A stretch of 64,000 bases of DNA from an uncultured beta proteobacterium (GTDB lineage: Bacteria; Pseudomonadota; Gammaproteobacteria; Burkholderiales; Burkholderiaceae_C), in assembly GCA_903844215.1 (NCBI GenBank), contig CAIMSP010000140.1, positions 1 through 64,000 of the forward strand. Reading direction: 5' to 3'. Below, piece after piece: positions 1-64,000 of this stretch (positions are counted from its first letter, which is position 1; each line of letters opens with the position of its first letter). The notes beneath the pieces were generated by a model. That model had not been told where the DNA came from, did no database searches, and saw only the letters and a program-made list of their open reading frames with translations. Both the position numbers and the translations under genes were made by a program.

Positions 1-51
1 GTGCCGCGACGTTTGACGCTGCCGGGCTGGATTGCCAAACCGATGCCTTAG
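1..51 (+). CDS. possible 3' end of an upstream gene (partial)
   Basis: Frame 1 is open from the window edge and stops with TAG at 49-51, ten bases before the next start codon. The 16 residues end in a Trp-Ile-Ala-Lys-Pro run and cannot be assigned to a family. It may be the tail of a gene co-transcribed with the antiporter gene, or a chance open frame. The sequence left of the window would settle this. Confidence 0.25.
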   Translation: MPRRLTLPGWIAKPMP

Positions 52-60
52 GGCGCCTCC

Positions 61-1221
61 ATGCCAGACGAACCGACCATGCTTTCGCGCACCTTCAAAC
101 ACTTCTTCCAATCGGAGAAGGCCGGCGGCGTGCTGCTGATGCTGTTCACGCTGGCGTCGCTGCTGCTCGCCAACTCGTCCTTTGGACCGGCTTACCAGTC
201 CCTCTGGCGCATCCCGGTGGCTGGGCTGAGCCTGGAACATTGGGTGAATGATGGCTTGATGGCGGTGTTCTTTCTGTTCATCGGCCTGGAACTCGAACGC
301 GAGCTTTTCGTCGGGGAACTGTCGAGTTTCAAGAGCGCCTTGCTTCCCATGTTCGCGGCCATCGGCGGCATCGCATTGCCCGCGCTGATCCACTACGGCC
401 TGAACGCCGGCACCCCGACCGAGGCCGGCGCGGGCATCCCCATGGCAACCGATATTGCCTTCGCCCTGGCGGCCCTGGCCTTGCTCGGGCGTCGCGTCCC
501 GGCCGCGCTCAAGATCTTCCTCACGGCACTGGCGGTGATGGACGACCTCGGTGCCATCGTCGTGATCGGGCTGTTCTACACCGAGCGCGTCGCACTGGGC
601 TATTTGCTGGCGGCCTTGGGCGTCTTTGGCTTGCTCGTCCTGCTCAACCGCGTGCGGCGCGTCATGGCGCTGCTGCCCTACCTGCTCGGTGGTGCACTGA
701 TGTGGTGGCTGATGCTCAAGTCGGGGGTGCATGCCACGCTGGCCGGCGTGATGCTGGCGTTCGCGATCCCGTTTTCTGCGCAGGCCGAGGATGAACATTC
801 GCCGTCCCATCGGCTGGAACACCGCTTGCACCAGCCGGTCGCCTTTGTCATCCTGCCCATTTTTGCGCTGGCCAATACCGCGCTGGCGCTGGGCCCGCAA
901 TGGCAGGCTGGACTGCTGACGGCCAACAGCCTGGGCATCATCGGCGGCCTGGTGCTTGGCAAACCGCTGGGCATTGGCTTGGCGTCGTTGGCGGTGGTGC
1001 GCCTCGGCTGGTGCCGCCTGCCGCCAGACCTCGGCTGGCGCCACATCGTGGGTGCCGGCATGCTCGGCGGCATCGGTTTCACCATGTCGATTTTCGTCAC
1101 CAATCTGGCCTTTGCGGGCCAGGCGCCATTCATCGATGCGTCGAAAATCGCTGTCCTGCTGGCCTCCGTTGCGGCCGGCGCACTGGGTTGCCTTTGGCTG
1201 CGAATGGCAACGCATGAATAA
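61..1221 (+). CDS. nhaA: Na+/H+ antiporter NhaA
   Basis: Predicted inner-membrane antiporter that exchanges cytoplasmic Na+ (or Li+) for H+ and supports pH and sodium homeostasis. The 386-residue length matches the family (E. coli NhaA has 388). Family hallmarks are visible: the early FLFIGLELERE helix, the MATDIAFALA segment, and the paired aspartates in VMDDLGAIVV that bind the ion, followed by the late GFTMSIFVTNLAF helix. About twelve hydrophobic segments can be traced. An alternative ATG lies six codons downstream at 79; neither start has a clear ribosome binding site. The next gene, a mechanosensitive channel, is also osmotic or ionic in role, so the two may share a transcript. Confidence 0.93.
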   Translation: MPDEPTMLSRTFKHFFQSEKAGGVLLMLFTLASLLLANSSFGPAYQSLWRIPVAGLSLEHWVNDGLMAVFFLFIGLELERELFVGELSSFKSALLPMFAAIGGIALPALIHYGLNAGTPTEAGAGIPMATDIAFALAALALLGRRVPAALKIFLTALAVMDDLGAIVVIGLFYTERVALGYLLAALGVFGLLVLLNRVRRVMALLPYLLGGALMWWLMLKSGVHATLAGVMLAFAIPFSAQAEDEHSPSHRLEHRLHQPVAFVILPIFALANTALALGPQWQAGLLTANSLGIIGGLVLGKPLGIGLASLAVVRLGWCRLPPDLGWRHIVGAGMLGGIGFTMSIFVTNLAFAGQAPFIDASKIAVLLASVAAGALGCLWLRMATHE

Positions 1222-1329
1222 GCCACCGGGCTCGACTCGTCATCCTGCGAAGAAAGGGAAAACGCCGTGCTGCCATGCCCCGAACCCCATCGCGCGCGCC
1301 CAGCGGGGCGTCCCCATCGAGTGAGCGCG

Positions 1330-2952
1330 ATGAAGTCCTCACGACTTCAATCCATCCGCCTGGCCTGGCTGCGCGCCCTGTTCTTCGGGCTGCTCCTGCT
1401 TGGCTTCTCCAACGTCATCCATTTGGCCGCAGCGCAAACCGAAGAAGCCGTCCCGCTCGTCATCGGCAGCCGCAGCATCCATGTGTTTCGCGCCCCGCTT
1501 GGCATGTTTTCCGCAGCCGAGCGGGCCGACGGTGCGCGCAAGCGCATCGAACGCGCCTTTGAGCAAGCGGGCGCGGGCTGGACCTCGGTGCTGCCCACGA
1601 GCCTGGGTGTGGAGGTCCAACTCGATGGCAAGGTGCTGTTCCTGGTCGTCCCGGGCGACGCCCGAACGGCGGCCGGCGAGACGCCCGAGGCGCTGGCGAA
1701 TCAGGCCTCCCGCGTGCTGCAGAAGGCCTGGAGCGAAGCGCGCGAGCGCGATGACTCCGCTGCCCGCCTTGCTGGCGCGCTCAGGGTGGCGCTGGCCACG
1801 GTCCTGCTGCTGGCGGCAGGGTTCGCCACGCTGCGACTGTCCGCGCGCTTGCGCGTCCTGTGCGTCGAACGCCTGAACCGGGGCATGGAACGCTTGCCGG
1901 GGGAACATTGGGGCCTGCGCCTGTCAGCGTCGCTGCCAAAGATCGCGTCCCGCCTGGCGCTGCTGCTGACCTGGTTGCTGGGTCTGGCCCTGGTGTATTT
2001 CTACCTGACCTATGCGCTGGGCCAGTTCGCGCTGACCCGCCCCGCCAGCGAGGGCATGTCGAACTCCATCACCAGCCTGCTGATGCAGGCATGCAAAGCC
2101 GTGATCGAGTCGCTGCCGGGGATGTTCATCTCGGTCATCATCTTTCTGCTGGCCTGGGTTGCCACGCGCATTTCGGCGCAGTACTTCGCCAGCGTCGAGA
2201 CGCGCCCCAGCGACCGCGCGGCGCTGAATGCGCACACGGCCCCGGCGACGCGGCGCCTTGTGAATGCCTCGCTGTGGCTGTTCGCTGTCGCCATGGCTTA
2301 CCCCTACCTGCCGGGGGCGCAGACCGATGCGTTCAAGGGACTCTCCGTGATCATCGGGCTCATGGCTTCGGTCGGGGCTTCGGGCGTGGTGGGACAGGTC
2401 GCCAGCGGCGTGATGATCGTCTACACCTACGCGCTGAAAAAAGGCGAGTACGTGCGCATCCAGGACTATGAGGGGACGGTGACCGAGCTGGGCCTGTTCG
2501 TCACCCGGCTGCGCACCGGACTGGGCGAAGAGATCGCGTTGCCCAACGCCTTCGTGCTGGGCAACGTGACGCGCAACTATTCCCGGATCGATGGCGGCAA
2601 CGGCTATGTGCTCGATACCACGCTGACCATCGGCTACGACACGCCCTGGCGCCAGGTGCACGCCATGCTGCTCGAGGCCGCCGCCAGCGTCCCGCAGATC
2701 AGGAAGATTCCGCCGGGCTATGTGGTGCAATCCGCGCTGTCCGATTTCTATGTCGAGTACAAGCTCGTGGCCTACGTCGATTCGCAGTCGCCGGCGACAC
2801 GGGCGCGCGTGGCCAGCGATCTGCATGCGGCGATCCAGGACGCCTTCAACCGCCACGGGGTGCAGATCATGTCGCCGCACTACATGTTCGATCCAGCCGC
2901 CCCCAAGATCGTCGCAGAGAAGGATTGGCGCGTGCCTGCGGCCAAGGGCTAG
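1330..2952 (+). CDS. MscS-family mechanosensitive ion channel
   Basis: Predicted inner-membrane channel of the MscS superfamily, larger (540 aa) than minimal MscS (286 aa). The start at ATG 1330 is preferred to the in-frame GTG at 1267 because it places a signal-like hydrophobic segment (LRALFFGLLLLGF) at the N-terminus, followed by a periplasmic region of roughly 100 residues. Several membrane helices follow, then the Gly/Ala-rich pore-lining helix (SVGASGVVGQVASGVMIVYT) and the MscS beta domain with GEYVRIQDYEGTVTELGL and LPNAFVLGNVTRNYS. The stop codon is the first base pairs of a 20-bp-stem hairpin. Role in osmotic release is inferred from the family. Confidence 0.88.
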   Translation: MKSSRLQSIRLAWLRALFFGLLLLGFSNVIHLAAAQTEEAVPLVIGSRSIHVFRAPLGMFSAAERADGARKRIERAFEQAGAGWTSVLPTSLGVEVQLDGKVLFLVVPGDARTAAGETPEALANQASRVLQKAWSEARERDDSAARLAGALRVALATVLLLAAGFATLRLSARLRVLCVERLNRGMERLPGEHWGLRLSASLPKIASRLALLLTWLLGLALVYFYLTYALGQFALTRPASEGMSNSITSLLMQACKAVIESLPGMFISVIIFLLAWVATRISAQYFASVETRPSDRAALNAHTAPATRRLVNASLWLFAVAMAYPYLPGAQTDAFKGLSVIIGLMASVGASGVVGQVASGVMIVYTYALKKGEYVRIQDYEGTVTELGLFVTRLRTGLGEEIALPNAFVLGNVTRNYSRIDGGNGYVLDTTLTIGYDTPWRQVHAMLLEAAASVPQIRKIPPGYVVQSALSDFYVEYKLVAYVDSQSPATRARVASDLHAAIQDAFNRHGVQIMSPHYMFDPAAPKIVAEKDWRVPAAKG

Positions 2953-3002
2953 CAGCCTGTCGGACTTTGCACGTGGGCGTGCGCAAAGTCCGACAGGCTG
3001 CT
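2951..3002. terminator. strong hairpin between convergent genes
   Basis: A perfect 20-bp inverted repeat (arms 2951-2970 and 2983-3002) surrounds a 12-base loop. It starts inside the stop codon of the channel gene and ends 20 bases before the stop of the convergent hydrogenase gene. No T tract follows on either side, so it is not a textbook intrinsic terminator. It may act bidirectionally, protect mRNA ends, or be one copy of a dispersed REP-like palindrome. No second copy was noticed in this window. Confidence 0.6.
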
Positions 3003-3021
3003 GCCAAACCCAGCGCGAGCC

Positions 3022-4509
3022 TCAGTGCACCGTGCAGACCATGCACGGATCAAAGGAGCGCACGATGTGCTGCACCGCCACGCTCGCGCCCGGGCCTTCG
3101 TCACGGTCATCCAGCGGCGCGCCCACGAGCGCGGCTTCGAGCGCGCCCGGCGTGCCGGCGGCGTCGCGCGGCGAGAAGTTCCAGCTCGTGGGCGCGACGA
3201 TCTGGTAGTGGGCGATGCGCCCGTCCTCGATGCGCAGCCAGTGGCCCAGCGCACCGCGCGCCGCCTCCGTCAAACCGATGCCCTGCGCCTGCTCGGGCAG
3301 GGCCTGAACCTGGTGGAACGGTTCGCCCGGCCGCAAGGACTGCAGCCACTGCTCCATCAGCGGCAGGATGCGCGCCAGCTCCACCAGGCGCGCCAGCACC
3401 CGCGTGTAAACGCTGCCGCCATGCTCGGCGCAAGCGGCACGAATCAGCGGTTGGCCCGCCACCAACTGGCGGGCAATGGCACCGGTCTCGATCACCTTGC
3501 CCGCCAGCCGTGGCGCCTTGTTCCAGGTGTAGGCGCCGGCCTTGTCGGGCTCGGGCTGGGTGATGCCCGCCATCGGGTGCAGCGCCACGCCGGCGGCCCC
3601 CTCGGACAACCAGGCGTGGCGCATGTCCTCGGTGATCTGGCCGGGGTCCAGCGCCAGGACTTGCTGCGCGGCGCCATCCCACACGCCACGGGCCAGCACG
3701 TGCGAGCCGTCGCTCTGGGCGTAGGCCCCATAGCTGAGGTAGCGAGCGGGTCCGGCGCCCAATCGGGTCAGGCCGGCATCGGCCGCGATGTCCAGGAACA
3801 AGGCCAGATCGCTGCCCTGGGAACGCGCCCCCCAGGCCTGCAGCGCGGCCAGACTGTCGAGCGCGGCCACCTCTTCGAGCGTGCTGCCGAACAGCGTGCG
3901 CTCCAGGAAGGCGCGCATCTCGCGCAGCCGCGCCATGAGCCGGATCTTCTCGGCCGCTTCGATCGCGCGCGCCGTGCCGCCCGGCAGCACGGCACCGGTA
4001 TGCGGCCACTTGCCGCCCAGGCTGCCCATGAGTTCCAGCCAGCGCGCACGCGCCGCCAGCGCCGCGCGGTTGTGTTCGCCGCTCGTGCTGGCGCCGCCGA
4101 CCACCGGCGCAAAGCGCCGCTGCGCTTGCGCGTACCAGCCCTGATCAGCATAAACGCTGCGCGTGAAATCGGGCATGAAGAACACATAGAAATGCGTCAG
4201 ATGGTCGGCCAGGTTTTCGCAAGCGAGCATCAGGTTGATGGCCTGCTGGCCGTTCGGCGGCAGCAGCACACCCGAGGCATCGGCCAGGGCGCGCGCTGCC
4301 GCCACCGACTGCGAGACCGAGCAGATGCCGCAGATGCGCGGCGCGATGGTGAGCGCGTCCATCGGGTCGCGACCGCCCAGCATGCCCTCGAAGCCGCGGT
4401 ACATGGGCGCGTTCACGCGTGCCTCAAGCACACGGCCGTGGGCCACCTCCAACTGGACTTCGAGATCGCCTTCGACGCGGTTGAAGGGCCCCAGTATCAG
4501 CCGTGTCAT
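3022..4509 (-). CDS. hoxC: regulatory [NiFe] hydrogenase large subunit (HoxC/HupV type)
   Basis: Large subunit of a group 2b-type H2-sensing [NiFe] hydrogenase, 495 aa. The first nickel-binding motif RICGICSVSQS (the SVSQS variant typical of sensors) and the second, DPCMVCTVH, are present. Translation stops directly after the final His, so there is no C-terminal peptide for a maturation protease to remove; that is characteristic of regulatory HoxC/HupV subunits and not of energy-conserving enzymes. The start at 4509 overlaps the stop of the small-subunit gene in an ATGA, giving translational coupling. The histidine kinase HoxJ that normally partners HoxBC is not in this window. Confidence 0.88.
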   Translation of the reverse strand: MTRLILGPFNRVEGDLEVQLEVAHGRVLEARVNAPMYRGFEGMLGGRDPMDALTIAPRICGICSVSQSVAAARALADASGVLLPPNGQQAINLMLACENLADHLTHFYVFFMPDFTRSVYADQGWYAQAQRRFAPVVGGASTSGEHNRAALAARARWLELMGSLGGKWPHTGAVLPGGTARAIEAAEKIRLMARLREMRAFLERTLFGSTLEEVAALDSLAALQAWGARSQGSDLALFLDIAADAGLTRLGAGPARYLSYGAYAQSDGSHVLARGVWDGAAQQVLALDPGQITEDMRHAWLSEGAAGVALHPMAGITQPEPDKAGAYTWNKAPRLAGKVIETGAIARQLVAGQPLIRAACAEHGGSVYTRVLARLVELARILPLMEQWLQSLRPGEPFHQVQALPEQAQGIGLTEAARGALGHWLRIEDGRIAHYQIVAPTSWNFSPRDAAGTPGALEAALVGAPLDDRDEGPGASVAVQHIVRSFDPCMVCTVH

Positions 4510-5513
4510 GTTTGTCTGAGCCCGGTTTTGCGCGACACCGGCGGCAGCACGACGTGGTCGCTGATGGCGTTCTTCTTCACGCGTTTGGGCGTGGCGCTTT
4601 TGGACAGCGAGGCCAGGGCCACGAACCAGGCCTTGGGCATGTCGGTGGGCAGGCCGATGGGGATGCCGGCGAGCTTGGGCGTGACGTGAAACGCATGGCC
4701 CGGATTCTGAAATCCGGGCTCGGTGCAGCTGATGCAGGCAAAGCCCGCGCGCGTGCACGAGCCTTCGCCATTCCACAGCCGGGTGTTGCAGTCGGCGTGC
4801 GCCAGCGTGCCCTTGCAGCCCATGTTTTCCATGGTGCAGCCCAGGTCCGAGGGCTTGGACGCGCTGGCCTTGTATTCGTAATATTCATTGCGCGTGCAGC
4901 CGTGGTGCACCAGGCGATCGGCATAGAAACGGGGTCGTCCCAGTGGGTCCAGATCGTCTTGCGTGAAGCCGCCAGCCGCCAGCGCCATGAGTGTGTCGGT
5001 GACCCAGCCGGGGTGCGTTGGACAGCCCGCCACATTGATCACCGGCAGGCCGCCCAGGGCGCGGAACTCGGCCCCCAGCAGGCCGCCCAGGCGGTCATCC
5101 TCGTACTGCAAGCCGCAGGCCTCGGTGGCCTGGTTGGCGCTGGCCGTGACGCCACCCCAGGCGGCGCAGCTGCCCACGGCCAGCACCTGCCTGGCCACGG
5201 TTGACAGACGGCGCACCCACTCGATCATCGGCACGCCGGTGCCGGCCAGGACATGAAAGCGCCCGCTTGCGTTGGGGCCGCGCAGCAGCGCCCCTTCAAT
5301 GCACAGCGCGTCCAGGCGCACCCGAGCGGACAGGCAATCCTGCAACAGCCCGACCAGGCCCGGACCCTGGTCCAGCGAGAGCGCGGGATGCCACAGCAAA
5401 TTGACGCCGTTGTCGCGCAACAGACCGCCAAAGTCGGGCGTGTCGGCCGTCAGCAGCGACATGCTGCAGCCCCCGCAACCGCCGGCTTGCAGCCACAGCA
5501 CATTCAAGCTCAT
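4506..5513 (-). CDS. hoxB: regulatory [NiFe] hydrogenase small subunit (HoxB/HupU type)
   Basis: Iron-sulfur small subunit of an H2 sensor, 335 aa, expected to be cytoplasmic: it begins MSLNVLWLQAGGCGGCSMS with no twin-arginine signal, so the first cluster cysteines lie near residues 13-16. Further cluster ligands are seen in VGSCAAWGG, AGCPTHPGW, the HHGCTRNEYYE region and GEGSCTRAGFACISC. The C-terminal VKKNAISDHVVLPP tail resembles HupU/HoxB. A good AAGGGAG ribosome binding site precedes ATG 5513. It is coupled by a 4-bp overlap to the large subunit and lies 103 bp after the HoxV-like gene. Confidence 0.88.
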   Translation of the reverse strand: MSLNVLWLQAGGCGGCSMSLLTADTPDFGGLLRDNGVNLLWHPALSLDQGPGLVGLLQDCLSARVRLDALCIEGALLRGPNASGRFHVLAGTGVPMIEWVRRLSTVARQVLAVGSCAAWGGVTASANQATEACGLQYEDDRLGGLLGAEFRALGGLPVINVAGCPTHPGWVTDTLMALAAGGFTQDDLDPLGRPRFYADRLVHHGCTRNEYYEYKASASKPSDLGCTMENMGCKGTLAHADCNTRLWNGEGSCTRAGFACISCTEPGFQNPGHAFHVTPKLAGIPIGLPTDMPKAWFVALASLSKSATPKRVKKNAISDHVVLPPVSRKTGLRQT

Positions 5514-5616
5514 CGCATCTCCCTTCAGCAACGCCGCAGCCGATGCGGCCACGCGCCATGGTAACTGGGATGGCCGCTGAAAACCACGCCCGCGACCTGT
5601 CTGCAGGCGATTGTCC

Positions 5617-6786
5617 TCAGTCGCGCGCGGCCGTCCCCGTGGCCACAGGCTGCACCGTGCAAGTGACGCAGGGATCAAAGGCCGCCGCCAGCGTTTGCGC
5701 TGCGGCCGTGGCGTGCGCCGGCAAGGCCGCAACCGCCCGGGCCAGCGCACCTTCGGGATGGAAGTTCCACTCCGTGGGCGCCAGCACGCGGTAGTCCTGG
5801 ACCCGACCCTGAGGGTCGAGTTGCAGCCAATGCAGCAGCAGGCCGCGAGCCATCTCGCACCAGCCGAGCGCCTGGCCCGGGGCCAGCGGCAAGGCGCCAC
5901 AGGACAGCAGCGGCGGGGCGCTTGGCTGCGCCGCGTCGGGTGCGGCGGCGATCTCCATGAGCTCCAGCCAGCGTGCGCTCAGGCGCGTCCAGGCGCTGTG
6001 CTGCGTCGGCCTGGCGCGATCGCGCAGGCGCGTCCACGGCCCGGTTTGCGCGCATTCGCCCAGCCACGTCGGTCGTTGCGCAAACTCGCTCTCGGTGGCC
6101 AGCTGGGTGGCGAGGGCGAGCAGCTGGCGGGTTTGCATGGCGGGGTCCGGATTCAGCACATCCAGGCCACGCTGCGGCGGCGTCAGCTCATGGGCCAGCG
6201 CCAAGCCCTCGGCCAGACAGCGCGCGGGCAGCAGCTGCGCCGCCTGGGCTTGACACCAGCGCGCCAGCCTAGCCGGGTCGCGGTGCGCATCGAGCCACGC
6301 GGCCACGGGTTCACGCAAGACCTCGCGCTCCAGCCACAGGCGCAGGGCCAGGCGCAGGGCCTGTTCCGCTGCCGCGTCGCGCGGCTGGCGCGCTGTGGCC
6401 AGTGGCAGAGGGCAGCCGCGCAACCAGGCCAGCGCCTGTCCCGGCGGGATCGGCTGGGCCAGTCGTTGCGGCCAGTCCAGCGCGATGCTGCGCAGATGGT
6501 CGCGCGCGGTCTCCAGCGCGTGTTGGCGCAGCACTTCGGGCGCGGGGGACTGCGGCTGGCCGGTGCTGGCGCAAGCGAACGCCCATTCGGCGACGCTGCA
6601 ATGGGCATGGGCGCACAGCGTGAACACGCTGGCCAAGGTGTGCCCCAACTGCTCTGCGCCTTGCCCACGCAGCAAGCGGCCCAGCCGACCCGAATCGAGA
6701 ATCGGGCGCTGACCCACGATGCTGTGCACCTGCCCGGGCAGCAGCCGGTACTGTCCACTGATTGATTCCCAGGGTCCAAGGTTCAT
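5617..6786 (-). CDS. hoxV: HoxV/HupK-like hydrogenase assembly protein
   Basis: A degenerate paralogue of hydrogenase large subunits, 389 aa. It keeps the overall fold signature (SISGQYRLLPGQVHSI near the start; VLAPTEWNFHPEG and FDPCVTCTVQ near the end), but the N-terminal nickel motif is replaced by CAHAHC and the final His of DPCxxCxxH is Gln. This matches HupK/HoxV proteins, which are proposed scaffolds for the Fe(CN)2CO cofactor half, and argues against catalysis. It is the first of three minus-strand hydrogenase genes. Other hyp genes and the catalytic hydrogenase are outside the window. Confidence 0.75.
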   Translation of the reverse strand: MNLGPWESISGQYRLLPGQVHSIVGQRPILDSGRLGRLLRGQGAEQLGHTLASVFTLCAHAHCSVAEWAFACASTGQPQSPAPEVLRQHALETARDHLRSIALDWPQRLAQPIPPGQALAWLRGCPLPLATARQPRDAAAEQALRLALRLWLEREVLREPVAAWLDAHRDPARLARWCQAQAAQLLPARCLAEGLALAHELTPPQRGLDVLNPDPAMQTRQLLALATQLATESEFAQRPTWLGECAQTGPWTRLRDRARPTQHSAWTRLSARWLELMEIAAAPDAAQPSAPPLLSCGALPLAPGQALGWCEMARGLLLHWLQLDPQGRVQDYRVLAPTEWNFHPEGALARAVAALPAHATAAAQTLAAAFDPCVTCTVQPVATGTAARD

Positions 6787-6840
6787 GGGCGGAGGCGACC
6801 TGCGTTGTGCGATCGGGCAAGACCGGCCGGTGCGGCGGAC

Positions 6841-7689
6841 TCAGTAGCGGTAAACGCCTTGCCCGGACTTGCGTCCCAAGCGGCCCGCCGCCACCATCTC
6901 CTTGAGCAGCGGACAGGCGCGGTACTTGCTGTCGCCAAACTCGCTCAAGTACACCTCCATCACGGCCAGGCAAACATCGAGTCCCACCATGTCCGCCAGC
7001 GCCAAGGGACCGATGGGTTGGTTGCAGCCGAGCTTCATGCCGGCATCGATGTCTTCGGCCGTCGCCAGGCCTTCGGCGAGCACAAAAAAGGCCTCGTTGA
7101 TCATCGGCACCAGGATGCGGTTCACGACGAATCCGGGCGCGTTCTTCACCGTGATCGGCGTCTTGCCCAGAGCTTTGGCCATGGCGTGCACGGCGTCGTG
7201 GGTGGCGTCGCTGGTTTGCAGGCCACGGATGATTTCCACCAAGGCCATCATCGGCACCGGGTTGAAGAAATGCATGCCGATGAAGCGCTCGGCGCGGCTC
7301 GTCACCGCCGCCAGCTTGGTGATGGAAATGGACGAGGTGTTGGAGGCAATGATCACCTCGGGCGCCACGATGGCGTCGATCTGCTTGAGGATCCTGAGCT
7401 TGAGATCGTGGTTCTCCGTGGCCGCTTCGATCACCAGTTGGGCCGGTTTCAGATCGTCGTAACTCGTGCTGCCCTGGATCAGCGCGAGCGCGGCGTCGCG
7501 CGCCGCGGCCGTGATCTTTTCTTTCTTGAGCAGGCGCTCCAGACTCTGGGCCACGGTGGCCAGGCCCTTGTCCACGGCGGCCTGCGACACATCGACCATC
7601 ACGACCTGAATTCCGGCTACGGCGCAGGCCTGTGCGATGCCGTTGCCCATGGTGCCGGCGCCGATGATGCCCACTGTTCTGATATCCAT
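6841..7689 (-). CDS. hbd: 3-hydroxybutyryl-CoA dehydrogenase
   Basis: NAD(P)-dependent 3-hydroxyacyl-CoA dehydrogenase, 282 aa, the usual length of single-function Hbd. The N-terminal Rossmann motif VGIIGAGTMGNGIAQA, the HFFNPVPMM signature carrying the catalytic His, and the NAPGFVVNRIL motif are clear. The start at 7689 was chosen over upstream codons because it lies right before the nucleotide-binding strand and has a GGAG site 12 bases upstream. It would oxidise 3-hydroxybutyryl-CoA to acetoacetyl-CoA, the final oxidation after glutaryl-CoA in anaerobic benzoate degradation; it could equally serve PHB turnover. It lies 54 bp upstream of hoxV on the same strand. Confidence 0.92.
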   Translation of the reverse strand: MDIRTVGIIGAGTMGNGIAQACAVAGIQVVMVDVSQAAVDKGLATVAQSLERLLKKEKITAAARDAALALIQGSTSYDDLKPAQLVIEAATENHDLKLRILKQIDAIVAPEVIIASNTSSISITKLAAVTSRAERFIGMHFFNPVPMMALVEIIRGLQTSDATHDAVHAMAKALGKTPITVKNAPGFVVNRILVPMINEAFFVLAEGLATAEDIDAGMKLGCNQPIGPLALADMVGLDVCLAVMEVYLSEFGDSKYRACPLLKEMVAAGRLGRKSGQGVYRY

Positions 7690-7827
7690 GCTGCTGAACT
7701 CCAAAAATAAGTCGATGTTAATGTGAAAGAACGAACTTTCATGGTGCTGGGGCGCTTTGCGCACCCGGCATGAAAGTTAGCCCGACAGGTGAGCCTCGGG
7801 TCGATTCAGTCGAGGCAAAATTCGCCC

Positions 7828-9380
7828 ATGGTCCGATCTACCCAACTCCTGCATCCCGCGCGCCAACCCGTTGCGGCCCGAGCGGCCGCCACCGTGCTGC
7901 TGTTGCGCGACTCCAGCGCGGGCGTCGAAGTGCTGATGACGCGCCGTTCCATGAGCGCCAGCTTTGCGCCGGGCGCCTACGTCTTCCCCGGCGGCGCTGT
8001 GGACGCGGCCGACGCGGCCAGCCACGGCCAGGCCAGACGCCGCGAGCGGCAGAGCGACACCCACCTGACCGAGGCGATTGCCGCGATTCGCGAGAGCTTT
8101 GAAGAGCTCGGCGTGCTGCTGGCACGGCGCAGCGATGGCGCCCACGCCGACCAGCGCGACATCGCCGCGCTGGACCGTGGCGCCCCCTTCGCGCTGCAGT
8201 GCGCGGCCATGGGCCTGACGCTGGCGGCGGACGAGGTCTTCATGCTGGCGCGCTGGATCACCGACCGCGACCTGCCGCGCCGCTTTGACGTTCCCTTTCT
8301 GGTGGCGCGCATGCCTGCGGGTCAAACGCCGGTGGCCGACGAGTCCGAGCAGTTCGAGCCGGTGTGGATCCGCCCGGTGGACGCGCTGGCGCGCCACAGC
8401 GCGGGCGGCTTCTGCATCATCTTTCCCACCATCCGCACGCTGCAAAGGCTGCTCGACTATTCATCTTTCCCACCATCCGCACGCTGCAAAGGCTGCTCGA
8501 CTATGCAAGCGTGCAGGCGCTGCTTCACGCCTGCGCCGCCACCGAGCAACCGTTGTGGACCAGTTGCCCGCGCGCGGGCCTGTTGGCCGGTCGCGAAGCA
8601 CGCTACATGGAGCACGAACTCCCCTATGGCGAGCTGGCGCTGGTGTGTCCGCAGGGCCAGATCGAGCATGCGCTGGACTGGCAATGTGAGCGCCCCGTGG
8701 CGCTGCTGAAAAACCTGCTGCGCCTGACCGCGCCCAACCCCGGCGCCATGACCGGCCCGGGCACCAACAGCTACCTGGTCGGCGACGCGGACACGGGTTA
8801 CGCGGTGATCGACCCCGGCCCCGCCGACCCGCAGCATCTGGAAAAGCTGTGGCGCGCCGCAGCCGGCGACATCCGCATGATCGTGTGCACGCACTCGCAT
8901 CCGGATCACTCTCCAGGGGCCGCGCCGCTGCAGGCGATGTGCCACCCCCGACCGCCGATCCTGGGACTGCCCTCGGCGCCAAGCGCACGCAGCCACAGCC
9001 AATTCGTCCCGGACCGCGCCCTGCAGGAGGGCGAGCGCCTCTGCCTGGCGGGAACCGGCGCCGATGCGAGGCACACCCTGCAGGTCATGCACACGCCGGG
9101 CCACGCCGCCAACCACCTGTGCCTGCTGCTGCTGGAGGACGGATTGCTGTTCAGCGGCGACCACATCCTCAGCGCCAGCACCACCGTGATCGATCCGCCG
9201 GACGGTGACATGACGGCGTATCTTGCGTCTCTGGACCGCCTGAGTGCCGCCTGCAGCGAGCACCGGATCGGGTTCATTTTGCCGGCGCACGGCCACGTCA
9301 TCGGTGGTTTTGCCGACGAGGCGACGGACGGACGCGCGCGCTCCGCGTCGATCAGGCGGCGGCGCTCAAGATGGCGTTGA
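7828..9380 (+). pseudogene. NUDIX plus metallo-beta-lactamase-fold hydrolase, frameshifted
   Basis: An N-terminal NUDIX-like half (PGAYVFPGGAVD with a nearby AIAAIRESFEELGVLL box) runs in one frame to about 8460. The MBL half, with the metal motif THSHPDHSPG and later LLFSGDHIL and LPAHGHVIGG, continues in another frame. The shift is caused exactly by a 44-bp tandem duplication at 8417-8504; removing one copy restores a single reading frame (GGFCIIFPTIRTLQRLLDYA then SVQALLHAC). The 3' end also looks wrong: after GHVIGG the frame turns into an Arg-rich tail that overlaps the end of the icd gene, where the family usually has a further helical domain. Without an assembly check, a sequencing artefact remains possible. 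Confidence 0.8.
8417..8504. repeat. exact 44-bp tandem duplication
   Basis: Two adjacent identical 44-base copies, 8417-8460 and 8461-8504, starting TCATCTTTCC and ending CTCGACTAT. The bases flanking the copies differ, so the unit is exactly 44 bp. Because 44 is not a multiple of three it shifts the frame of the NUDIX/MBL gene. The identity of the copies suggests a recent slippage event or an assembly error. Confidence 0.97.
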
Positions 9381-11586
9381 ACGTGGCGCTGGGGCGCATC
9401 ACGGCCGTCACCTTGCTCTTGTCCGCGAGGAAGTAGCCGCCAATGTCGGCCGGCTTGCCCTGCACCGCCTTGAACTCGGAAATGATTTTTTCCTCGTTCT
9501 CGGACAGCGCCTTGGCCAGAGGGGCGAACTTCGCCTGCAGTTCCGGGTCCTGCGTCTGCGCGGCCAGTTCCTGGGCCCAGTACTTCGCCAGGTAAAACTG
9601 GCTGCCACGGTTGTCCAACTGGCCGGTCTTGGGCGAGGGGCCCTTGTCGTTGTCCAGCAGTTGGCCGGTGGCGGCGTCCAGCGTCTTGGCCAGGATCTTG
9701 GCCTTTTCATTGCCGGTCTTCAGACCCAGGTCTTCCAGACTGACGGCCAGCGCCAGGTATTCACCCAGCGAATCCCAGCGCAGGTGGTTCTCTTCCACCA
9801 ACTGCTGCACATGCTTGGGCGCCGAGCCGCCGGCACCGGTCTCGTACATGCCGCCGCCGGCCATCAAGGGGACGATGGACAGCATCTTGGCGCTGGTGCC
9901 CAGCTCCATGATGGGGAACAGGTCGGTCAGGTAGTCGCGCAAGATGTTGCCCGTGACGGAGATCGTGTCCAGGCCGCGGATCGCGCGCTCCATGGTGTAG
10001 CGGATGGCGCGCACCTGCGACATGATCTGGATGTCCAGACCGCTGGTGTCGTGGTCCTTGAGGTAAACGTGGACCTTCTTGATCAACTCGTTTTCGTGCG
10101 GGCGGTACGGGTCCAGCCAGAACACCGCGGGCATGCCGGAGTTGCGCGCGCGGGTGACGGCCAGCTTGACCCAGTCGCGGATGGCTGCGTCCTTGGCCTG
10201 GCACATGCGCCAGATGTCGCCCTGCTCGACGTTCTGCGTCAACAGCACTTCGCCGCTGGCCAAATCGGTGATGTTGGCCACGCCGTCTTCAGAGATCTCG
10301 AAGGTCTTGTCATGCGAGCCGTACTCTTCGGCCTGCTGGGCCATGAGACCCACGTTGGGCACGGTGCCCATGGTGCGCGGGTCGAAGTTGCCGTTCCACT
10401 TGCAGAAGTTGATCATCTCCTGGTAGATGCGGGCAAAGGTGCTCTCGGGCATGACCGCCTTGACGTCCTTCAAGCGACCGTCCGCGCCCCACATCTTGCC
10501 GCCGTTGCGGATCATCACGGGCATGGAAGCGTCCACGATGATGTCGTTGGGCGAGTGAAAGTTGGTGATGCCCTTGGCCGAGTCCACCATCGCCAGCTCG
10601 GGCCGGTGCTCGTGGCAGGCGTGCAGGTCGGCGATGATTTCCTCGCGCTGCGATTGCGGCAGCTTGGCGATCTTGTCGTACAGGTTGACCATGCCGTTGT
10701 TCACGTTCACGCCCAGTTCGTCGAACAGCTTGGCATGCTTCTCGAACGCGTCCTTGTAGAAGATGCGCACGCAGTGACCGAAGACGATCGGGTGCGACAC
10801 CTTCATCATCGTGGCCTTGACGTGCAGCGAGAACATCACGCCGGTCTTGTGCGCGTCTTCGATCTCTTTCTCATAGAACTCCAGCAAGGCCTTCTTGCTC
10901 ATGAACATGCTGTCGATGATCTCGCCATCCTTGAGCGACACCTTGGGCTTGAGCACCAGCGTCTTGCCGCTCTTGGTGATGAGCTCCATCTTCACGTCGC
11001 GCGCATGGTCCAGCGTCAGCGACTTCTCGCCGTGGTAGAAATCGCCATGGTGCATGTGCGACACATGGCTGCGCGATGCCTGGCTCCAATCGGCCATCGA
11101 GTGCGGGTGCTTGCGGGCAAAATTCTTCACCGCCATGGGCGCGCGGCGGTCCGAGTTGCCTTCGCGCAGCACCGGGTTCACCGCGCTGCCGATGCACCTG
11201 GCGTAGCGGCCGCGAATGCCCTTCTCGGCGTCGGTCTTGGGATCTTCCGGATAGTCAGGGACGGCAAAGCCCTTGGACTGCAGTTCCTTGATGCACGAGA
11301 TCAGCTGCCCCACGGAGGCGCTGATGTTGGGCAATTTGATGATGTTGGTCTCGGGCAGCAGCGTCAGGCGTCCGAGCTCGGCCAGGTTGTCCGGGACCTT
11401 TTGCGCCTCGGTCAGAAATTCGGGAAACTCCGCCAGCACCCGGGCCGCGACCGAGATGTCGGACTCCGCCACCTCGACCCCAGCGGGCGCGGCAAACGTG
11501 CGGATCACCGGCAGAAAGGCGCAAGTCGCCAGGAAAGGCGCTTCGTCGGTCAGGGTGTAAATGATTTTTGAAGGTTCTTTAGCCAT
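9352..11586 (-). CDS. icd: monomeric NADP-dependent isocitrate dehydrogenase
   Basis: TCA-cycle enzyme converting isocitrate to 2-oxoglutarate, CO2 and NADPH. The 744-residue length and sequence (start [66 protein letters not shown]) identify the monomeric IDH-II family, unrelated in length to the homodimeric enzyme. The start codon at 11586 follows a purine-rich leader. A sigma-70-like promoter and a perfect FNR-type dyad lie upstream, suggesting oxygen-responsive expression. Its 3' end overlaps the broken NUDIX/MBL gene by 29 bp. In this setting it would oxidise acetyl-CoA derived from aromatics. Confidence 0.96.
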
Positions 11587-11627
11587 GGCGTGAGTCTCTC
11601 TTTTAGGATAAGTTGGCAACGCATGAC

Positions 11628-11656
11628 TGTATGCGAAAGCGCTGACGCCGGTCCAA
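11628..11656 (-). promoter_or_regulatory. predicted sigma-70 promoter of icd
   Basis: On the minus strand TTGGAC (11656-11651) is separated by 17 bases from CATACA (11633-11628). The predicted start of transcription is near 11621, giving a short leader before ATG 11586. The -10 match is weak, consistent with a need for an activator. Confidence 0.4.
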
Positions 11657-11675
11657 TTTTTGCTTCCCGGGGAGA

Positions 11676-11689
11676 TTGATCGACATCAA
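11676..11689. promoter_or_regulatory. perfect FNR/Anr-type box upstream of icd
   Basis: The 14-base sequence TTGATCGACATCAA matches the FNR consensus TTGAT-N4-ATCAA at all ten specified positions. Its centre lies about 61 bp upstream of the start predicted from the -35/-10 pair, which is the classic class I activator position. The target is inferred: the only gene reading away from this gap is icd, because the pirin gene ends at its other side. Confidence 0.65.
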
Positions 11690-11745
11690 AGAATCGGCGA
11701 TGAGCGCGCCGCCGCTGGCGCGCCGGCCTTGACCCGCGCCCAGGC

Positions 11746-12624
11746 TCAGGCGGTTTCGCCCAGGCGACCATCCCGAAAATCGTTGATCGCCTGAAAAATT
11801 TCCTGCTGCGTGTTCATCACAAAGGGGCCGTACTGGGCGATGGGTTCGTTCAATGGCTTGCCGGCGATCAGCAGCATCTTGGCGTCGGCACTGGCGTGGA
11901 TGACCACGCCGTCGGCCTGGGGCTCGTTTTTTAGGATGGCCATGCGCTGCACCGGCACGGCTTGCCCCGAGATGCTGACCTCACCCCGGTAAACGTACAC
12001 AAAGGCGTTGTGGCCTGAGGGCAGCGGCTGCTCGAAGCGCGCGCCCGAGGGCAGGTGCAGGTCCAGGTACAGCGGCTCGGTGGCGTCCCGCTGCACCGCC
12101 CCTTCGACCCCGTGGCTGGCGCCGGCGATCACGGTCGCCGCAACGCCTTGCGGCGTGACAAATTGGGGCAGTTGCTGGTGGGCGAAGTCGCGGTACCAGG
12201 GCGCGTTCATCTTGTCGCGTTGGGGCAGGTTGAGCCAGAGTTGGAAGCCCTCCATCACGCCCTCTTCCTGCTGTGGAATCTCGGAATGGATCACGCCCCG
12301 GCCGGCCGTCATCCACTGCACGCCACCGTTTTCCAGCAAGCCCTCGTGGCCGGCGCTGTCCAGGTGGCGCATGCGTCCGGCGATCATGTAGGTCACGGTC
12401 TCGAAGCCGCGGTGCGGATGGTCCGGAAAACCGGCGATGTAGTCGTCCGGGTTGTCGCTGCCAAAGGCGTCGAGCATCAGGAACGGGTCCAGCCGACGCT
12501 GCAGGTCCTGCGTCAGCACCCGGGTCAGCTTGACGCCGGCGCCGTCCGAAGTGGCCTGCCCGGCAACCAGGCGCTCGACGCTGCGGGACAGGGCGACGGG
12601 CGTGGTCTCAAGGCTTGGGTTCAT
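11746..12624 (-). CDS. pirin family bicupin protein
   Basis: Pirin-like protein of 292 aa with two cupin halves. The first carries the metal-ligand motifs HPHRGFETVTYM and GRGVIHSEIP typical of pirins with quercetinase-like folds. The start at 12624 is preferred over an in-frame ATG ten codons upstream because the latter has no ribosome binding site, although that of 12624 is also only purine-rich. It lies just downstream of a DoxX gene with a LysR gene beyond, a common trio in Burkholderiales and probably controlled by that regulator. The biochemical substrate is not known. Confidence 0.9.
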   Translation of the reverse strand: MNPSLETTPVALSRSVERLVAGQATSDGAGVKLTRVLTQDLQRRLDPFLMLDAFGSDNPDDYIAGFPDHPHRGFETVTYMIAGRMRHLDSAGHEGLLENGGVQWMTAGRGVIHSEIPQQEEGVMEGFQLWLNLPQRDKMNAPWYRDFAHQQLPQFVTPQGVAATVIAGASHGVEGAVQRDATEPLYLDLHLPSGARFEQPLPSGHNAFVYVYRGEVSISGQAVPVQRMAILKNEPQADGVVIHASADAKMLLIAGKPLNEPIAQYGPFVMNTQQEIFQAINDFRDGRLGETA

Positions 12625-12729
12625 GGGGTCGGCTTTCTTTGGATTGGCGTGCATGCTGCGCACGATAGCGCATGGATGAGGATGCGAGCAGCGTGCGCAG
12701 CATGAGACGCCTTGCAGACTTCAAGCAAT

Positions 12730-13137
12730 TCAGTCGCGGCGTGCGTCCAGGCTCCAGGCGCCAGCGCCGTTGGCTGCGAGCGCCAGCAGGCCGCCGACGA
12801 TGGCGATGTTCTTGAAGAACAGCAGTTGCGTGACGAAGGCCTGCGCCGCCGGAGCCGCCCAGTAGGCGTGGAAGAAGTAGCTCGCGACCAGCGTGAAGGC
12901 GGCCAGCGCCAGGGCGGCGGCGCGGGTACCGAAACCGGCCAGCAGCGCCAGGCTACCCAGGACCTCCACCGCCAGCGCGAGCGCCGCGCCCAGGGTTGGC
13001 AAGGGCAGGCCGACGGAGGCGATGTAGCCCACGGTGCCGGCGAAGCCGGTGAGTTTGCTGATGCCGGCGGGCAGGAACATGGCAGCGAAGAGGACGCGGG
13101 CCGCCAGGCTGAGGCTGTTCTGAAGTGACTTGGACAT
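12730..13137 (-). CDS. DoxX family membrane protein
   Basis: Small integral membrane protein, 135 aa, with four hydrophobic helices and the DoxX-type opening LSLAARVLFAAMFLPAGISKL. The family includes a subunit of thiosulfate:quinone oxidoreductase, but most members, including those beside pirin and LysR genes, have no defined reaction. It is divergent from the LysR gene at 13241 and lies upstream of the pirin gene on the same strand. Confidence 0.85.
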   Translation of the reverse strand: MSKSLQNSLSLAARVLFAAMFLPAGISKLTGFAGTVGYIASVGLPLPTLGAALALAVEVLGSLALLAGFGTRAAALALAAFTLVASYFFHAYWAAPAAQAFVTQLLFFKNIAIVGGLLALAANGAGAWSLDARRD

Positions 13138-13240
13138 GGGGATTTCCTTAGAAGAAGTGTGGAAGAAAAGCAGAAGGTCCGACTTTATTCAACATCAATC
13201 AGCTTGAGAATCCCTGAATCTGGATAAGATTGTTCTATAT

Positions 13241-14200
13241 ATGGACCAATCTACCAGCACGCTTCGTGTCGACCCCAACGATCTGCTGATCTTTGCCCGC
13301 GTTGCCGAAGCGGGGAGTTTCAGCCGCGCCGCCGAACGCCTGGGTCTGCCCAAGTCCACCGTGTCGCGCCGCTTGGCGGCGCTGGAGCAGCAGCTCGGCG
13401 AGAAGCTGCTGTTGCGCACGACGCGGCGCCAAACGCTGACCGAATTCGGGCTGCAACTGCTCGAGCATGCGCGCCAGGTTGCCACCGAGGTGCAGGCCGT
13501 GGCGGCGCTGAGCGAGCGCCGCCAGGCCACGCCCAGCGGCAGGCTGCGCGTCTCCATGCCCAGCGATTTCGCCAACCTGCTGTTGGTCGACTCGCTGGCG
13601 GCCTTCATCGCCATGTACCCGGCCATCCAGCTGGACCTGGACTTGTCGCCGCGCCGGGTGGACCTGCTGGGCGAGGGATTCGACGTTGTGGTTCGCCTGG
13701 GACGCCTGCCCAGCGACTCGCTGCTGGTGGCGCGAAGGCTGGCGGATTTCCCGGCGAGCTTGTACGCGGCCCCCAGCTATCTGCAAGAACACGGCGACCC
13801 TCAGACCCCGCAAGACCTGTTGCGCCATGAGGCCGTGCGCTTGCTCCAGGGCAATGGCGAAGCGGCCAGTTGGACCCTGTTCCAGGGCGACAGCCAATGG
13901 CAGGGCGTGCCCCCCGGACGAGCCAGCGCGAATTCACCCGAATTGCTGATCAAACTGGCCTGCGCCGGCGCCGGCATTGCCGCCGTACCCGACTACTTTG
14001 CCGCGACCGAAATCCGCCAGGGCGCGCTGCGCCGGGTGTTGCCGCTGTGGCACCTGCCCGGGCACACGGCCTGGGCGGTCTTTCCAGAGCGCAAGCTCAT
14101 GCCGATCAAGACCCGGGTCTTCCTCGACATGCTGCAAATCGCCCTGGCACAGGTCCCGCCAACGCCGGGCGAAACGCCGCCAAGCAGCGCGCCGGCATAA
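13241..14200 (+). CDS. LysR family transcriptional regulator
   Basis: LysR-type regulator of 319 aa. The N-terminal winged helix contains the helix-turn-helix FARVAEAGSFSRAAERLGLPKSTVSRRL, here split as AGSFSRAAERLG and PKSTVSRRLAALE, and a type-2 periplasmic-binding-like effector domain follows. No convincing ribosome binding site precedes the ATG, and an AT-rich stretch abuts it, so a very short leader is possible. Divergent orientation suggests it controls doxX and pirin. Its 3' end converges with the ABC transporter operon, 27 bp apart. Confidence 0.88.
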   Translation: MDQSTSTLRVDPNDLLIFARVAEAGSFSRAAERLGLPKSTVSRRLAALEQQLGEKLLLRTTRRQTLTEFGLQLLEHARQVATEVQAVAALSERRQATPSGRLRVSMPSDFANLLLVDSLAAFIAMYPAIQLDLDLSPRRVDLLGEGFDVVVRLGRLPSDSLLVARRLADFPASLYAAPSYLQEHGDPQTPQDLLRHEAVRLLQGNGEAASWTLFQGDSQWQGVPPGRASANSPELLIKLACAGAGIAAVPDYFAATEIRQGALRRVLPLWHLPGHTAWAVFPERKLMPIKTRVFLDMLQIALAQVPPTPGETPPSSAPA

Positions 14201-14227
14201 ACCGGTGCGCTCCTTGCCGACCCGGCA

Positions 14228-14974
<747 letters not shown>

Positions 14975-14975
14975 G

Positions 14976-15728
14976 TCACGGCTCCCCCAGGTAGGCCTGG
15001 CGCACCGCGTCGCTGTTGCGCACGAAGTCGGGTGTGCCCGAAGCGATCACGCCGCCGTTGACCATGACCGTGATGCAGTCGGAAATGCGAAACACCGCGT
15101 CCATGTCGTGCTCGACCAGCAGAATCGCGTGGCGACCGCGCAATTCTTCGAGCAGCATGAGCATGCGTTCGGTTTCCTCGGCGCCCATGCCCGCCAGTGG
15201 TTCGTCCAGCAACAGCACCTGGGGATGGGTGGCCAGGCACATGGCGATTTCAAGCTGGCGCTTCTGCCCATGCGACAGCATGCCGGCCTGCAACTCGCAC
15301 AGCTCGGTCAGGCCGGCGCGCTCCACGCTGGTCTGTGCCCGGGCCATGCTGGCCTGGCATTGGCGCGCGTCCTGCCACCAGGCCCAGGGCCTGGGGGTGC
15401 AGGCCTGGGCCGCGAGGCGACAGTTCTCGAACACTGTGAAACTGGGGTAGATGGTGTTGCGCTGATAACTGCGCCCCAGCGCGGCGCGGGCGCGTTGCGG
15501 CTGCGACCAGTTGGTGACGTCCTGGCCCATGAGTTCGACCCGACCACTCGAGGGCGCCAACTCACCCGACAACATGTTGATCAAGGTGGACTTTCCCGCG
15601 CCATTGGTGCCGATGACGGCATGCACCGTGCCGCGCTCCAGCGCCAGCGACACCCGGTCCACGGCGACCAAGCCGCCCCAGCGGCGCGTCAGCTCCTTGG
15701 CCCGCAACAGTACTTCAGTGGGGTTCAC
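14976..15728 (-). CDS. livG: branched-chain-type ABC transporter ATPase LivG (benzoate operon)
   Basis: ATP-binding subunit, 250 aa, with Walker A (VIGTNGAGKSTLINML), signature region (LSHGQKRQLEIAMCL, where the usual SGGQ is SHGQ as in other LivG proteins) and Walker B (VLLLDEPLAGMG). The start is the GTG at 15728, chosen because an AAGGAG site lies just upstream and no ATG fits the domain boundary. It overlaps the end of livM by 14 bp, indicating coupling. Confidence 0.9.
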   Translation of the reverse strand: MNPTEVLLRAKELTRRWGGLVAVDRVSLALERGTVHAVIGTNGAGKSTLINMLSGELAPSSGRVELMGQDVTNWSQPQRARAALGRSYQRNTIYPSFTVFENCRLAAQACTPRPWAWWQDARQCQASMARAQTSVERAGLTELCELQAGMLSHGQKRQLEIAMCLATHPQVLLLDEPLAGMGAEETERMLMLLEELRGRHAILLVEHDMDAVFRISDCITVMVNGGVIASGTPDFVRNSDAVRQAYLGEP

Positions 15729-16725
15729 GAGGAACTCCTTGGCCACGCCCGCCGGGTCCGGGCAGCGCGCGACCGACCATGCGCGCCACCAGTTGCCCGG
15801 GCAATCCGACCAGGCCGCGTGGCAGCAGCGCCACGCTGGCAATGATGGACAGCCCCAGGCCCAGGTGCCAATGCTTGGCAAAGTCACCAAAGACCGCCTC
15901 CGATTTGAAGAACTCCTGCAGCAGGGCAAAGGCAAACGCGCCCAGCAAGGCACCGCGCAAATGCCCCAGCCCGCCCAGGATGATCATGATCAGCACCTCG
16001 CCCGACACGTGCCAGCTCATCAGTTCGGGATTGACAAAACCATCCTTCATGGCAAACAGGAAGCCGGCCAGGCCGGCCAGGCCACCGGAAATCACGAACG
16101 CGGCCAGCTTGTACGGGTAGGTGGAGAAGCCGGTGGCGCGCATGCGCTGCTCGTTCACCCGTATGCCGTCCAGCGCGCGCCCGAAGCGCGAGCGCAGCAG
16201 CAGCGCGAGCAGGCCAAACACGCCGGCCAGGCAGGCCAGCGTGAAGGCATACATCGTCTGTGGCCGCTCCAGATCGAGCAGCGCGCCGAGCACCGGCTTG
16301 TGCGTCAGATAGATGCCATCGGTGCCGCCGCCCAGCGGCGTGTCGTGCACCACGTAGAACGCCATCTGGGAAAACGCCAGGGTCACCATGATGAAGTAAA
16401 CGCCCTTGGTGCGCAGCGACAAGGCGCCCACGAACAGCGCCACCAGCGCGGCGGCCAGCACGCTCACGGGCAGCAGCCAAAGCACCGAGGCCGGCGCGTC
16501 CGGCGGCGACAGCAGCACCGAGGCGTAGGCGCCCACGCCAAAGAACGCGGCCTGACCGAAGCACACCAGGCCGGTGCCGCCCACGAGCAGTTGCAGGCTG
16601 AGCGCGAACACGCCGAAGACCATGATCTTGGTGACGCGGTCGATGCCATAGGGCTCGGCCACCAGGGGAAACAGTGCCAGCGCGGCGAAGGCGCAGAGCG
16701 CGAAGAGGAATTTGCTGCGCTTCAT
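15715..16725 (-). CDS. livM: branched-chain-type ABC transporter permease LivM (benzoate operon)
   Basis: Inner-membrane permease, 336 aa, with about eight to ten hydrophobic helices and the LivM-type segments LVCFGQAAFFGVGAYAS and GGLGHLRGALLGAF. It is the second permease of the importer, located between livH and livG, nine bases after livH. Substrate inference follows the operon: an aromatic acid used by BzdA. Confidence 0.92.
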   Translation of the reverse strand: MKRSKFLFALCAFAALALFPLVAEPYGIDRVTKIMVFGVFALSLQLLVGGTGLVCFGQAAFFGVGAYASVLLSPPDAPASVLWLLPVSVLAAALVALFVGALSLRTKGVYFIMVTLAFSQMAFYVVHDTPLGGGTDGIYLTHKPVLGALLDLERPQTMYAFTLACLAGVFGLLALLLRSRFGRALDGIRVNEQRMRATGFSTYPYKLAAFVISGGLAGLAGFLFAMKDGFVNPELMSWHVSGEVLIMIILGGLGHLRGALLGAFAFALLQEFFKSEAVFGDFAKHWHLGLGLSIIASVALLPRGLVGLPGQLVARMVGRALPGPGGRGQGVPREPH

Positions 16726-16734
16726 GATGGCGCC

Positions 16735-17616
16735 TCAGCCGGCCTTGAACAGGCCGTCGGGTTTCCACAGCAGGATCAGCGCCATCAGCACGTACACCAG
16801 CACGCCCGAGGCCTGAGGCAGCAGCACCTTGCCGAAGGTGTCCACCAGGCCGATCAGCAACGCGGCCAGCAGGGCGCCGCGGATGGAGCCAATGCCGCCA
16901 ATCACCACCACGACAAAACAGATGATGAGCACCGTGTTGCCCATGCCAGGATAGACCGAGGACACGGGCGCGGCGATCATGCCGGCGAACACCGCCAGCG
17001 CCACACCCGCGGCGAAGACGATGCGGTACAGAAACTTGATGTCGATGCCCAGCGACTGCACCATCTCGCGGTTCGTGCTGCCCGCGCGAATCATCATCCC
17101 CAGGCGCGTGCGCGTGAAGACGAAGTACATGGCCAGGGCCAGGGCCAGGCAAACCCCCGACACGAACAGCCGGTACACCGGGTAGGTCATCATGTCACCC
17201 AGGGCGATGCTCCCGGCCAGCATGTCCGGTGGCGCCACGCCGTGCACTTCGTCGCCGACCAGCAGGCTGCGCAACTCCTCGAACACCAGAATCAGGCCAT
17301 AGGTCATGAGCACCTGCTGCAGGTGTTCGCGCTCGTACAAGAAGCTGAAGAACGCCCACTCCAGGGCATAGCCCAGCAGCACCGCCAACACCAGGCCCAC
17401 GGCCAGCGTGGCGAAAAAGCCGCCGCCGAAAGTGGCTCCCATGATCGGCGCCAGGGCAAACGCCATGTAGGCGCCGATCATGTAGAAACTGCCGTGCGCC
17501 AGATTGATCACGCCCATGATGCCGAAGATCAGCGTCAGGCCCGAGGACACGAGGAACAGCAGCAGCCCGTACTGCAAGGCGTTCAGGCACTGAATCAGGA
17601 AAGTGGCGAAGTCCAC
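16735..17616 (-). CDS. livH: branched-chain-type ABC transporter permease LivH (benzoate operon)
   Basis: Inner-membrane permease, 293 aa, with hallmark LTLIFGIMGVINLAHGSFYM near the N-terminus and VVIGGIGSIRGALLAALL near the C-terminus. It follows the solute-binding protein gene by 18 bases and precedes livM, keeping the standard JHMGF order. Confidence 0.93.
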   Translation of the reverse strand: MDFATFLIQCLNALQYGLLLFLVSSGLTLIFGIMGVINLAHGSFYMIGAYMAFALAPIMGATFGGGFFATLAVGLVLAVLLGYALEWAFFSFLYEREHLQQVLMTYGLILVFEELRSLLVGDEVHGVAPPDMLAGSIALGDMMTYPVYRLFVSGVCLALALAMYFVFTRTRLGMMIRAGSTNREMVQSLGIDIKFLYRIVFAAGVALAVFAGMIAAPVSSVYPGMGNTVLIICFVVVVIGGIGSIRGALLAALLIGLVDTFGKVLLPQASGVLVYVLMALILLWKPDGLFKAG

Positions 17617-17634
17617 AGGCGCAGCGCGGAGGCG

Positions 17635-18795
17635 TTACATCTTGCAGCCGCGCGCCGGGTCGGCCAGCGCCTTGATGGCGATGCCGACGACCTTGTTCTC
17701 CTTGCCGACGACTTGGCGCAGGTAGATGTCCTGCACCGGGTTGTGCGATTTGGACAGGGTGAAGGCGCCGCGCGGGCTGTCGATGCGCGCTTTCTCCACG
17801 GCGGCGGCAAACTCGGCCTTCTTCGCCGTATCGCCCTTGGTCGCCACCAGGCCGATGCCCAGGATCTGCGCTGCGTCATAGCCTTGCACCGCGTAGCCAT
17901 CGGGTTGCAGCTTGTAGGCCTTGGCGTAGGACAGGCGAAAACTGTTGTCCCGCGGCGTGCCCAGGCTGTCGGCGTAGTGCAGCGTGGTCAGCAGATCCGC
18001 AGCGGCGTCACCGGCGGCCTCCAAGGTGCCATCGGTGAGGAAACCGGCGCCGTACAAAGGAATGTTCTTCTTCAGCCCGGCTGCCGCATAGTCCTTGATG
18101 AACTTGGCAGCGCCGGCACCGGCGAAGAAGGTGTAAACCGCATCGGGCTTGGTGGCGGCGATTTCGGTCAGCAGCGCCTGAAATTCGACGTTCGGAAACG
18201 GCAAATTGAGTTCCTTGACCACCTGTCCGCCGCCCTTCTCGAAGGACTCCTTGAAGCCGCGCGCCGATTCGTCGCCGGCCGAGTATTTCCAGGTGATGGT
18301 CACGACCTTCTTGTGCCCCTTCTTGGCCACCACGTCGCCCATCGCATAGGCCGACTGCCACATCGAAAAGGAACTGCGAAAGATGTTGACGGCGCACATC
18401 GGGCCGGTGATGGCATCGGCGCCGCCATTCGGATCGATCATCAGGGTTCCGGTTTCCTTGGCCACCTTGGCCATGGCCATGGCCACGCCCGAGTGCACCG
18501 AGCCGATGAGCACATCGACGTGGTCGCGCTTGACCAGCTTGCTCACGTTGTCGGTGGCCTTGGACGGGTCGGACTCGTCATCGACCTTGACGTACTCGAC
18601 CTCGCGCCCGGCGATCTTTCCGCCCTGCTCGGCGACATACAAGCGAAAGCCGTTTTCAATCGCCGTCCCCAGCGAAGCGTAGGTTCCGGTGTAGGGCAGC
18701 ATCAAACCGACCTTGAGTTTGGGCGCGGTCTGGCCAAAGGCCAGGGGCACGACAAGCGTGCAGGCGGCGAGCAGGCTGGGGCGAAGGTAGTTCAT
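17635..18795 (-). CDS. livJ: periplasmic binding protein of the benzoate-linked ABC importer
   Basis: Type I periplasmic solute-binding protein, 386 aa, with a signal peptide cleaved near LAFGQTA. The mature start KLKVGLMLPYTGTYASLG is typical of LivJ-like proteins that bind amino acids or aromatic acids. It overlaps the hydrolase gene in an ATGA. Related proteins beside aromatic gene clusters bind benzoate derivatives; that ligand is inferred from context only. Confidence 0.9.
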   Translation of the reverse strand: MNYLRPSLLAACTLVVPLAFGQTAPKLKVGLMLPYTGTYASLGTAIENGFRLYVAEQGGKIAGREVEYVKVDDESDPSKATDNVSKLVKRDHVDVLIGSVHSGVAMAMAKVAKETGTLMIDPNGGADAITGPMCAVNIFRSSFSMWQSAYAMGDVVAKKGHKKVVTITWKYSAGDESARGFKESFEKGGGQVVKELNLPFPNVEFQALLTEIAATKPDAVYTFFAGAGAAKFIKDYAAAGLKKNIPLYGAGFLTDGTLEAAGDAAADLLTTLHYADSLGTPRDNSFRLSYAKAYKLQPDGYAVQGYDAAQILGIGLVATKGDTAKKAEFAAAVEKARIDSPRGAFTLSKSHNPVQDIYLRQVVGKENKVVGIAIKALADPARGCKM

Positions 18796-19604
18796 GGTGA
18801 GTCTCCTGGGTTGTGGTGGCGGTGCAGAAAATCAGTGATCGCGCTGACCAGTCGGTCCGGCTGATCGCGCTGCGGCGAATGGCCGCAATCGGCCAGGCTC
18901 AGCAGTTCGGTCTGGGGCAGGCGCTGCGCGATACCGTGGACTTGTTGCAGGGTTCCGTATTCATCGTCCAGGCCCTGCACGGCGAGCAAGGGGCAGCGGA
19001 TCGGGCCAATCTCGTCGGCGATGGACCAATCCCGAAACGCCGGGTCCAGCCAGATCCGGTTCCAGCCCCAAAAGGCCGAATCCGGGTCGTCGTGGTACTT
19101 CGCCAATCCCTGGCGCAGCCCCTGTTCCAGGTAAGCCTGGCGCGCCAGTTGAATGCTGGCGAGCGACAGCTCTTCCACAAAGATGTGCGGTGCCAGCACG
19201 ATCAAGCCCGCAATGGCCTCGGGCTCATGGGCGGCGTAGAGCAGCGCCATCGAGGCGCCGTCGCTGTGCCCGAGCAACCAGGGTTTTTCGGCCACGCCCA
19301 GCGCGGCGAACAGCGCCGGCAGCACCTCCAGCGCCTGGCGATGCATGAAGTCCGGGCCCCATTGCTCGTGCGCGGCGCGCGCCGTCGAGCGCCCGTACCC
19401 GGGGCGCGAATACACCAGTCCGCGCCAGCCGATGGCAGCGCACAAACGCTGCGGAAAGTCCTTCCACAAGGCGACCGAGCCCAGGCCTTCGTGCAGGAAG
19501 ACGAGCAGCGGCGCGCTCGTCCTTTGCGCCGCGATCCATTGCAACTCGACTCGAATCGGCGCACCGCGCCAGTCGATCTGCACGAAGTCTGGGGCTGCGC
19601 TCAC
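18792..19604 (-). CDS. alpha/beta hydrolase
   Basis: Alpha/beta hydrolase of 270 aa. The oxyanion region FLHEGLGSVALWKDFP, nucleophile elbow GHSDGAS and late catalytic His (ADCGHSPQRDQP) are present. It is coupled by ATGA overlaps on both sides, to bzdA before it and livJ after it, so it is made in step with benzoate-CoA ligase and the importer. Plausible roles are hydrolysis of benzoate esters or of stalled acyl-CoA; neither can be shown from sequence. Confidence 0.8.
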   Translation of the reverse strand: MSAAPDFVQIDWRGAPIRVELQWIAAQRTSAPLLVFLHEGLGSVALWKDFPQRLCAAIGWRGLVYSRPGYGRSTARAAHEQWGPDFMHRQALEVLPALFAALGVAEKPWLLGHSDGASMALLYAAHEPEAIAGLIVLAPHIFVEELSLASIQLARQAYLEQGLRQGLAKYHDDPDSAFWGWNRIWLDPAFRDWSIADEIGPIRCPLLAVQGLDDEYGTLQQVHGIAQRLPQTELLSLADCGHSPQRDQPDRLVSAITDFLHRHHNPGDSP

Positions 19605-21202
19605 CTTGCTCCTGTCTGGAGTGCGCGCAGCTTGAAGCGCTGGATCTTGCCGGTGGCGGTCTTGGGCAGTTCGGCGATGAACTCGATGATGCGCGGGTAC
19701 TTGTAGGGCGCCAAGCGGTCCTTGACGAAGTCCTTGAGTTCATCTTCGCTGACCTGCGCGCCGGCTTTGCACACGACGAAGGCCTTGGTCTTGGTCAGTC
19801 CCTCGGCGTCCACCAGGCCCACCACCGCCGCCTCCAGCACCGCCGGATGCTGCACCAGCGTGGCTTCCACTTCGAACGGCGAGACGTAAATGCCGCTGAC
19901 CTTGAGCATGTCGTCGCTGCGGCCGGAATAGGTGTAGCTGGCGTCGGCGTTGCGCACGTATTTGTCACCGCTCTTGGTCCAACCGCCCTGAAAAGTGTCG
20001 CGCGTCTTCTCCCGGTTGCCCCAGTACATGATGGCCGCCGAAGGCCCCTGGATGTACAGGTCACCGGTTTCTCCGTCGGCCACAGGGCGGCCGTCATCGC
20101 CGCGCAATTCGACCACGTAGCCCGGCACCGGCCAGCCGGTGCTGCCGTAGCGCACGCGACCCGGCGCGTTCGACAAGAAGATGTGCAGCATCTCGGTGGA
20201 CCCGATGCCGTCGATCACATCGATGTCGAAATGCGCCTTGAAGCGCAGCCCGAGTTCGGCCGGAAGGGCTTCCCCGGCGGACGAGGCCAGGCGCAGCGAC
20301 AAGTCCTTTTTGTCGGGGAGAAGGGGCGACGCCAGCATGCCGGCAAAACCGGTGGGCGCGCCAAAAAAAATCGTCGGTTGGATGTTTCCAACGGCGCCCA
20401 ACCAGCGTTTGAAGGTCGCGTCGGGGGTGGGCCGTTCGGCCATCAGGATCGTGGTGGCGCCCACGCTCAGCGGAAAACTCAGGCCGTTGCCCAAGCCATA
20501 AGCGAAGAACAGTTTCGCGGCAGAAAAGCAAACGTCGTCTTCGCGCAGTCCGAGCACGCCCTTGCCATAGAGCTCGGCGGTCCAATACGGATTCGCGTGC
20601 GAATGCACCGTGCCCTTGGGGCGACCCGTGGAACCCGAAGAATAGAGCCAAAAGCCGGGATCGTCGGCGTGCGTCGCTGCCGCCTTGAGCATGGGCGCGG
20701 TCGCGCGCAAAAAGCTTTCGAACTCCGCTTCTGCGGGGTGCAAAGGGGCCTGCGGATGCGACACGATGACCTTGTGCACTTCGTGATCCGACTTGACCAG
20801 GGCCGCGTTCAGGGTCGGCAGCAGGGCGCCGGACACGAGCACCACTTGCGCCCGGGAATGCTCGAGCATGAAGGCGTAGTCATCGGCGGTGAGCAGCGTG
20901 TTCACGGCCACCGGCACCAGTCCGGCGTACATGGCACCCAGAAAACTCACCGGCCAGTCGTTGCAGTCCTGCATCAACAGCAGCACGCGCTCTTCGCGCT
21001 TGATCCCCAGGGAGCGCAGGCCCTCGGCCAGGCGCCGCACGCGCTCGTCAAGGGCGCCGAAACTGAGTGTTCCCCGGTCGTCGATGAAGGCGGCTTTGTC
21101 GGCACGTTGGGTGTTGCACGCCAGCAGATGCTGCGCAAAGTTGAAGACGTCGGGGGGCGACGCCACCTCAATCGAAGGGCTGGCGGGGCGGGCTGAAGTC
21201 AT
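19601..21202 (-). CDS. bzdA: benzoate-CoA ligase
   Basis: AMP-forming aryl-CoA ligase, 533 aa, that activates benzoate with ATP and CoA to benzoyl-CoA, the entry step of the pathway. The P-loop-like motif YSSGSTGRPKGTVHSH, the FFAYGLGNGLSFPLSVG segment typical of benzoate-CoA ligases, the YSGRSDDMLKVSG hinge and the catalytic Lys in KTATGKIQRFKLR are all seen. The start at 21202 has a GGAG site; a longer upstream frame lacks support. In Azoarcus sp. CIB bzdA closes the bzd operon, whereas here it heads a divergent transporter operon with its own promoter. Confidence 0.93.
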   Translation of the reverse strand: MTSARPASPSIEVASPPDVFNFAQHLLACNTQRADKAAFIDDRGTLSFGALDERVRRLAEGLRSLGIKREERVLLLMQDCNDWPVSFLGAMYAGLVPVAVNTLLTADDYAFMLEHSRAQVVLVSGALLPTLNAALVKSDHEVHKVIVSHPQAPLHPAEAEFESFLRATAPMLKAAATHADDPGFWLYSSGSTGRPKGTVHSHANPYWTAELYGKGVLGLREDDVCFSAAKLFFAYGLGNGLSFPLSVGATTILMAERPTPDATFKRWLGAVGNIQPTIFFGAPTGFAGMLASPLLPDKKDLSLRLASSAGEALPAELGLRFKAHFDIDVIDGIGSTEMLHIFLSNAPGRVRYGSTGWPVPGYVVELRGDDGRPVADGETGDLYIQGPSAAIMYWGNREKTRDTFQGGWTKSGDKYVRNADASYTYSGRSDDMLKVSGIYVSPFEVEATLVQHPAVLEAAVVGLVDAEGLTKTKAFVVCKAGAQVSEDELKDFVKDRLAPYKYPRIIEFIAELPKTATGKIQRFKLRALQTGAR

Positions 21203-21399
21203 GACAATCTCCGGTGAGAGGGGTCGGCGCTGCGCCGCTGGCACCCGGCGCAAAGCGGCTTCTTCCATGGGGCAGCAGTGGGAGCACGAGGGCTCGGTTC
21301 TGCGATCGATGGGCAACATTCGCTGGATGGCATGGCAGCGCTTCCTTGTGCATGCAGGGTGAATTTTCATTCAAACATGAAATATTCTGCAACTTTCGG

Positions 21400-21428
21400 A
21401 CAATAGTTAATAGATTCCTCATAGTCAA
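21400..21428 (-). promoter_or_regulatory. predicted sigma-70 promoter of the bzdA operon
   Basis: On the minus strand TTGACT (21428-21423) and TATTGT (21405-21400) are separated by exactly 17 bases. The implied transcription start lies near 21393, giving a leader of about 190 bases before ATG 21202. TGCA motifs occur at 21388 and twice, overlapping, at 21349-21356 within the leader. Confidence 0.6.
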
Positions 21429-21440
21429 GCAATATATTGC
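21429..21440. promoter_or_regulatory. BzdR-like operator palindrome before the bzdA promoter
   Basis: GCAATATATTGC is a perfect 12-bp palindrome abutting the -35 element. With the next base it forms TTGCAC, and it resembles GCGATATAGTGCAC in front of bzdN (12 of 14 bases identical). Known BzdR operators of Azoarcus consist of TGCA repeats, so a shared repressor site is likely but unproven. Confidence 0.5.
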
Positions 21441-21479
21441 ACTGTTCGGGTAAAACCCTAGTCCGGCCTCATCGCGGCG

Positions 21480-22673
21480 TCATGAGAAGGCCGCGATGCC
21501 GGTCTGCGCCCGGCCCAGGATCAAGGCATGGATGTCGTGCGTGCCTTCGTAGGTATTCACCACTTCCAGGTTCACCAGATGACGCGCGACACCAAACTCG
21601 TCGCTGATGCCGTTGCCGCCCATCATGTCGCGCGCCAGGCGCGCCACGTCCAGCGCCTTGCCGCAGGAATTGCGTTTCAGCAGCGACGTCAGCTCGACCG
21701 AGGCCGAGCCTTCGTCCTTCATGCGTCCCAGGCGCAGGCAGCCCTGCAGACCCAGGGCGATTTCGGTCTGCATGTCAGCCAGCTTTTTTTGGATCAACTG
21801 ATTTGCCGCCAACGGGCGGCCGAACTGCTTGCGCTCGAGCACGTATTGGCGCGCCCGGTGCCAGCAGTCTTCGGCCGCGCCCAGGGCACCCCAGGCGATG
21901 CCGTAGCGCGCCGAGTTCAAACAGGTGAACGGGCCCTTGAGTCCCTGGATCTCGGGCAAGGCGTTCTCCTCGGGGCAGAACACGCCGTCCATAACGATCT
22001 CGCCGGTGATGGAAGCCCGCAGTCCGACCTTGCCGTGGATCGCTGGCGCACTCAGACCCTTCATGCCCTTTTCCAGCACAAAGCCGCGAATCGGACCGAG
22101 CCGCCCGCTGGCGCTGACCTCCTTGGCCCAGACCACAAACAGGTCGGCGATCGGGCTGTTGGAGATCCACATCTTGGCGCCCGACAGCTTGTAGCCACCC
22201 TCCACCTTGTGCGCGCGGCAGGCCATGGAGCCGGGATCCGAGCCATGGTCGGGCTCGGTCAGGCCGAAGCAGCCGATCGATTTGCCGCTGACCAGCTTGG
22301 GCAGATATTTCTGGCGCTGGCCCTCGGTGCCGAATTCGAAGATGGGCAGCATCACGAGCGAGCTCTGCACGCTCATCATGGAGCGGTAGCCGGAGTCAAC
22401 GCGTTCCACTTCGCGCGCAATCAGCCCGTAGGCGACGTAGTTCAGGCCCGGTCCGCCGTAGGCTTCGGGAAGGGTCGGACCGAGCAGGCCGAGTTCGCCC
22501 ATCTCACGAAAGATGCTGGCGTCGGTCTGCTCGTTGCGAAAGGCCTGGAGCACGCGTGGCTGCAGCTTGTCCTGGCAGTAGGCCTGGGCGGCTTCGCGCA
22601 CCATGCGCTCGTCCTCGCTGAGTTGCAGGTCCAGCAAAAACGGGTCTTCCCAGTTGAAGGCAGCGTGCGTCAT
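21480..22673 (-). CDS. gcdH: glutaryl-CoA dehydrogenase
   Basis: Flavoprotein acyl-CoA dehydrogenase, 397 aa, that oxidises and decarboxylates glutaryl-CoA to crotonyl-CoA. Family motifs include [16 protein letters not shown] and the active-site region [17 protein letters not shown] with the catalytic Glu, diagnostic for glutaryl-CoA dehydrogenases. ATG 22673 has a GGAG site. It lies upstream of bzdA on the same strand but is separated by 277 bp with a separate promoter. In anaerobic benzoate degradation it works after ring opening and beta-oxidation, and feeds the 3-hydroxybutyryl-CoA step. Confidence 0.95.
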
Positions 22674-22757
22674 GGTGGTTCTCCAAAAGTTGGTTGCTGC
22701 GCCGCAGCTTCGGCGCCGGGGCCATGGTAGTGAGCTCGGGCGCCCCAAGGCAAGCGA

Positions 22758-22802
22758 CTTATATTCACCCAGTTATGATCTTTATTGATATATTGCGGAT
22801 AT
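22758..22802. promoter_or_regulatory. predicted activator-dependent gcdH promoter region
   Basis: On the minus strand a good -10 (TATAAG, 22763-22758) lacks a recognisable -35 17 bases away. An AT-rich dyad, ATAT-N5-ATAT at 22790-22802, lies where a LysR-type activator could bind. This fits GcdR-controlled expression as described in Azoarcus sp. CIB, but the exact binding site is a guess. Confidence 0.3.
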
Positions 22803-22932
22803 TCCGACAGATACCGATACGGTTGCCGATTTAACTATGAGTAAATCGACGCTCTGGGCAAAGGCTCGCTTTTGCTCGGCAGCGCCCGGGCCGATCGACT
22901 CCGTCGTCCACCCGGCTTTCATCGAGGATTGC

Positions 22933-23850
22933 ATGCGCCGAAAGATTCCATCCCTGCAGGCGCTCGCATGCTTCGAAGCGGCGGCACGCCAAGAGAGTTA
23001 CACCCGGGCCGCGCAAGAGCTCTCCCTGACCCAGGGGGCGGTGTCGCGACAGGTGGCGGTGCTGGAAGAGTTTCTCGGGGTTTCGCTGTTCCGCCGCACC
23101 CGTCATGGGGTGGTGCTGACCGGGCGCGGCGCCGAATACCTGCATCAGGTGGCGCCGCGCCTGCAGGGTCTGGAACAGGACACCCTGGACTGCATGTCCA
23201 GCCGAGGCCAGGGCGGCATCATTCATCTCGCTGCCGTTCCCACTTTTGCCACGCGTTGGTTGATCCCGCGTCTGCCCCAGTTGAAGTTGGCGCACCCGCA
23301 AATCACGGTCCACATCGAGACCCGCACCCGGCCCTTCCTGTTTGCCGATACGGTGTTTGACGCCGCCCTTTATGCCGGCACCCCGGATCAGCTGAGCCAC
23401 TGGGCGGGCACCCAGGCTGCGCGCCTCATGGGTGAGGTCGTGGTGCCGGTGTGCAGCCCGAAGTTTCTCCAGCGGCGCCGTCAGCTCACAGCGGCGACCA
23501 TGACGCAACTGCCGCTGCTGCAACAGAGCACCCGACCCGACGGCTGGCGCCAGTGGTTTGATGCGGCGGGGGTGGTCGCGCCCAACGCCTTGTTCGGGCC
23601 GCGCTACGAGCTCTATTCCATGACCGCTGCGGCCGCAGCCCAGGGGCTGGGCCTGGCCCTGGTGCCGCGCATGCTGATCGAGGACGAACTGGCGCGCGGC
23701 GAGCTGGTGGTGGCGTGCGAGCGCGCGCTGCGCGGCGAACGCGCCTACTACCTGGTGACGCCGGAGCGGGCCGACGAACACGCGTGCACCCAGCTATTTC
23801 GCAGCTGGCTGCAGCAAGCGGCGCAGCCAAGCGCCGCCAACGGCGGCTGA
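22933..23850 (+). CDS. gcdR: LysR family regulator of glutaryl-CoA dehydrogenase
   Basis: LysR-type regulator, 305 aa from ATG 22933, which has a GAGG site six bases upstream; an in-frame ATG 32 codons earlier has none. The helix-turn-helix (ESYTRAAQELSLTQGAVSRQVA) begins the protein as expected with the shorter start, followed by an effector-binding domain of the GcvA-like subgroup. Divergent placement from gcdH is the standard arrangement of GcdR, the glutaryl-CoA-responsive activator of gcdH. The assignment uses family and position. Confidence 0.8.
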   Translation: MRRKIPSLQALACFEAAARQESYTRAAQELSLTQGAVSRQVAVLEEFLGVSLFRRTRHGVVLTGRGAEYLHQVAPRLQGLEQDTLDCMSSRGQGGIIHLAAVPTFATRWLIPRLPQLKLAHPQITVHIETRTRPFLFADTVFDAALYAGTPDQLSHWAGTQAARLMGEVVVPVCSPKFLQRRRQLTAATMTQLPLLQQSTRPDGWRQWFDAAGVVAPNALFGPRYELYSMTAAAAAQGLGLALVPRMLIEDELARGELVVACERALRGERAYYLVTPERADEHACTQLFRSWLQQAAQPSAANGG

Positions 23851-23950
23851 GCGACAATGCCCGAACTTGCGCCCTGCGAGCGCCCGGCAACGGCTGCGCC
23901 GTGGTTCACGGCCATGGAAAACCGGGGTGGCATTTGACGAGTTTGGATTT

Positions 23951-24835
23951 ATGACCAGCAAGCCTTTGGAAAACAGCCCGGCGCCGCGCCTTTCGGATGG
24001 CAGCAGCGAGTACCTGCGTGCGCTGGGCGAGCACGTTCGAGACCTGAGGACACGCCGTGGCATGACGCGCGCGATCCTGGCCCGCGATTCGGGCGTGTCG
24101 CTGCGCTACCTGGCACAACTCGAAGGCGGCGAGGGCAACATCTCGATACTTCGTCTGCGCCAGGTGGCACAGGCCATGGCCATGCCGCTGGAAGAGGTCA
24201 TTCGGGTCGGCCCCGAGCAGGCGGCCGAGCTCACGCTGCTGGGGCAATTTCTCGCGCGCCTGTCCCCCGCGCAACTGGTCGAGGCCCGATCGCTGCTGCG
24301 CGGCGCCTTTGAACAAAAGAGTCGGCGCAACCGCATCGCCCTCGTCGGCCTGCGCGGCGCGGGCAAGAGCAGTCTGGGCAGACGCCTGGCGGCGCAGCTG
24401 AAAGTCCCGTTCATTGAGCTCGCCGACATCATTGAGCAGACCGCCGGCGTCCCGCTGTCGGAGGTCTTCTCCCTGTACGGGCAGGCGGCTTACCGCCGCT
24501 ACGAGCGCCGCTCGCTGGAGTGGCTGATCGAGACCCACGACAGCTTCGTGCTGTCCACCGGCGGCAGCATCTCCACCGAGCCGGCCACCTTTGATGAACT
24601 GCTCACCTCGTGCTACACGGTCTGGCTGCGGGCCAGTCCAGCCGATCACATGGCCCGGGTCGTGGCGCAGGGCGACCAGCGGCCCATGGGGGACAACCGC
24701 GAGGCGATGAAAGACCTCGAGCGCATCCTGGTCGGGCGCGAACCGATGTACCGCAAGGCCGATGCGATCGTGAACACCTCGGGTCTCGACATCGAGCAGA
24801 GTCTGGACGAACTGCTGAAACAGCTCTCCGCCTAA
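23951..24835 (+). CDS. bzdR: BzdR/BoxR-type transcriptional repressor (XRE plus shikimate kinase-like domain)
   Basis: Two-domain regulator, 294 aa (BzdR of Azoarcus sp. CIB is 298). An XRE-type helix-turn-helix occupies about residues 20-85 (RGMTRAILARDSGVSLRYLAQ), then a linker, then a shikimate-kinase-like domain with Walker A GLRGAGKSSLG near residue 130 that senses benzoyl-CoA in the family. It represses bzd promoters until benzoyl-CoA is present. Its position directly upstream of bzdN on the same strand is the same as in Azoarcus; BoxR of the aerobic pathway is a close paralogue, but no box genes are seen here. Confidence 0.92.
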   Translation: MTSKPLENSPAPRLSDGSSEYLRALGEHVRDLRTRRGMTRAILARDSGVSLRYLAQLEGGEGNISILRLRQVAQAMAMPLEEVIRVGPEQAAELTLLGQFLARLSPAQLVEARSLLRGAFEQKSRRNRIALVGLRGAGKSSLGRRLAAQLKVPFIELADIIEQTAGVPLSEVFSLYGQAAYRRYERRSLEWLIETHDSFVLSTGGSISTEPATFDELLTSCYTVWLRASPADHMARVVAQGDQRPMGDNREAMKDLERILVGREPMYRKADAIVNTSGLDIEQSLDELLKQLSA

Positions 24836-24975
24836 ACCGCTGTTTTCGCGCGCCCGGCTGCGCGGACCTGGCCGTTGGGCCACAACAGGCCTCCATCGGC
24901 CATCTTCAACTGCCACATAGTTGCGCCCCTCGGCATCGGGGTTTTCACTGATCCTGCGGCCTGATGGCGGTTTTA

Positions 24976-24989
24976 TTGATCCAGCGCAA
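24976..24989. promoter_or_regulatory. FNR/AcpR-like box upstream of bzdN
   Basis: TTGATCCAGCGCAA matches the FNR consensus TTGAT-N4-ATCAA at eight of ten specified positions. Anaerobic control of bzdN by the FNR homologue AcpR is established in Azoarcus sp. CIB, where the box is centred at -41.5. Here that spacing would put the transcription start near 25024, inside the palindrome described next; no strong -10 was found to confirm it. Confidence 0.45.
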
Positions 24990-25011
24990 AGCCTGACCTC
25001 CTTTCCGGGAA

Positions 25012-25067
25012 AACATGCGATATATCGCATGTTGTGTTCTATAGTGCATTACCGGCGATATAGTGCA
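25012..25067. promoter_or_regulatory. bzdN operator region: 22-bp palindrome and TATAGTGCA repeats
   Basis: A perfect 22-bp palindrome at 25012-25033 (half site AACATGCGATA) is followed by two direct copies of TATAGTGCA at 25040-25048 and 25059-25067, spaced 19 bases start to start. BzdR is known to bind TGCA repeats and flanking palindromes overlapping the start of the bzdN promoter. The second repeat resembles the site in front of bzdA. Confidence 0.65.
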
Positions 25068-25119
25068 CTCCCTGTGAACCCTATCCCGGCCAGAACGGCA
25101 TGTGAACAAGGAGACTCTG

Positions 25120-26259
25120 ATGAGCGATGGTTTATTTGACCAGTTCAAGGGCTGGTACGAAAAGCGGCACGACTACGCCAAAGCCTGGAAGCAGCGCACC
25201 GGCGGTCAGGTGGTGGCGACGATGTGCACCTACACGGCCGAGGAGTTGCTGATCGCGGCCGACATGCTGCCGGTTCGGGTGCTCGGAGCGCACGAACCGC
25301 AGAACGTCACCGAGCCGCACATCTTTGGCATGTTCTGCCCGTTCTGCCGCGACTCGCTGGCCCAAGGGCTGCTGGGGCGCTTCGACTACTGCGACGGCGT
25401 GACGCTGACCCAGTCGTGCATCCAGTACCGCCAAACCTTCAGTTCTTGGCGCAGCAATGTGCCCAGCGTGCAGTGGGACTACTACGTTCCCATGCCCAAC
25501 GAGGTGCAGTCGATCCATGCCCGCAAGGCGCACCACGCCGAACTGCAATCCTTTCGCATCTTCCTGCAGGCCTTGACGGGCAAGGAACTGACCGACGCCA
25601 AGCTCAAGGAAGCGCTGGCCGTGGTGGACGAGAACCGCCGTCTGCTGCGCGAACTGTTCGAGTACCGCAAGGCCACCGACCCCCAGGTCAGCGGCGTGGA
25701 GGCGATCTACGCTTCACTCACAGCGCAGTTTGTCGACAAGCGCGAGCACAACGAGGCGCTCAAGCAAGTGCTGGCCAAGCTGCCCACGCGCGGCCTGGTG
25801 CGCCCTGAAGGCGTGCGCTTCATGACCATTGGCTCGGAGAACGACGACATCGCCTTCATGGCCATGGTCGAGTCGGTGGGCTCGACCATCGTGATCGACG
25901 ACCAGTGCTCGGGCACGCGCTATTTCTGGAACGAATCCAAACCGGACGAGGACGTGATCAAGGCCATCGCCGACCGTTACTGCGACCGTCCCGCCTGCCC
26001 GACCAAGGACTACCCCAGCCACACGCGCTTTGACCATGTGCTCGGTTTGGCCAAGGAATTCAACGCGCGCGCCGCGATCTTCTTGCAGCAGAAATTCTGC
26101 GATCCGCACGAAGGGGACTACCCCGATTTGAAACGCCACCTCGAATCCAACGGGATCCCGACGCTGTTCCTCGAGTTCGACATCACCAACCCGATCGGCC
26201 CGTTCCGCATCCGGGTCGAGGCCTTCCTCGAGACGATGAGCGAAGAAGACCTTTTCTGA
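25120..26259 (+). CDS. bzdN: benzoyl-CoA reductase subunit BzdN (gamma, BcrC-like)
   Basis: Subunit of ATP-dependent class I benzoyl-CoA reductase, 379 aa, related to 2-hydroxyacyl-CoA dehydratase components. Together with BzdO it forms the module that binds benzoyl-CoA and an active-site [4Fe-4S] cluster. Conserved Cys lie in [23 protein letters not shown] and [15 protein letters not shown] 25120 is chosen over GTG 25102 because the AAGGAG site at 25108-25113 lies between them. It is the first gene of the bzdNOPQMSTUVWXYZ operon, twenty bases before bzdO. Confidence 0.95.
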
Positions 26260-26279
26260 ATTCACGGGAGACACAGGCC

Positions 26280-27584
26280 ATGCACAACAAGTATCCGACC
26301 GAGCCGCTGAAGCTCTGGAAAAAAGCCAAGGAACTGCGCGAGCAGTACTACCTGAACTACGCCAAAGCCAAGGACAACGGCGGCCTGCGCTGGTCCGGCT
26401 CGGCCTGGGCCCTCGACGCCTTGCCCGCAGGCCTGGGAACCGACGTCTTCTCGCTCACCGGAGAACCCTACGCGGCGGCGATCTCGCATGACCGCAAGTT
26501 CGCCAAGGAATGCATGGACGCGGCCGAATCCTATGGCTTTGCGCGTGACCTGTGCTCCTATATGCGCATCTACTGGGGCGGCATGCACCTGGACAAATAC
26601 CTGTTCGGCGGAAAATTCCCCAAGCCCGATTTCATCTTCCAGACGCAGATCTGCTGCTCGCACTCCAAGTGGTACCAGCATGTCTCGACGGTCGAGCAGG
26701 TGCCCCAGTTTTACGTCGACGTGGGCGTCGGTCCGTACCAGGACATGACCGATGCGCGGCTCGACTACGTGGTCGGACAGCTCAACGAAGGCATCGAATT
26801 CCTGGAGCAGTCCACGGGCCGCAAATTCGACGACGAGTTGTTCATCAAGGCGGTGAAAAACGAGATGCGCTCGACCAGCCGCTGGGCCGACATCTGCGCC
26901 CTGAACAAGGTCAAGCCCGCGCCGCTGGACGAGAAGACCATGTACTCGCTGTATGTGCTGGCCACGCTGTCCAAGTCCTCGCAATGGTGCGCCGACTTCT
27001 ACGATGAGTTGTACGACGAAGTCAAGGACCGTGTGGCGCGCGGCATCGCTGCGGTTCCGAACGAAACCGTGCGCATGATGTCGGACACGCAACCGCCCTG
27101 GTCGTTCCTGAAGATCTTCCGCTACCTGGAAACCTTTGGCGCGGTCTCCATCGGCTCGCTCTACACCTTCGCCCTCGAAGGCATCTGGGAGACCAAGGAA
27201 GACGGCAGCTGGGGTGGTCGCACCCTGCCCTGGAACAAGGGCATCGAGATGAACGATCGCCAGACCGCGCTGCGTCTGTATGCCGACTGGAACCTGTCCA
27301 AGCCGCAGTGGCAGCACTTCTATGACCCCCGCCTGAAGACCGAGATGATGCTGCGCATCATCAAGGAGTGGCAGGTCGATGGCGTAATGCTGCACCTGAA
27401 CCGCGGCTGCGAGGGCTTGTCCATGGGCATCATGGAAAACCGCATGGGCATCGCCAAGGCGGGCGTTCCGATCATGACCTACGAAGGCAACATGGGCGAC
27501 GAGCGCGAGTTCGACGAAGTGCGCACGCAGGCCCGCGTCGATGCCTTCATGGAGCAACTGGGCCTACGGCGCCAGGCTGCCTAA
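26280..27584 (+). CDS. bzdO: benzoyl-CoA reductase subunit BzdO (beta, BcrB-like)
   Basis: Second subunit of the substrate-binding module, 434 aa, close to the usual size. A conserved Cys-rich motif ([11 protein letters not shown]) and the late [12 protein letters not shown] motif are the expected cluster and active-site regions of the HgdB-like fold. It works with BzdN in two-electron reduction of benzoyl-CoA to the 1,5-dienoyl-CoA, driven by ATP hydrolysis in BzdPQ. Confidence 0.95.
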
Positions 27585-27608
27585 GCCACCCCCCGAAAGG
27601 AGACCAAG

Positions 27609-28418
27609 ATGATTACCGCTGGAATAGACATGGGCTCACGCACCGTCAAGGTGGTGCTGCTCGAAGAAATCACCGTCGAGGGCGCGCCGCAACTCAAGTA
27701 CGCCGTGCGCAAGACGCACATCATGATGCCGGGCGATCTGGACCCGGATCAGGCGGCAGAAAAGGTGTACGACGACGTGCTCACGGGTGCGGGCTTGCGC
27801 CGCGACCAGATCGCCGCCGTCTTTGCCACCGGCGCCGGGCGCAAACAAGTCGCGTTCGCCACCGAGGGCATCACCGAAATGACGGCCGGGGCCAAAGGGG
27901 CGTCCTACATGTACCCGCTGGCGCGCACCGTGGTGGATGTGGGCGCGGAAGAGGGTCGCGGCATGAAGACCGACGCCCAGGGCCGCGCCATCGATTTCGC
28001 CGGCAATGAGAAATGCGCCGCCGGTGCGGGCTCCTTCGCCGAAGCCATGTCGCGCGCGCTGCAAATGACGCTGCAGGAATTTGGCGAAGCCAGTCTGCTG
28101 TCCGACAAGAGCATCCCGATGAACGCCCAGTGCACGGTGTTCGCCGAGTCCGAAGTGGTGTCGCTGATCCACTCGGCCACGCCCAAGAACGACATCGCCA
28201 AAGCCGTGCTCGACGCCGTGGCCAGCCGGGTCTGCGCCATGGTGCGGCGCGTCGGCATCGAGGGCGAAGTGGTGCTCATCGGTGGCATGGTGCACAACCC
28301 CGGCTTTGTCCAGTCACTGAAGAACGCCATGGGCGTGGACACCATATCCCTGCCCGACATGCCCGAGTACATCAGCGCGCTGGGTTGCGCACTGATCGCC
28401 GCCGAGCGTCAGCACTGA
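27609..28418 (+). CDS. bzdP: benzoyl-CoA reductase ATPase subunit BzdP (alpha)
   Basis: ASKHA-fold ATPase subunit, 269 aa. It starts with the phosphate-binding loop ITAGIDMGSRTVKVVLLEE and has cluster-ligating Cys136 (KCAAGAGSFAEAM) and Cys175 (NAQCTVFAESEVVSLI); one [4Fe-4S] cluster is shared at the interface with BzdQ. The subunit is short compared with Thauera BcrA (over 430 aa), which identifies this enzyme as Azoarcus-type. It couples two ATP per electron pair to electron transfer from ferredoxin. Confidence 0.94.
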   Translation: MITAGIDMGSRTVKVVLLEEITVEGAPQLKYAVRKTHIMMPGDLDPDQAAEKVYDDVLTGAGLRRDQIAAVFATGAGRKQVAFATEGITEMTAGAKGASYMYPLARTVVDVGAEEGRGMKTDAQGRAIDFAGNEKCAAGAGSFAEAMSRALQMTLQEFGEASLLSDKSIPMNAQCTVFAESEVVSLIHSATPKNDIAKAVLDAVASRVCAMVRRVGIEGEVVLIGGMVHNPGFVQSLKNAMGVDTISLPDMPEYISALGCALIAAERQH

Positions 28419-28436
28419 ACGACCAAGGAGAATGAA

Positions 28437-29351
28437 ATGAGTGCAACAAGTGTGGAAGTCATGGCCGAGACCGTTCCCGAGAAGAAGGAATTCTGGCGCT
28501 GGCAGGAAAACGTCTGGATCGACGAGACCAAGGACTGGCGCAGCGCCAACATCATCACCTGTGGCATCGACGTGGGCTCGGTGTCGTCGCAGGCGGTGCT
28601 GGTGGTCGATGGCGAACTGTATGGTTTCAACAGCATGCGCACCGGCAACAATTCGCCCGATTCGGCAACCAATGCGCTGCAGGGCGTGATGGACAAATGC
28701 GGCATGAAGCTCGAAGACATACGCTATGTCGTGGGCACCGGCTACGGCCGCGTGAACGTGCCGTTTGCGCACAAGGCCATCACCGAAATCGCCTGCCATG
28801 CGCGTGGCGCCAACTACATGGGCGGCAACGGCGTGCGCACCATTCTCGACATGGGCGGCCAGGACTGCAAGGCCATCCACTGCGACGAAAAAGGCAAGGT
28901 CACGAACTTTCTGATGAACGACAAATGCGCCGCCGGCACCGGGCGCGGCATGGAGGTGATCGCCGATCTGATGCAGATCCCGATCGCCGAACTCGGTCCG
29001 CGCTCCTTCGACGTTGACGTCGAGCCCGAGGCCGTGTCGTCGGTGTGCGTGGTGTTTGCCAAATCCGAGGCGCTGGGCTTGCTCAAGGCCGGCTACACCA
29101 AGAACAAGGTGATCGCGGCCTACTGCCAGGCGATGGCCGAACGCGTGGTCTCGCTGCTCGAACGCATCGGTGTGGAGGAGGGCTTCTTCATCACCGGGGG
29201 CATCGCCAAGAACCCGGGCGTGGTGCGGCGCATTGAAAAGCTGCTGGGCATCAAGGCCATGGAGACCAAGGTTGACAGCCAGATTGCCGGCGCCCTGGGT
29301 GCCGCGCTCTTTGGCTACACCTTGATGCAAAAACAGGCCAAGGCCGCCTGA
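28437..29351 (+). CDS. bzdQ: benzoyl-CoA reductase ATPase subunit BzdQ (delta)
   Basis: Second ASKHA ATPase, 304 aa, paralogous to BzdP with an N-terminal extension of about 40 residues. The phosphate loop ITCGIDVGSVSSQAVLVVDG and cluster cysteines Cys164 (KCAAGTGRGMEVI) and Cys204 (SSVCVVFAKSEA) are intact. It pairs with BzdP to hold the cluster that accepts electrons from BzdM. ATG 28437 lies 18 bases after bzdP with an AAGGAG site. Confidence 0.94.
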   Translation: MSATSVEVMAETVPEKKEFWRWQENVWIDETKDWRSANIITCGIDVGSVSSQAVLVVDGELYGFNSMRTGNNSPDSATNALQGVMDKCGMKLEDIRYVVGTGYGRVNVPFAHKAITEIACHARGANYMGGNGVRTILDMGGQDCKAIHCDEKGKVTNFLMNDKCAAGTGRGMEVIADLMQIPIAELGPRSFDVDVEPEAVSSVCVVFAKSEALGLLKAGYTKNKVIAAYCQAMAERVVSLLERIGVEEGFFITGGIAKNPGVVRRIEKLLGIKAMETKVDSQIAGALGAALFGYTLMQKQAKAA

Positions 29352-29393
29352 GCCTGCGCGGCGCACGGCGGCTCCAACAGCGAGGATTTTCAG

Positions 29394-29678
29394 ATGATTG
29401 CCAACTACGGTTACAAGGACGGTTCGGGCGAGTACTACATCAGCATCGACACCGACAAGTGCATCCACTGCGAAGCCGCTCGCGCCTGTCTTCGCGCCTG
29501 CCCCAAGCAGATGTTCGAGACCCTGGTGGACGACTACGACGATGAAGTGGTGTGGGTCAAGAAGCCCAACTGCCGCACGCTGTCGTACGACTGCTCGGAG
29601 TGCAAGCCCGCGTCCGGCTACACCAGCCTGCCCTGCACCACGGCGTGCACGCCGGGCGCGATCAAGCATTCCTGGTAA
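29394..29678 (+). CDS. bzdM: 2[4Fe-4S] ferredoxin BzdM
   Basis: Ferredoxin of 94 aa, the expected electron donor of benzoyl-CoA reductase. Its cysteine motifs are both extended: CX2CX5CX3CP in the first (CIHCEAARACLRACP) and CX2CX10CX3C in the second, unlike clostridial ferredoxins with CX2CX2CX3C. Such loop insertions are known to lower cluster potentials in related ferredoxins, which would suit the very demanding benzoyl-CoA reduction. Position after bzdQ equals the Azoarcus order. Confidence 0.92.
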   Translation: MIANYGYKDGSGEYYISIDTDKCIHCEAARACLRACPKQMFETLVDDYDDEVVWVKKPNCRTLSYDCSECKPASGYTSLPCTTACTPGAIKHSW

Positions 29679-29687
29679 GGAGCGAGC

Positions 29688-30089
29688 ATGAGCCAAGTGA
29701 TGATCCCCATCGTGCCGGCCGACGCCGCCTGCGCCAGCGCCGGTGCGTGCGCCTCCAGCGCCACCTGTGCCTCCACTTCCTGCTCCTCGGCCGGTGCGCT
29801 GGACAGCAGCGACCCGTCCTTCCTGCTGCAACAGCAGGGCTGGATTTTGCGCACCACCATCGGCGAGCCCCGGCTGTCGGAGGTGGTGGAGAACTACCAG
29901 GCCATGGGCTACGAGGTGCATGTCGAGCGCTTTGGCACCAGCACGGCGAGCGCCTCGGGCAGCGCCGAAGACGCGTCCTGCACCGTCTGCTACGACGCGG
30001 CCGACAAGTCCAAGCCGAGCCAGTCCTGGGGTTCGATCTATGTCCGCCAGGGAAAGCCTGCGGACAAGAGCGATGAATTGTTTGATTAA
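29688..30089 (+). CDS. bzdS: BzdS-like small cysteine-rich protein of unknown function
   Basis: A 133-aa protein at the place of bzdS. Its first 32 residues carry cysteines at 15, 21, 27 and 32 (CX5CX5CX4C) in an Ala/Ser-rich stretch, followed by a small folded-looking part (LQQQGWILRTTIGEPRLSEV) and a CTVC pair. The second part resembles domains seen in other Bzd/Bcr operons. The arrangement suggests metal or Fe-S binding, possibly an accessory carrier or assembly aid for BzdNOPQ. No reaction can be assigned. Confidence 0.7.
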   Translation: MSQVMIPIVPADAACASAGACASSATCASTSCSSAGALDSSDPSFLLQQQGWILRTTIGEPRLSEVVENYQAMGYEVHVERFGTSTASASGSAEDASCTVCYDAADKSKPSQSWGSIYVRQGKPADKSDELFD

Positions 30090-30140
30090 GCAAGCGCCTG
30101 GCCGTCGCACCCGACGCGCCGGCATGGAAGGAGAATGACT

Positions 30141-30593
30141 ATGGCAAGCAAGCAGCGCATCCTGCGCGTACTCAAGGCGCAAGATCTGGACGACATCGTC
30201 GCCATCGACGAGACCGCGAGCCAGCAGCCGCGGCGCGAATACTACGAAAAGAAGATCACCAGCATCCTGAATCGCAAAGCCAATACCAATTGCTCCATCG
30301 TCTGCGAAGAGGATGGCAAGGTGGTCGGCTTCGTCATGGGCTACGTGTTCTTCGGTGAATTCGGCATCTCCGACGCGACCGCGACCATCGATGCCCTGGG
30401 CGTGCACCCCGATTTCCGCAAATTCGGCGTGGCCAGCGACATGCTGGATCAGTTCATGATGAACATGAAGGCCGTCGGCGTGAAGAAGGTGTACACGCTG
30501 GTGAACTGGGACGACTTCGCACTGGAGCGGTTTTTCGCGCGCCAGAAATTCGTTCCGTCCAAGCGCATCAACCTCGAGTTCGAGCTGCCCTGA
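30141..30593 (+). CDS. bzdT: GNAT acetyltransferase BzdT
   Basis: GNAT-fold acyltransferase, 150 aa. The acetyl-CoA-binding motif region DALGVHPDFRKFGVASDML matches motif A (R-x-x-G-x-A), and the C-terminal WDDFALERFFARQKFVPS is motif B. ATG 30141 is preferred to 30135 because the GGAAGGAG site sits seven bases from it. Position equals bzdT of Azoarcus, whose function is unknown. Lysine acetylation of aryl-CoA ligases by GNAT enzymes is documented in other bacteria, so BzdA is a candidate substrate. Confidence 0.78.
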   Translation: MASKQRILRVLKAQDLDDIVAIDETASQQPRREYYEKKITSILNRKANTNCSIVCEEDGKVVGFVMGYVFFGEFGISDATATIDALGVHPDFRKFGVASDMLDQFMMNMKAVGVKKVYTLVNWDDFALERFFARQKFVPSKRINLEFELP

Positions 30594-30615
30594 TCCGGGA
30601 CCCTGGGCGCGCACC

Positions 30616-31272
30616 ATGTGGATCGACACGCATTGTCATACAAAGTATTCGTACGACAACTGGCTTGAGCCGGTCGATCTGATTCGACGCGCCAAATGGC
30701 TTGGCATCGACGCGGTGTGCATCACCGAGCACTACTCCTACGAAGCCTCCGAGCCGGTGCTGCAGGTCGGCCAGGACGAGGGTCTGCTGGTGCTGCGCGG
30801 CGTCGAGATCGCCACGGACCGTGGCCATCTTCTGGCCTACGGCGTGCAAGACGACGGTTGGAATACTTGGAATCGCGACAACTACCTGCCCATGCACGAA
30901 GTCATCGCGCGCATCAACGAGCTGGGCGGACTGTGCGTCCCGGCGCACCCGTTTCGCCAGGTCGGTCTGGCCAGTTTGTGCGCGGGAATTCTCGACCTGC
31001 AAGGCATTGCCGCAGTCGAGACGCACAACGGCAACAACAGCGTGGAGGACGACCGGCTGGCGCAATCCGCAGCCCAACTGCTGGGCTTGCCAGCGCTGGG
31101 CGGCAGCGATTGCCACAAAAGCGCCGCCGTGGGTCGCTGCGCCACCGAGTTCACCGACGACATCCGATGCATGGCCGACTTCATCGCCGCCGTACGGGCG
31201 GGTCATTGCCAGGCTCACTACTACCCGGGCTACGCGGCGCACGGGTCGGCACGCAGCGCCTTGGCGGGCTGA
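30616..31272 (+). CDS. bzdU: PHP-domain metal-dependent phosphoesterase-like protein BzdU
   Basis: PHP-superfamily protein, 218 aa, with the metal-ligand series: DTHCHTKYS, ITEHYS, RGVEI, CVPAHPFR, ETHNGN and GGSDCHK. These bind two or three divalent metals in PHP phosphoesterases. It lies between bzdT and bzdV, as in Azoarcus, where it has no assigned role. Hydrolysis of a phosphorylated metabolite or nucleotide by-product is possible. Confidence 0.8.
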   Translation: MWIDTHCHTKYSYDNWLEPVDLIRRAKWLGIDAVCITEHYSYEASEPVLQVGQDEGLLVLRGVEIATDRGHLLAYGVQDDGWNTWNRDNYLPMHEVIARINELGGLCVPAHPFRQVGLASLCAGILDLQGIAAVETHNGNNSVEDDRLAQSAAQLLGLPALGGSDCHKSAAVGRCATEFTDDIRCMADFIAAVRAGHCQAHYYPGYAAHGSARSALAG

Positions 31273-31292
31273 ACGAATCAGGAGACCCAGCG

Positions 31293-33851
31293 ATGCAAGC
31301 ACCAGCAACTTCAGTCATCACGTGGTGGAAAGCCAGCCGGCCGGTGGCGCTTGGCGCGTTCGGCGCGCCGCTGGAGCTCACGATCGACGGCCAGCGCGTG
31401 CAAGCGCCCGCGGGCGCCTCCGTGCTGAACGCGGCCAGCGTCGCCGGCATCTACATTCCCGCGCTGTGCGCCCACCCCGATCTGCCGCCGGCCCAGCAGC
31501 GCGCCTGCGGCGACAAGGGCGATTCCGGCTGCAATCTTTGCCTGATCGAAATTGTCGGCACGCCCGGCATGAGCAAGGCCTGTTCCACCGAGGTGCGCGC
31601 CGGCATGAGCGTGCACAGCAACACGCCACAGATCCAGAAGGCGCGCCAGCAGCATCTGGCCAAGGTCCTGGGACCCCATCCCCATGTCTGCCTGGTGTGC
31701 CCGCAACGCGACGGCTGCTCGCGCACGCAGTGCTCTTACGGCAATCCGCCCGAGGCCCGCTGCTGCTCGATTTTTTCCAGCTGCGAGTTGCGCAAGGTCG
31801 CCGACTACGTCGTGATCCCGAACACCACGCCGCCCTACAAGCCGGCGGGCTTGCCGGTCATCAAGAACGAGCCCTTCTTTGATCGGGACTACAACCTGTG
31901 CATCGACTGCCGCCGCTGCCTCGTGGCCTGCAACGACGTGCGCGGTGTCGGTTGCCTGGAAGTCAAGGAGGTCCAGACCGCTCAGGGTGTGCGCCGCTAC
32001 GTCGGCACGATTGCGCCCACCTTGATCGAATCCGGCTGCAAGTTCTGCCAGGCCTGCGTGGTCGTCTGCCCCACCGGTGCCCTGACCGACCGCACACTCG
32101 ATCCGGCCCAGCGCGAGCAAAGCATGGTGCCCTGCAAGGCGGCTTGTCCGGCCGGCATCGACGTGCCACGCTATGTACAACTCGCGGCCCAGGGCAAGTA
32201 CGGCGAAGCCATCGCCGTGGTGCGTGAAAAGCTGCCCTTTCCGGGCATTGTCGGGCGCGCCTGTTTCGCCATGTGCGAGTCCGCCTGCCGACGCGGGCAG
32301 CTCGACGATCCGCTGTCGATTCGTTCCCTCAAACGCATTGCCGCCGACAACGACACCGGCCTATGGCGCGAACACTCGACCCAGCTCGCGCCAACCGGGC
32401 GCAAGGCGGCGGTGATTGGCGCCGGACCGGCCGGCCTGACCGTGGCCTACTACCTGGCGAAAAAGGGCCACAGCGTGACCGTCTTTGACGCCCAGGCCGC
32501 CGCCGGTGGCATGGCCCGCTATGGCATTCCGTCCTACCGCGTGCCGGTCCAGGTCATCGACGACGAAGTCGCCGAAGTGCAAAAACTCGGTGTCGCATTC
32601 CAGTTCAATGCCCGCATGGAGAGCGCCGATGCGCTGTTCGAGCAGGGCTTCGAGGCGATCTTCATTGGCATCGGCGCCCAGGGCGGCGACAAGCTGGGGA
32701 TTGCCGGCGAGGACCTGCCCGGCGTGATCGACAGCCCGACCTTTCTCAAGGCCGCCGCCATGGGACTGGTGAATCAGCCCGCAGGCATTCAGACCGGCAC
32801 CAAGGTGGTGGTCATCGGCGGGGGCAACGTGGCGACCGACAACGCGCGCTCCTCGCGGCGCTTTGGCGCCGACGTGGACATGGTGTATCGGCGCACGCAG
32901 GATGAGATGCCGGCGCGTGCAGAAGAGTTCGAAGGCTGCCTGGCCGAAGGCGTGGCCATGCGCTTCCTGCTCGCGCCCAAAAGGATCGAGCCGGGCCGCC
33001 ACGGCCAAGGCCTGAACATCACCTACGCCCGCATGGCGCTGGGCGAAGCCGATGCCTCCAAACGTCGCCGCCCGGTGGATACCGGCGAAGAGCTCTGCGA
33101 GGCGGTGGACTTGGTGATCGCCGCCGTCGGGCAGCACCCCAAACGGTTCGAGGGCTTCGGCGTGCTCACCGATGCCAAGGGACGCATCACGGTGCGCCAG
33201 GACAGCATGCTGTGCAGTCGGGCGGGTGTCTATGCCGGAGGCGACTGCGTGCTCGGGCCGTCCACGCTGATCGAGTCCATCGCGCAGGGCCGCGTCGCCG
33301 CAGCCGCCATCGACCTGCAACTCGGTGGCGACGGCGACATCGAGGAAAAACTGCTGCGCGACGGCTGGGAAAGCGATCCCTTCCTGGGCCGCGACCCCGC
33401 CTTCAACCAGCAGCACAAGTTCCATCCGATCCTCCTGCTGCCGGCGCAACGCGGCGGCTGGGACGAAGTCGAAAAGGGCTTTGACGACGCCACGGCGCGG
33501 GCCGAAGCCGCGCGCTGTTTCAAATGCAATCTGGCGCCAAAGATCACCGATTCGGTGCTGCCACCCGAATCCTGGCTGGTCTTCGATGCCCAAGTGCTGG
33601 CCGGCATCAGCGCCGAGTCCGGCGTGTTTCAGCTACTCGACGCGGACAAGAACGTGCTCATGATCAAGGGCGTCGAGAGCCTGCAGCGCGGCCTGCAGGA
33701 GCAGCTCGGCGGGTCGCACGGCGCGGTGGCGTTCAGCTTCGAAGAGGCCGCCATGTACACCTCGCGCGAATCGCAAATGATCCAAGCCTATCTGCAAGAG
33801 CACGGCAAGATGCCGGGCGGCGGAGCGGACGAACTTGACGACCTGTTTTAA
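31293..33851 (+). CDS. bzdV: flavo-iron-sulfur oxidoreductase BzdV (NAD(P)H:ferredoxin type)
   Basis: A multidomain redox protein of 852 aa. It has a NuoG-like N-terminus with a [2Fe-2S] ligand set (Cys59, 72, 80, 83), a Cys-rich stretch around residues 130-165, two [4Fe-4S] motifs (CIDCRRCLVAC from 203 and CKFCQACVVVCP from 249), the GltD-type Cys region (PCKAACPAGIDVPRYV), and tandem nucleotide-binding domains (AVIGAGPAGLTVAYYLA near 372; VVVIGGGNVATDNA near 505). In Azoarcus BzdV is proposed to regenerate reduced ferredoxin for benzoyl-CoA reductase. How the uphill electron transfer is driven is not evident. Confidence 0.85.
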   Translation: MQAPATSVITWWKASRPVALGAFGAPLELTIDGQRVQAPAGASVLNAASVAGIYIPALCAHPDLPPAQQRACGDKGDSGCNLCLIEIVGTPGMSKACSTEVRAGMSVHSNTPQIQKARQQHLAKVLGPHPHVCLVCPQRDGCSRTQCSYGNPPEARCCSIFSSCELRKVADYVVIPNTTPPYKPAGLPVIKNEPFFDRDYNLCIDCRRCLVACNDVRGVGCLEVKEVQTAQGVRRYVGTIAPTLIESGCKFCQACVVVCPTGALTDRTLDPAQREQSMVPCKAACPAGIDVPRYVQLAAQGKYGEAIAVVREKLPFPGIVGRACFAMCESACRRGQLDDPLSIRSLKRIAADNDTGLWREHSTQLAPTGRKAAVIGAGPAGLTVAYYLAKKGHSVTVFDAQAAAGGMARYGIPSYRVPVQVIDDEVAEVQKLGVAFQFNARMESADALFEQGFEAIFIGIGAQGGDKLGIAGEDLPGVIDSPTFLKAAAMGLVNQPAGIQTGTKVVVIGGGNVATDNARSSRRFGADVDMVYRRTQDEMPARAEEFEGCLAEGVAMRFLLAPKRIEPGRHGQGLNITYARMALGEADASKRRRPVDTGEELCEAVDLVIAAVGQHPKRFEGFGVLTDAKGRITVRQDSMLCSRAGVYAGGDCVLGPSTLIESIAQGRVAAAAIDLQLGGDGDIEEKLLRDGWESDPFLGRDPAFNQQHKFHPILLLPAQRGGWDEVEKGFDDATARAEAARCFKCNLAPKITDSVLPPESWLVFDAQVLAGISAESGVFQLLDADKNVLMIKGVESLQRGLQEQLGGSHGAVAFSFEEAAMYTSRESQMIQAYLQEHGKMPGGGADELDDLF

Positions 33852-33864
33852 GGAGCTATATCGG

Positions 33865-34647
33865 ATGAGCGCAGCGCAAACTTTCGAATTCATTCGCTAC
33901 GGCGTGGCCGACGGGCTGGCAACACTGACCCTGCAGCGCCCGCCCTTCAATGTGCTGGACATCCCGACCATGGTCGAGATCAACGACGCCCTGGACTTGT
34001 GCAGCCAGGACCGATCCGTCAAGCTGTTGCTGATCACCGGTGCCGGCGAAAAGGCCTTCTCCGCAGGGGTGGAGGTGGCCGATCACACACCGGACAAGGT
34101 GGACCGGATGATCGAAGTGTTCCATGGCATCTTTCGCCGACTGCAGCAGTTGCCCATGCCCTCGGTGGCGGCGGTGAATGGGGCGGCCCTGGGCGGCGGC
34201 ATGGAACTGGCCATCGCCTGCGACATGATCGTGGCCGCAGCCGGCGCCAAATTTGGCCAACCGGAAATCAAGCTGGCGGTGTTCCCGCCGATCGCAGCCG
34301 TGCTGTTGCCGCGCCTGGTGTCACCCGCCAGGGCCATGGAGATGCTGCTGGGTGGAGAAAATTTCACGGCCGAGCAAGGCCACGCGCTGGGGCTGGTGAA
34401 TCGCGTCTTGCCACGGGAATCGTTCGCCGCCGACGTACAGACTTTTGTGGCGCCGTTCCTGAAACTCTCGCGCGTGGCCTTGCTGAGCACGCGCCGCGCG
34501 CTGCGCGAGGCCACAGGCAAACCCTTCGGCGCCGCGCTCGACACCGTGGAAGCCATCTACCTCAAGGAACTCATGCTGAGCGACGACGCGAAAGAGGGCT
34601 TGGCGGCGTTCCTGGAAAAGCGCCCGGCCGTCTGGCGCAATTCCTGA
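33865..34647 (+). CDS. bzdW: cyclohexa-1,5-diene-1-carbonyl-CoA hydratase BzdW
   Basis: Crotonase-superfamily hydratase, 260 aa, that adds water to the dienoyl-CoA product of benzoyl-CoA reductase to give 6-hydroxycyclohex-1-ene-1-carbonyl-CoA. Oxyanion-hole segments GEKAFSAGVEVADH and AALGGGMELAIACDMI are present. ATG 33865 with AAGGAG is preferred to a start inside the end of bzdV. Length and order agree with Dch/BzdW proteins. Confidence 0.92.
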   Translation: MSAAQTFEFIRYGVADGLATLTLQRPPFNVLDIPTMVEINDALDLCSQDRSVKLLLITGAGEKAFSAGVEVADHTPDKVDRMIEVFHGIFRRLQQLPMPSVAAVNGAALGGGMELAIACDMIVAAAGAKFGQPEIKLAVFPPIAAVLLPRLVSPARAMEMLLGGENFTAEQGHALGLVNRVLPRESFAADVQTFVAPFLKLSRVALLSTRRALREATGKPFGAALDTVEAIYLKELMLSDDAKEGLAAFLEKRPAVWRNS

Positions 34648-34681
34648 GCCGAAGACATTTCAACTAGAAAGGGAAAATCAC

Positions 34682-35752
34682 ATGGTTCCGGAATTCATCG
34701 ATACCTGGCAAATGTCCGAGCCGGGAAAGCTGATCAAGACCCGCATCCCGATGCCGGCGCTTGCACCCGGCGACGTGGTCGTGCAGATCAGCGGCTGTGG
34801 CGTCTGCCACACCGACCTGTCGTACTTCTACATGGGTGTGCCGACCGTGCAAAAGCCGCCCCTGTCGCTGGGGCACGAGATCAGCGGCCTGGCCATCGGC
34901 GGCGATGCCAGCATGCTGGGCAAGGAAGTCATCATCCCGGCCGTGCTGCCTTGCGGTGAATGCGAGTTGTGCCAGTCGGGCCGGGGCAACCGCTGCCTGG
35001 CGCAGAAGATGCCGGGCAATTCCATGGGCATCTATGGCGGCTTCTCCAGCCATATCGTGGTGCAGGCCAAGTTTCTGTGCGTTGTGCCGGACCGAAAGGG
35101 GATTCCACTGGAACACCTGTCGGTGATCGCCGACGCCGTGACCACGCCCTACCAGGCGGCCGTTCGGGCCCGGGTCGGCAGCGGCGATCTGGTGGTCGTG
35201 GTCGGCGCTGCAGGCGGCGTCGGCAGCTTCATGGTGCAGGTGGCCAAGGCCATGGGCGCCAAGCTCATCGTCGGCATCGACGTGAACGCGGACAAGCTCA
35301 AAAAGATGGCAGGCTTTGGCGCCGACGCCAGCATCAACCCCAGGGGCTTGAGCAACAAGGAGCTGAAGGAACAATTCAAGGCCATCGCCAAGGCGGCCGG
35401 CGTCTCCAGCAACATCGGCTGGAAAATCTTTGAGTGCACCGGAACCAAGCCCGGTCAGGAGACGGCCCTGTCGCTGCTGTCCTTTGTCGGCATGCTGGTG
35501 GTGGTGGGCTATGGCACGGACGAGACCAGCTACATGCTGTCCCGGCTGATGGCCTTCGACGCCGAAATCATCGGCACCTGGGGCTGTACGCCCGACAAAT
35601 ACCCGGCCGTGCTGGAAATGTGCCTGGACGGCCGCATCCAGTTGGAGCCCTTCGTGGAGACGCGACCGATGAGCCAGATCGAACAGGTGTTCGAGCAAGC
35701 CCATCACGGCCAACTCAACCGCCGCGTCATCCTCACCCCCGATTTCAATTAA
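34682..35752 (+). CDS. bzdX: 6-hydroxycyclohex-1-ene-1-carbonyl-CoA dehydrogenase BzdX
   Basis: Zinc-type medium-chain alcohol dehydrogenase, 356 aa, that oxidises the 6-hydroxy-enoyl-CoA to 6-oxocyclohex-1-ene-1-carbonyl-CoA with NAD+. Catalytic zinc residues (GCGVCHTDLS, LGHEISG), structural zinc cysteines (PCGECELCQSGRGNRC) and the Rossmann motif VVGAAGGVGSFMVQVA are seen. It follows bzdW by 34 bases. Confidence 0.94.
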   Translation: MVPEFIDTWQMSEPGKLIKTRIPMPALAPGDVVVQISGCGVCHTDLSYFYMGVPTVQKPPLSLGHEISGLAIGGDASMLGKEVIIPAVLPCGECELCQSGRGNRCLAQKMPGNSMGIYGGFSSHIVVQAKFLCVVPDRKGIPLEHLSVIADAVTTPYQAAVRARVGSGDLVVVVGAAGGVGSFMVQVAKAMGAKLIVGIDVNADKLKKMAGFGADASINPRGLSNKELKEQFKAIAKAAGVSSNIGWKIFECTGTKPGQETALSLLSFVGMLVVVGYGTDETSYMLSRLMAFDAEIIGTWGCTPDKYPAVLEMCLDGRIQLEPFVETRPMSQIEQVFEQAHHGQLNRRVILTPDFN

Positions 35753-35775
35753 CCTAACGAAGAGAGAGCAACATC

Positions 35776-36906
35776 ATGTCACTCGAATGGCTGCGCCGCG
35801 ACAACGAACTCAAAGACCACGCCCTGCTGGGCCTTGAACACTTCGGCACCGAAGCCCCTTCGGTCATCTATGAACGCCGACCCATCATCGATCCACAGGG
35901 CAACACCGTGGAGGGGCTGTTTTCTTCCTGGATCATCCTGAACAATCCGGCGCAGTACAACTCCTACACCACGGAAATGGTGAAGGCCGTGATTGCCGGA
36001 TTCCAGCGCGCCTCGAGCGACCGGGCCATCGTCGCCGTGGTCTTCACGGCCGTGGGTGACAAGGCCTTTTGCACCGGCGGCAACACCGCCGAGTACTCCG
36101 CCTACTACTCCAAGCGGCCGAATGAATACGGCGAGTACATGGACCTGTTCAACGCCATGGTCGATGGCATCCTGAATTGCAAGAAGCCGGTGATCTGCCG
36201 CGTCAACGGCATGCGCGTCGCCGGCGGCCAGGAAATCGGCATGGCGACCGACCTGACCGTGAGCTCGGACATGGCCATCTTTGGCCAGGCCGGACCCAAG
36301 CACGGCAGCGCGCCCGACGGCGGCTCCACCGACTTCCTGCCCTGGATGCTGAACATGGAAGACGCCATGTACAACTGCGTTTCCTGCGAGACCTGGAGCG
36401 CCTACAAGATGCGCGCCAAGAACCTGGTGACCAAGGTCGTTCCGGTGCTCAAAAAAGACGGCCAGTGGGTGCGCAATCCGCTGGTGCGCACCGACGCCTA
36501 TGTGGACGACGGCGAACTGGTGTACGGCGAGGCGGTGGCGCCCGAGCAGCTCAAGGCGGCGAAGGAGTTGCTGGCGCAATGCAGCACCGATTTCAGCCGG
36601 CTCGACGCCGCCGTGAACGAGCTGATCTGGAAATTCACCAACCTGTTCCCGCATTGCCTGATCAAGTCGATCGACGGCATTCGGGGCAAGAAGAAGTTCT
36701 TCTGGGATCAGTTCAAACTGGCCAATCGGCACTGGCTGGCGGCCAACATGAACCACGAGGCCTGGCTCGGCTTCAACGCGTTTGACGCGAAGAAAGTCAC
36801 CGGCAAGGATGTGATCGATTTCGTCAAGTACCGTCAATTGGTGGCGCAAGGCGCGCTGTTCGACGACAGCTTCGCCGAGCAGGTGCTGGCCAAGCCCAAG
36901 GCCTGA
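35776..36906 (+). CDS. bzdY: 6-oxocyclohex-1-ene-1-carbonyl-CoA hydrolase BzdY
   Basis: Ring-opening hydrolase of the crotonase superfamily, 376 aa, close to Oah of Thauera (about 377). It adds two waters and cleaves the ring to 3-hydroxypimeloyl-CoA. Crotonase motifs KAFCTGGNTAEYS and RVAGGQEIGMATDLT are visible. The gene is a diagnostic marker for anaerobic ring cleavage. It ends four bases before bzdZ. Confidence 0.95.
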   Translation: MSLEWLRRDNELKDHALLGLEHFGTEAPSVIYERRPIIDPQGNTVEGLFSSWIILNNPAQYNSYTTEMVKAVIAGFQRASSDRAIVAVVFTAVGDKAFCTGGNTAEYSAYYSKRPNEYGEYMDLFNAMVDGILNCKKPVICRVNGMRVAGGQEIGMATDLTVSSDMAIFGQAGPKHGSAPDGGSTDFLPWMLNMEDAMYNCVSCETWSAYKMRAKNLVTKVVPVLKKDGQWVRNPLVRTDAYVDDGELVYGEAVAPEQLKAAKELLAQCSTDFSRLDAAVNELIWKFTNLFPHCLIKSIDGIRGKKKFFWDQFKLANRHWLAANMNHEAWLGFNAFDAKKVTGKDVIDFVKYRQLVAQGALFDDSFAEQVLAKPKA

Positions 36907-36910
36907 CAGC

Positions 36911-37657
36911 ATGCAACTCAAGGATCGGGTGGCGATCGTCACCGGCGCCGGCCAGGGTATCGGCGCGGCCGTGGCCCTGGCCTATGCCAGCGAAGGCGCG
37001 AAGGTGGCGGTGATCGACACGAACATCGACGCGGCCAAGGCCGTGGCCGACAAGATCAGGGCCCATGGCGGCGCGGCCTTGGCCGTGGCCTGCGACGTGG
37101 CGCTGCGCTCCCAGGTGGACGCCATGGCGGCACAGGTGACGCAGGCCTGGGGCCGGGTGGACATCCTGGTGAACAACGCCGGCATCACGCGCACGGCCAT
37201 GCTGCACAAGATGACACCACAGGAGTGGCAAGCCGTGCTGACCGTGCACCTGAACGGCAGCTTCAACTGTCTGCAGGCGGTGGTCGATGGCATGATCGAG
37301 CGACGCTACGGCCGCATCATCTTCGTGACGTCCGCCGCAGGCATCCTGGGCACCGTGGGCCAGATCAATTACAGCGTGGCCAAGGCCGGCATCCTGGGCA
37401 TGACCAAGAGCTGCGCCCGGGAATTGGCGCGGCACAACATCACGGCCAATGCCATCGCCCCGGGCGCGGCCACGCCGATGACGCAGACAATCCGCACCGA
37501 CGAGCGCTTCAAGGAAAAGTATCTGGACCGGATTGCCCTCGGGCGCTGGGCGCAGCCTGAAGAGATCACCCCGGTGTTTGTGTTTTTTGCGTCCGACGCG
37601 TCCTCTTACGTCACCGGCCAGATCCTCGCGGCCGACGGCGGCATGACGATCCACTAG
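36911..37657 (+). CDS. bzdZ: short-chain dehydrogenase BzdZ
   Basis: SDR-family NAD(P)-dependent dehydrogenase, 248 aa, with TGAGQGIGAAVA cofactor motif, NNAGITR, catalytic Ser (VTSAAGI) and NYSVAKAG (Tyr-x3-Lys). It is the last gene of the operon, as bzdZ in Azoarcus. Oxidation of 3-hydroxypimeloyl-CoA is a reasonable role because that step directly follows BzdY, but FabG-like enzymes are too similar to decide. Confidence 0.88.
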   Translation: MQLKDRVAIVTGAGQGIGAAVALAYASEGAKVAVIDTNIDAAKAVADKIRAHGGAALAVACDVALRSQVDAMAAQVTQAWGRVDILVNNAGITRTAMLHKMTPQEWQAVLTVHLNGSFNCLQAVVDGMIERRYGRIIFVTSAAGILGTVGQINYSVAKAGILGMTKSCARELARHNITANAIAPGAATPMTQTIRTDERFKEKYLDRIALGRWAQPEEITPVFVFFASDASSYVTGQILAADGGMTIH

Positions 37658-37873
37658 CTCGCAGTCGATGGCGCAAACCTATTCCTTCGACGGCGGCGTT
37701 CCATGCTGCCGTGCCCGGCGCGCGCGGCGCCGGAACCAGGCCGGCGCCGCTGCAGCGCCAATGACGTACGCCCACTGTCAGAATTTAAGCTTCAAATCGA
37801 CGCCCAGCAGCGTTCGTTCGAGTCAATTGCCAATGCCTTCCAACTTGTCAGCGGTCATCATCAGGATTCCACC

Positions 37874-38332
37874 ATGAGCAATTTCATCGACTTCATGCTC
37901 GGCGACCATCGCCGCTGCGACGTGTTCTTCGCCTCGGCCGAACAGGCCGTTGCGGCCCAGGCCTGGGACCGCGCGACGGCCTCGTTCGGCGCATTCCAGC
38001 GGGCCATGCAACAGCATTTTTCGGCCGAGGAAAACATCCTGTTTCCGGCGTTTGAACAGGCCAGCGGCATGACCATGGGGCCCACGCAGGTGATGCGCGA
38101 CGAGCATGTGCAGATGAATCAGCTCATGGCGGCGACGCAGCAGTCCCTGGCGGCGCAGGATGGCGACGACTTCGCGGGCAACACCGAGACCTTGCTGATC
38201 ATGATGCAGCAGCACAACATGAAGGAAGAACACGTCCTCTATCCCATGTGTGACGCGCACCTGGCGCATCAGTCCAGCACGCTGCTGGCGCAGCTGACCG
38301 CACAGCTCGCAGCGAAAGCGCCGCCGGCATGA
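37874..38332 (+). CDS. hemerythrin-like domain protein
   Basis: Hemerythrin HHE cation-binding protein, 152 aa. Iron-ligand candidates are seen in LGDHRRCD, MQQHFSAEENILFPAFE, MRDEHVQMNQ and MQQHNMKEEHVLYP. The start ATG 37874 begins right before the first helix. Such proteins bind O2 or NO or repair Fe-S damage, and often neighbour denitrification genes. The following DUF2249 gene overlaps it in an ATGA. Confidence 0.88.
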   Translation: MSNFIDFMLGDHRRCDVFFASAEQAVAAQAWDRATASFGAFQRAMQQHFSAEENILFPAFEQASGMTMGPTQVMRDEHVQMNQLMAATQQSLAAQDGDDFAGNTETLLIMMQQHNMKEEHVLYPMCDAHLAHQSSTLLAQLTAQLAAKAPPA

Positions 38333-38586
38333 AGTGGTCGGATGCGGTCACGGTCATCGACGGGCGCGGCATGGAGCCGCCCGAACCCTTCCTGTTGATG
38401 ATGGACGCACTCAGCGCCTGCCCGGACGAAGGCGCGGTGTTGCTGCTGTTGTCGCGTGAGCCCTACCCGCTGTACCGGGCGCTGGACCTGAACGGGTTTT
38501 TCCATAGAACGCGCCACGCCGAGGATGGAACGGTCGAGATCCTGGGCTGGAAAAATCCGGACCATGCAGGCCCTCCTGTCCTTTGA
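38329..38586 (+). CDS. DUF2249 domain protein
   Basis: Small protein, 85 aa, of the TusA-like DUF2249 family: DGRGMEPPEPFLLMMDAL start followed by VLLLLSREPYPLYRAL. The typical Cys of TusA is absent. It is coupled to the hemerythrin gene and itself overlaps the start of the membrane protein gene by 23 bp, so the three form one translational unit. Function is unknown; the company it keeps suggests NO or anaerobic redox stress. Confidence 0.82.
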   Translation: MKWSDAVTVIDGRGMEPPEPFLLMMDALSACPDEGAVLLLLSREPYPLYRALDLNGFFHRTRHAEDGTVEILGWKNPDHAGPPVL

Positions 38587-39919
38587 TCAAGCGCCGCCGA
38601 TCAGCGCGCCGCTGCGGTTCTTCCTGACCGCGCCGCTGTTTGGCCTGCTCGCTGGCGGGCTCATCCTGTACAGCGGCCCCTTGGCGTTTGCGTCGCGCTG
38701 GACACCCTCGACGCTGGCGCTGACGCACCTGATCACCGTGGGCTTCATGCTGCAAGTGATGCTGGGCGCGCTGCTGCAGTTGCTGCCGGTCGTGGTCGGC
38801 GCGAACATGACGCGGCCTTTGCTCACCGCCCGCCTGGTGCACCTGTTGCTCAGCCTGGGCGCGCTGGCGCTGGCGGCGGCGTTCATCAGCTTCGCGCCGC
38901 TGCTGTTTGGCACGGCCGTGGCTTGCCTGGGCGCTGGCATCACGCTCTTCATCGCCTCGGCCGGGCGCGCGCTGCGTGGCATTGGGGCGTCCAGCCCGAC
39001 CGTGCGCGGCTTGAAAGCGGCGCTTCTCGGACTGGCCGCGACCGTGCTTTCGGGCGCGGTGCTGGCGCTGGCGCTGGGTTGGTCCGTCCCCTTGCCCCTG
39101 CTCGAACTCACCGACCTGCATCTGGGCTGGGGCCTGATGGCCTGGGCTTGCACCGTTCTGGCCGCAGTGAGCTTCGTGGTCGTGCCGATGTTCCAGTTGA
39201 CCCCCGAATACCCGCTCTGGTTTGCGCGCCGTTTTGCCTTCGCGGTGTTGGCCCTGCTTGGCCTGTGGACGCTGGCCGAGCTCTGGGGCGCGGTCATGCC
39301 CGCGCGCCTGCTGGGCGCGGCGACACTGGCCGCTGGCGCCGCGTTTGCCGCTTTGACGCTGCGCCTGCTGGGCGCGAGCAAGCGCCCCCAGCACGATGCC
39401 TCACACCGCTTGTGGCGCTGGTCCATGACGAGCGCGCTGTTGGCCAGCGCCCTGTGGCTGGCCAGTCGCTTCATTCCCGCGCTTGCGCTCTGGGCGGGCC
39501 TGCCGCTGCTGCTGGGCGTGTTGCTGCTGCTGGGCTGTTTCACGTCGGCCATCGTCGGCATGCTGTACAAGATCGTTCCCTTTCTGGTCTGGCTGCATCT
39601 GCAAAACCACGGGCGCGGTCGGGTGCTGGCGCCGAACATGAGAAAGGTCTTGCCGCAGTCGCGCGTGGACGCCCAGGTGCTGGCGCACTTCACGTGCTGC
39701 GCACTGGCGACGCTGGCCGTCTTCTGGCCGGCCTGGTTTGCGCACGCTGCGGGTCTGGCGCTGGTCGTGGCCAACGCCTGGCTGCTGCGCAATCTGCTCT
39801 ATGCCACGGGCGTTTACCGCAAGCACTTGCTGGCGTTGGAGGCGGACCCCAGCAAACCGCCTAGCGCACCGGGCGCACGCCCCGAATCGGGAGTTGGCTC
39901 AGGGAAAAGCCCTGATTGA
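38564..39919 (+). CDS. NnrS-like polytopic membrane protein
   Basis: Integral membrane protein of 451 aa with about twelve hydrophobic helices, resembling NnrS and the heme-copper-oxidase-like family found beside hemerythrin and DUF2249 genes in denitrifiers. Scattered His in helices (LALTHLITVGFM, LTDLHLGWG, LVWLHLQNHGRG) could bind heme or copper. ATG 38564 is the first start matching the conserved N-terminus. Its last 59 bases are antisense to the end of padD. Confidence 0.7.
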   Translation: MQALLSFDQAPPISAPLRFFLTAPLFGLLAGGLILYSGPLAFASRWTPSTLALTHLITVGFMLQVMLGALLQLLPVVVGANMTRPLLTARLVHLLLSLGALALAAAFISFAPLLFGTAVACLGAGITLFIASAGRALRGIGASSPTVRGLKAALLGLAATVLSGAVLALALGWSVPLPLLELTDLHLGWGLMAWACTVLAAVSFVVVPMFQLTPEYPLWFARRFAFAVLALLGLWTLAELWGAVMPARLLGAATLAAGAAFAALTLRLLGASKRPQHDASHRLWRWSMTSALLASALWLASRFIPALALWAGLPLLLGVLLLLGCFTSAIVGMLYKIVPFLVWLHLQNHGRGRVLAPNMRKVLPQSRVDAQVLAHFTCCALATLAVFWPAWFAHAAGLALVVANAWLLRNLLYATGVYRKHLLALEADPSKPPSAPGARPESGVGSGKSPD

Positions 39920-40730
39920 AACTGGCGCGGGTCACGAGGATGAACTTGACCCGGGCGCCCGCCGCAGCGGCGCACAGGCCCGCTGCGCCCAGCAACAGTG
40001 GGCCCGCCGCCCCGCCCAGCAGCCATCCGGCAGCGAGCAACACGCCCGGCGCGACGCTGCCAAGCAGCAGCAGACTGCGCCCGGCCAGATCGAGCGCGCT
40101 GCGCGAGCGCGCCGCCAGGCTGGCGTCAACCGCGCTGCGGTAGCGGCGCCAGACCAGCAGGCGCAGACCCAACAGCGCCAGCAAGGCGAGCAGCGCCGGG
40201 GCGCCGACTTGGGCGCCGAACAGACCCAGCAGCAAGAACAGGCCGCAACCTTCGCAGCCCGCCGTCAGCATGATGAACGCGGAAAACCAAGGCGAACGCC
40301 AGGCCGGAATGCCGCGTGCCGCCGGCAACATGCGACTCTGGCAATACAGGAAGGCCAGGGCCAGCGCGGCCGTGAGCCAGATCGCGCCGCTGAGCCCGAG
40401 CAGCGCGGCCAGTCCCGCCGGAAACAGCGCCACGCTGACCCAGGCTTCGCGCGACATCCAGGACGTGCGCGGGTTGATGAAGACATTCAGCGCCCGTAGC
40501 GGACGCCCAATCTCCAGCCAGACACACATCAGCCCCAGGCCGACCAGCGCCAGTCCGGTGAAGACCCGCCAGTCGGGGGCGCTGAGTGAAGCCGCCGTGC
40601 CCAAGCCAAACAGCGCGACCGCGACCAGCAGGCCGGTGCCGGCGCCGCCGCAGATGAAATTGCCCGCAGCGCGCCAATCCCAGCTGGTCTGTTGCCAGGG
40701 GTTGGGGCCGAAACCGGAAGCAGCACTCAT
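39861..40730 (-). CDS. padD: PadD-like membrane anchor subunit (NrfD/DmsC type)
   Basis: Membrane subunit of 289 aa with eight or so hydrophobic helices and a DmsC/NrfD-like start (WQQTSWDWRAAGNFICGGAGTG) predicted to pass electrons to quinone. It is coupled to padC by ATGA and forms with PadB and PadC a three-subunit molybdenum enzyme. Phenylacetyl-CoA:acceptor oxidoreductase of Thauera is a membrane-bound complex with subunits of similar size. Confidence 0.75.
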   Translation of the reverse strand: MSAASGFGPNPWQQTSWDWRAAGNFICGGAGTGLLVAVALFGLGTAASLSAPDWRVFTGLALVGLGLMCVWLEIGRPLRALNVFINPRTSWMSREAWVSVALFPAGLAALLGLSGAIWLTAALALAFLYCQSRMLPAARGIPAWRSPWFSAFIMLTAGCEGCGLFLLLGLFGAQVGAPALLALLALLGLRLLVWRRYRSAVDASLAARSRSALDLAGRSLLLLGSVAPGVLLAAGWLLGGAAGPLLLGAAGLCAAAAGARVKFILVTRASFNQGFSLSQLPIRGVRPVR

Positions 40731-41377
40731 GGATCCACCTTGTCCCAAAGATAATGAAAGCCGGGCCCCGTGCCCAGTTCCTCGTGCATGCGAAAGCTCT
40801 GATTTTTCTCCAGCAACTGCGACACATTGCTCTGCGGATCTTGCAGGTCGCCAAAGGCCAGGGCATCGGCAATGCAGGAGTTGACGCAGGCCGGCGTGGC
40901 CGCCGCGTCAACGCCGGGTTTGAGTCCGGCGGCCAGACCGGCGTCGATGCGGTCCACGCAGAAAGTGCACTTGGTTGCCACCGCCAGGCGCGAATCGTCG
41001 CGGCGCTGGGCCTCGCTCTGGATTGGCGCGCCAAAGGCAAAGCTGGCCTTGTCGGTGCGGTAGCGCGCCTGGTAGGGGCAGGCGACGGCGCAGTAGGAGC
41101 AACCAATGCACAGGTCGTAGTCAATGGTGACGATGCCGTCCGGGCGCTGTTTGGTGGCGGTGGTGGGACAGACCTCCATGCAAGGGGGGTCCTCGCAGTG
41201 CTGACAGCCGACCGGAACAAACACGCGCTTGACATTCGGAAACTCGCCAAACTCCATGTCGAGCACGCGGCGCCACTGCACCTCCGGCGGCGTGGCATTG
41301 GTCTGCTTGCAGGCGGCGGTGCAGGTCTGGCAACCGACACAGCGGCGCAAGTCGGCGGTCATGGCCCAGCGCGTCAT
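40727..41377 (-). CDS. padC: PadC-like four-cluster iron-sulfur subunit
   Basis: DmsB-like electron-transfer subunit, 216 aa, with four cysteine groups for [4Fe-4S] clusters: CVGCQTCTAAC, CQHCEDPPCMEVCP, CIGCSYCAVACPY, and CTFC with the later CVNSC. It links the molybdenum subunit with the membrane anchor. ATG 41377 has an AAAGGAGG site and overlaps the end of padB. Position and size fit PadC. Confidence 0.82.
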   Translation of the reverse strand: MTRWAMTADLRRCVGCQTCTAACKQTNATPPEVQWRRVLDMEFGEFPNVKRVFVPVGCQHCEDPPCMEVCPTTATKQRPDGIVTIDYDLCIGCSYCAVACPYQARYRTDKASFAFGAPIQSEAQRRDDSRLAVATKCTFCVDRIDAGLAAGLKPGVDAAATPACVNSCIADALAFGDLQDPQSNVSQLLEKNQSFRMHEELGTGPGFHYLWDKVDP

Positions 41378-44109
41378 ACGGCCTCCTTTGGCGCGCGGCA
41401 AATCTTCACGCGCACGATGTCGGCGCCCGAGCCCGTGGCATCGGTCAGGGAGATCGACATGGTCGCCAGCGTGTTCAGGCTGGGCATGCCGAAGTCGCGT
41501 GCCACCGGCGTTTCCCAGTGCTCGAACTGGCCAATCAGCAGCAGCGTGTCCGGGCGTATGCCCTGGCGCAGCACGGCGTTGCCACGCACACTGCGCTTGG
41601 GCGTGGAGATCTCGATGGCGTCGCCATCTTCAATGCCCAGCGCCTTGGCCGCGCCGCTGTTGATGATCACGCCGCGGTGGCCGGCGATGTTGTCGGCCAC
41701 TTCGCGCATCAGCGGGATGCCGGCATTCGCGCCCCAGGCGTACTGCATGCTGCGCGCCGTGAGCAGCCAGAACGGATAGTCCTGCGCGCGCCCGCCGCCC
41801 TGGCCGATGATGGCCTCCCACAGCGCCGGAAAGTCCTTCCACGCCGGCAAGGCCTGGTATTCCTTGAGCTGCTCGTCCCACCAGTGCATGTCGTTCTCGT
41901 GCAGGCGTCGGCCCAGCTCGGCACCCACGCGCATGAGCCGTTCCTGGTAGGGCAGCTCGTAGCGCAGGCCGCGCTTGACCATGGTCTGATCCAGGTACCA
42001 GTCGCTGCGGGCAAAGGGCTTGGTCGCCAGGCCGTTCTGCTTCCACCATTCGAGTCCGTGCGCGTGCGCGCCATCGCTGACCTCGGCGCTGGCCGCGCGG
42101 CACACGGCGTCCCAGATGGCCTCGCAACTGTGGGTCTGCTGGGTGTCGAGCGAGAAATCCCCGTGCGCGCCCTTGAGCGGCACGCCGCCGGCGCCCTTGT
42201 TGATGGCGGCCACATAGGCCGCGTTCAAACCGCTGCGCTGCGCGAGTTCGCTGGCGATGTCGGTCATGTCACGCGCCTCACCGGCGCTGGGTACGACCGG
42301 CTGGCGCAGCGCGAAGCCGGCGTGTTCCCAGTACTGCTCCTGGTACTTGGTGCCGCCGATGCGCATCAGCTGCAGGCTCTCCAGGTCGGTGGCGTCGGGC
42401 AGCAGCAGGTCGGCAAAGTGGTTCGTCTCGTCGTGCGTGTAGGCGAAGGCAACAGTGAACGGAAAGCGCGCCATCTTCTCCCCCAGCTTGTCCGTGTCCC
42501 AATACGAAATGCCAGGATTGGTGCGGTACAGGAACCAGACATCGGGCGGCGCCACGCGCGGCAGACCCTTGGGCGTCTCGTCCAGAAACAGCCAGGAAAA
42601 GTGGGTCGGTCCCAGCGCCTGGCTCCAGGGTCCGTCGGCGGCCAGCGGCACCATCGAGCGGTAGGCGTTGCGAATATTCGGGCTCGGTGACCAGTGCGCC
42701 TTGTCCGTCGGGTTCAGCGGGAAATGCATGAAGCCGTCGGGGCCGGGCTTGACGCTCTCGTGGCGCTGCGACATCGGCCGGGTCAGGCGCACCGTCGTGC
42801 CCAGCGTTCCCCCCGGCACCTCCAGACCACCCACCAGCGTGGCCAGCAGCGTGCGCGCCCAGCAGCATTCAAAGCCACCCCAGCCATTGTTCACGGTCTT
42901 GCCCAGCGTCACGGCCACAGGCCGAAACGGCATGGTGATGCCACCGACCTCGATGCTCTCGCCGACGCAGGCGTGGTCGATGAACTCGTTGGCGATGGTG
43001 CGCATCTGCGCGGCCGGCACATCGCACACGGTTTGCGCCCACTCGGGCGAGTAGGCCTGCATGTGCTCGATCAGCCGCGTGAAAGAGGTGCTGCCAAGCA
43101 GCCGGCCTTCGCCCAGGACTTCATCGTCCGGGCCGATCTCGATCGCGTCCACTTCATAACGGCCTTCGAGCGCTTCCTTCAGGTCCGGGCTGTCGTGCGG
43201 GCACGCGCTGGCGCGCCCCAGGTCCCAGACCAGGGGCTTGCGGCTGGCGCGATCGCGCAGGTAATAGCCGTGCTCGCCAACCAGGTAGGGGCAAGCCGTG
43301 CGCGCCGCCAGAAACGCCAGGTCCAGGCGGGCGCGCGGCAGCTCGTGCAACAGCACGTGGATCAGCGCGTAGAGGAAGGCGGCGTCGGTCTTGGGCTTGA
43401 TCGGCACCCACTGCGCCGAGCAAGCGCCCGTGACCGACAGGTGCGGCTCCACCTGCACCCGCTTCAAGCCGCGCAGCCGCGCCGCCGAATGCCGCCAGAC
43501 GCCGATCACGCCGCCCGAGGCCTCGATGTTGGAGCCGCAGGAAATCAGGTAGTCGCACAGCGGCGTGTCGGGCGTGACGATGAAAGCCCGGTGCCAGAAC
43601 TCGCCGTACAGGTGCTCGGAGTGGTAGCACTTGACGCCCTGACCCGAGCCAAAACCCATGTCGATCGGGCCCCAGGCCGACAGAAAAGCCGGCAGCGTTC
43701 CCATGTAGGACTGGGGCGTTCCGGCGCCACCAAAGCTGGCCGCCACACGCGGGTAGCCGGAGGCGTCCAGGATGCCGGTGGCGCGCACCGCATCGAGTTT
43801 GCTGGCGATCAAGCCAAAGGCCTCGTCCCAGCTGATCGGCACAAAGCCCGGATCCTGGTCGCGCCCCTTGATCGGGTTGCTGCGCTTCATGGGTGTGAGC
43901 ACCCGATTCGGGTTGTAGGTCTTTTGCACCAGGCCGTAGGCCTTGACGCAGACCCTGCCGCCACCCGGGTGAATCTCGGCCGCGCAGTGATTCGGCTCGA
44001 CCTCGGTGGCCACGCCCTGCTCGACTTTCACCGTGAGCAGGTCCGGGCCGGCGACGCACTGGTAACAGTAGGTCGGAACCCGGCGCACATCCTTGACTTC
44101 AAGACTCAT
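41374..44109 (-). CDS. padB: PadB-like molybdopterin oxidoreductase (phenylacetyl-CoA:acceptor oxidoreductase)
   Basis: Catalytic subunit of the DMSO reductase superfamily, 911 aa. N-terminal cysteines at 15, 18, 42 and 54 replace the usual CX2CX3C spacing, and no twin-arginine signal is visible, so the subunit is likely cytoplasmic. Molybdopterin-binding features follow (PISWDEAFGLIASKL; GKTVNNGWGGFECCWART). Sequence style (TYCYQCVAGPDLLTVKVE) and the PadC/PadD partners point to the enzyme that oxidises phenylacetyl-CoA to phenylglyoxylate. Nearby PadJ-, PadE- and PadH-like genes strengthen this. Other thiosulfate/polysulfide reductase-like roles are not excluded. Confidence 0.75.
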   Translation of the reverse strand: MSLEVKDVRRVPTYCYQCVAGPDLLTVKVEQGVATEVEPNHCAAEIHPGGGRVCVKAYGLVQKTYNPNRVLTPMKRSNPIKGRDQDPGFVPISWDEAFGLIASKLDAVRATGILDASGYPRVAASFGGAGTPQSYMGTLPAFLSAWGPIDMGFGSGQGVKCYHSEHLYGEFWHRAFIVTPDTPLCDYLISCGSNIEASGGVIGVWRHSAARLRGLKRVQVEPHLSVTGACSAQWVPIKPKTDAAFLYALIHVLLHELPRARLDLAFLAARTACPYLVGEHGYYLRDRASRKPLVWDLGRASACPHDSPDLKEALEGRYEVDAIEIGPDDEVLGEGRLLGSTSFTRLIEHMQAYSPEWAQTVCDVPAAQMRTIANEFIDHACVGESIEVGGITMPFRPVAVTLGKTVNNGWGGFECCWARTLLATLVGGLEVPGGTLGTTVRLTRPMSQRHESVKPGPDGFMHFPLNPTDKAHWSPSPNIRNAYRSMVPLAADGPWSQALGPTHFSWLFLDETPKGLPRVAPPDVWFLYRTNPGISYWDTDKLGEKMARFPFTVAFAYTHDETNHFADLLLPDATDLESLQLMRIGGTKYQEQYWEHAGFALRQPVVPSAGEARDMTDIASELAQRSGLNAAYVAAINKGAGGVPLKGAHGDFSLDTQQTHSCEAIWDAVCRAASAEVSDGAHAHGLEWWKQNGLATKPFARSDWYLDQTMVKRGLRYELPYQERLMRVGAELGRRLHENDMHWWDEQLKEYQALPAWKDFPALWEAIIGQGGGRAQDYPFWLLTARSMQYAWGANAGIPLMREVADNIAGHRGVIINSGAAKALGIEDGDAIEISTPKRSVRGNAVLRQGIRPDTLLLIGQFEHWETPVARDFGMPSLNTLATMSISLTDATGSGADIVRVKICRAPKEAV

Positions 44110-44274
44110 GAAAATCCTCGTCAGACAAAAATCAATGCGACGCCGCCTGGGAACGACCCCAGCGCAGCGCCCGGCAGGGGATTCAGTGCATGCCGCGCGG
44201 GTCGATTCCGGGGCGGGCTTGGCGCACTGCCCGCAGCTGAAATTTCTTGCTCAGTGGCTCAATTCGGCCTATTC

Positions 44275-44290
44275 TTGCATAGCCATGCAA
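44275..44290. promoter_or_regulatory. inverted repeat TTGCAT-N4-ATGCAA in padB/GNAT divergent region
   Basis: A perfect 6-bp inverted repeat with four-base centre lies 24 bases before the GNAT start codon and 166 bases upstream of padB. It is a plausible operator for a dimeric regulator controlling one or both directions, perhaps the Rrf2 protein encoded next door. Confidence 0.4.
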
Positions 44291-44313
44291 TAATTGCCAG
44301 TAGCACAAAACCT

Positions 44314-44850
44314 ATGAGCAAAATCAAAACAAAAGCAGCGCCCGTGAAGCGCGCCAGCAAAGTGGCCGCAGCGAGCCCGCCGGCGCCAGCGGCCGAGCCC
44401 GAGCGCCGCGCGCTGAGCATCCGCACGGTGCGCCGCGGCGACCTCAAAGCGGTGATTGAACTCGACGCCCTGGTCACCGGAAACAAGAAGCAGTCTTACT
44501 GGAATTCCCTCTACCGGCGGCACGAAGAGGCGCTGGTCACGGGCCAACATTTCCTGGTCGCCACCCTGGGCACCGAGGTCATTGGCTTTGTCATCGGCGA
44601 GGTACGCGACTGGGAGTTCGGCTCGCCGCCTTGCGGCTGGATCCTGGCCATCGACATTCGTCCCGACGCGCGCTTGCTGGGCGCGGCGACGCAGCTGCTG
44701 CAAGTCCTTTGCCAGGGCTTCAAGCGCGCCAAAGTGAGCAAGGTGCGCACCCTGCTGGCGCGCGAAAACACCCTCATCCTGTCCTTCTTTCGCAGTCAGG
44801 GAATGATGATCAGCCCGTTCATTCCGCTGGAAATGGACCTGGCGCCATGA
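44314..44850 (+). CDS. GNAT acetyltransferase coupled to an Rrf2 regulator
   Basis: GNAT-fold protein, 178 aa: a basic 35-residue N-terminal tail rich in Lys/Ala/Pro precedes the acetyltransferase domain (IRTVRRGDLKAVIELDALV; ILAIDIRPDARLLGAATQLL). It resembles BzdT in size and first motif, making a second GNAT beside an aromatic gene set. Motif A is atypical, with RLLGAAT in place of R-x-x-G-x-A. The stop overlaps the Rrf2 start in ATGA. Target unknown. Confidence 0.75.
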   Translation: MSKIKTKAAPVKRASKVAAASPPAPAAEPERRALSIRTVRRGDLKAVIELDALVTGNKKQSYWNSLYRRHEEALVTGQHFLVATLGTEVIGFVIGEVRDWEFGSPPCGWILAIDIRPDARLLGAATQLLQVLCQGFKRAKVSKVRTLLARENTLILSFFRSQGMMISPFIPLEMDLAP

Positions 44851-45290
44851 AGCTTCGACAAAACACGCTGCTGGCCTTGTACAGCCTGCTCGAATTTGCC
44901 GCCGATCCACAGCGACAAATTCCAGCTTCCGAGATCGCGCAGAAGTACGAGGTGTCGCCGCACCACCTGGCCAAGGTCCTGGCCGAGCTGGCGCGCCTGG
45001 GCATGGTGCAATCCGTGCGGGGTGTGGGCGGCGGCTACCGCTTTGTTGGCAATGCCCGCAGGCTCACGCTGATGGACGTGATCTCCCGCTTCGAAGACGC
45101 GCTCCCGGTGGAGCGCAACCACGCCGAGGCGACGCCCCTGGGCCAGGCGCTGGCCTCGGTTCTTGCAGAAATCGACGCGATCGCCATGGCCTCCATGAGC
45201 TCGATCACGCTGGAAACCCTGCTCGGCATCGTCAAGCGCCAGCAGGCCGCGATCCCGCTGCGCCGCAGGGCCCGGGCGGCCAAGCTCTGA
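44847..45290 (+). CDS. Rrf2 family regulator lacking cluster cysteines
   Basis: Rrf2-type winged-helix protein, 147 aa, with QIPASEIAQKYEVSPHHLAKVLAELARLG recognition region (cited here in halves QIPASEIAQKYEVS and PHHLAKVLAELARLG) and the wing SVRGVGGGYRF. The protein has no Cys at all, so it cannot carry the [2Fe-2S] or [4Fe-4S] cluster of IscR or NsrR through cysteine. It is translationally coupled to the GNAT gene, raising the chance of a protein-modification or ligand-based signal. Divergent padBCD is the likely target. Confidence 0.85.
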   Translation: MKLRQNTLLALYSLLEFAADPQRQIPASEIAQKYEVSPHHLAKVLAELARLGMVQSVRGVGGGYRFVGNARRLTLMDVISRFEDALPVERNHAEATPLGQALASVLAEIDAIAMASMSSITLETLLGIVKRQQAAIPLRRRARAAKL

Positions 45291-45357
45291 TGCTTGCGCC
45301 GGCGCGCCAGCGGCGGGCACCGGCTTGGGAGCCGACCTCAGGCGGTCGCGACGGGTC

Positions 45358-46305
45358 ATGAATTTCCGACAACTTGACTTGAACTTGCTGCGCGTGCTGT
45401 GCGCGGTTTACCGCTACGGCTCGGTGACCGAGGCCGGACGCCATCTGGCCTTGTCACAGCCGGCCACCAGCAATGCGCTGGCGCGCTTGCGCGCCGTGCT
45501 CGACGATGAGCTGTTTGTGCGCTCAGCCAGTGGCTTGCAGCCCACGCGCAAGGCGCAGCGCATCGTTCCCAGCCTGATCGAACAACTGCGCTTGCTGGAG
45601 AACACGGTGAGCCGCCGCGAGGCGTTCGAGCCCGCCAGCAACCAGGTGCACTGGCGTCTGTCGCTGTCCGATCTGGGCGAGATGATGTTCCTGCCCGCAC
45701 TGGCACAGGTGCTGCGCAGCCAGTCGCCGGGCAGCCATGTCTCCAACGTGGCGGTGGCGGCAACCCAGGTCAGCGCCGCGCTGGATGCGCACGAAATCGA
45801 TCTGGCGATTGGCATCCTGAACGCGCATCGCGGCCCCTATGCCAGCGAGTTGCTGTTTCAGGAAAACTTCGTCGCCGTCACGGCCAGCGCTTGGCGGCCG
45901 CGCAACTGGCGCGGCGCGAGTCGCCTGAGCGCACAGCAGTTGGCGACGGCCTCGCTGGCGGTGGCGTCGCCCGCCGCCACCTTTCACGGCATCGTTGACC
46001 TGATGCTGACCAAGCTGCGACTCAACGAGCGCATCGTGCTTCGCGCGCGCCACTATGGCGCCCTGCCCGAACTGGTGACGCGCACCGACTTGCTGGCCAT
46101 CGTGCCGCAGATGTACGCCCATTCACTGGCGCCGCGCTACGACATTCGGGTCTGGGACTTGCCCAAAGTGGGCACCAGCTACGACGTGCACATGTTGTGG
46201 CACCAGACCGCCAGCCTGGATCCGGCCCACCAGTGGCTGCGCGGGGTGGTGCGTCAACTGTTCCAAAGAACGCCGCCTGGGTCGGGCCGAAGAGTCCAGC
46301 CCTAG
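45358..46305 (+). CDS. LysR family transcriptional regulator
   Basis: LysR-type regulator, 315 aa, of the NodD/NahR-like subgroup opening NFRQLDLNLLRVLCAVYRYG with helix-turn-helix SVTEAGRHLALSQPATSNAL. This subgroup often senses aromatic compounds. The start at 45358 places the HTH at the usual distance; an upstream in-frame start lacks support. It lies 25 bp before the acyl-CoA synthetase-like gene on the same strand, suggesting control of, or cotranscription with, it. Confidence 0.85.
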   Translation: MNFRQLDLNLLRVLCAVYRYGSVTEAGRHLALSQPATSNALARLRAVLDDELFVRSASGLQPTRKAQRIVPSLIEQLRLLENTVSRREAFEPASNQVHWRLSLSDLGEMMFLPALAQVLRSQSPGSHVSNVAVAATQVSAALDAHEIDLAIGILNAHRGPYASELLFQENFVAVTASAWRPRNWRGASRLSAQQLATASLAVASPAATFHGIVDLMLTKLRLNERIVLRARHYGALPELVTRTDLLAIVPQMYAHSLAPRYDIRVWDLPKVGTSYDVHMLWHQTASLDPAHQWLRGVVRQLFQRTPPGSGRRVQP

Positions 46306-46330
46306 TCAGCCCGGCCAAAGGAGTCCAAGC

Positions 46331-48430
46331 ATGCCGCATCCCGTCCCGTTCAACGCCAGTTCGGCACCCCTCATGACGCTGCAAACCGTCCTGTTTGAGC
46401 AGGCCGCAAGAGCCGGACGCAGCCGGCTCGACCCGGCGGAACTGGCCGCCTTGCTGGCGGCGCTGGGGGCTCTCACAACGCTCGAGCGCAGCGGCACGGC
46501 ACAGGCCGGGAGCGGCGAGCTGCGTGTCAGCCTGCAGCACAGCCGAGAGTTCGGTATGGTGCTCAGCGCCGGCCTTGGGGGGTTCGACGGCGCACTCGAC
46601 GCGGGGCTTTTCCGCAGGGACAGGGCGCGCGTGCAGGCACTGGCCGAATTGAGCAGCGCCGAGGATTTCCTGATGCGCTGCAAGGGCAGCATGGCGTATC
46701 AAAAGCTGCTGCTGCGCGCGCGCCGGCAAGACCAGGCCGCACCGGACGCGCCACTGCTCGCGCTGTTTGAGAACCTGCTGATCCTGGCCAGCGCCGACCC
46801 GGCGGCGCCGTTCACGCTGACAAAACTGGACCTCGAAATCCGGCTCAGCCTTGGGCCCATCGAGGTGCTTGAGGCGCACTGCGAATTCGCGGCCCCGGCA
46901 CTGCAAAGACGGGCCCGCCCGATCGCGAAGATCGAGCAACTGCTGCATCCGGCAACGATCGGCCTGATCGGCGTCTCGGGCACCAGCATGAATTTTGGCC
47001 GCATCATTTTGCGTAATCTGCTGGGCAGCGGCTACCCCAAGACGCAGTTGACCGTGATTCGCCCGGACGCCACGGAAATTGACGGCGTCGCCTGCGTCGC
47101 CAACCTGCAGTCGCTGACGCACGCGCTCGATTTGCTCATCGTTGCCGTGGCGGCCGAGGCGGTTCCTGCCCTGGTGGACGAGATCATTGCCAGCGGCGCG
47201 GTGGCCTCCGTGATGCTGATCCCGGGCGGCCTGGGCGAAACCAGCAAGAGCCGGGAAGCGGCCGCGCTGCTGGGAGAAAAGATCGACGCGGCGCACGCAC
47301 TGAGCAGTGGCGGGCCAATCTTTCTGGGCGCGAATTGCCTGGGCGTGGTCTCGCATCCCGGCGGCTACGATTCCTGGTTTATCCCGCTCGAACGCTTGCC
47401 AAAACCGGCCAAGAAGGCGCAAAGAAATTCGGTCATGCTCAGCCAGAGCGGCGCCTTCATGATCACCCGTCTGAGCCAGAACCCCTGGCTCGATCCGAGC
47501 TACATGCTGGCCCTGGGCAACCAGACCGACCTCACTCACGGCGACTTGCTGCGCTATTTTGCCCAGCGCCCCGAGATCGAGACGCTGGGCATCTACATCG
47601 AGGGCTTCAAGGACGGCGACGGACTGCTGTTTGCCAAGGCCGTGCGCCAGGCCGTGCTCGCGGGCAAACAGGTGGTGGTGTACAAGGCCGGTAGAACCGA
47701 CGCCGGCAGCGCGGCCGTGCTGGGTCACACGGCCTCGGTTGCCGGTGACCCGGCGCTGTTCGAAGCGGTGTTGCGCCAGGCCGGCGCCATCGTGGCCAGG
47801 GACATCAACGCCTTCGATGACCTGTTCTATATCGCCGGCGCCATGCACCACAAGAAGATCGGCGGCAACCGGCTGGGCGCCATCAGCGGCGCGGGCTTCG
47901 AGGCCGTGGCCATGGCCGATGAGCTGAGCGCCGACGGCTTTTCGCTGCAGATGGGTGAACTGCAGCCGAACACCATGCAAGCCGTGGCCGCCATCCTGCA
48001 GGCCAAGAAGCTCGCCACGCTGGTGGAGGTGAGAAACCCGATCGACATCAACCCGGGCGCGGACGACGAGGCGCATCTGCAAATCGCCGAGGCCTTCTTG
48101 CTCGACGCCCAGATCGACGCGCTGGTGCTCGGCCTGGACCCGACCGCGCCTTCGGTGCGCGCGCTGCAACACAGCCTGCTGCGACCCGGCTATGACATCA
48201 GCGACCCGCTGAGCACGGTGCAGCTGATGCCGCCGCTGGTGCAGCGCCACGACAAGCCGCTCGTGGGCATTGTCGATGGCGGCCGGCTGTTTGACGCCAT
48301 GTGCGATGCGTTGATGGACCGCGGCGTCTGCGTGTTTCGCAACTGCGCCCGCGGCACCAGCGCCCTGCGCCAGTACATCCAGGCCAGACAGGCCACGGCC
48401 GCGCTGTGCGCGGCGCGCCCCAAGGACTGA
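46331..48430 (+). CDS. NDP-forming acyl-CoA synthetase-like protein with reduced ATP-grasp part
   Basis: Protein of 699 aa related to ADP-forming acyl-CoA synthetases, with the order of parts permuted. Residues 1-200 resemble only the C-terminal half of the ATP-grasp domain (HSREFGMVLSAGLGG), then comes a CoA-binding Rossmann domain (GLIGVSGTSMNFGRIIL, from about 215), the GANCLG segment, and the ligase domain with the expected phospho-His at residue 466 (LGHTASVAG). The Lys/Ser/His motifs of the ATP-grasp front half were not found. It may need a separate ATP-grasp partner or have a different chemistry. An AAAGGAG site precedes ATG 46331, and an FlK-like thioesterase follows. Confidence 0.75.
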   Translation: MPHPVPFNASSAPLMTLQTVLFEQAARAGRSRLDPAELAALLAALGALTTLERSGTAQAGSGELRVSLQHSREFGMVLSAGLGGFDGALDAGLFRRDRARVQALAELSSAEDFLMRCKGSMAYQKLLLRARRQDQAAPDAPLLALFENLLILASADPAAPFTLTKLDLEIRLSLGPIEVLEAHCEFAAPALQRRARPIAKIEQLLHPATIGLIGVSGTSMNFGRIILRNLLGSGYPKTQLTVIRPDATEIDGVACVANLQSLTHALDLLIVAVAAEAVPALVDEIIASGAVASVMLIPGGLGETSKSREAAALLGEKIDAAHALSSGGPIFLGANCLGVVSHPGGYDSWFIPLERLPKPAKKAQRNSVMLSQSGAFMITRLSQNPWLDPSYMLALGNQTDLTHGDLLRYFAQRPEIETLGIYIEGFKDGDGLLFAKAVRQAVLAGKQVVVYKAGRTDAGSAAVLGHTASVAGDPALFEAVLRQAGAIVARDINAFDDLFYIAGAMHHKKIGGNRLGAISGAGFEAVAMADELSADGFSLQMGELQPNTMQAVAAILQAKKLATLVEVRNPIDINPGADDEAHLQIAEAFLLDAQIDALVLGLDPTAPSVRALQHSLLRPGYDISDPLSTVQLMPPLVQRHDKPLVGIVDGGRLFDAMCDALMDRGVCVFRNCARGTSALRQYIQARQATAALCAARPKD

Positions 48431-48488
48431 GCCGCCGCTGCCCGATGGCCCCCGTTTCACGTGAACCCCAAGCACCTCAAGGAGAACC

Positions 48489-48890
48489 ATGAGCGAAACA
48501 CTGAACCCCGGACTGAGCGCCACGCGCCGCGTCAGCATCGATCGTGAGCGCACGATCAGCTTCATGGGCGACGATTGCCGCGTTTACTCTACCCCGAACC
48601 TGCTCTATGACGTGGAGATGAGCTGTCGCGACCTGCTGCTGCCGCTGATCGGCGCGGGCCGGGATTCGGTGGGCACGCGGGTCGAACTCGACCACGTGGG
48701 CGCCACCCTGTTGGGCATGTGGGTGGACGTCACGGTCACGGTGACCGAGGTCGCTGGCAACGCCGTGAGCTTTGACTTCAGCGTGCGCGACGCGATCGAG
48801 GAGGTGGCGCGCGGCAAACACCAGCGCTTCATCGTCGGACTGGAGAAGACCGCGCAACGCTTGTTGGCGAAACGCGCCAAGGCGCTCTGA
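48489..48890 (+). CDS. FlK-like hotdog thioesterase
   Basis: Hotdog-fold thioesterase, 133 aa, resembling fluoroacetyl-CoA thioesterase FlK. A Thr/Glu/His triad at residues 35, 43 and 69 has the same spacing (8 and 26) as Thr42, Glu50 and His76 of FlK, and the segment VTVTVTEVAGNAVSFDFSV follows. Pairing with an acyl-CoA synthetase-like gene suggests release of dead-end or toxic acyl-CoA, or CoA recycling. AAGGAG lies before ATG 48489. Confidence 0.8.
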   Translation: MSETLNPGLSATRRVSIDRERTISFMGDDCRVYSTPNLLYDVEMSCRDLLLPLIGAGRDSVGTRVELDHVGATLLGMWVDVTVTVTEVAGNAVSFDFSVRDAIEEVARGKHQRFIVGLEKTAQRLLAKRAKAL

Positions 48891-48904
48891 AGCGAAGACG
48901 CGGC

Positions 48905-49648
48905 TCAGGCGGGCGGCGTTTTTCGCCCGCCCATCCCGAGGTAGGTTTCGATGATGCGCGGGTCGTGCGCCAGCTCGCGGGATGGGCCGCTGAGCGCGAT
49001 GCGCCCCATCTCCAGCACGTAGGCCCGGTCTGACACCGCCAGGGCGGCGCGCGCATTTTGTTCTACCAGCAGGATGGCGACGCCACGCTCGCGCAGACCG
49101 ACCACCACCTGCAAGACTTCGCGCACGATGTTGGGCGCCAGTCCCAACGAGGGCTCATCCAGCATCAGCAAGCGCGGCTTGGCCATCAGGGCGCGGCCGA
49201 TGGCCAGCATTTGCCGCTCACCGCCCGAGAGCGTGGACGCCGTTTGCGTGCGCCGCTCCTGCAAGCGCGGGAAGATGGAGTACACCTCTTCGCGGCAAAC
49301 GCGCTGATCGCGCGCGCCGCGCCACCAGCGCGAAAACCCACCCAGCAGCAGGTTGTCCTCGACCGACATGTCGCCGAACAACTCACGCCGCTCCGGCACC
49401 AGGCCGACGCCCGCGCCCACCAAGGCGTTGACCGAGGGGCGGCGAATCAGCTTGCCATCGAGCCAGATTTCACCCCGGCTTGGCAGCAGTCCCATGGCCG
49501 CTGACAGCAGCGTGGACTTGCCGGCCCCGTTGGGTCCGATGACCGTGACGATTTCCCCTGGCTGCACGCTCAGATCGACCGCGTGCACGGCCTCCACCAC
49601 ACCGTAGCAGACGCTGAGTTGTTTGAGTTCGAGCACCGCTTGCGTCAT
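48905..49648 (-). CDS. livF: second ABC importer ATPase LivF
   Basis: ATP-binding subunit, 247 aa, with Walker A ([15 protein letters not shown]), signature (LSGGERQMLAIGRAL) and Walker B (LLMLDEPSLGLAP). ATG 49648 is favoured over 49663 for its GGAG-like site. It is the terminal gene of the minus-strand importer operon and converges with the thioesterase gene only 14 bp away. Neighbouring phenylacetate genes suggest an aromatic acid as cargo. Confidence 0.9.
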   Translation of the reverse strand: MTQAVLELKQLSVCYGVVEAVHAVDLSVQPGEIVTVIGPNGAGKSTLLSAAMGLLPSRGEIWLDGKLIRRPSVNALVGAGVGLVPERRELFGDMSVEDNLLLGGFSRWWRGARDQRVCREEVYSIFPRLQERRTQTASTLSGGERQMLAIGRALMAKPRLLMLDEPSLGLAPNIVREVLQVVVGLRERGVAILLVEQNARAALAVSDRAYVLEMGRIALSGPSRELAHDPRIIETYLGMGGRKTPPA

Positions 49649-49652
49649 GCCC

Positions 49653-51464
49653 TCAGCTCCCATCGAAACCGCCCAGATAGGCCGCGAGCACCTTGGGGTC
49701 GGCCTGGACCTGGGCCGGCGTGCCGTGCGCGATCACCTGGCCATACTCCAGCACGGTGATGCGGTCGGCAATGTTCATGACAAATTCCATATCGTGCTCC
49801 ACCACCAGAATCGCCATGCCCTCGGCGCGCAGTTGCGTGAGCAGCCGCGCCAGCGCCTGTTTCTCCAGGTAAGGCAGTCCGGCCGCCGGCTCGTCCAGCA
49901 GCAGCACGGCGGGCTGACTGGCCAGCGCGCGGGCAATCTCCATGATCCGTTGCTGGCCCAAGGCCAGCGAGGCCGCCGGGGCGTGCAGTTGCGGACCCAG
50001 GCCGCAGCGTTCGATCTGGCGCCGCGCCTCCTGCATCAAGGCGGCTTCCTCGGCGCGGTCCAGGCGCAGCATGGCGGCGACCCAGCCGCTGCGTGCGCGC
50101 AGATGGGCGCCCAGGGCGACGTTGTCCAGCACGCTGCAGCTTCCCAGCAGGCGCACATGTTGAAAGGTGCGACTCAGGCCGGCGCGGGCGAAGGCGCGCG
50201 AGGACTGCGCCTGCATGCTGCGCCCGAGCAGGCTGACCTGGCCCGAGGTCGGGTCGTCAACGCCGGAAATCAGGTTGAAGAAGGTGCTTTTGCCGGCGCC
50301 GTTGGGACCGATCAGCGCATGGATTTCGCCGGCCTGGACGTGCAGGTCCACCTTGCTGTTGGCCATGAGTCCGCCAAAGCGCTTGCTCAGCGCGCTCGCG
50401 TCCAGCACCACGCTGCCCTTTGGCGCTAGCGCGCGCTGTGGCAATTCCCCGATGGCGGCGCTCGGCGCTGGCCGCGTCGGGCGCAACCAGCGCGCGGCCA
50501 GGCGCGCCAGGCTGGGCCACAAGCCGTCGGAGAAGCGCTGCAACACCAGCAACATCAGCAGGCCAAAGACGATCACCTCAAAGTTCCCGTTGCTGCCCAG
50601 CAGGCTGGGCAAGATGTCCTGCAGATACTGCTTCATCAAGGTGATCACGGCCGCGCCCAGCACCGCACCCCAGAGATGACCGGCGCCGCCGACGACCGCC
50701 ATGAACAGGTATTCGATACCGACGTTCAGGTTGAACGGCGTGGGATTCACGAAGCGCTGCAAGTGCGCATACATCCAGCCCGACAGACTGGCCAGCAAGG
50801 CCGCCAGCACAAACACCTTGAGGCGATAGCGCGCCGTGTCCACGCCCATGCTTTCCGCCATCACGCGGCCCGATTTCAGCGCACGAATGGCGCGGCCTTC
50901 GCGCGAGTCGAGCAGATTGTGCAAGGCCCACAGCGTCAGCAACAACACGCCCCAGGTCAGCAAGCCGAGTTCGCGCACCGAGCGCAAGCTCAGGCCGCCC
51001 AGCGACAAGGCCGGCAGGCTGGCCAAGCCGGTGTGGCCACCCAAGAACTGAAGGTTGCCAAACAGAAAGTAGAGGCTCAGGCCCCAGGCGATGGTGCCCA
51101 GGGGCAGGTAGTGGCCCGACAGGCGCAGCGTCACCGAGCCCAGGAACCAGGCGACGGCCGCGCTCAGGGCCAGTCCCAGCACCAGCCCGACCCAGGGCAG
51201 CACGGCCGAGCCCGGCGCCAGGCCGAGCAGCACGGCGGCTGCGGGGTCGGTGCAGAGCCAGGCGCTGGCGTAGGCGCCCAGACCGACAAAGGCCGCTTGT
51301 CCGAACGAGGTCATGCCGGCCACGCCCGTGAGCATCACCAGTCCGACCGCCACCAGCGCGTACAGGCCGATGTAATTCAGCATGGCGATGCTGAATTCGG
51401 GCAGCACGCCCCAGGCCGCCAGCAGCAGCGCCACCGCAGCCAGCGTGAGTTGGCGCCGCGTCAT
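49653..51464 (-). CDS. fused LivM permease-LivG ATPase
   Basis: A 603-aa fusion. Residues 1-340 are a LivM-like permease ([34 protein letters not shown]), and from about 360 a LivG ATPase follows with Walker A ([16 protein letters not shown]), signature region ([15 protein letters not shown]) and Walker B ([13 protein letters not shown]). Such fusions occur in several Burkholderiales. ATG 51464 overlaps the end of livH in ATGA. Confidence 0.9.
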
Positions 51465-52489
51465 TCCTCGTCCTCGACGTGGCGGCTGTTGAGCGAACGC
51501 CACCACAGCACCGGAATGATCAAGGTGAAGACGATGACTTCCTTGAAGGCGCTGGCCCAGAACGAAGAGAACGACTCCAGCAAGCCCACCAGCAGGGCGC
51601 CGGCCAGGGCCAGCGGATAACTGGTCAAGCCGCCGATGATGGCGGCGACAAAACCCTTCAGACCAATCAGAAAGCCGGTGTCGTAGTAAACCGTGGTCAG
51701 GGGCGCGATCAGCAGTCCCGAGACGGCCCCGACCAGGGCCGCCAGGGCAAAGCTGAGGTCGCCGGAGAATTCCGTGGGAATGCCCATGAGGCGCGCGCCG
51801 ATGCGGTTCATGGCCGTGGCGCGCAAGGCCTTGCCGACGATGCTGCGTTCAAAGAACAGGAACAACGCGACCACCAGCAGGCTGGCCACGCCCATCACCA
51901 CCAGCGACTGCCCGCTCACGGCGATTCCGCCCAGATCGAGCTGCAGTTCCGAAAACGCCGCCGTGCGGGAGCCTTCGGCGCCGAAAAAATACAGGCCTAA
52001 GCCCACCAGCACCCCGTGCAAGGCGACCGAGACGATCAACAGCGTCAACACCGTGGCATGGGCCAGCGGCCGGTAGGCCAGGCGGTAGAGCAAAGGGCCC
52101 AAGGGCGTGATCAGCAGCAAGGTGGTGCTGGCTTGACCGAGCATCGAGGTCGGCCGCTGAACCAGCACCAGAAACGCCGCCAGTGCGGGCAGGACCAGCG
52201 CCCAGACGAGGCTGGACTTCCAATCGACCGTCAGGCCGCGACCGTGGCGGATGGCTTCCACCAGCAGCGTGAGCGCCGCCAGCGCGAGCAGCAACCACAG
52301 CGTCCCCGGTGCGCGCCCAGCCTGCAGCACGGCCATGGTCAGCGCGCCAAATGCAACGAATTCGCCTTGCGGTATGAAGATCACTCGCGTGACCGAAAAC
52401 ACCAGCACCAGAGCCAAGGCCATGAGGGCGTAAACCGCCCCGTTGACGATCCCGTCCTGGCCCAGCAGCAAGGCGATCTGACCGTCCAT
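51461..52489 (-). CDS. livH: second ABC importer permease LivH
   Basis: Permease of 342 aa with the LivH signature [19 protein letters not shown] near the start and [19 protein letters not shown] near the end. It is longer than the first LivH in this window by an insertion after the second helix. It overlaps the binding-protein gene end by one base (TGATG) and is coupled to the fusion gene. Confidence 0.9.
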
Positions 52490-53634
52490 CAGGGCTGGAA
52501 TTTCCAGGCGCCGGCCTCGATCTTGACCATCACGCGGGCGCGCTGGTCCAGCCCCAGATGGTCGGCCGCTGACATGTTGAACACGCCGTGCGCACCCGCC
52601 ACTTCTTTCACCGCTTCGAGCGCGTCACGCAGGGCGCTGCGGAATTCGGGCGTCCCCGGCTTGCCCTTCTTCAGCGCCGGTCCGACGGCGGCTTCCATCA
52701 GCTTGCCGGCGTCCCAGGCGTGGCCGCCAAAGGTCGACACCGAACCCGCACCGTAGGCCTTCTCGTACTTTTCGACGTAGTCCTGCGCGGACTTTTTCAG
52801 CGGGTGGCTGGCCGGCAGCTGCGCGGCCACCAGCACCGGGCCGGACGGCAGGAAGGTTCCCTCCACGTCCTTGCCGCCGACGCGCAAGAAGTCGTTGTTC
52901 GCGACACCGTGCGTCTGGTAGAACTTGCCGTGGTAGCCGCGCTCCTTGAGCGCGCGCTGGGGCAGCACGGCGGGCGTTCCGGAAGCGGCAATCAGCACCG
53001 CGTCGGGCTTGGCCGAAACGATCTTCAGCACCTGGCCGGTGACCGAGGTGTCGGTGCGGTTGTAGCGCTCGTTGGCGACGATCTGTATGCCCTTCATGGC
53101 GGCGATCTTGCTGAATTCCTGGTACCAGCCTTCGCCGTAGGCGTCGGAGAAGCCGATGAAGCCCACGGTCTTGACGCCGCTGTCGGCCATGTGGCCGACG
53201 ATCGCCAGCGACATCATGATGTCGTTTTGCGGCGTCTTGAAGACCCAGCGCTTTTTCGCATCCTGCGGCTCGATGATGCGGGCCGAGGCGGCCATGGAGA
53301 TCATCGGCGTCTGCGCCTCGGCGGCGACGTCGATCATGGCCAGCGAATTCGGCGTGGTGGTCGAACCCAGGATCAGGTCAACCTTGTGCTCACCAATCAA
53401 CTTGCGCGCGTTGCTCACCGCCGCCGTGGTGTCGGAAGCGTCGTCCAGCACGATGTAGTGAACCTTTTGTCCGGCAATCGTGGTGGGCATCAAGGCCACC
53501 GTGTTCTTCTCCGGAATCCCCAGAGAAGCAGCCGGGCCCGTGGCTGAAACGGTGACACCCACAGTGATGTCGGCGTGGGCCAAGGGCGCCAGCATCAGCG
53601 CGGCCAGCAGAGGCAGGGTCTTCTTCAAGCTCAT
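52489..53634 (-). CDS. livJ: periplasmic binding protein of the second ABC importer
   Basis: Type I solute-binding protein, 381 aa, with signal peptide [21 protein letters not shown] and mature start [20 protein letters not shown]. The sequence style ([19 protein letters not shown]) resembles binding proteins next to aromatic catabolic genes. ATG 53634 has a GGAG site; upstream extensions lack a signal peptide. First gene of its operon. Confidence 0.9.
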
Positions 53635-54099
53635 TGTCTTTCTCCGGTAAAAAAGATGGGATGCAGATCGCATGCGGCGGATGTCAGACCGAGCCACCGG
53701 ATCAAGCCGCACGGCACCCGGATCGTCCAGAAAGGAACACTGGCAACTGAGAAACCTCCTTGCCGCAAAAGAAAATTGACCCTTCTTCAAACCAAGTTAA
53801 TTTCCTTCTGCTAAGCAAGTCGCCATCCTAAGCAAGTGCAGGCTTGACGCGTCCGGGGGTTTACCAGCAAAGCGCAAAAAATCCGCGCAACTCGCACATT
53901 CCGAGCCGCTATTTTCTCTCTGCGAATCGTGTTTTCGCAACACCGTGTTGCGGCACGATTCGTCTGCACTGGATAATTCATGCATTGTCGTACCATTTTG
54001 CAAGTATGCTACGGCTTTTGCAAGGGCGGCGAGTTTCGGCGGCTGCGGCCGCGGACCGAACGCGCTGGGGGCGGTTGAATCGACTGACCGGAGACAAAA
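53635..54099. other. 465-bp divergent intergenic region between ABC and TRAP importers
   Basis: No credible gene was seen. The AT content is higher than in flanking genes. It holds direct repeats of CTAAGCAAGT at 53811-53820 and 53828-53837, a nested dyad at 53923-53962, and two TTTTGCAAG repeats at 53996-54004 and 54016-54024, 20 bases apart. These are best read as regulatory sites for the importer operons, perhaps for the IclR regulator at 57 kb. Confidence 0.6.
53923..53962. promoter_or_regulatory. nested dyad upstream of the TRAP operon
   Basis: An inner dyad GCAACAC-C-GTGTTGC (53937-53951) is framed by outer 9-bp arms CGAATCGTG (53923-53931) and CACGATTCG (53954-53962). A one-base centre suits a protein-binding operator better than a hairpin in RNA. 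The bound regulator is unknown. Confidence 0.5.
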
Positions 54100-54642
54100 A
54101 TGCAGAACCAAGACCGTTGCGTTGCGCAGCACGAGGCGCCCAGCGAGCCCCGCGGGCCCTATGGGCGCCTGCTGTTCTGGCTGGCCAAGGCGTTCGCCTA
54201 CGCTGGAGGCATGGTCTTCATCGCCCTGGTGCTCATGTCCGTGGTTTCGATCGTCGGGCGCAAGCTGTTCAGCACGCCGGTGCCCGGCGATGTCGAGCTG
54301 CTGCAGTTGTCCTCGGCCTTCGCCTCGGCCACGTTCTTTGCCTACTGCCATTTGATGAAGGGCGACGTGAAGGTGGACTTCTTCACGGCGCACATGACGA
54401 GCGGGCGGCGCGTCCTGCTCGACTCTGTCGGCTCCTTGCTGGTGGGCTTGCTCGGCACGCTGCTGGCGTGGCGCACCGCCGTCGGCGCCGTCAGCCTGAA
54501 GGAGGGCGGCGAGTCCTCGGCCATCCTTGAACTGCCGGTCTGGATCGCGCAGGCGCTGATGGTGCCCAGCTTCATTCTGCTGGCGCTCGCCGGCTTCTAC
54601 ATGTGCTGGCAGCCCTGGGCCAGGGGAGGGGCGCGCTCATGA
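54100..54642 (+). CDS. dctQ: TRAP transporter small permease DctQ
   Basis: Four-helix small membrane subunit of a TRAP importer, 180 aa, with the DctQ signature VVSIVGRKLFSTPVPGDVE. A GGAG-like site precedes ATG 54100. Overlap with dctM in ATGA. The importer uses an ion gradient and a binding protein to take up organic acids; aromatic acids are suggested by the AOR and PadJ genes downstream. Confidence 0.9.
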   Translation: MQNQDRCVAQHEAPSEPRGPYGRLLFWLAKAFAYAGGMVFIALVLMSVVSIVGRKLFSTPVPGDVELLQLSSAFASATFFAYCHLMKGDVKVDFFTAHMTSGRRVLLDSVGSLLVGLLGTLLAWRTAVGAVSLKEGGESSAILELPVWIAQALMVPSFILLALAGFYMCWQPWARGGARS

Positions 54643-55970
54643 GCGGAATGCAGCTTGGCTTTCTGATCTTCGGCGTGCTGTTGACGCTGCTGGTGCTGCG
54701 CGTTCCGATCGGCGTGGCCATGTTCATCTCGGGCGCCGGCGGCTACCTCTACCTGACCGGCGGACAAGGCACGCCTTGGCTGAATTCGCTGAAGAACCTG
54801 GCCTACGCCCGGCTCTCCAATTACGACCTGGTGGTGATCCCCCTGTTCCTGCTCATGGGCCAGTTCGCCACGCACGGCGGATTGAGCCGTCTGCTGTTTC
54901 GCTTCGTCAGCGCCTTCATGGGGCACCGCAAGGGCGGCATCGCCATGGCGGCGATCGGCGCCTGTGCCGGCTTTGGCGCGATCTGCGGTTCATCCCTGGC
55001 CACGGCCGCGACCATGGGCCAGGTGGCGTTGCCGGAGCTGCGCCGCTACGGCTATTCGGGCGCGCTGGCCACCGGCGCTCTGGCTGCGGGCGGCACCTTG
55101 GGCATCATGATTCCGCCGTCGGTGCCGCTGGTGATCTACGCCATCCTGACGCAGGAGTCGATCGGCAAGCTGTTCATGGCTGCCGTGCTGCCGGGCATCA
55201 TCGCCATGCTCGGCTACATGCTGGTGGTGCAGATCGTGGTCACGCTCGACCCCAAGGCCGGACCGGCGGGCCCGCGTGTGCCCTGGCCGCAGCGCCTGCG
55301 CTGCCTGTTCGAAGTGCTTCCGGTGCTGCTGGTGTTTGTCGTCGTCATCGTCGGCATCTACGGCGGCTGGGCCAACCCGACCGAGGCCGCGTCCATCGGT
55401 GCCGGGTCCTGCGGCATCCTGGCTTTGTTGTCGGGGAATATGGGCATGTCCGAGTTGCGCAAGAGCCTGCTCGGCACAGCCATGGCCACGGCCATGATCT
55501 ATCTCGTGCTGTTGGGTGCCGACATGATGAACTCGGCGTTGGCGATCTCGCAAATGCCGGTGGAGCTGGCGCAATGGGTCAAGGACAGCGGCATGTCGCC
55601 GCTGCTGGTCATGGGCATGATCTTGCTGATCTACATTTTGCTGGGCTGCGTGATGGACGCGCTGGCCATGATCCTGCTGACGATTCCCATCTTCTACCCG
55701 ATGATCATGGGCTTGGATTTCTTCGGCCTGGCGCAAACCGACAAGTCGATCTGGTTTGGCATCCTGGCGCTGATGGTGGTGGAGATCGGCCTGGTGCATC
55801 CGCCCGTGGGAATGAACGTGTACGTCATCAATCGGCTGGCCGTCGATGTGCCGCTGATCGACACCTTCAAGGGCGTGATCCCGTTCCTGATCTCGGACTT
55901 CCTGCGCATCACCCTGCTGGTCTTTTTCCCGGTCATCTCGCTCTACCTGGTGCATCAGTTTGGCGCCTGA
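54639..55970 (+). CDS. dctM: TRAP transporter large permease DctM
   Basis: Large membrane subunit, 443 aa, with about twelve helices and motifs ICGSSLATAATMGQVALPE, GTLGIMIPPSVPLVIYAI and VHPPVGMNVYVI typical of DctM. It forms the translocation pathway with DctQ. It is followed after 43 bp by dctP. Confidence 0.93.
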   Translation: MSGMQLGFLIFGVLLTLLVLRVPIGVAMFISGAGGYLYLTGGQGTPWLNSLKNLAYARLSNYDLVVIPLFLLMGQFATHGGLSRLLFRFVSAFMGHRKGGIAMAAIGACAGFGAICGSSLATAATMGQVALPELRRYGYSGALATGALAAGGTLGIMIPPSVPLVIYAILTQESIGKLFMAAVLPGIIAMLGYMLVVQIVVTLDPKAGPAGPRVPWPQRLRCLFEVLPVLLVFVVVIVGIYGGWANPTEAASIGAGSCGILALLSGNMGMSELRKSLLGTAMATAMIYLVLLGADMMNSALAISQMPVELAQWVKDSGMSPLLVMGMILLIYILLGCVMDALAMILLTIPIFYPMIMGLDFFGLAQTDKSIWFGILALMVVEIGLVHPPVGMNVYVINRLAVDVPLIDTFKGVIPFLISDFLRITLLVFFPVISLYLVHQFGA

Positions 55971-56013
55971 GAAATTCCTTTCCCCCGTTCCCCAACCCCC
56001 AAGGAGATTCCAC

Positions 56014-57051
56014 ATGCAACTACGCAAGACATTCGCCCCCCTGTTGACCGCGACGGCTTTGCTCATGGGCGCGGGCGGTGCCCGGGCACAGGAGGTCACG
56101 CTCAAGGTGCATCATTTCCTCGCGCCCAACGCGACCTCCCAAAAGCTGTTGCTCGGACCGTGGTGCGAAAAGATCGCCAAGGAGTCCAACAACCGACTCA
56201 AGTGCCAGATCTACCCGGCCATGCAACTCGGCGGCACGCCACCCCAATTGTTTGACCAGGCCAAGGACGGCGTGGCCGATATCATCTGGACGGTGCCGAC
56301 CTATCAGGCAGGGCGTTTCTCCAAGTCCGAAGTCTTCGAACTCCCCTTCATGATCAAGACCGCCGAGGGCGGCAGCCGCGCCTTTTGGGAGTACCTGCAA
56401 AAGAATTCCCTGGATGAGTTCAAGGGCACGAAAATCCTGATGGCGCACGTGCACGACGGCGCGGAACTGCACTTCGCCAGCAAGTCGGTGAAGACGCTGG
56501 AAGACCTCAAGGGGCTCAAGCTGCGGGCGCCGACGCGCATCGGCACGCGCATGCTCACGGCCCTGGGCGCAACGCCGATTCAGATGCCTGCGCCCCAGGT
56601 GCAGGAGGCCATTTCCAAGGGCGTGGTCGATGGCGCTTCGCTGCCCTGGGAAGTGGTTCCCGGCATCAAGGTGAACGAGGTCACCAAGTTCCACACCGAG
56701 ACCGGACCGGGCCAGCGCAAGATGTCCAACACCATCTTCGTGGTGGCGATGAACGAGGCCAAATACAACAGCCTGGCGCCGGAATTGAAGAAGGTGATCG
56801 ACGCCAACAGCGGCGCCGACACCTCGGCCTGGGCCGGTCGGGTCTGGGACGGCACGATTGCACCCGGACGCAAGTCGGCCACCGACCGCGGCAATACCGT
56901 GAATGTGCTCACGGCCGAGGAATACCAGCGCTGGGACAAGGCGACGCAAGGCGTGGCCCAGGACTGGATCAAGGATCTGGCGGCCAAGGGCGTTGACGGC
57001 AAGGCGCTGCTGGAGTCGGCCACGGCGCTGCTCAGCCAATACGACAAATAG
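56014..57051 (+). CDS. dctP: TRAP transporter binding protein DctP
   Basis: Periplasmic extracytoplasmic receptor, 345 aa, with signal peptide ending GGARAQE and mature start VTLKVHHFLAPNATSQKL. The conserved Arg that binds the substrate carboxylate is in LKLRAPTRIGTRML. An AAGGAG site precedes ATG 56014. The QMP order is usual for this subfamily. It ends 19 bp from the convergent IclR gene. Confidence 0.92.
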   Translation: MQLRKTFAPLLTATALLMGAGGARAQEVTLKVHHFLAPNATSQKLLLGPWCEKIAKESNNRLKCQIYPAMQLGGTPPQLFDQAKDGVADIIWTVPTYQAGRFSKSEVFELPFMIKTAEGGSRAFWEYLQKNSLDEFKGTKILMAHVHDGAELHFASKSVKTLEDLKGLKLRAPTRIGTRMLTALGATPIQMPAPQVQEAISKGVVDGASLPWEVVPGIKVNEVTKFHTETGPGQRKMSNTIFVVAMNEAKYNSLAPELKKVIDANSGADTSAWAGRVWDGTIAPGRKSATDRGNTVNVLTAEEYQRWDKATQGVAQDWIKDLAAKGVDGKALLESATALLSQYDK

Positions 57052-57070
57052 GCCGCAGCGCCAGCGACGG

Positions 57071-57856
57071 CTACAGCAGGGGGCCGAGTTCGCGCGCCGC
57101 ATTCAGCAGCAGCGGCAACAGGCCGCGCTGCATCTCGGCGGCCGAGGTCCGCTGGTGCGAGGCCACGACATTGAGCGCGGCCACGGTCAGTCCCTTGCTG
57201 TTGCGCAGCGGAACCGCCAGCGCCTGCACGCCGAGTTCGTGCTCTTCGTTGACGATGCAATAGTCTTGTTGGCGCACCTGCTCGATGACGCCGTGAAAGC
57301 TGCGCGCGTCCACCGTGGTGAACGGCGTGATGCGTTGCAGGTGGCGCCCTTTCATCCACTCATTGAACGACTTCTTGGTCTTGGCCGCGAGCAAGATTCG
57401 CCCGGTGGAGGTGGCATGCGCCGGCAGCCGGGCCCCCATGTGCAGGCCATAGGCGATGACGCGGCCCGCGCCGATTTCACCGGGGTTGCGGTCGTTGCCG
57501 CTGCGCGCCACGATGACCACTTCGTCGCCGTCGAGCACCACCGCCGAAAACGATTCCTGCGCCTGAATCGAGAGCCGGTCCAGCGTGGGCTGGAGCGCGC
57601 GCGGCAGCCGGGCCGAGGCGAAATAGTTGCCCGAGAAGCGCAGCACCTTGCTCGACAGCCAGTAGTAACTGCCATCGGTTTCAAGGTAACCCAGGTGCGC
57701 CAGGGTCAGCAGATGGCGGCGCGCAGCGGCGCGTGTGAGTCCGGTGCGCCCGGCGGCGAGCGTGGCATTGAGCCGCTGTCGCTCGGTGTCAAAACTCTCC
57801 AGCACCGCCATGCCTTTGGCCATGCCTTCGATCAGATCGGGTTTGGCAATCGTCAC
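57071..57856 (-). CDS. IclR family transcriptional regulator
   Basis: IclR-type regulator, 261 aa, of the PcaR/PobR subgroup common in aromatic metabolism: KGMAVLESFDTERQRLN start, helix-turn-helix around GLTRAAARRHLLTLAHLGYL, then a GAF-like effector domain (GARLPAHATSTGRILLA; DYCIVNEEHELGVQALAVP). It is divergent from the AOR gene and convergent with dctP, so both neighbouring units are plausible targets. Confidence 0.88.
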   Translation of the reverse strand: MTIAKPDLIEGMAKGMAVLESFDTERQRLNATLAAGRTGLTRAAARRHLLTLAHLGYLETDGSYYWLSSKVLRFSGNYFASARLPRALQPTLDRLSIQAQESFSAVVLDGDEVVIVARSGNDRNPGEIGAGRVIAYGLHMGARLPAHATSTGRILLAAKTKKSFNEWMKGRHLQRITPFTTVDARSFHGVIEQVRQQDYCIVNEEHELGVQALAVPLRNSKGLTVAALNVVASHQRTSAAEMQRGLLPLLLNAARELGPLL

Positions 57857-57891
57857 GCTGCAATTCCTTCAGACTTTTGAATCATTGGGCG

Positions 57892-57922
57892 ATCATCGCG
57901 CAATTTGCTCAATCATCGCACA
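57892..57922. promoter_or_regulatory. direct repeats in the IclR-AOR divergent region
   Basis: ATCATCGCGCA (57892-57902) and ATCATCGCACA (57912-57922) are direct repeats exactly 20 bases, or two helical turns, apart, between the IclR and AOR starts. This spacing fits cooperative binding of the adjacent IclR protein. Confidence 0.45.
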
Positions 57923-58031
57923 GATATTGCGCGCCACCTCTTTGCAAGGCGAGGGCGCCAGACTAGACTGAAACCGCCCGACGTGCCTCTTGCAGGCCGC
58001 CTGCTGCATTGCAACCACGGGAGTTAGGAAA

Positions 58032-60356
58032 ATGGCCATCAGAGAAAAGCTCGACCGCCTCGTCGCACGCATGCATGACACGCCGCAGTACAACGCCCAA
58101 GGGGCCGTGCTGTTCGTGGATCTGGAACAGCGCACGCTGCGCAGAAAATACCTGCCGCTGGAGGTGCTGCGAAACTTTCTTGGCGGGCGCGGCGCCAACA
58201 TGTGGCTGCTCTACAACCTGATGGAAGAGGAGCGCGACGCGCTGGACCCGCAGATTCCCTTGATCTTTGGCGCCGGCGTGCTGACCAGCAGCATGCCCTC
58301 GGCCACGCGCGGCAACGTCACCAGCAAGTCGCCCGACAGCGATGCGATTCTGGACGCCAATGCAGGCGACTTCTTCCCCTCGTTTTTGCGTCGCCACGGC
58401 TACGAGCACATCGTCCTGTTCGGCCGCTCGGCCAGTTGGACCCTGCTCAAGATCTCCTACGACACGGCCGAATTCATCGACGCCACGCCCTACCTGGGGC
58501 TGGACAACCTGGACATGGCGGCGGCCGTGGCGCGCGACTTCAACTGCGTCGAGCGCGAAGACATGGCGCTGGCGCGCATCACCACCTCGGGCGAGAACCA
58601 GGTGCTGTGCAGCGGCATCATGGGCGGCATCAAGTCGATCTGGGCGCGCGGCGGCGGTGGCGCCAAGATGGGCTCGCTCAGGCTCAAGGCGATCATGATC
58701 CACGGCGAACCCAAGACCCTGGCGCCAGTGCAGCCCATGGCCAAGTACAACCAGCTCATCGGCAAGAAGATCATCGGCACCAGCGTGATCAAGAACGCCC
58801 TGAAGATGGTGGGAACGCCCTTTCTCTACAAGCCCAGCCGGGTGCTGTGCGCCCTGGGGACCAAGAACCATCAGGAGTCGAGTTGGACGCCGGCGCTGGA
58901 CGCCGACAATTTCGACCCCTACCGTCCCGGCATGGACGGCTGCTACCGCTGCCCGGTGCATTGCCGCAACCAGAATGACATGACGCCCGGCGCCAAGTCG
59001 GGCTGGGGCGCCTCGGCCCTCAAGGGGCGGTCGGGCAACGCCAGCTACGACAAGGACCAGGCGGCTATCGACCACGGCAAGCAGCGCAGCTACAACGGCA
59101 TCCACGGCGACGGCCACTACGACCGCTACGACAAGGGCGACGGACCCGAGTACGTCACGCTGGGCAAGTTCGGCCCGCTCATCGGCATCAAGCAGCCCGA
59201 GCAGGTGCTGCGCCTGAACAACATCCTGAACGATCTGGGACTGGACTCGGCCTCCACCGGCAGCGCCATCGCCTGGGCCATGGAACTGTTCCAGCGCGGC
59301 ATCATCGGCTTGGAGGAAACCGGCGGCATGGACCTGAGCTGGGGCAATTACGAGGTCATCGAGAAGCTGCTGTTCATGACCGCGCGCCGCGAAGGCTTCG
59401 GCGACACCCTTGCCGACTCGGCGCGCGCGGTGGAGCGGGGCAAGTACCCGGTGGTCGCGCTCGACTACCGCATGACGGTCAAGGGCCTGTTCCAGTCCGA
59501 TCCGCACGATGCACGCATCCTCAAGGCCTTCGCCCTGGGGCTGTCGGTGGCCACCCGCGGCATGGATCACCTGCGCAACCGGGTCACACTGGAGATCAAC
59601 GCCCGCATCAATGACGATCCGGTGTTCAAGGCGGCCTTGTACGGCGGCAGCGTTTCGGCCGCGCCCAACAGCTACGAAGGCAAGGAATATGCGGTGCGCA
59701 AGTGCGAGAACACCTATGCGGTGGGCGACTCCGTGGGCATGTGCCGTTTCAACACCAAGCTGTTCAACTCCCCCACCTTGCCCGACCTCAAGGATTTCGC
59801 CACGCAACTCAGTGCGCTCACGGGGCAGACCTTCGCTGAGGCCGAGCTCGACGAAATCGGGCGCAACGTCACCGGTGTGGAGCGCATGCTGAACTTCCGC
59901 TTTGGACTGCGCGCCAAGGACGACACGCTGCCCAGGCGCTGGTTTGAAGAGGCCTTGACGGAAGGTCCGTTTGCCGGCGAGAAGATCGACCGCGCCGAAT
60001 TCGAAGCCCTGAAGCAGCGCTTCTACCGCCTCAGCGGCTTGAACACGGAGGGCACGCCGGCCGTGGCCTGGCACGAGAAGCTGTCGCTGCTGATCACCGG
60101 TTTCGCCGTGCGTGTCAGCTTGCCCCAGCCGCTGGCCGGCGCGCCCGAGCAGGTGGTGGTCATCGATGAAGTCATCAGCGACGTGAGCGCACTGCGCCAC
60201 GCCCTGCTGCGCAAGCTGCCCGAGGCCGCGGACGATCTGAACGACAGCAGTTGGAACGTGGCCGTGAATGGCGCGATGGTGCTGTCGGGCGAATCATCCA
60301 CGCCGATTGCCAGCGGGGACCGGCTGGTGCTGGTGCCCATCATCGCCGGCGGATGA
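58032..60356 (+). CDS. tungsten-type aldehyde ferredoxin oxidoreductase fused to a MoaD-like domain
   Basis: AOR-family enzyme, 774 aa, where typical AOR proteins have 600-660. N-terminal tungstopterin domain (LPLEVLRNFLGGRGANMWLL), cluster cysteines 304, 307 and 311 (GCYRCPVHCRN) and the fourth at 571 (GDSVGMCRF) are intact. Residues about 691-774 look like MoaD/ThiS: a ubiquitin-like stretch ending WNVAVNGAMVLSGESS then IASGDRLVLVPIIAGG with the terminal Gly-Gly needed for thiocarboxylation. The enzyme likely oxidises an aromatic aldehyde such as phenylacetaldehyde to the acid, reducing ferredoxin. The AorA and AorC partners of Aromatoleum AOR are absent beside it. Confidence 0.85.
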   Translation: MAIREKLDRLVARMHDTPQYNAQGAVLFVDLEQRTLRRKYLPLEVLRNFLGGRGANMWLLYNLMEEERDALDPQIPLIFGAGVLTSSMPSATRGNVTSKSPDSDAILDANAGDFFPSFLRRHGYEHIVLFGRSASWTLLKISYDTAEFIDATPYLGLDNLDMAAAVARDFNCVEREDMALARITTSGENQVLCSGIMGGIKSIWARGGGGAKMGSLRLKAIMIHGEPKTLAPVQPMAKYNQLIGKKIIGTSVIKNALKMVGTPFLYKPSRVLCALGTKNHQESSWTPALDADNFDPYRPGMDGCYRCPVHCRNQNDMTPGAKSGWGASALKGRSGNASYDKDQAAIDHGKQRSYNGIHGDGHYDRYDKGDGPEYVTLGKFGPLIGIKQPEQVLRLNNILNDLGLDSASTGSAIAWAMELFQRGIIGLEETGGMDLSWGNYEVIEKLLFMTARREGFGDTLADSARAVERGKYPVVALDYRMTVKGLFQSDPHDARILKAFALGLSVATRGMDHLRNRVTLEINARINDDPVFKAALYGGSVSAAPNSYEGKEYAVRKCENTYAVGDSVGMCRFNTKLFNSPTLPDLKDFATQLSALTGQTFAEAELDEIGRNVTGVERMLNFRFGLRAKDDTLPRRWFEEALTEGPFAGEKIDRAEFEALKQRFYRLSGLNTEGTPAVAWHEKLSLLITGFAVRVSLPQPLAGAPEQVVVIDEVISDVSALRHALLRKLPEAADDLNDSSWNVAVNGAMVLSGESSTPIASGDRLVLVPIIAGG

Positions 60357-60418
60357 GCCCCGCGTCCCGCCGAGCCACGCAGCGCAGCGCCTCCTCCACC
60401 CCGCACCGCGAGTTTCAC

Positions 60419-61726
60419 ATGAGCTATTTCGACGAAGCCACCGAGACCCTGGCGCGCGAGCAACTGGCCGACCTGCAACTGCACAAGCTGCAGCAGATGC
60501 TGGCCCACCTGTGGCAAAGGAATCGCTTCTACACCGCCAAATGGCAGGCCGCCGGCGTGCAGCCCGCGGACATCCGCTGCCTGGCCGATCTGTCGCGGTT
60601 GCCGCTGACGCGCAAGAGCGAGTTGCTGCAAGACCAGGCCCAGCACGCGCCGTTCGGCAGCAACCTGACCTACGCGCCCGAAGCCTATGTGCGCATGCAC
60701 CAGACCTCGGGCACCACCGGCCTGCCCTTGAAGGTGTTCGACACGCACGCGTCCTGGGACTGGTGGGGGCGCTGCTGGGGCCATGTTCTGACCGGCGCCG
60801 GAGTCAAGCCCTCGGACCGGCTCTTCATGGCCTTCGGCTTTGGTCCGTTCATCGGCTTCTGGGCCGCAGTCGAAGGCGCGCGCAAGATCGGCGCCATGAT
60901 GCTGCCGGGCGGTGGCCGCGATACCCAGCAACGCCTGGAGATGATGCGCGACGCGGGCGCCACGGTGCTGTGCTGCACGCCCTCGTATGCGCTGCGCATG
61001 GCCGAGGTGGCACAGGAGATCGGCTTCGACCTGCGCTCCATCCCGCTGCAGACCACGGTCCATGCGGGCGAACCAGGGGCCAGCGTCGCGGCCACCAAAC
61101 AACGCATCGAGAACGCCTGGGCCGCCAAGTGTTTTGACCACGCCGGCGCCTCCGAGGTGGGCGCCCATTCCTTTGAGTGCCAGGCCCAACCCGGCGGCAC
61201 GCACCTGATCGAGAGCGAATACATCGCGGAAATCCTCGACCCGCTGAGCGGCGCGCCGGTGTTGCCGGGTGAGCGCGGCGAACTGGTGATCACCAACCTG
61301 GGGCGCTGGGGTTTCCCGGTGCTGCGCTATTGCACCGGCGACCTGGTGCAGGCGAATCTGCAGCGCTGCGCCTGCGGTCGGACTTCGCTGCGCTTTGAAG
61401 GCGGCGTGCTCGGACGCGCCGACGACATGGTGACGGTGCGCGGCGTGAACGTGTTCCCGGCCGGAGTGGAAAACATCATCCGCGGTTTCGCCGAGGTGGA
61501 CGAGTTTCGCGTCACGGTGAGCAAGACCCGGCAGATGGACGAGATGGATATCGAAGTCGAACTGTGCGCAGGCACTGACGCCGCCTTGATTCAAACCATC
61601 GGCACCCGGCTCGACAGCCTACTGGCCTTTCGCCCGCGCGTGCGCCAGGTGGCCCACGGCGCGCTGCCGCGCTTTGAAATGAAAGCCAAGCGCTTCCACG
61701 TCAAATTGGAGCCCGCGGGGTGCTGA
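60419..61726 (+). CDS. padJ: phenylacetate-CoA ligase (PaaK/PadJ family)
   Basis: AMP-forming aryl-CoA ligase of the PaaK group, 435 aa. It shows the ATP motif HQTSGTTGLPLKVFDTH, the HAGEPGASVAATK segment and CACGRTSLRFEGGVLGRADD, with the C-terminal catalytic Lys in FEMKAKRFHVKLE. It converts phenylacetate (or a related acid) to its CoA ester. Placement between an AOR gene and PadE/PadH-like genes matches the anaerobic phenylacetate pathway, hence padJ. Confidence 0.85.
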   Translation: MSYFDEATETLAREQLADLQLHKLQQMLAHLWQRNRFYTAKWQAAGVQPADIRCLADLSRLPLTRKSELLQDQAQHAPFGSNLTYAPEAYVRMHQTSGTTGLPLKVFDTHASWDWWGRCWGHVLTGAGVKPSDRLFMAFGFGPFIGFWAAVEGARKIGAMMLPGGGRDTQQRLEMMRDAGATVLCCTPSYALRMAEVAQEIGFDLRSIPLQTTVHAGEPGASVAATKQRIENAWAAKCFDHAGASEVGAHSFECQAQPGGTHLIESEYIAEILDPLSGAPVLPGERGELVITNLGRWGFPVLRYCTGDLVQANLQRCACGRTSLRFEGGVLGRADDMVTVRGVNVFPAGVENIIRGFAEVDEFRVTVSKTRQMDEMDIEVELCAGTDAALIQTIGTRLDSLLAFRPRVRQVAHGALPRFEMKAKRFHVKLEPAGC

Positions 61727-61742
61727 GTGCAGGGTGCTTTTC

Positions 61743-61766
61743 ATTCGCCTGGTGAATGTGGCGAAT
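61743..61766. promoter_or_regulatory. inverted repeat ATTCGCC-N10-GGCGAAT
   Basis: A perfect 7-bp inverted repeat lies in the 174-bp gap before padE. Downstream, TTGGAC and TACATT 18 bases apart (61780 region) could form a sigma-70 promoter. The gap therefore may hold its own promoter for the 2-oxoacid oxidoreductase genes. Confidence 0.35.
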
Positions 61767-61900
61767 TCCAAAAATGAATTGGACGAATGGGCCGAGAGCC
61801 ACTACATTGACCGACAAACAGGTTCGCACAGAGCCCACAAGAAATTCAAGAAGGATGGGGCGGCGCGCGCTGAGCCCGGACTTTGAGAGGAGACGACACC

Positions 61901-62458
61901 ATGCTTGAGATCATCATCCAGGGCCGTGGCGGCCAGGGTGCACAGACCGCCGGGAATTTGCTGGCGGGCGCGTTCCATGCGCAAGGCCTGCACGTTCAGT
62001 GCTTTGCCAGCTACGGCGGAGCGCGCCGCGGCACACCCGTGAACTCCTATCTGCGCGTGGACCAGCGACCGGTGCGTGTGCGCTGCGACATCGAGCGCGC
62101 CAACGCCATCCTGTGCTTTGACGCCAGTCTGCTCGAAGGCCGACTGCTGGGCGCGGCCCATGCCGACACCTTCATCGTCGTCAATTCGGCGCGCAGCGCC
62201 AGCGACTTTGCGCAACTCCTGCCCGGCAGAAAAGTCATCCCCATCGATGCACTGGCGATCTCGCGCGAGCAGGGCCTGGGGCGCATCGTGAACTCCGCCT
62301 TGCTCGGCGCTTTGGCCCGGGTGCTGCAGGCGCCCACGCTGGCCGCGTTGACGCAGGCGCTGGTGGACAACGCGCCCAAGCACCACGACGAGAACGTCGC
62401 CGCCTGCACCGAAGGCTACCGCTGGGCCGACCGGCAACTTTCGGCAGTTGTAGCATGA
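61901..62458 (+). CDS. padE: 2-oxoacid oxidoreductase gamma subunit (PadE-like)
   Basis: Gamma subunit of a 2-oxoacid:acceptor oxidoreductase, 185 aa, with the conserved QGRGGQGAQTAGNLLAGAF and FASYGGARRGTPVNSYLRV motifs of the PorG/KorC fold, which binds CoA. With the PaaK ligase upstream and a PadH-like gene downstream it fits phenylglyoxylate dehydrogenase, which makes benzoyl-CoA from phenylglyoxylate. A GAGAGGAG site precedes ATG 61901. Pyruvate or 2-oxoglutarate enzymes use the same fold, so the substrate is inferred. Confidence 0.82.
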   Translation: MLEIIIQGRGGQGAQTAGNLLAGAFHAQGLHVQCFASYGGARRGTPVNSYLRVDQRPVRVRCDIERANAILCFDASLLEGRLLGAAHADTFIVVNSARSASDFAQLLPGRKVIPIDALAISREQGLGRIVNSALLGALARVLQAPTLAALTQALVDNAPKHHDENVAACTEGYRWADRQLSAVVA

Positions 62459-64000
62459 GCGCCCTCGTCCCCACCACCTGGACCACGGGCAGCACCGAGG
62501 CCATCAAGACCGGCACCTGGCGCGCCTCCTTGGCGAAGCACATTCAGGCTCCAGCGCCCTGCCACGGCGCCTGCCCGGTCGATGGCGAGATCGCGCAATG
62601 GATAGGACTGGCGCGAGCGCGCGATTTCCACGGCGCCTGGCAGGTGCTGGTGCGGCACAACCCCTTTCCCTCGATCGCCGGGCGCATCTGCCACCACCCC
62701 TGCGAGACCGCCTGCAACCGCGCCGGTTATGACGCGGCCTTGTCGATCTGCAAGCTCGAGCGCTTCGTGGGCGATCAGGCGCTGGCACAGGGCTGGAAGT
62801 TCGAGCCGGCGCCGGCGCGAAGCGGCCACGTGGCCATCGTCGGCGGTGGTCCATCGGGCTTGTCGGCGGCGTTTCAATTGCGCTCCATGGGTTTTGCCGT
62901 GACGCTCTACGAAGCCCAGGCCGAGTTGGGCGGGCTCATGCGCTACGGCATCCCGGCCTACCGTCTGGCGCGCACGGTGCTCGACGGCGAGATCGCCCGC
63001 ATCGTGGCGCTGGGCGTGACCGTGCACTGCAATCACCGCATCGACTCCGCCTCGGGTTTTGCCCAGCTGCGCGAGCAGCACGACGCGCTTTATCTGGCGC
63101 TGGGCGCCGCGCGCCCCAAGCGCCTGCCCGCGCTCGACTACAGCCAGGATTTTGTCTGCGACGGCGCGGCCTACCTGGCCGGCGCCAACAGCGGCCAGCC
63201 GATGGCGCTGGGGCGGCGCCTGGTGGTGGTGGGCGGCGGCAGCGCCGCGCTCGATGCCGCGCGCAGCGCGCGCCGACTCGGGCACGAGGTCACGCTGCTG
63301 GCACTGGAACAACGCCAGCAAATGCCGGCACAGCACGAAGAAGTGGAAGAGGCGTTGGAGGAAGGCATCGTTCTGGTGGACGGTGCGCGCCTGGACCAGG
63401 TGCACGACCAGGGCGCGGCCGGGCTGACCCTGAGTTGCACGCGGGTGGCCTTTGTCGCGGGCGCGAAACGCGGGCAGTTCAGCCTGAGCACGCTGGCCGA
63501 CAGCGCCTTCGACATGGCGGCCGACGCCGTCGTCACCTCCATCGGCCAGGACCCCGAACTCGACATCCTGGGCCAGGGTTTCGCCGCGGCCGGTGGCTTG
63601 CTCGTCACCGACGCGCGCCTGGCGACCGCCTGCCAGGGGGTTTACGCCGGTGGCGACATGGCCAGCATGGCGCGCTTCGTGACCGAGGCCATCGGCATGG
63701 GACAACGCGCCGCCCAGGAGATTGCGCGCGAACTCGGGCGCGGCGCGGCGGCGCAGCAAAGCGGCGAAGCCGAGGTGGCGCTGGCGGCCATCGGCACCTG
63801 GTATCACCCCAAGCAGGACCGCGCGCCCTCGCGCTGGCTGGCCGTGGCCGAGCGCCTGCAGGGCGACGCCGAAGTCCAGTTGGGACTGGAACTCGAACAG
63901 GTGCTGGCGGAGAGCGAACGCTGCTTTTCCTGCGGCACCTGCACCCACTGCGACAACTGCGTGGTGTATTGCCCCGACATGGCCGTGGTGCGCTCGGGCG
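62455..64000 (+). CDS. padH: PadH-like flavo-iron-sulfur subunit, partial at the window edge
   Basis: Starts in an ATGA overlap with padE and stays open to the window end (515 codons). A GltD-type Cys region at residues 35-90 (PCHGACPVDGEI; RICHHPCETACNRAGY) is followed by an FAD motif (VAIVGGGPSGLSAA near 126), an NAD(P) motif (LVVVGGGSAALDAA near 256) and a C-terminal ferredoxin-like motif (CFSCGTCTHCDNCVVYCP from 490). This is the expected NAD+-reducing subunit of phenylglyoxylate dehydrogenase. Whether the ferredoxin part ends the gene or is a fusion needs the next bases. Confidence 0.8.
   Translation, partial: MSALVPTTWTTGSTEAIKTGTWRASLAKHIQAPAPCHGACPVDGEIAQWIGLARARDFHGAWQVLVRHNPFPSIAGRICHHPCETACNRAGYDAALSICKLERFVGDQALAQGWKFEPAPARSGHVAIVGGGPSGLSAAFQLRSMGFAVTLYEAQAELGGLMRYGIPAYRLARTVLDGEIARIVALGVTVHCNHRIDSASGFAQLREQHDALYLALGAARPKRLPALDYSQDFVCDGAAYLAGANSGQPMALGRRLVVVGGGSAALDAARSARRLGHEVTLLALEQRQQMPAQHEEVEEALEEGIVLVDGARLDQVHDQGAAGLTLSCTRVAFVAGAKRGQFSLSTLADSAFDMAADAVVTSIGQDPELDILGQGFAAAGGLLVTDARLATACQGVYAGGDMASMARFVTEAIGMGQRAAQEIARELGRGAAAQQSGEAEVALAAIGTWYHPKQDRAPSRWLAVAERLQGDAEVQLGLELEQVLAESERCFSCGTCTHCDNCVVYCPDMAVVRSG

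Follow-up and report, generated by a model that had tools for sequence, protein, structure and literature searches.

A MoaD-like domain with an invariant Gly-Gly end is fused to an AOR/WOR-superfamily enzyme in a clade of Proteobacteria

Many tungsten oxidoreductases are accompanied by MoaD/ThiS-like proteins whose role there is unsettled; in a 2026 classification, the exact function of one of them, WorX, is given as unknown. A gene in the window (the whole 64,000-nucleotide stretch of DNA analysed) raises the question of whether such a protein can be part of the oxidoreductase itself and what it might do there. With carrier and client in one natural chain, the carrier's role becomes testable. 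The reading frame runs for 774 residues without interruption and has the C-terminus ...IIAGG before its stop codon. It had been predicted to encode a tungsten-type aldehyde oxidoreductase with a tail of about 84 residues that resembles MoaD/ThiS and finishes exactly in Gly-Gly. The following features were assigned within the gene:

58032..60356 (+), fusion gene, 774 amino acids, AOR/WOR body plus C-terminal MoaD-like domain (reading frame, Pfam, orthologues)
58104..58706 (+), AFOR_N domain, residues 25-225 (Pfam, 152.6 bits, cut-off 29.8)
58761..60089 (+), AFOR_C domain, residues 244-686 (Pfam, 297.3 bits, cut-off 27)
58941..58964 (+), CxxCxxxC motif (C304, C307, C311), with a fourth cysteine, C571, at 59742-59744 (72/72 rows, alignment with solved AORs)
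58965..59150 (+), 62-residue segment between the third Fe-S cysteine and Tyr374 (62 residues in each of 33 fused rows)
59154..59156 (+), Val375 codon; the residue aligns with Glu313 of P. furiosus AOR (V/I/T/A/S in 72/72 rows, never E)
60102..60353 (+), MoaD-like beta-grasp domain, residues 691-774 (profile, predicted fold)
60348..60353 (+), terminal Gly773-Gly774, invariant (orthologue alignment)

Both AFOR domains scored above their curated cut-offs and the four cysteines, which we take to be the Fe-S ligands, were present, placing the body in the AOR/WOR superfamily (COG2414). In the profile search of the tail against MoaD/ThiS families, the Pfam ThiS model (cut-off 22.5 bits) matched residues 715-774 with 29.3 bits in the full-length query and with 34.7 bits (E 2.7e-8) when the last 84 residues were used alone. 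The structure model (pLDDT 84.6) displayed a confident ubiquitin-like beta-grasp fold of the MoaD type in the tail, the top Foldseek match being 1nvi_D, the MoaD chain of molybdopterin synthase (E 5.0e-5). In VIA comparisons, this chain gave a Z of 10.9 over 78 residues at 2.4 A and SAMP1 (4hro_B, Z 10.6) was also among the nearest folds, whereas values for plain ubiquitins were lower (Z 7-8). The profile match, the predicted fold and the end of the frame thus bear out the tail as originally predicted, and the fusion of an AOR/WOR body with an 84-residue ThiS/MoaD-family tail in a single chain is confirmed.

An assembly frameshift joining two separate genes could have produced such a frame. 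The same fused protein was found at 76 loci in Beta-, Gamma- and Deltaproteobacteria in a species-genome collection (the best 76 of 150 candidates), with a Gly-Gly C-terminus at all 72 loci reaching a stop codon; the remaining four leave the contig end. Frameshift and mis-assembly are ruled out by these orthologues of near-equal length, since full-length fused proteins recur in other genomes. Among 399 genomes of the order, including the source genome, full-length matches (residues 1-774, 69-72% identity) were obtained in three further genomes, together with a partial match (G329, 35% identity) lacking the tail. In a further, separate sample of 369 genomes from the class, 10 had matches, the source genome among them: in seven others the match extended to residue 774 and ended in GG (one of these, G1405, is the genome of locus L090), one match ended at a contig edge and one distant match had no tail. 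In the phylum draw, AFOR_C was present in just 10 of 398 genomes, and the sole fusion seen was that of the source genome. A match was recorded in 233 of the 297 Desulfobacterota genomes surveyed; the matches listed were the best-scoring places, among which fused genes, with their lower scores, need not appear. The fused loci number dozens and form one clade with a fixed junction, which is a new observation; new as well is that the terminal GG accounts for two of the four invariant tail positions.

The fusion itself has been published before. Iyer, Burroughs & Aravind (2006, PMC1779556) describe, in a single sentence and in Table 1 (row 3), a MoaD that "might be fused" to the C-terminus of an Azoarcus aldehyde ferredoxin oxidoreductase, Azoarcus being the only organism named in those parts of the paper. 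By that description it resembles the present protein in having a C-terminal MoaD on an AOR; relative to that entry in Iyer 2006, the present analysis adds a clade with dozens of members, together with evidence on fold, conservation and active site. No study of a MoaD-AOR fusion later than Iyer 2006 was found in a literature search.

Profile comparison places the tail closer to free-standing MoaD than to the MoaD-like proteins found in ordinary aor operons, the reference groups being small (3-18 sequences each, all from fusion genomes, sorted by endings and places). In HHalign, 56 tails matched 18 stand-alone MoaD sequences from fusion genomes with a probability of 98.0 (E 1.9e-13, 69 columns), as against 93.7 over 41 columns only for the AorD type, 69.8 and 63.0 for two other aor-operon UBL groups and 32.6 for ThiS. 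Mean HMM scores on the same tails were 22.9 bits for MoaD and 8.9, 5.5 and 3.1 bits for three aor-operon UBL groups; the best AorD score was 17.4 bits (mean 8.9), which does not indicate close kinship with WorX/AorD. Capture of an AorD/WorX gene as the origin of the tail is ruled out by this comparison, within the limits of the small reference groups. WorX/AorD (PMC13328260, PMC6365974) resembles the tail in being a MoaD/ThiS-family protein tied to an AOR, with a function that is predicted only, and differs in being encoded by a separate gene and in having a more distant profile. MoaD shares with the tail its Gly-Gly end as well as the structural and profile matches given above; 1nvi and 1fm0, both E. 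coli MoaD, represent a free protein of about 81 residues, whereas the fused tail stays below the cut-off of the NCBIfam MoaD equivalog (TIGR01682, 66.15 bits; tail alone 21.3, full protein 15.5).

The body also has features of its own. In aldehyde-oxidising AORs, the second shell comprises Thr243, Glu313, Tyr427 and His448 (PfAOR numbering; PMC13328260, PMC12096430). The equivalents of Thr243 and His448 are retained in 72/72 fused proteins, whereas the Glu is replaced and the Tyr427 position is His in 72/72; Glu and Tyr are both retained in the 15 canonical AORs compared. Tyr-to-His replacement by itself is known in one AOR. Among 53 non-fused AOR/WOR proteins, the segment following the third Fe-S cysteine measures 12-27 residues, against 62 in the fusion (the comparisons of active site and loop used 53 of 57 non-fused rows, without L203-L205 and L208). 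The absence of the second-shell Glu and Tyr and the long segment are new observations. The fused protein thus shares AFOR_N, AFOR_C, the Fe-S cysteines and two second-shell residues with AORs sensu stricto (P. furiosus 1aor, A. aromaticum 8c0z), and differs from them in Glu313, Tyr427, the segment and the tail. Because of the missing Glu and Tyr and the long segment, the name "aldehyde oxidoreductase" is doubtful: the superfamily assignment in the original prediction stands and the enzyme name is unsafe. Judging from these residues, classical aldehyde oxidation is probably not the job of the fusion enzyme.

In the phylogenetic tree, which contained the AORs of fusion genomes plus L011, such that wider sampling may change the sister group, the fusion clade grouped with BamB (class II benzoyl-CoA reductase) and L165 with support of 100/98 and a long-branch warning from the tool. 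For this tree, 31 rows were excluded: 14 fused ones, 13 near-duplicates and all of the divergent group L203-L205 and L208. An earlier FastTree of 90 rows gave the same grouping, although labels close to the fused clade were weak once the tree had been re-rooted (0.488, 0.616). The two lineages differ in other active-site residues and in the equivalent of BamB Cys322, which is C in 12/12 BamB and K (31/33) or R (2/33) in the fusion; the tail HMM, run on 61 loci including the BamB loci, found no tail. The fusion marks a W/Mo-enzyme branch across three proteobacterial groups, probably non-aldehyde-oxidising and with its own active-site segment.

The genes around the fusion in the window are as follows:

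54100..57051 (+), TRAP transporter genes: small membrane protein, large membrane protein and DctP binding protein (DctP by Pfam; the two membrane proteins solely from sequence and position)
57071..57856 (-), IclR-type regulator of the PcaR/PcaU/PobR subfamily, divergent (score above the cut-off)
60419..61726 (+), PaaK-like AMP-forming ligase directly downstream of the fusion (top NCBIfam hits, to PaaK models, fall short of the cut-offs)
61883..62458 (+), 2-oxoacid:acceptor oxidoreductase gamma subunit (TIGR02175, 132.5 bits, cut-off 81.1)
62455..64000 (+), GltD/PorD-like NAD(P) and Fe-S oxidoreductase, continuing past the window end (best match 512 bits, cut-off 516)

Beyond the window, the contig continues with POR alpha-like and POR beta-like genes (best matches below cut-offs) and a PaaK gene over its cut-off. 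At 28 of 77 loci, a PaaK-like AMP-forming ligase is encoded no more than 6.5 kb from the fusion; over the whole flanks the count is 33 loci. For part of the family, the neighbouring genes are a hint of aromatic metabolism driven by ferredoxin, and it is possible, if still tentative, that the fusion enzyme reduces an aromatic acid or the corresponding CoA ester in this way. A fuller picture is rather doubtful: a self-maturing metallopterin reductase on a separate AOR/WOR branch near BamB would receive low-potential electrons from a 2-oxoacid:ferredoxin oxidoreductase and reduce an aromatic acid or aryl-CoA, its attached MoaD domain making or sulfurating the cofactor in cis.

What the tail does depends in part on whether it stays attached. 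Cleavage after translation to release a dedicated carrier had been proposed as one option, and the alignments lend it no support. Residues 676-774 contain no insertion in 72 rows, with short gaps near residue 700 only (7/72 rows), and none of the 63 genes of exactly 774 codons has an in-frame start with a Shine-Dalgarno-like site at residues 675-700, which argues against internal initiation of a free tail. The junction residues are near-invariant (T689 71/72, G690 71/72, [FY]691 72/72) and could be readable by a protease; in the model, however, they sit between helix 678-689 and the first strand of the domain (693-696), a position that may account for their conservation. With the constant junction length, this makes the freeing of a MoaD-like protein by either route improbable.

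The tail is not the cell's only carrier. Stand-alone ThiS/MoaD-family matches were found in all 30 fusion genomes searched, with a MoaD-MoaE pair in the source genome, so the fused tail is an extra; replacement of the cell's MoaD by the fusion is ruled out, and the suggested self-supply of cofactor maturation does not hold as sole supply. MoaE was found in 9 and a ThiF-family E1 in 10 of the 11 draft genomes tested (the source genome and 10 of the 30), and neither an E1 nor a MoaE gene was recognised among the classified neighbours of the fusion, which are part of all neighbours. Separate MoaD-like genes often do lie beside non-fused AORs, as had been stated: a Pfam ThiS match was present within 6 kb of 12 of the 15 top-scoring AFOR_N matches in the 30 genomes and of 25 of the 69 non-fused matches overall, but of none of 31 fused genes, the tail of a tandem fused copy aside. 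The proposed "Rosetta-stone" link between AOR and cofactor assembly holds moderately on this evidence.

We give a probability of about 0.5 to the reading of the protein as an AOR/WOR-superfamily oxidoreductase with a pterin cofactor and a dedicated sulfur carrier in cis for cofactor assembly. This reading is favoured by the ThiS score above the cut-off, the MoaD-like fold and profile, the invariant GG and the presence of MoaE and E1 in most genomes tested, and by the ThiS matches near many non-fused AFOR_N genes but near no fused gene; the conservation of the fusion in dozens of bacteria suggests that the enzyme aids its own cofactor maturation. We infer a scheme in which Gly774 would be adenylated by an E1-type enzyme (MoeB/ThiF) and converted to a thiocarboxylate by a sulfur donor; MoaE would then dock on the tail, which would remain attached to the enzyme, and the pterin dithiolene sulfurs would be made at, or passed in cis to, the tethered apo-enzyme. 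Several points count against it. The tail falls far short of the MoaD equivalog cut-off; it may be dispensable, given the other carriers; neither E1 nor MoaE was recognised among the classified part of the neighbours; a missing UBL match nearby is not peculiar to fused genes (44/69 non-fused likewise); and MoaE was not found in two, nor E1 in one, of the 11 draft genomes. In a Thermococcus study (PMC11323500), the evidence points both ways: in one medium, UBL deletions, including that of the UBL beside AOR, reduced the activities of AOR and FOR, which favours the reading; on elemental sulfur, UBL loss left both unchanged, which counts against it.

The tail might instead hold a partner (ferredoxin, MoaE, an insertase or a second enzyme copy) without sulfur chemistry. 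The near-constant junction length would suit a set orientation, and the genomes have another MoaD for sulfur work, but a docking domain has no need of a terminal GG, which is kept in 72/72 rows while the rest of the tail drifts (mean identity 53%, against 74% for the body; 4 of 85 tail columns invariant, GG being two of them), and we consider this role unlikely. It is quite unlikely that the thiocarboxylate provides the W/Mo site with a sulfur ligand, terminal sulfido or other, instead of providing pterin sulfur. FdhD and XdhC serve other pterin enzymes in comparable metal-site sulfuration, and the remodelled active-site surroundings (Glu313 and Tyr427 positions, 62-residue segment) and missing BamB Cys ligand would fit such a step; however, we know of no WOR needing one, and the tail's nearest relative is MoaD.

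The PaaK-like ligases recall operons pairing a UBL with an AMP-acid ligase, listed in row 4a of a table in Iyer 2006 (PMC1779556), and the tail could donate sulfur to a small molecule (an aromatic thioacid or thioester), as in PDTC/quinolobactin-type operons. This is very improbable: neither a JAB peptidase nor a rhodanese-E1 was recognised among the classified neighbours (part of all neighbours), and KorAB and ferredoxin indicate redox work. Joining of the GG end to lysines of the enzyme or a partner, as by SAMP or ubiquitin, is barely credible; SAMP1 is among the nearest folds, and Thermococcus UBLs perform both jobs (PMC11323500), but a modifier of 774 residues would be odd, and no E2, E3 or JAB gene was recognised among the same classified neighbours.

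Similar arrangements were sought elsewhere. The plasmid search gave 83 records, all below 60% identity, the match stopping by residue 693 in each of the 30 records listed. No independent fusion was present in the seven proteins L263-L269 checked for other AOR clades (open frames of 702-915 residues, drawn from the matches listed in the phylum draw and the Desulfobacterota survey), none of which has a tail-, MoaD-, AorD- or ThiS-like end. A separate UBL frame of 78 residues lies close to L263.

The window gene at 58032-60356 encodes, in a single unbroken frame, a 774-residue protein with an AOR/WOR body followed by a short C-terminal domain:

58032-60356, + strand, fusion gene, 774 residues, one unbroken window reading frame
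residues 25-225, + strand, AFOR_N (Pfam)
residues 244-686, + strand, AFOR_C (Pfam)
residues 312-373 (58965-59150), + strand, 62-residue conserved segment after the Fe-S cysteines (alignment)
residues 715-774, + strand, ThiS (Pfam)

The final 84 residues alone scored 34.7 bits against Pfam ThiS (cut-off 22.5), in agreement with the original prediction of a MoaD/ThiS-like tail of about this length ending in Gly-Gly. Besides the window's genome, 3 of 399 genomes of the order had full-length matches (69-72% identity), and a scan of a species-genome collection retained 76 loci of 150 candidates (62-97% identity), among them Rhodocyclales, Comamonadaceae, other Betaproteobacteria, Motiliproteus, Amphritea, Sedimenticola and Desulfuromonadales. 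All 72 loci having a stop terminate in Gly-Gly, the other four leaving their contig. The possibility of an assembly frameshift joining two separate genes was therefore rejected: the fusion is real and conserved. An alignment of 72 rows was built from the window protein, locus L009 and 70 of the 72 stop-reaching loci (L034 and L089 were excluded because their N-terminus is absent). Protein length in this alignment was 769-786 residues, and exactly 774 in 64 rows, with no insertion at residues 676-774 in any row. Another 369 genomes of the class, drawn separately, yielded seven proteins besides the window's that reach residue 774. Every one of the seven terminates in GG, and one comes from the genome of L090. 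A tandem second copy was found at eight Rhodocyclales or related loci (L020, L021, L024, L026, L028, L034, L041 and L053); seven of these copies have a stop and terminate in PIIAGG, and that of L026 is cut by the contig.

The tail is less conserved than the body (mean pairwise identity 53% vs 74%), and only four of its 85 columns are invariant (P730, E754, G773 and G774); the probability of two of four falling on the final two positions is about 0.002. At the domain junction, residues 689-691 (60096-60104) form a nearly invariant T-G-[FY]. The AlphaFold model of the whole protein, a check proposed at the outset, gave pLDDT blocks of 86-93 for residues 691-770 and 56 for the final four residues (84.6 for the tail modelled alone), and the structures closest to the tail model were MoaD of molybdopterin synthase, which ranked top, SAMP1 and CysO. 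Profile comparison placed the tail nearest to stand-alone MoaD from the same genomes (98.0%, 69 columns). AorD-type ubiquitin-like proteins (UBLs) came second (93.7%, 41 columns), ahead of two other UBL groups from aor operons (69.8% and 63.0%), and ThiS was last (32.6%). The tail did not, however, reach the NCBIfam MoaD cut-off; by resemblance it would thus act like MoaD, but is not classed as MoaD.

Besides the fusion, the window's genome has one other AFOR_N gene, an ordinary AOR on a different contig, which adjoins a separate MoaD-like gene with a GG end. On contig C81 of this genome, the aorD-like gene in the ordinary aor operon has beside it a 99-residue frame (L002:1720-2019) ending in Gly-Gly-Gly; the sole match of this frame was DUF1952, sub-threshold (E 0.02), and it may be an AorE-type protein. 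A third contig carries a MoaD-like gene (ThiS, 54.8 bits) flanked by moaE and a frame labelled MoeA-like from sequence only. In 30 fusion genomes, 100 AFOR_N matches were obtained (31 fused, 69 non-fused). As noted at the outset, separate MoaD-like genes accompany some non-fused AORs: among the 69, 25 had a Pfam ThiS match within 6 kb, as did 12 of the 15 highest-scoring, whereas none of the 31 fused genes did once the tails of second fused genes in tandem pairs are disregarded. The figure of 25 is a lower bound, because UBL-like small frames without a Pfam match adjoin AORs at L165 and at L011 (ending DGG; outside the 69). The L165 frame (2936-3235, - strand; 99 residues) adjoins a non-fused AOR and has the ending AGGRD, which extends two residues beyond Gly-Gly; it would therefore need trimming before any sulfur-carrier role. 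This distribution is compatible with the fused domain replacing the role of a neighbouring gene, to a moderate degree only, since 44 of the 69 non-fused matches also have no Pfam ThiS match nearby. The fusion is the sole AFOR_N gene in six genomes, all of which retain 2-6 stand-alone ThiS-family matches. MoaE was present in nine, and a ThiF-family E1 in ten, of 11 genomes tested (the window's own and ten of the 30). The best reading, to which we assign a probability of about 0.5, is that the tail is a putative dedicated sulfur carrier, which would serve the enzyme body in cis.

In Azoarcus, MoaD "might be fused" to AOR according to the text of Iyer et al. (2006), whose Table 1 states this fusion as fact. 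No later study of it was recognised in full-text searches of openly licensed papers; noted once in print, the fusion is apparently otherwise unstudied. A 2026 WOR classification describes WorX as ThiS-like and of unknown function; its main text contains neither "MoaD" nor "fusion", and its one "fused" concerns a transporter. A 2025 review mentions "AOR1", described there as a putative second W-protein in A. aromaticum and its relatives; this protein is perhaps a member of the fusion family.

The fused proteins share with the AOR/WOR superfamily the AFOR_N and AFOR_C domains and the Fe-S cysteines, which are conserved in all 72 rows, as are the equivalents of Thr243 and His448 (P. furiosus AOR numbering). 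Two further second-shell residues, Glu313 and Tyr427, are kept in 15 of 15 canonical AORs compared, whereas the fused proteins have V (51), I (14), T (4), A (2) or S (1) at the former and His in 72/72 at the latter. These second-shell residues have been linked to aldehyde oxidation (PMC13328260; PMC12096430), and one AOR with His in place of Tyr is named in PMC12096430. Judged from these residues, the fused enzyme is not an ordinary AOR. The third Fe-S cysteine and Tyr374 are separated by 62 residues in 33 fused proteins and by 12-27 in 53 non-fused proteins; this segment (312-373), of a length unmatched among the 53 other AOR/WOR proteins compared, is mostly of low confidence in the AlphaFold model. 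The fused proteins formed one clade on a long branch (support 100/100), which grouped with BamB and L165 (100/98, subject to a long-branch warning). BamB identity was checked for one group member, L171 (4z3w match, 1302.7 bits). No equivalent of the BamB metal ligand Cys322 was present in the fused proteins compared.

Gene order in the window is TRAP transporter, IclR-type regulator, fusion, PaaK-like ligase, POR gamma and GltD/PorD-like oxidoreductase, followed on the contig beyond the window end by POR alpha-like and POR beta-like genes and a PaaK above its cut-off. Many Rhodocyclales loci, of the L024 type, have KorA, KorB and a YfhL-type ferredoxin (each above its cut-off), then a ferritin-like protein (labelled by sequence, without a family match), the fusion, a PaaK-like ligase and a MarR-type regulator (under cut-off). 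Within 6.5 kb of the fusion, KorA/PorA, KorB or PorB cluster genes were found at 40 of 77 loci and were missing from 37; ferredoxin was found at 31 and PaaK-like genes at 28. For the 33 loci with both flanks >6 kb, the corresponding counts were 20, 14 and 17. In Thauera, benzoyl-CoA reductase receives electrons from KorAB (PMC9973337); by analogy, the fusion may have a reductive role, accepting low-potential electrons and reducing an aromatic acid or CoA ester, which would fit part of the family only. No Desulfuromonadales locus was among the 40 with Kor/Por-cluster genes within 6.5 kb; these loci instead have TRAP genes and genes for a UspA-like protein, a transglutaminase-like protein and a hydrolase (labelled by sequence).
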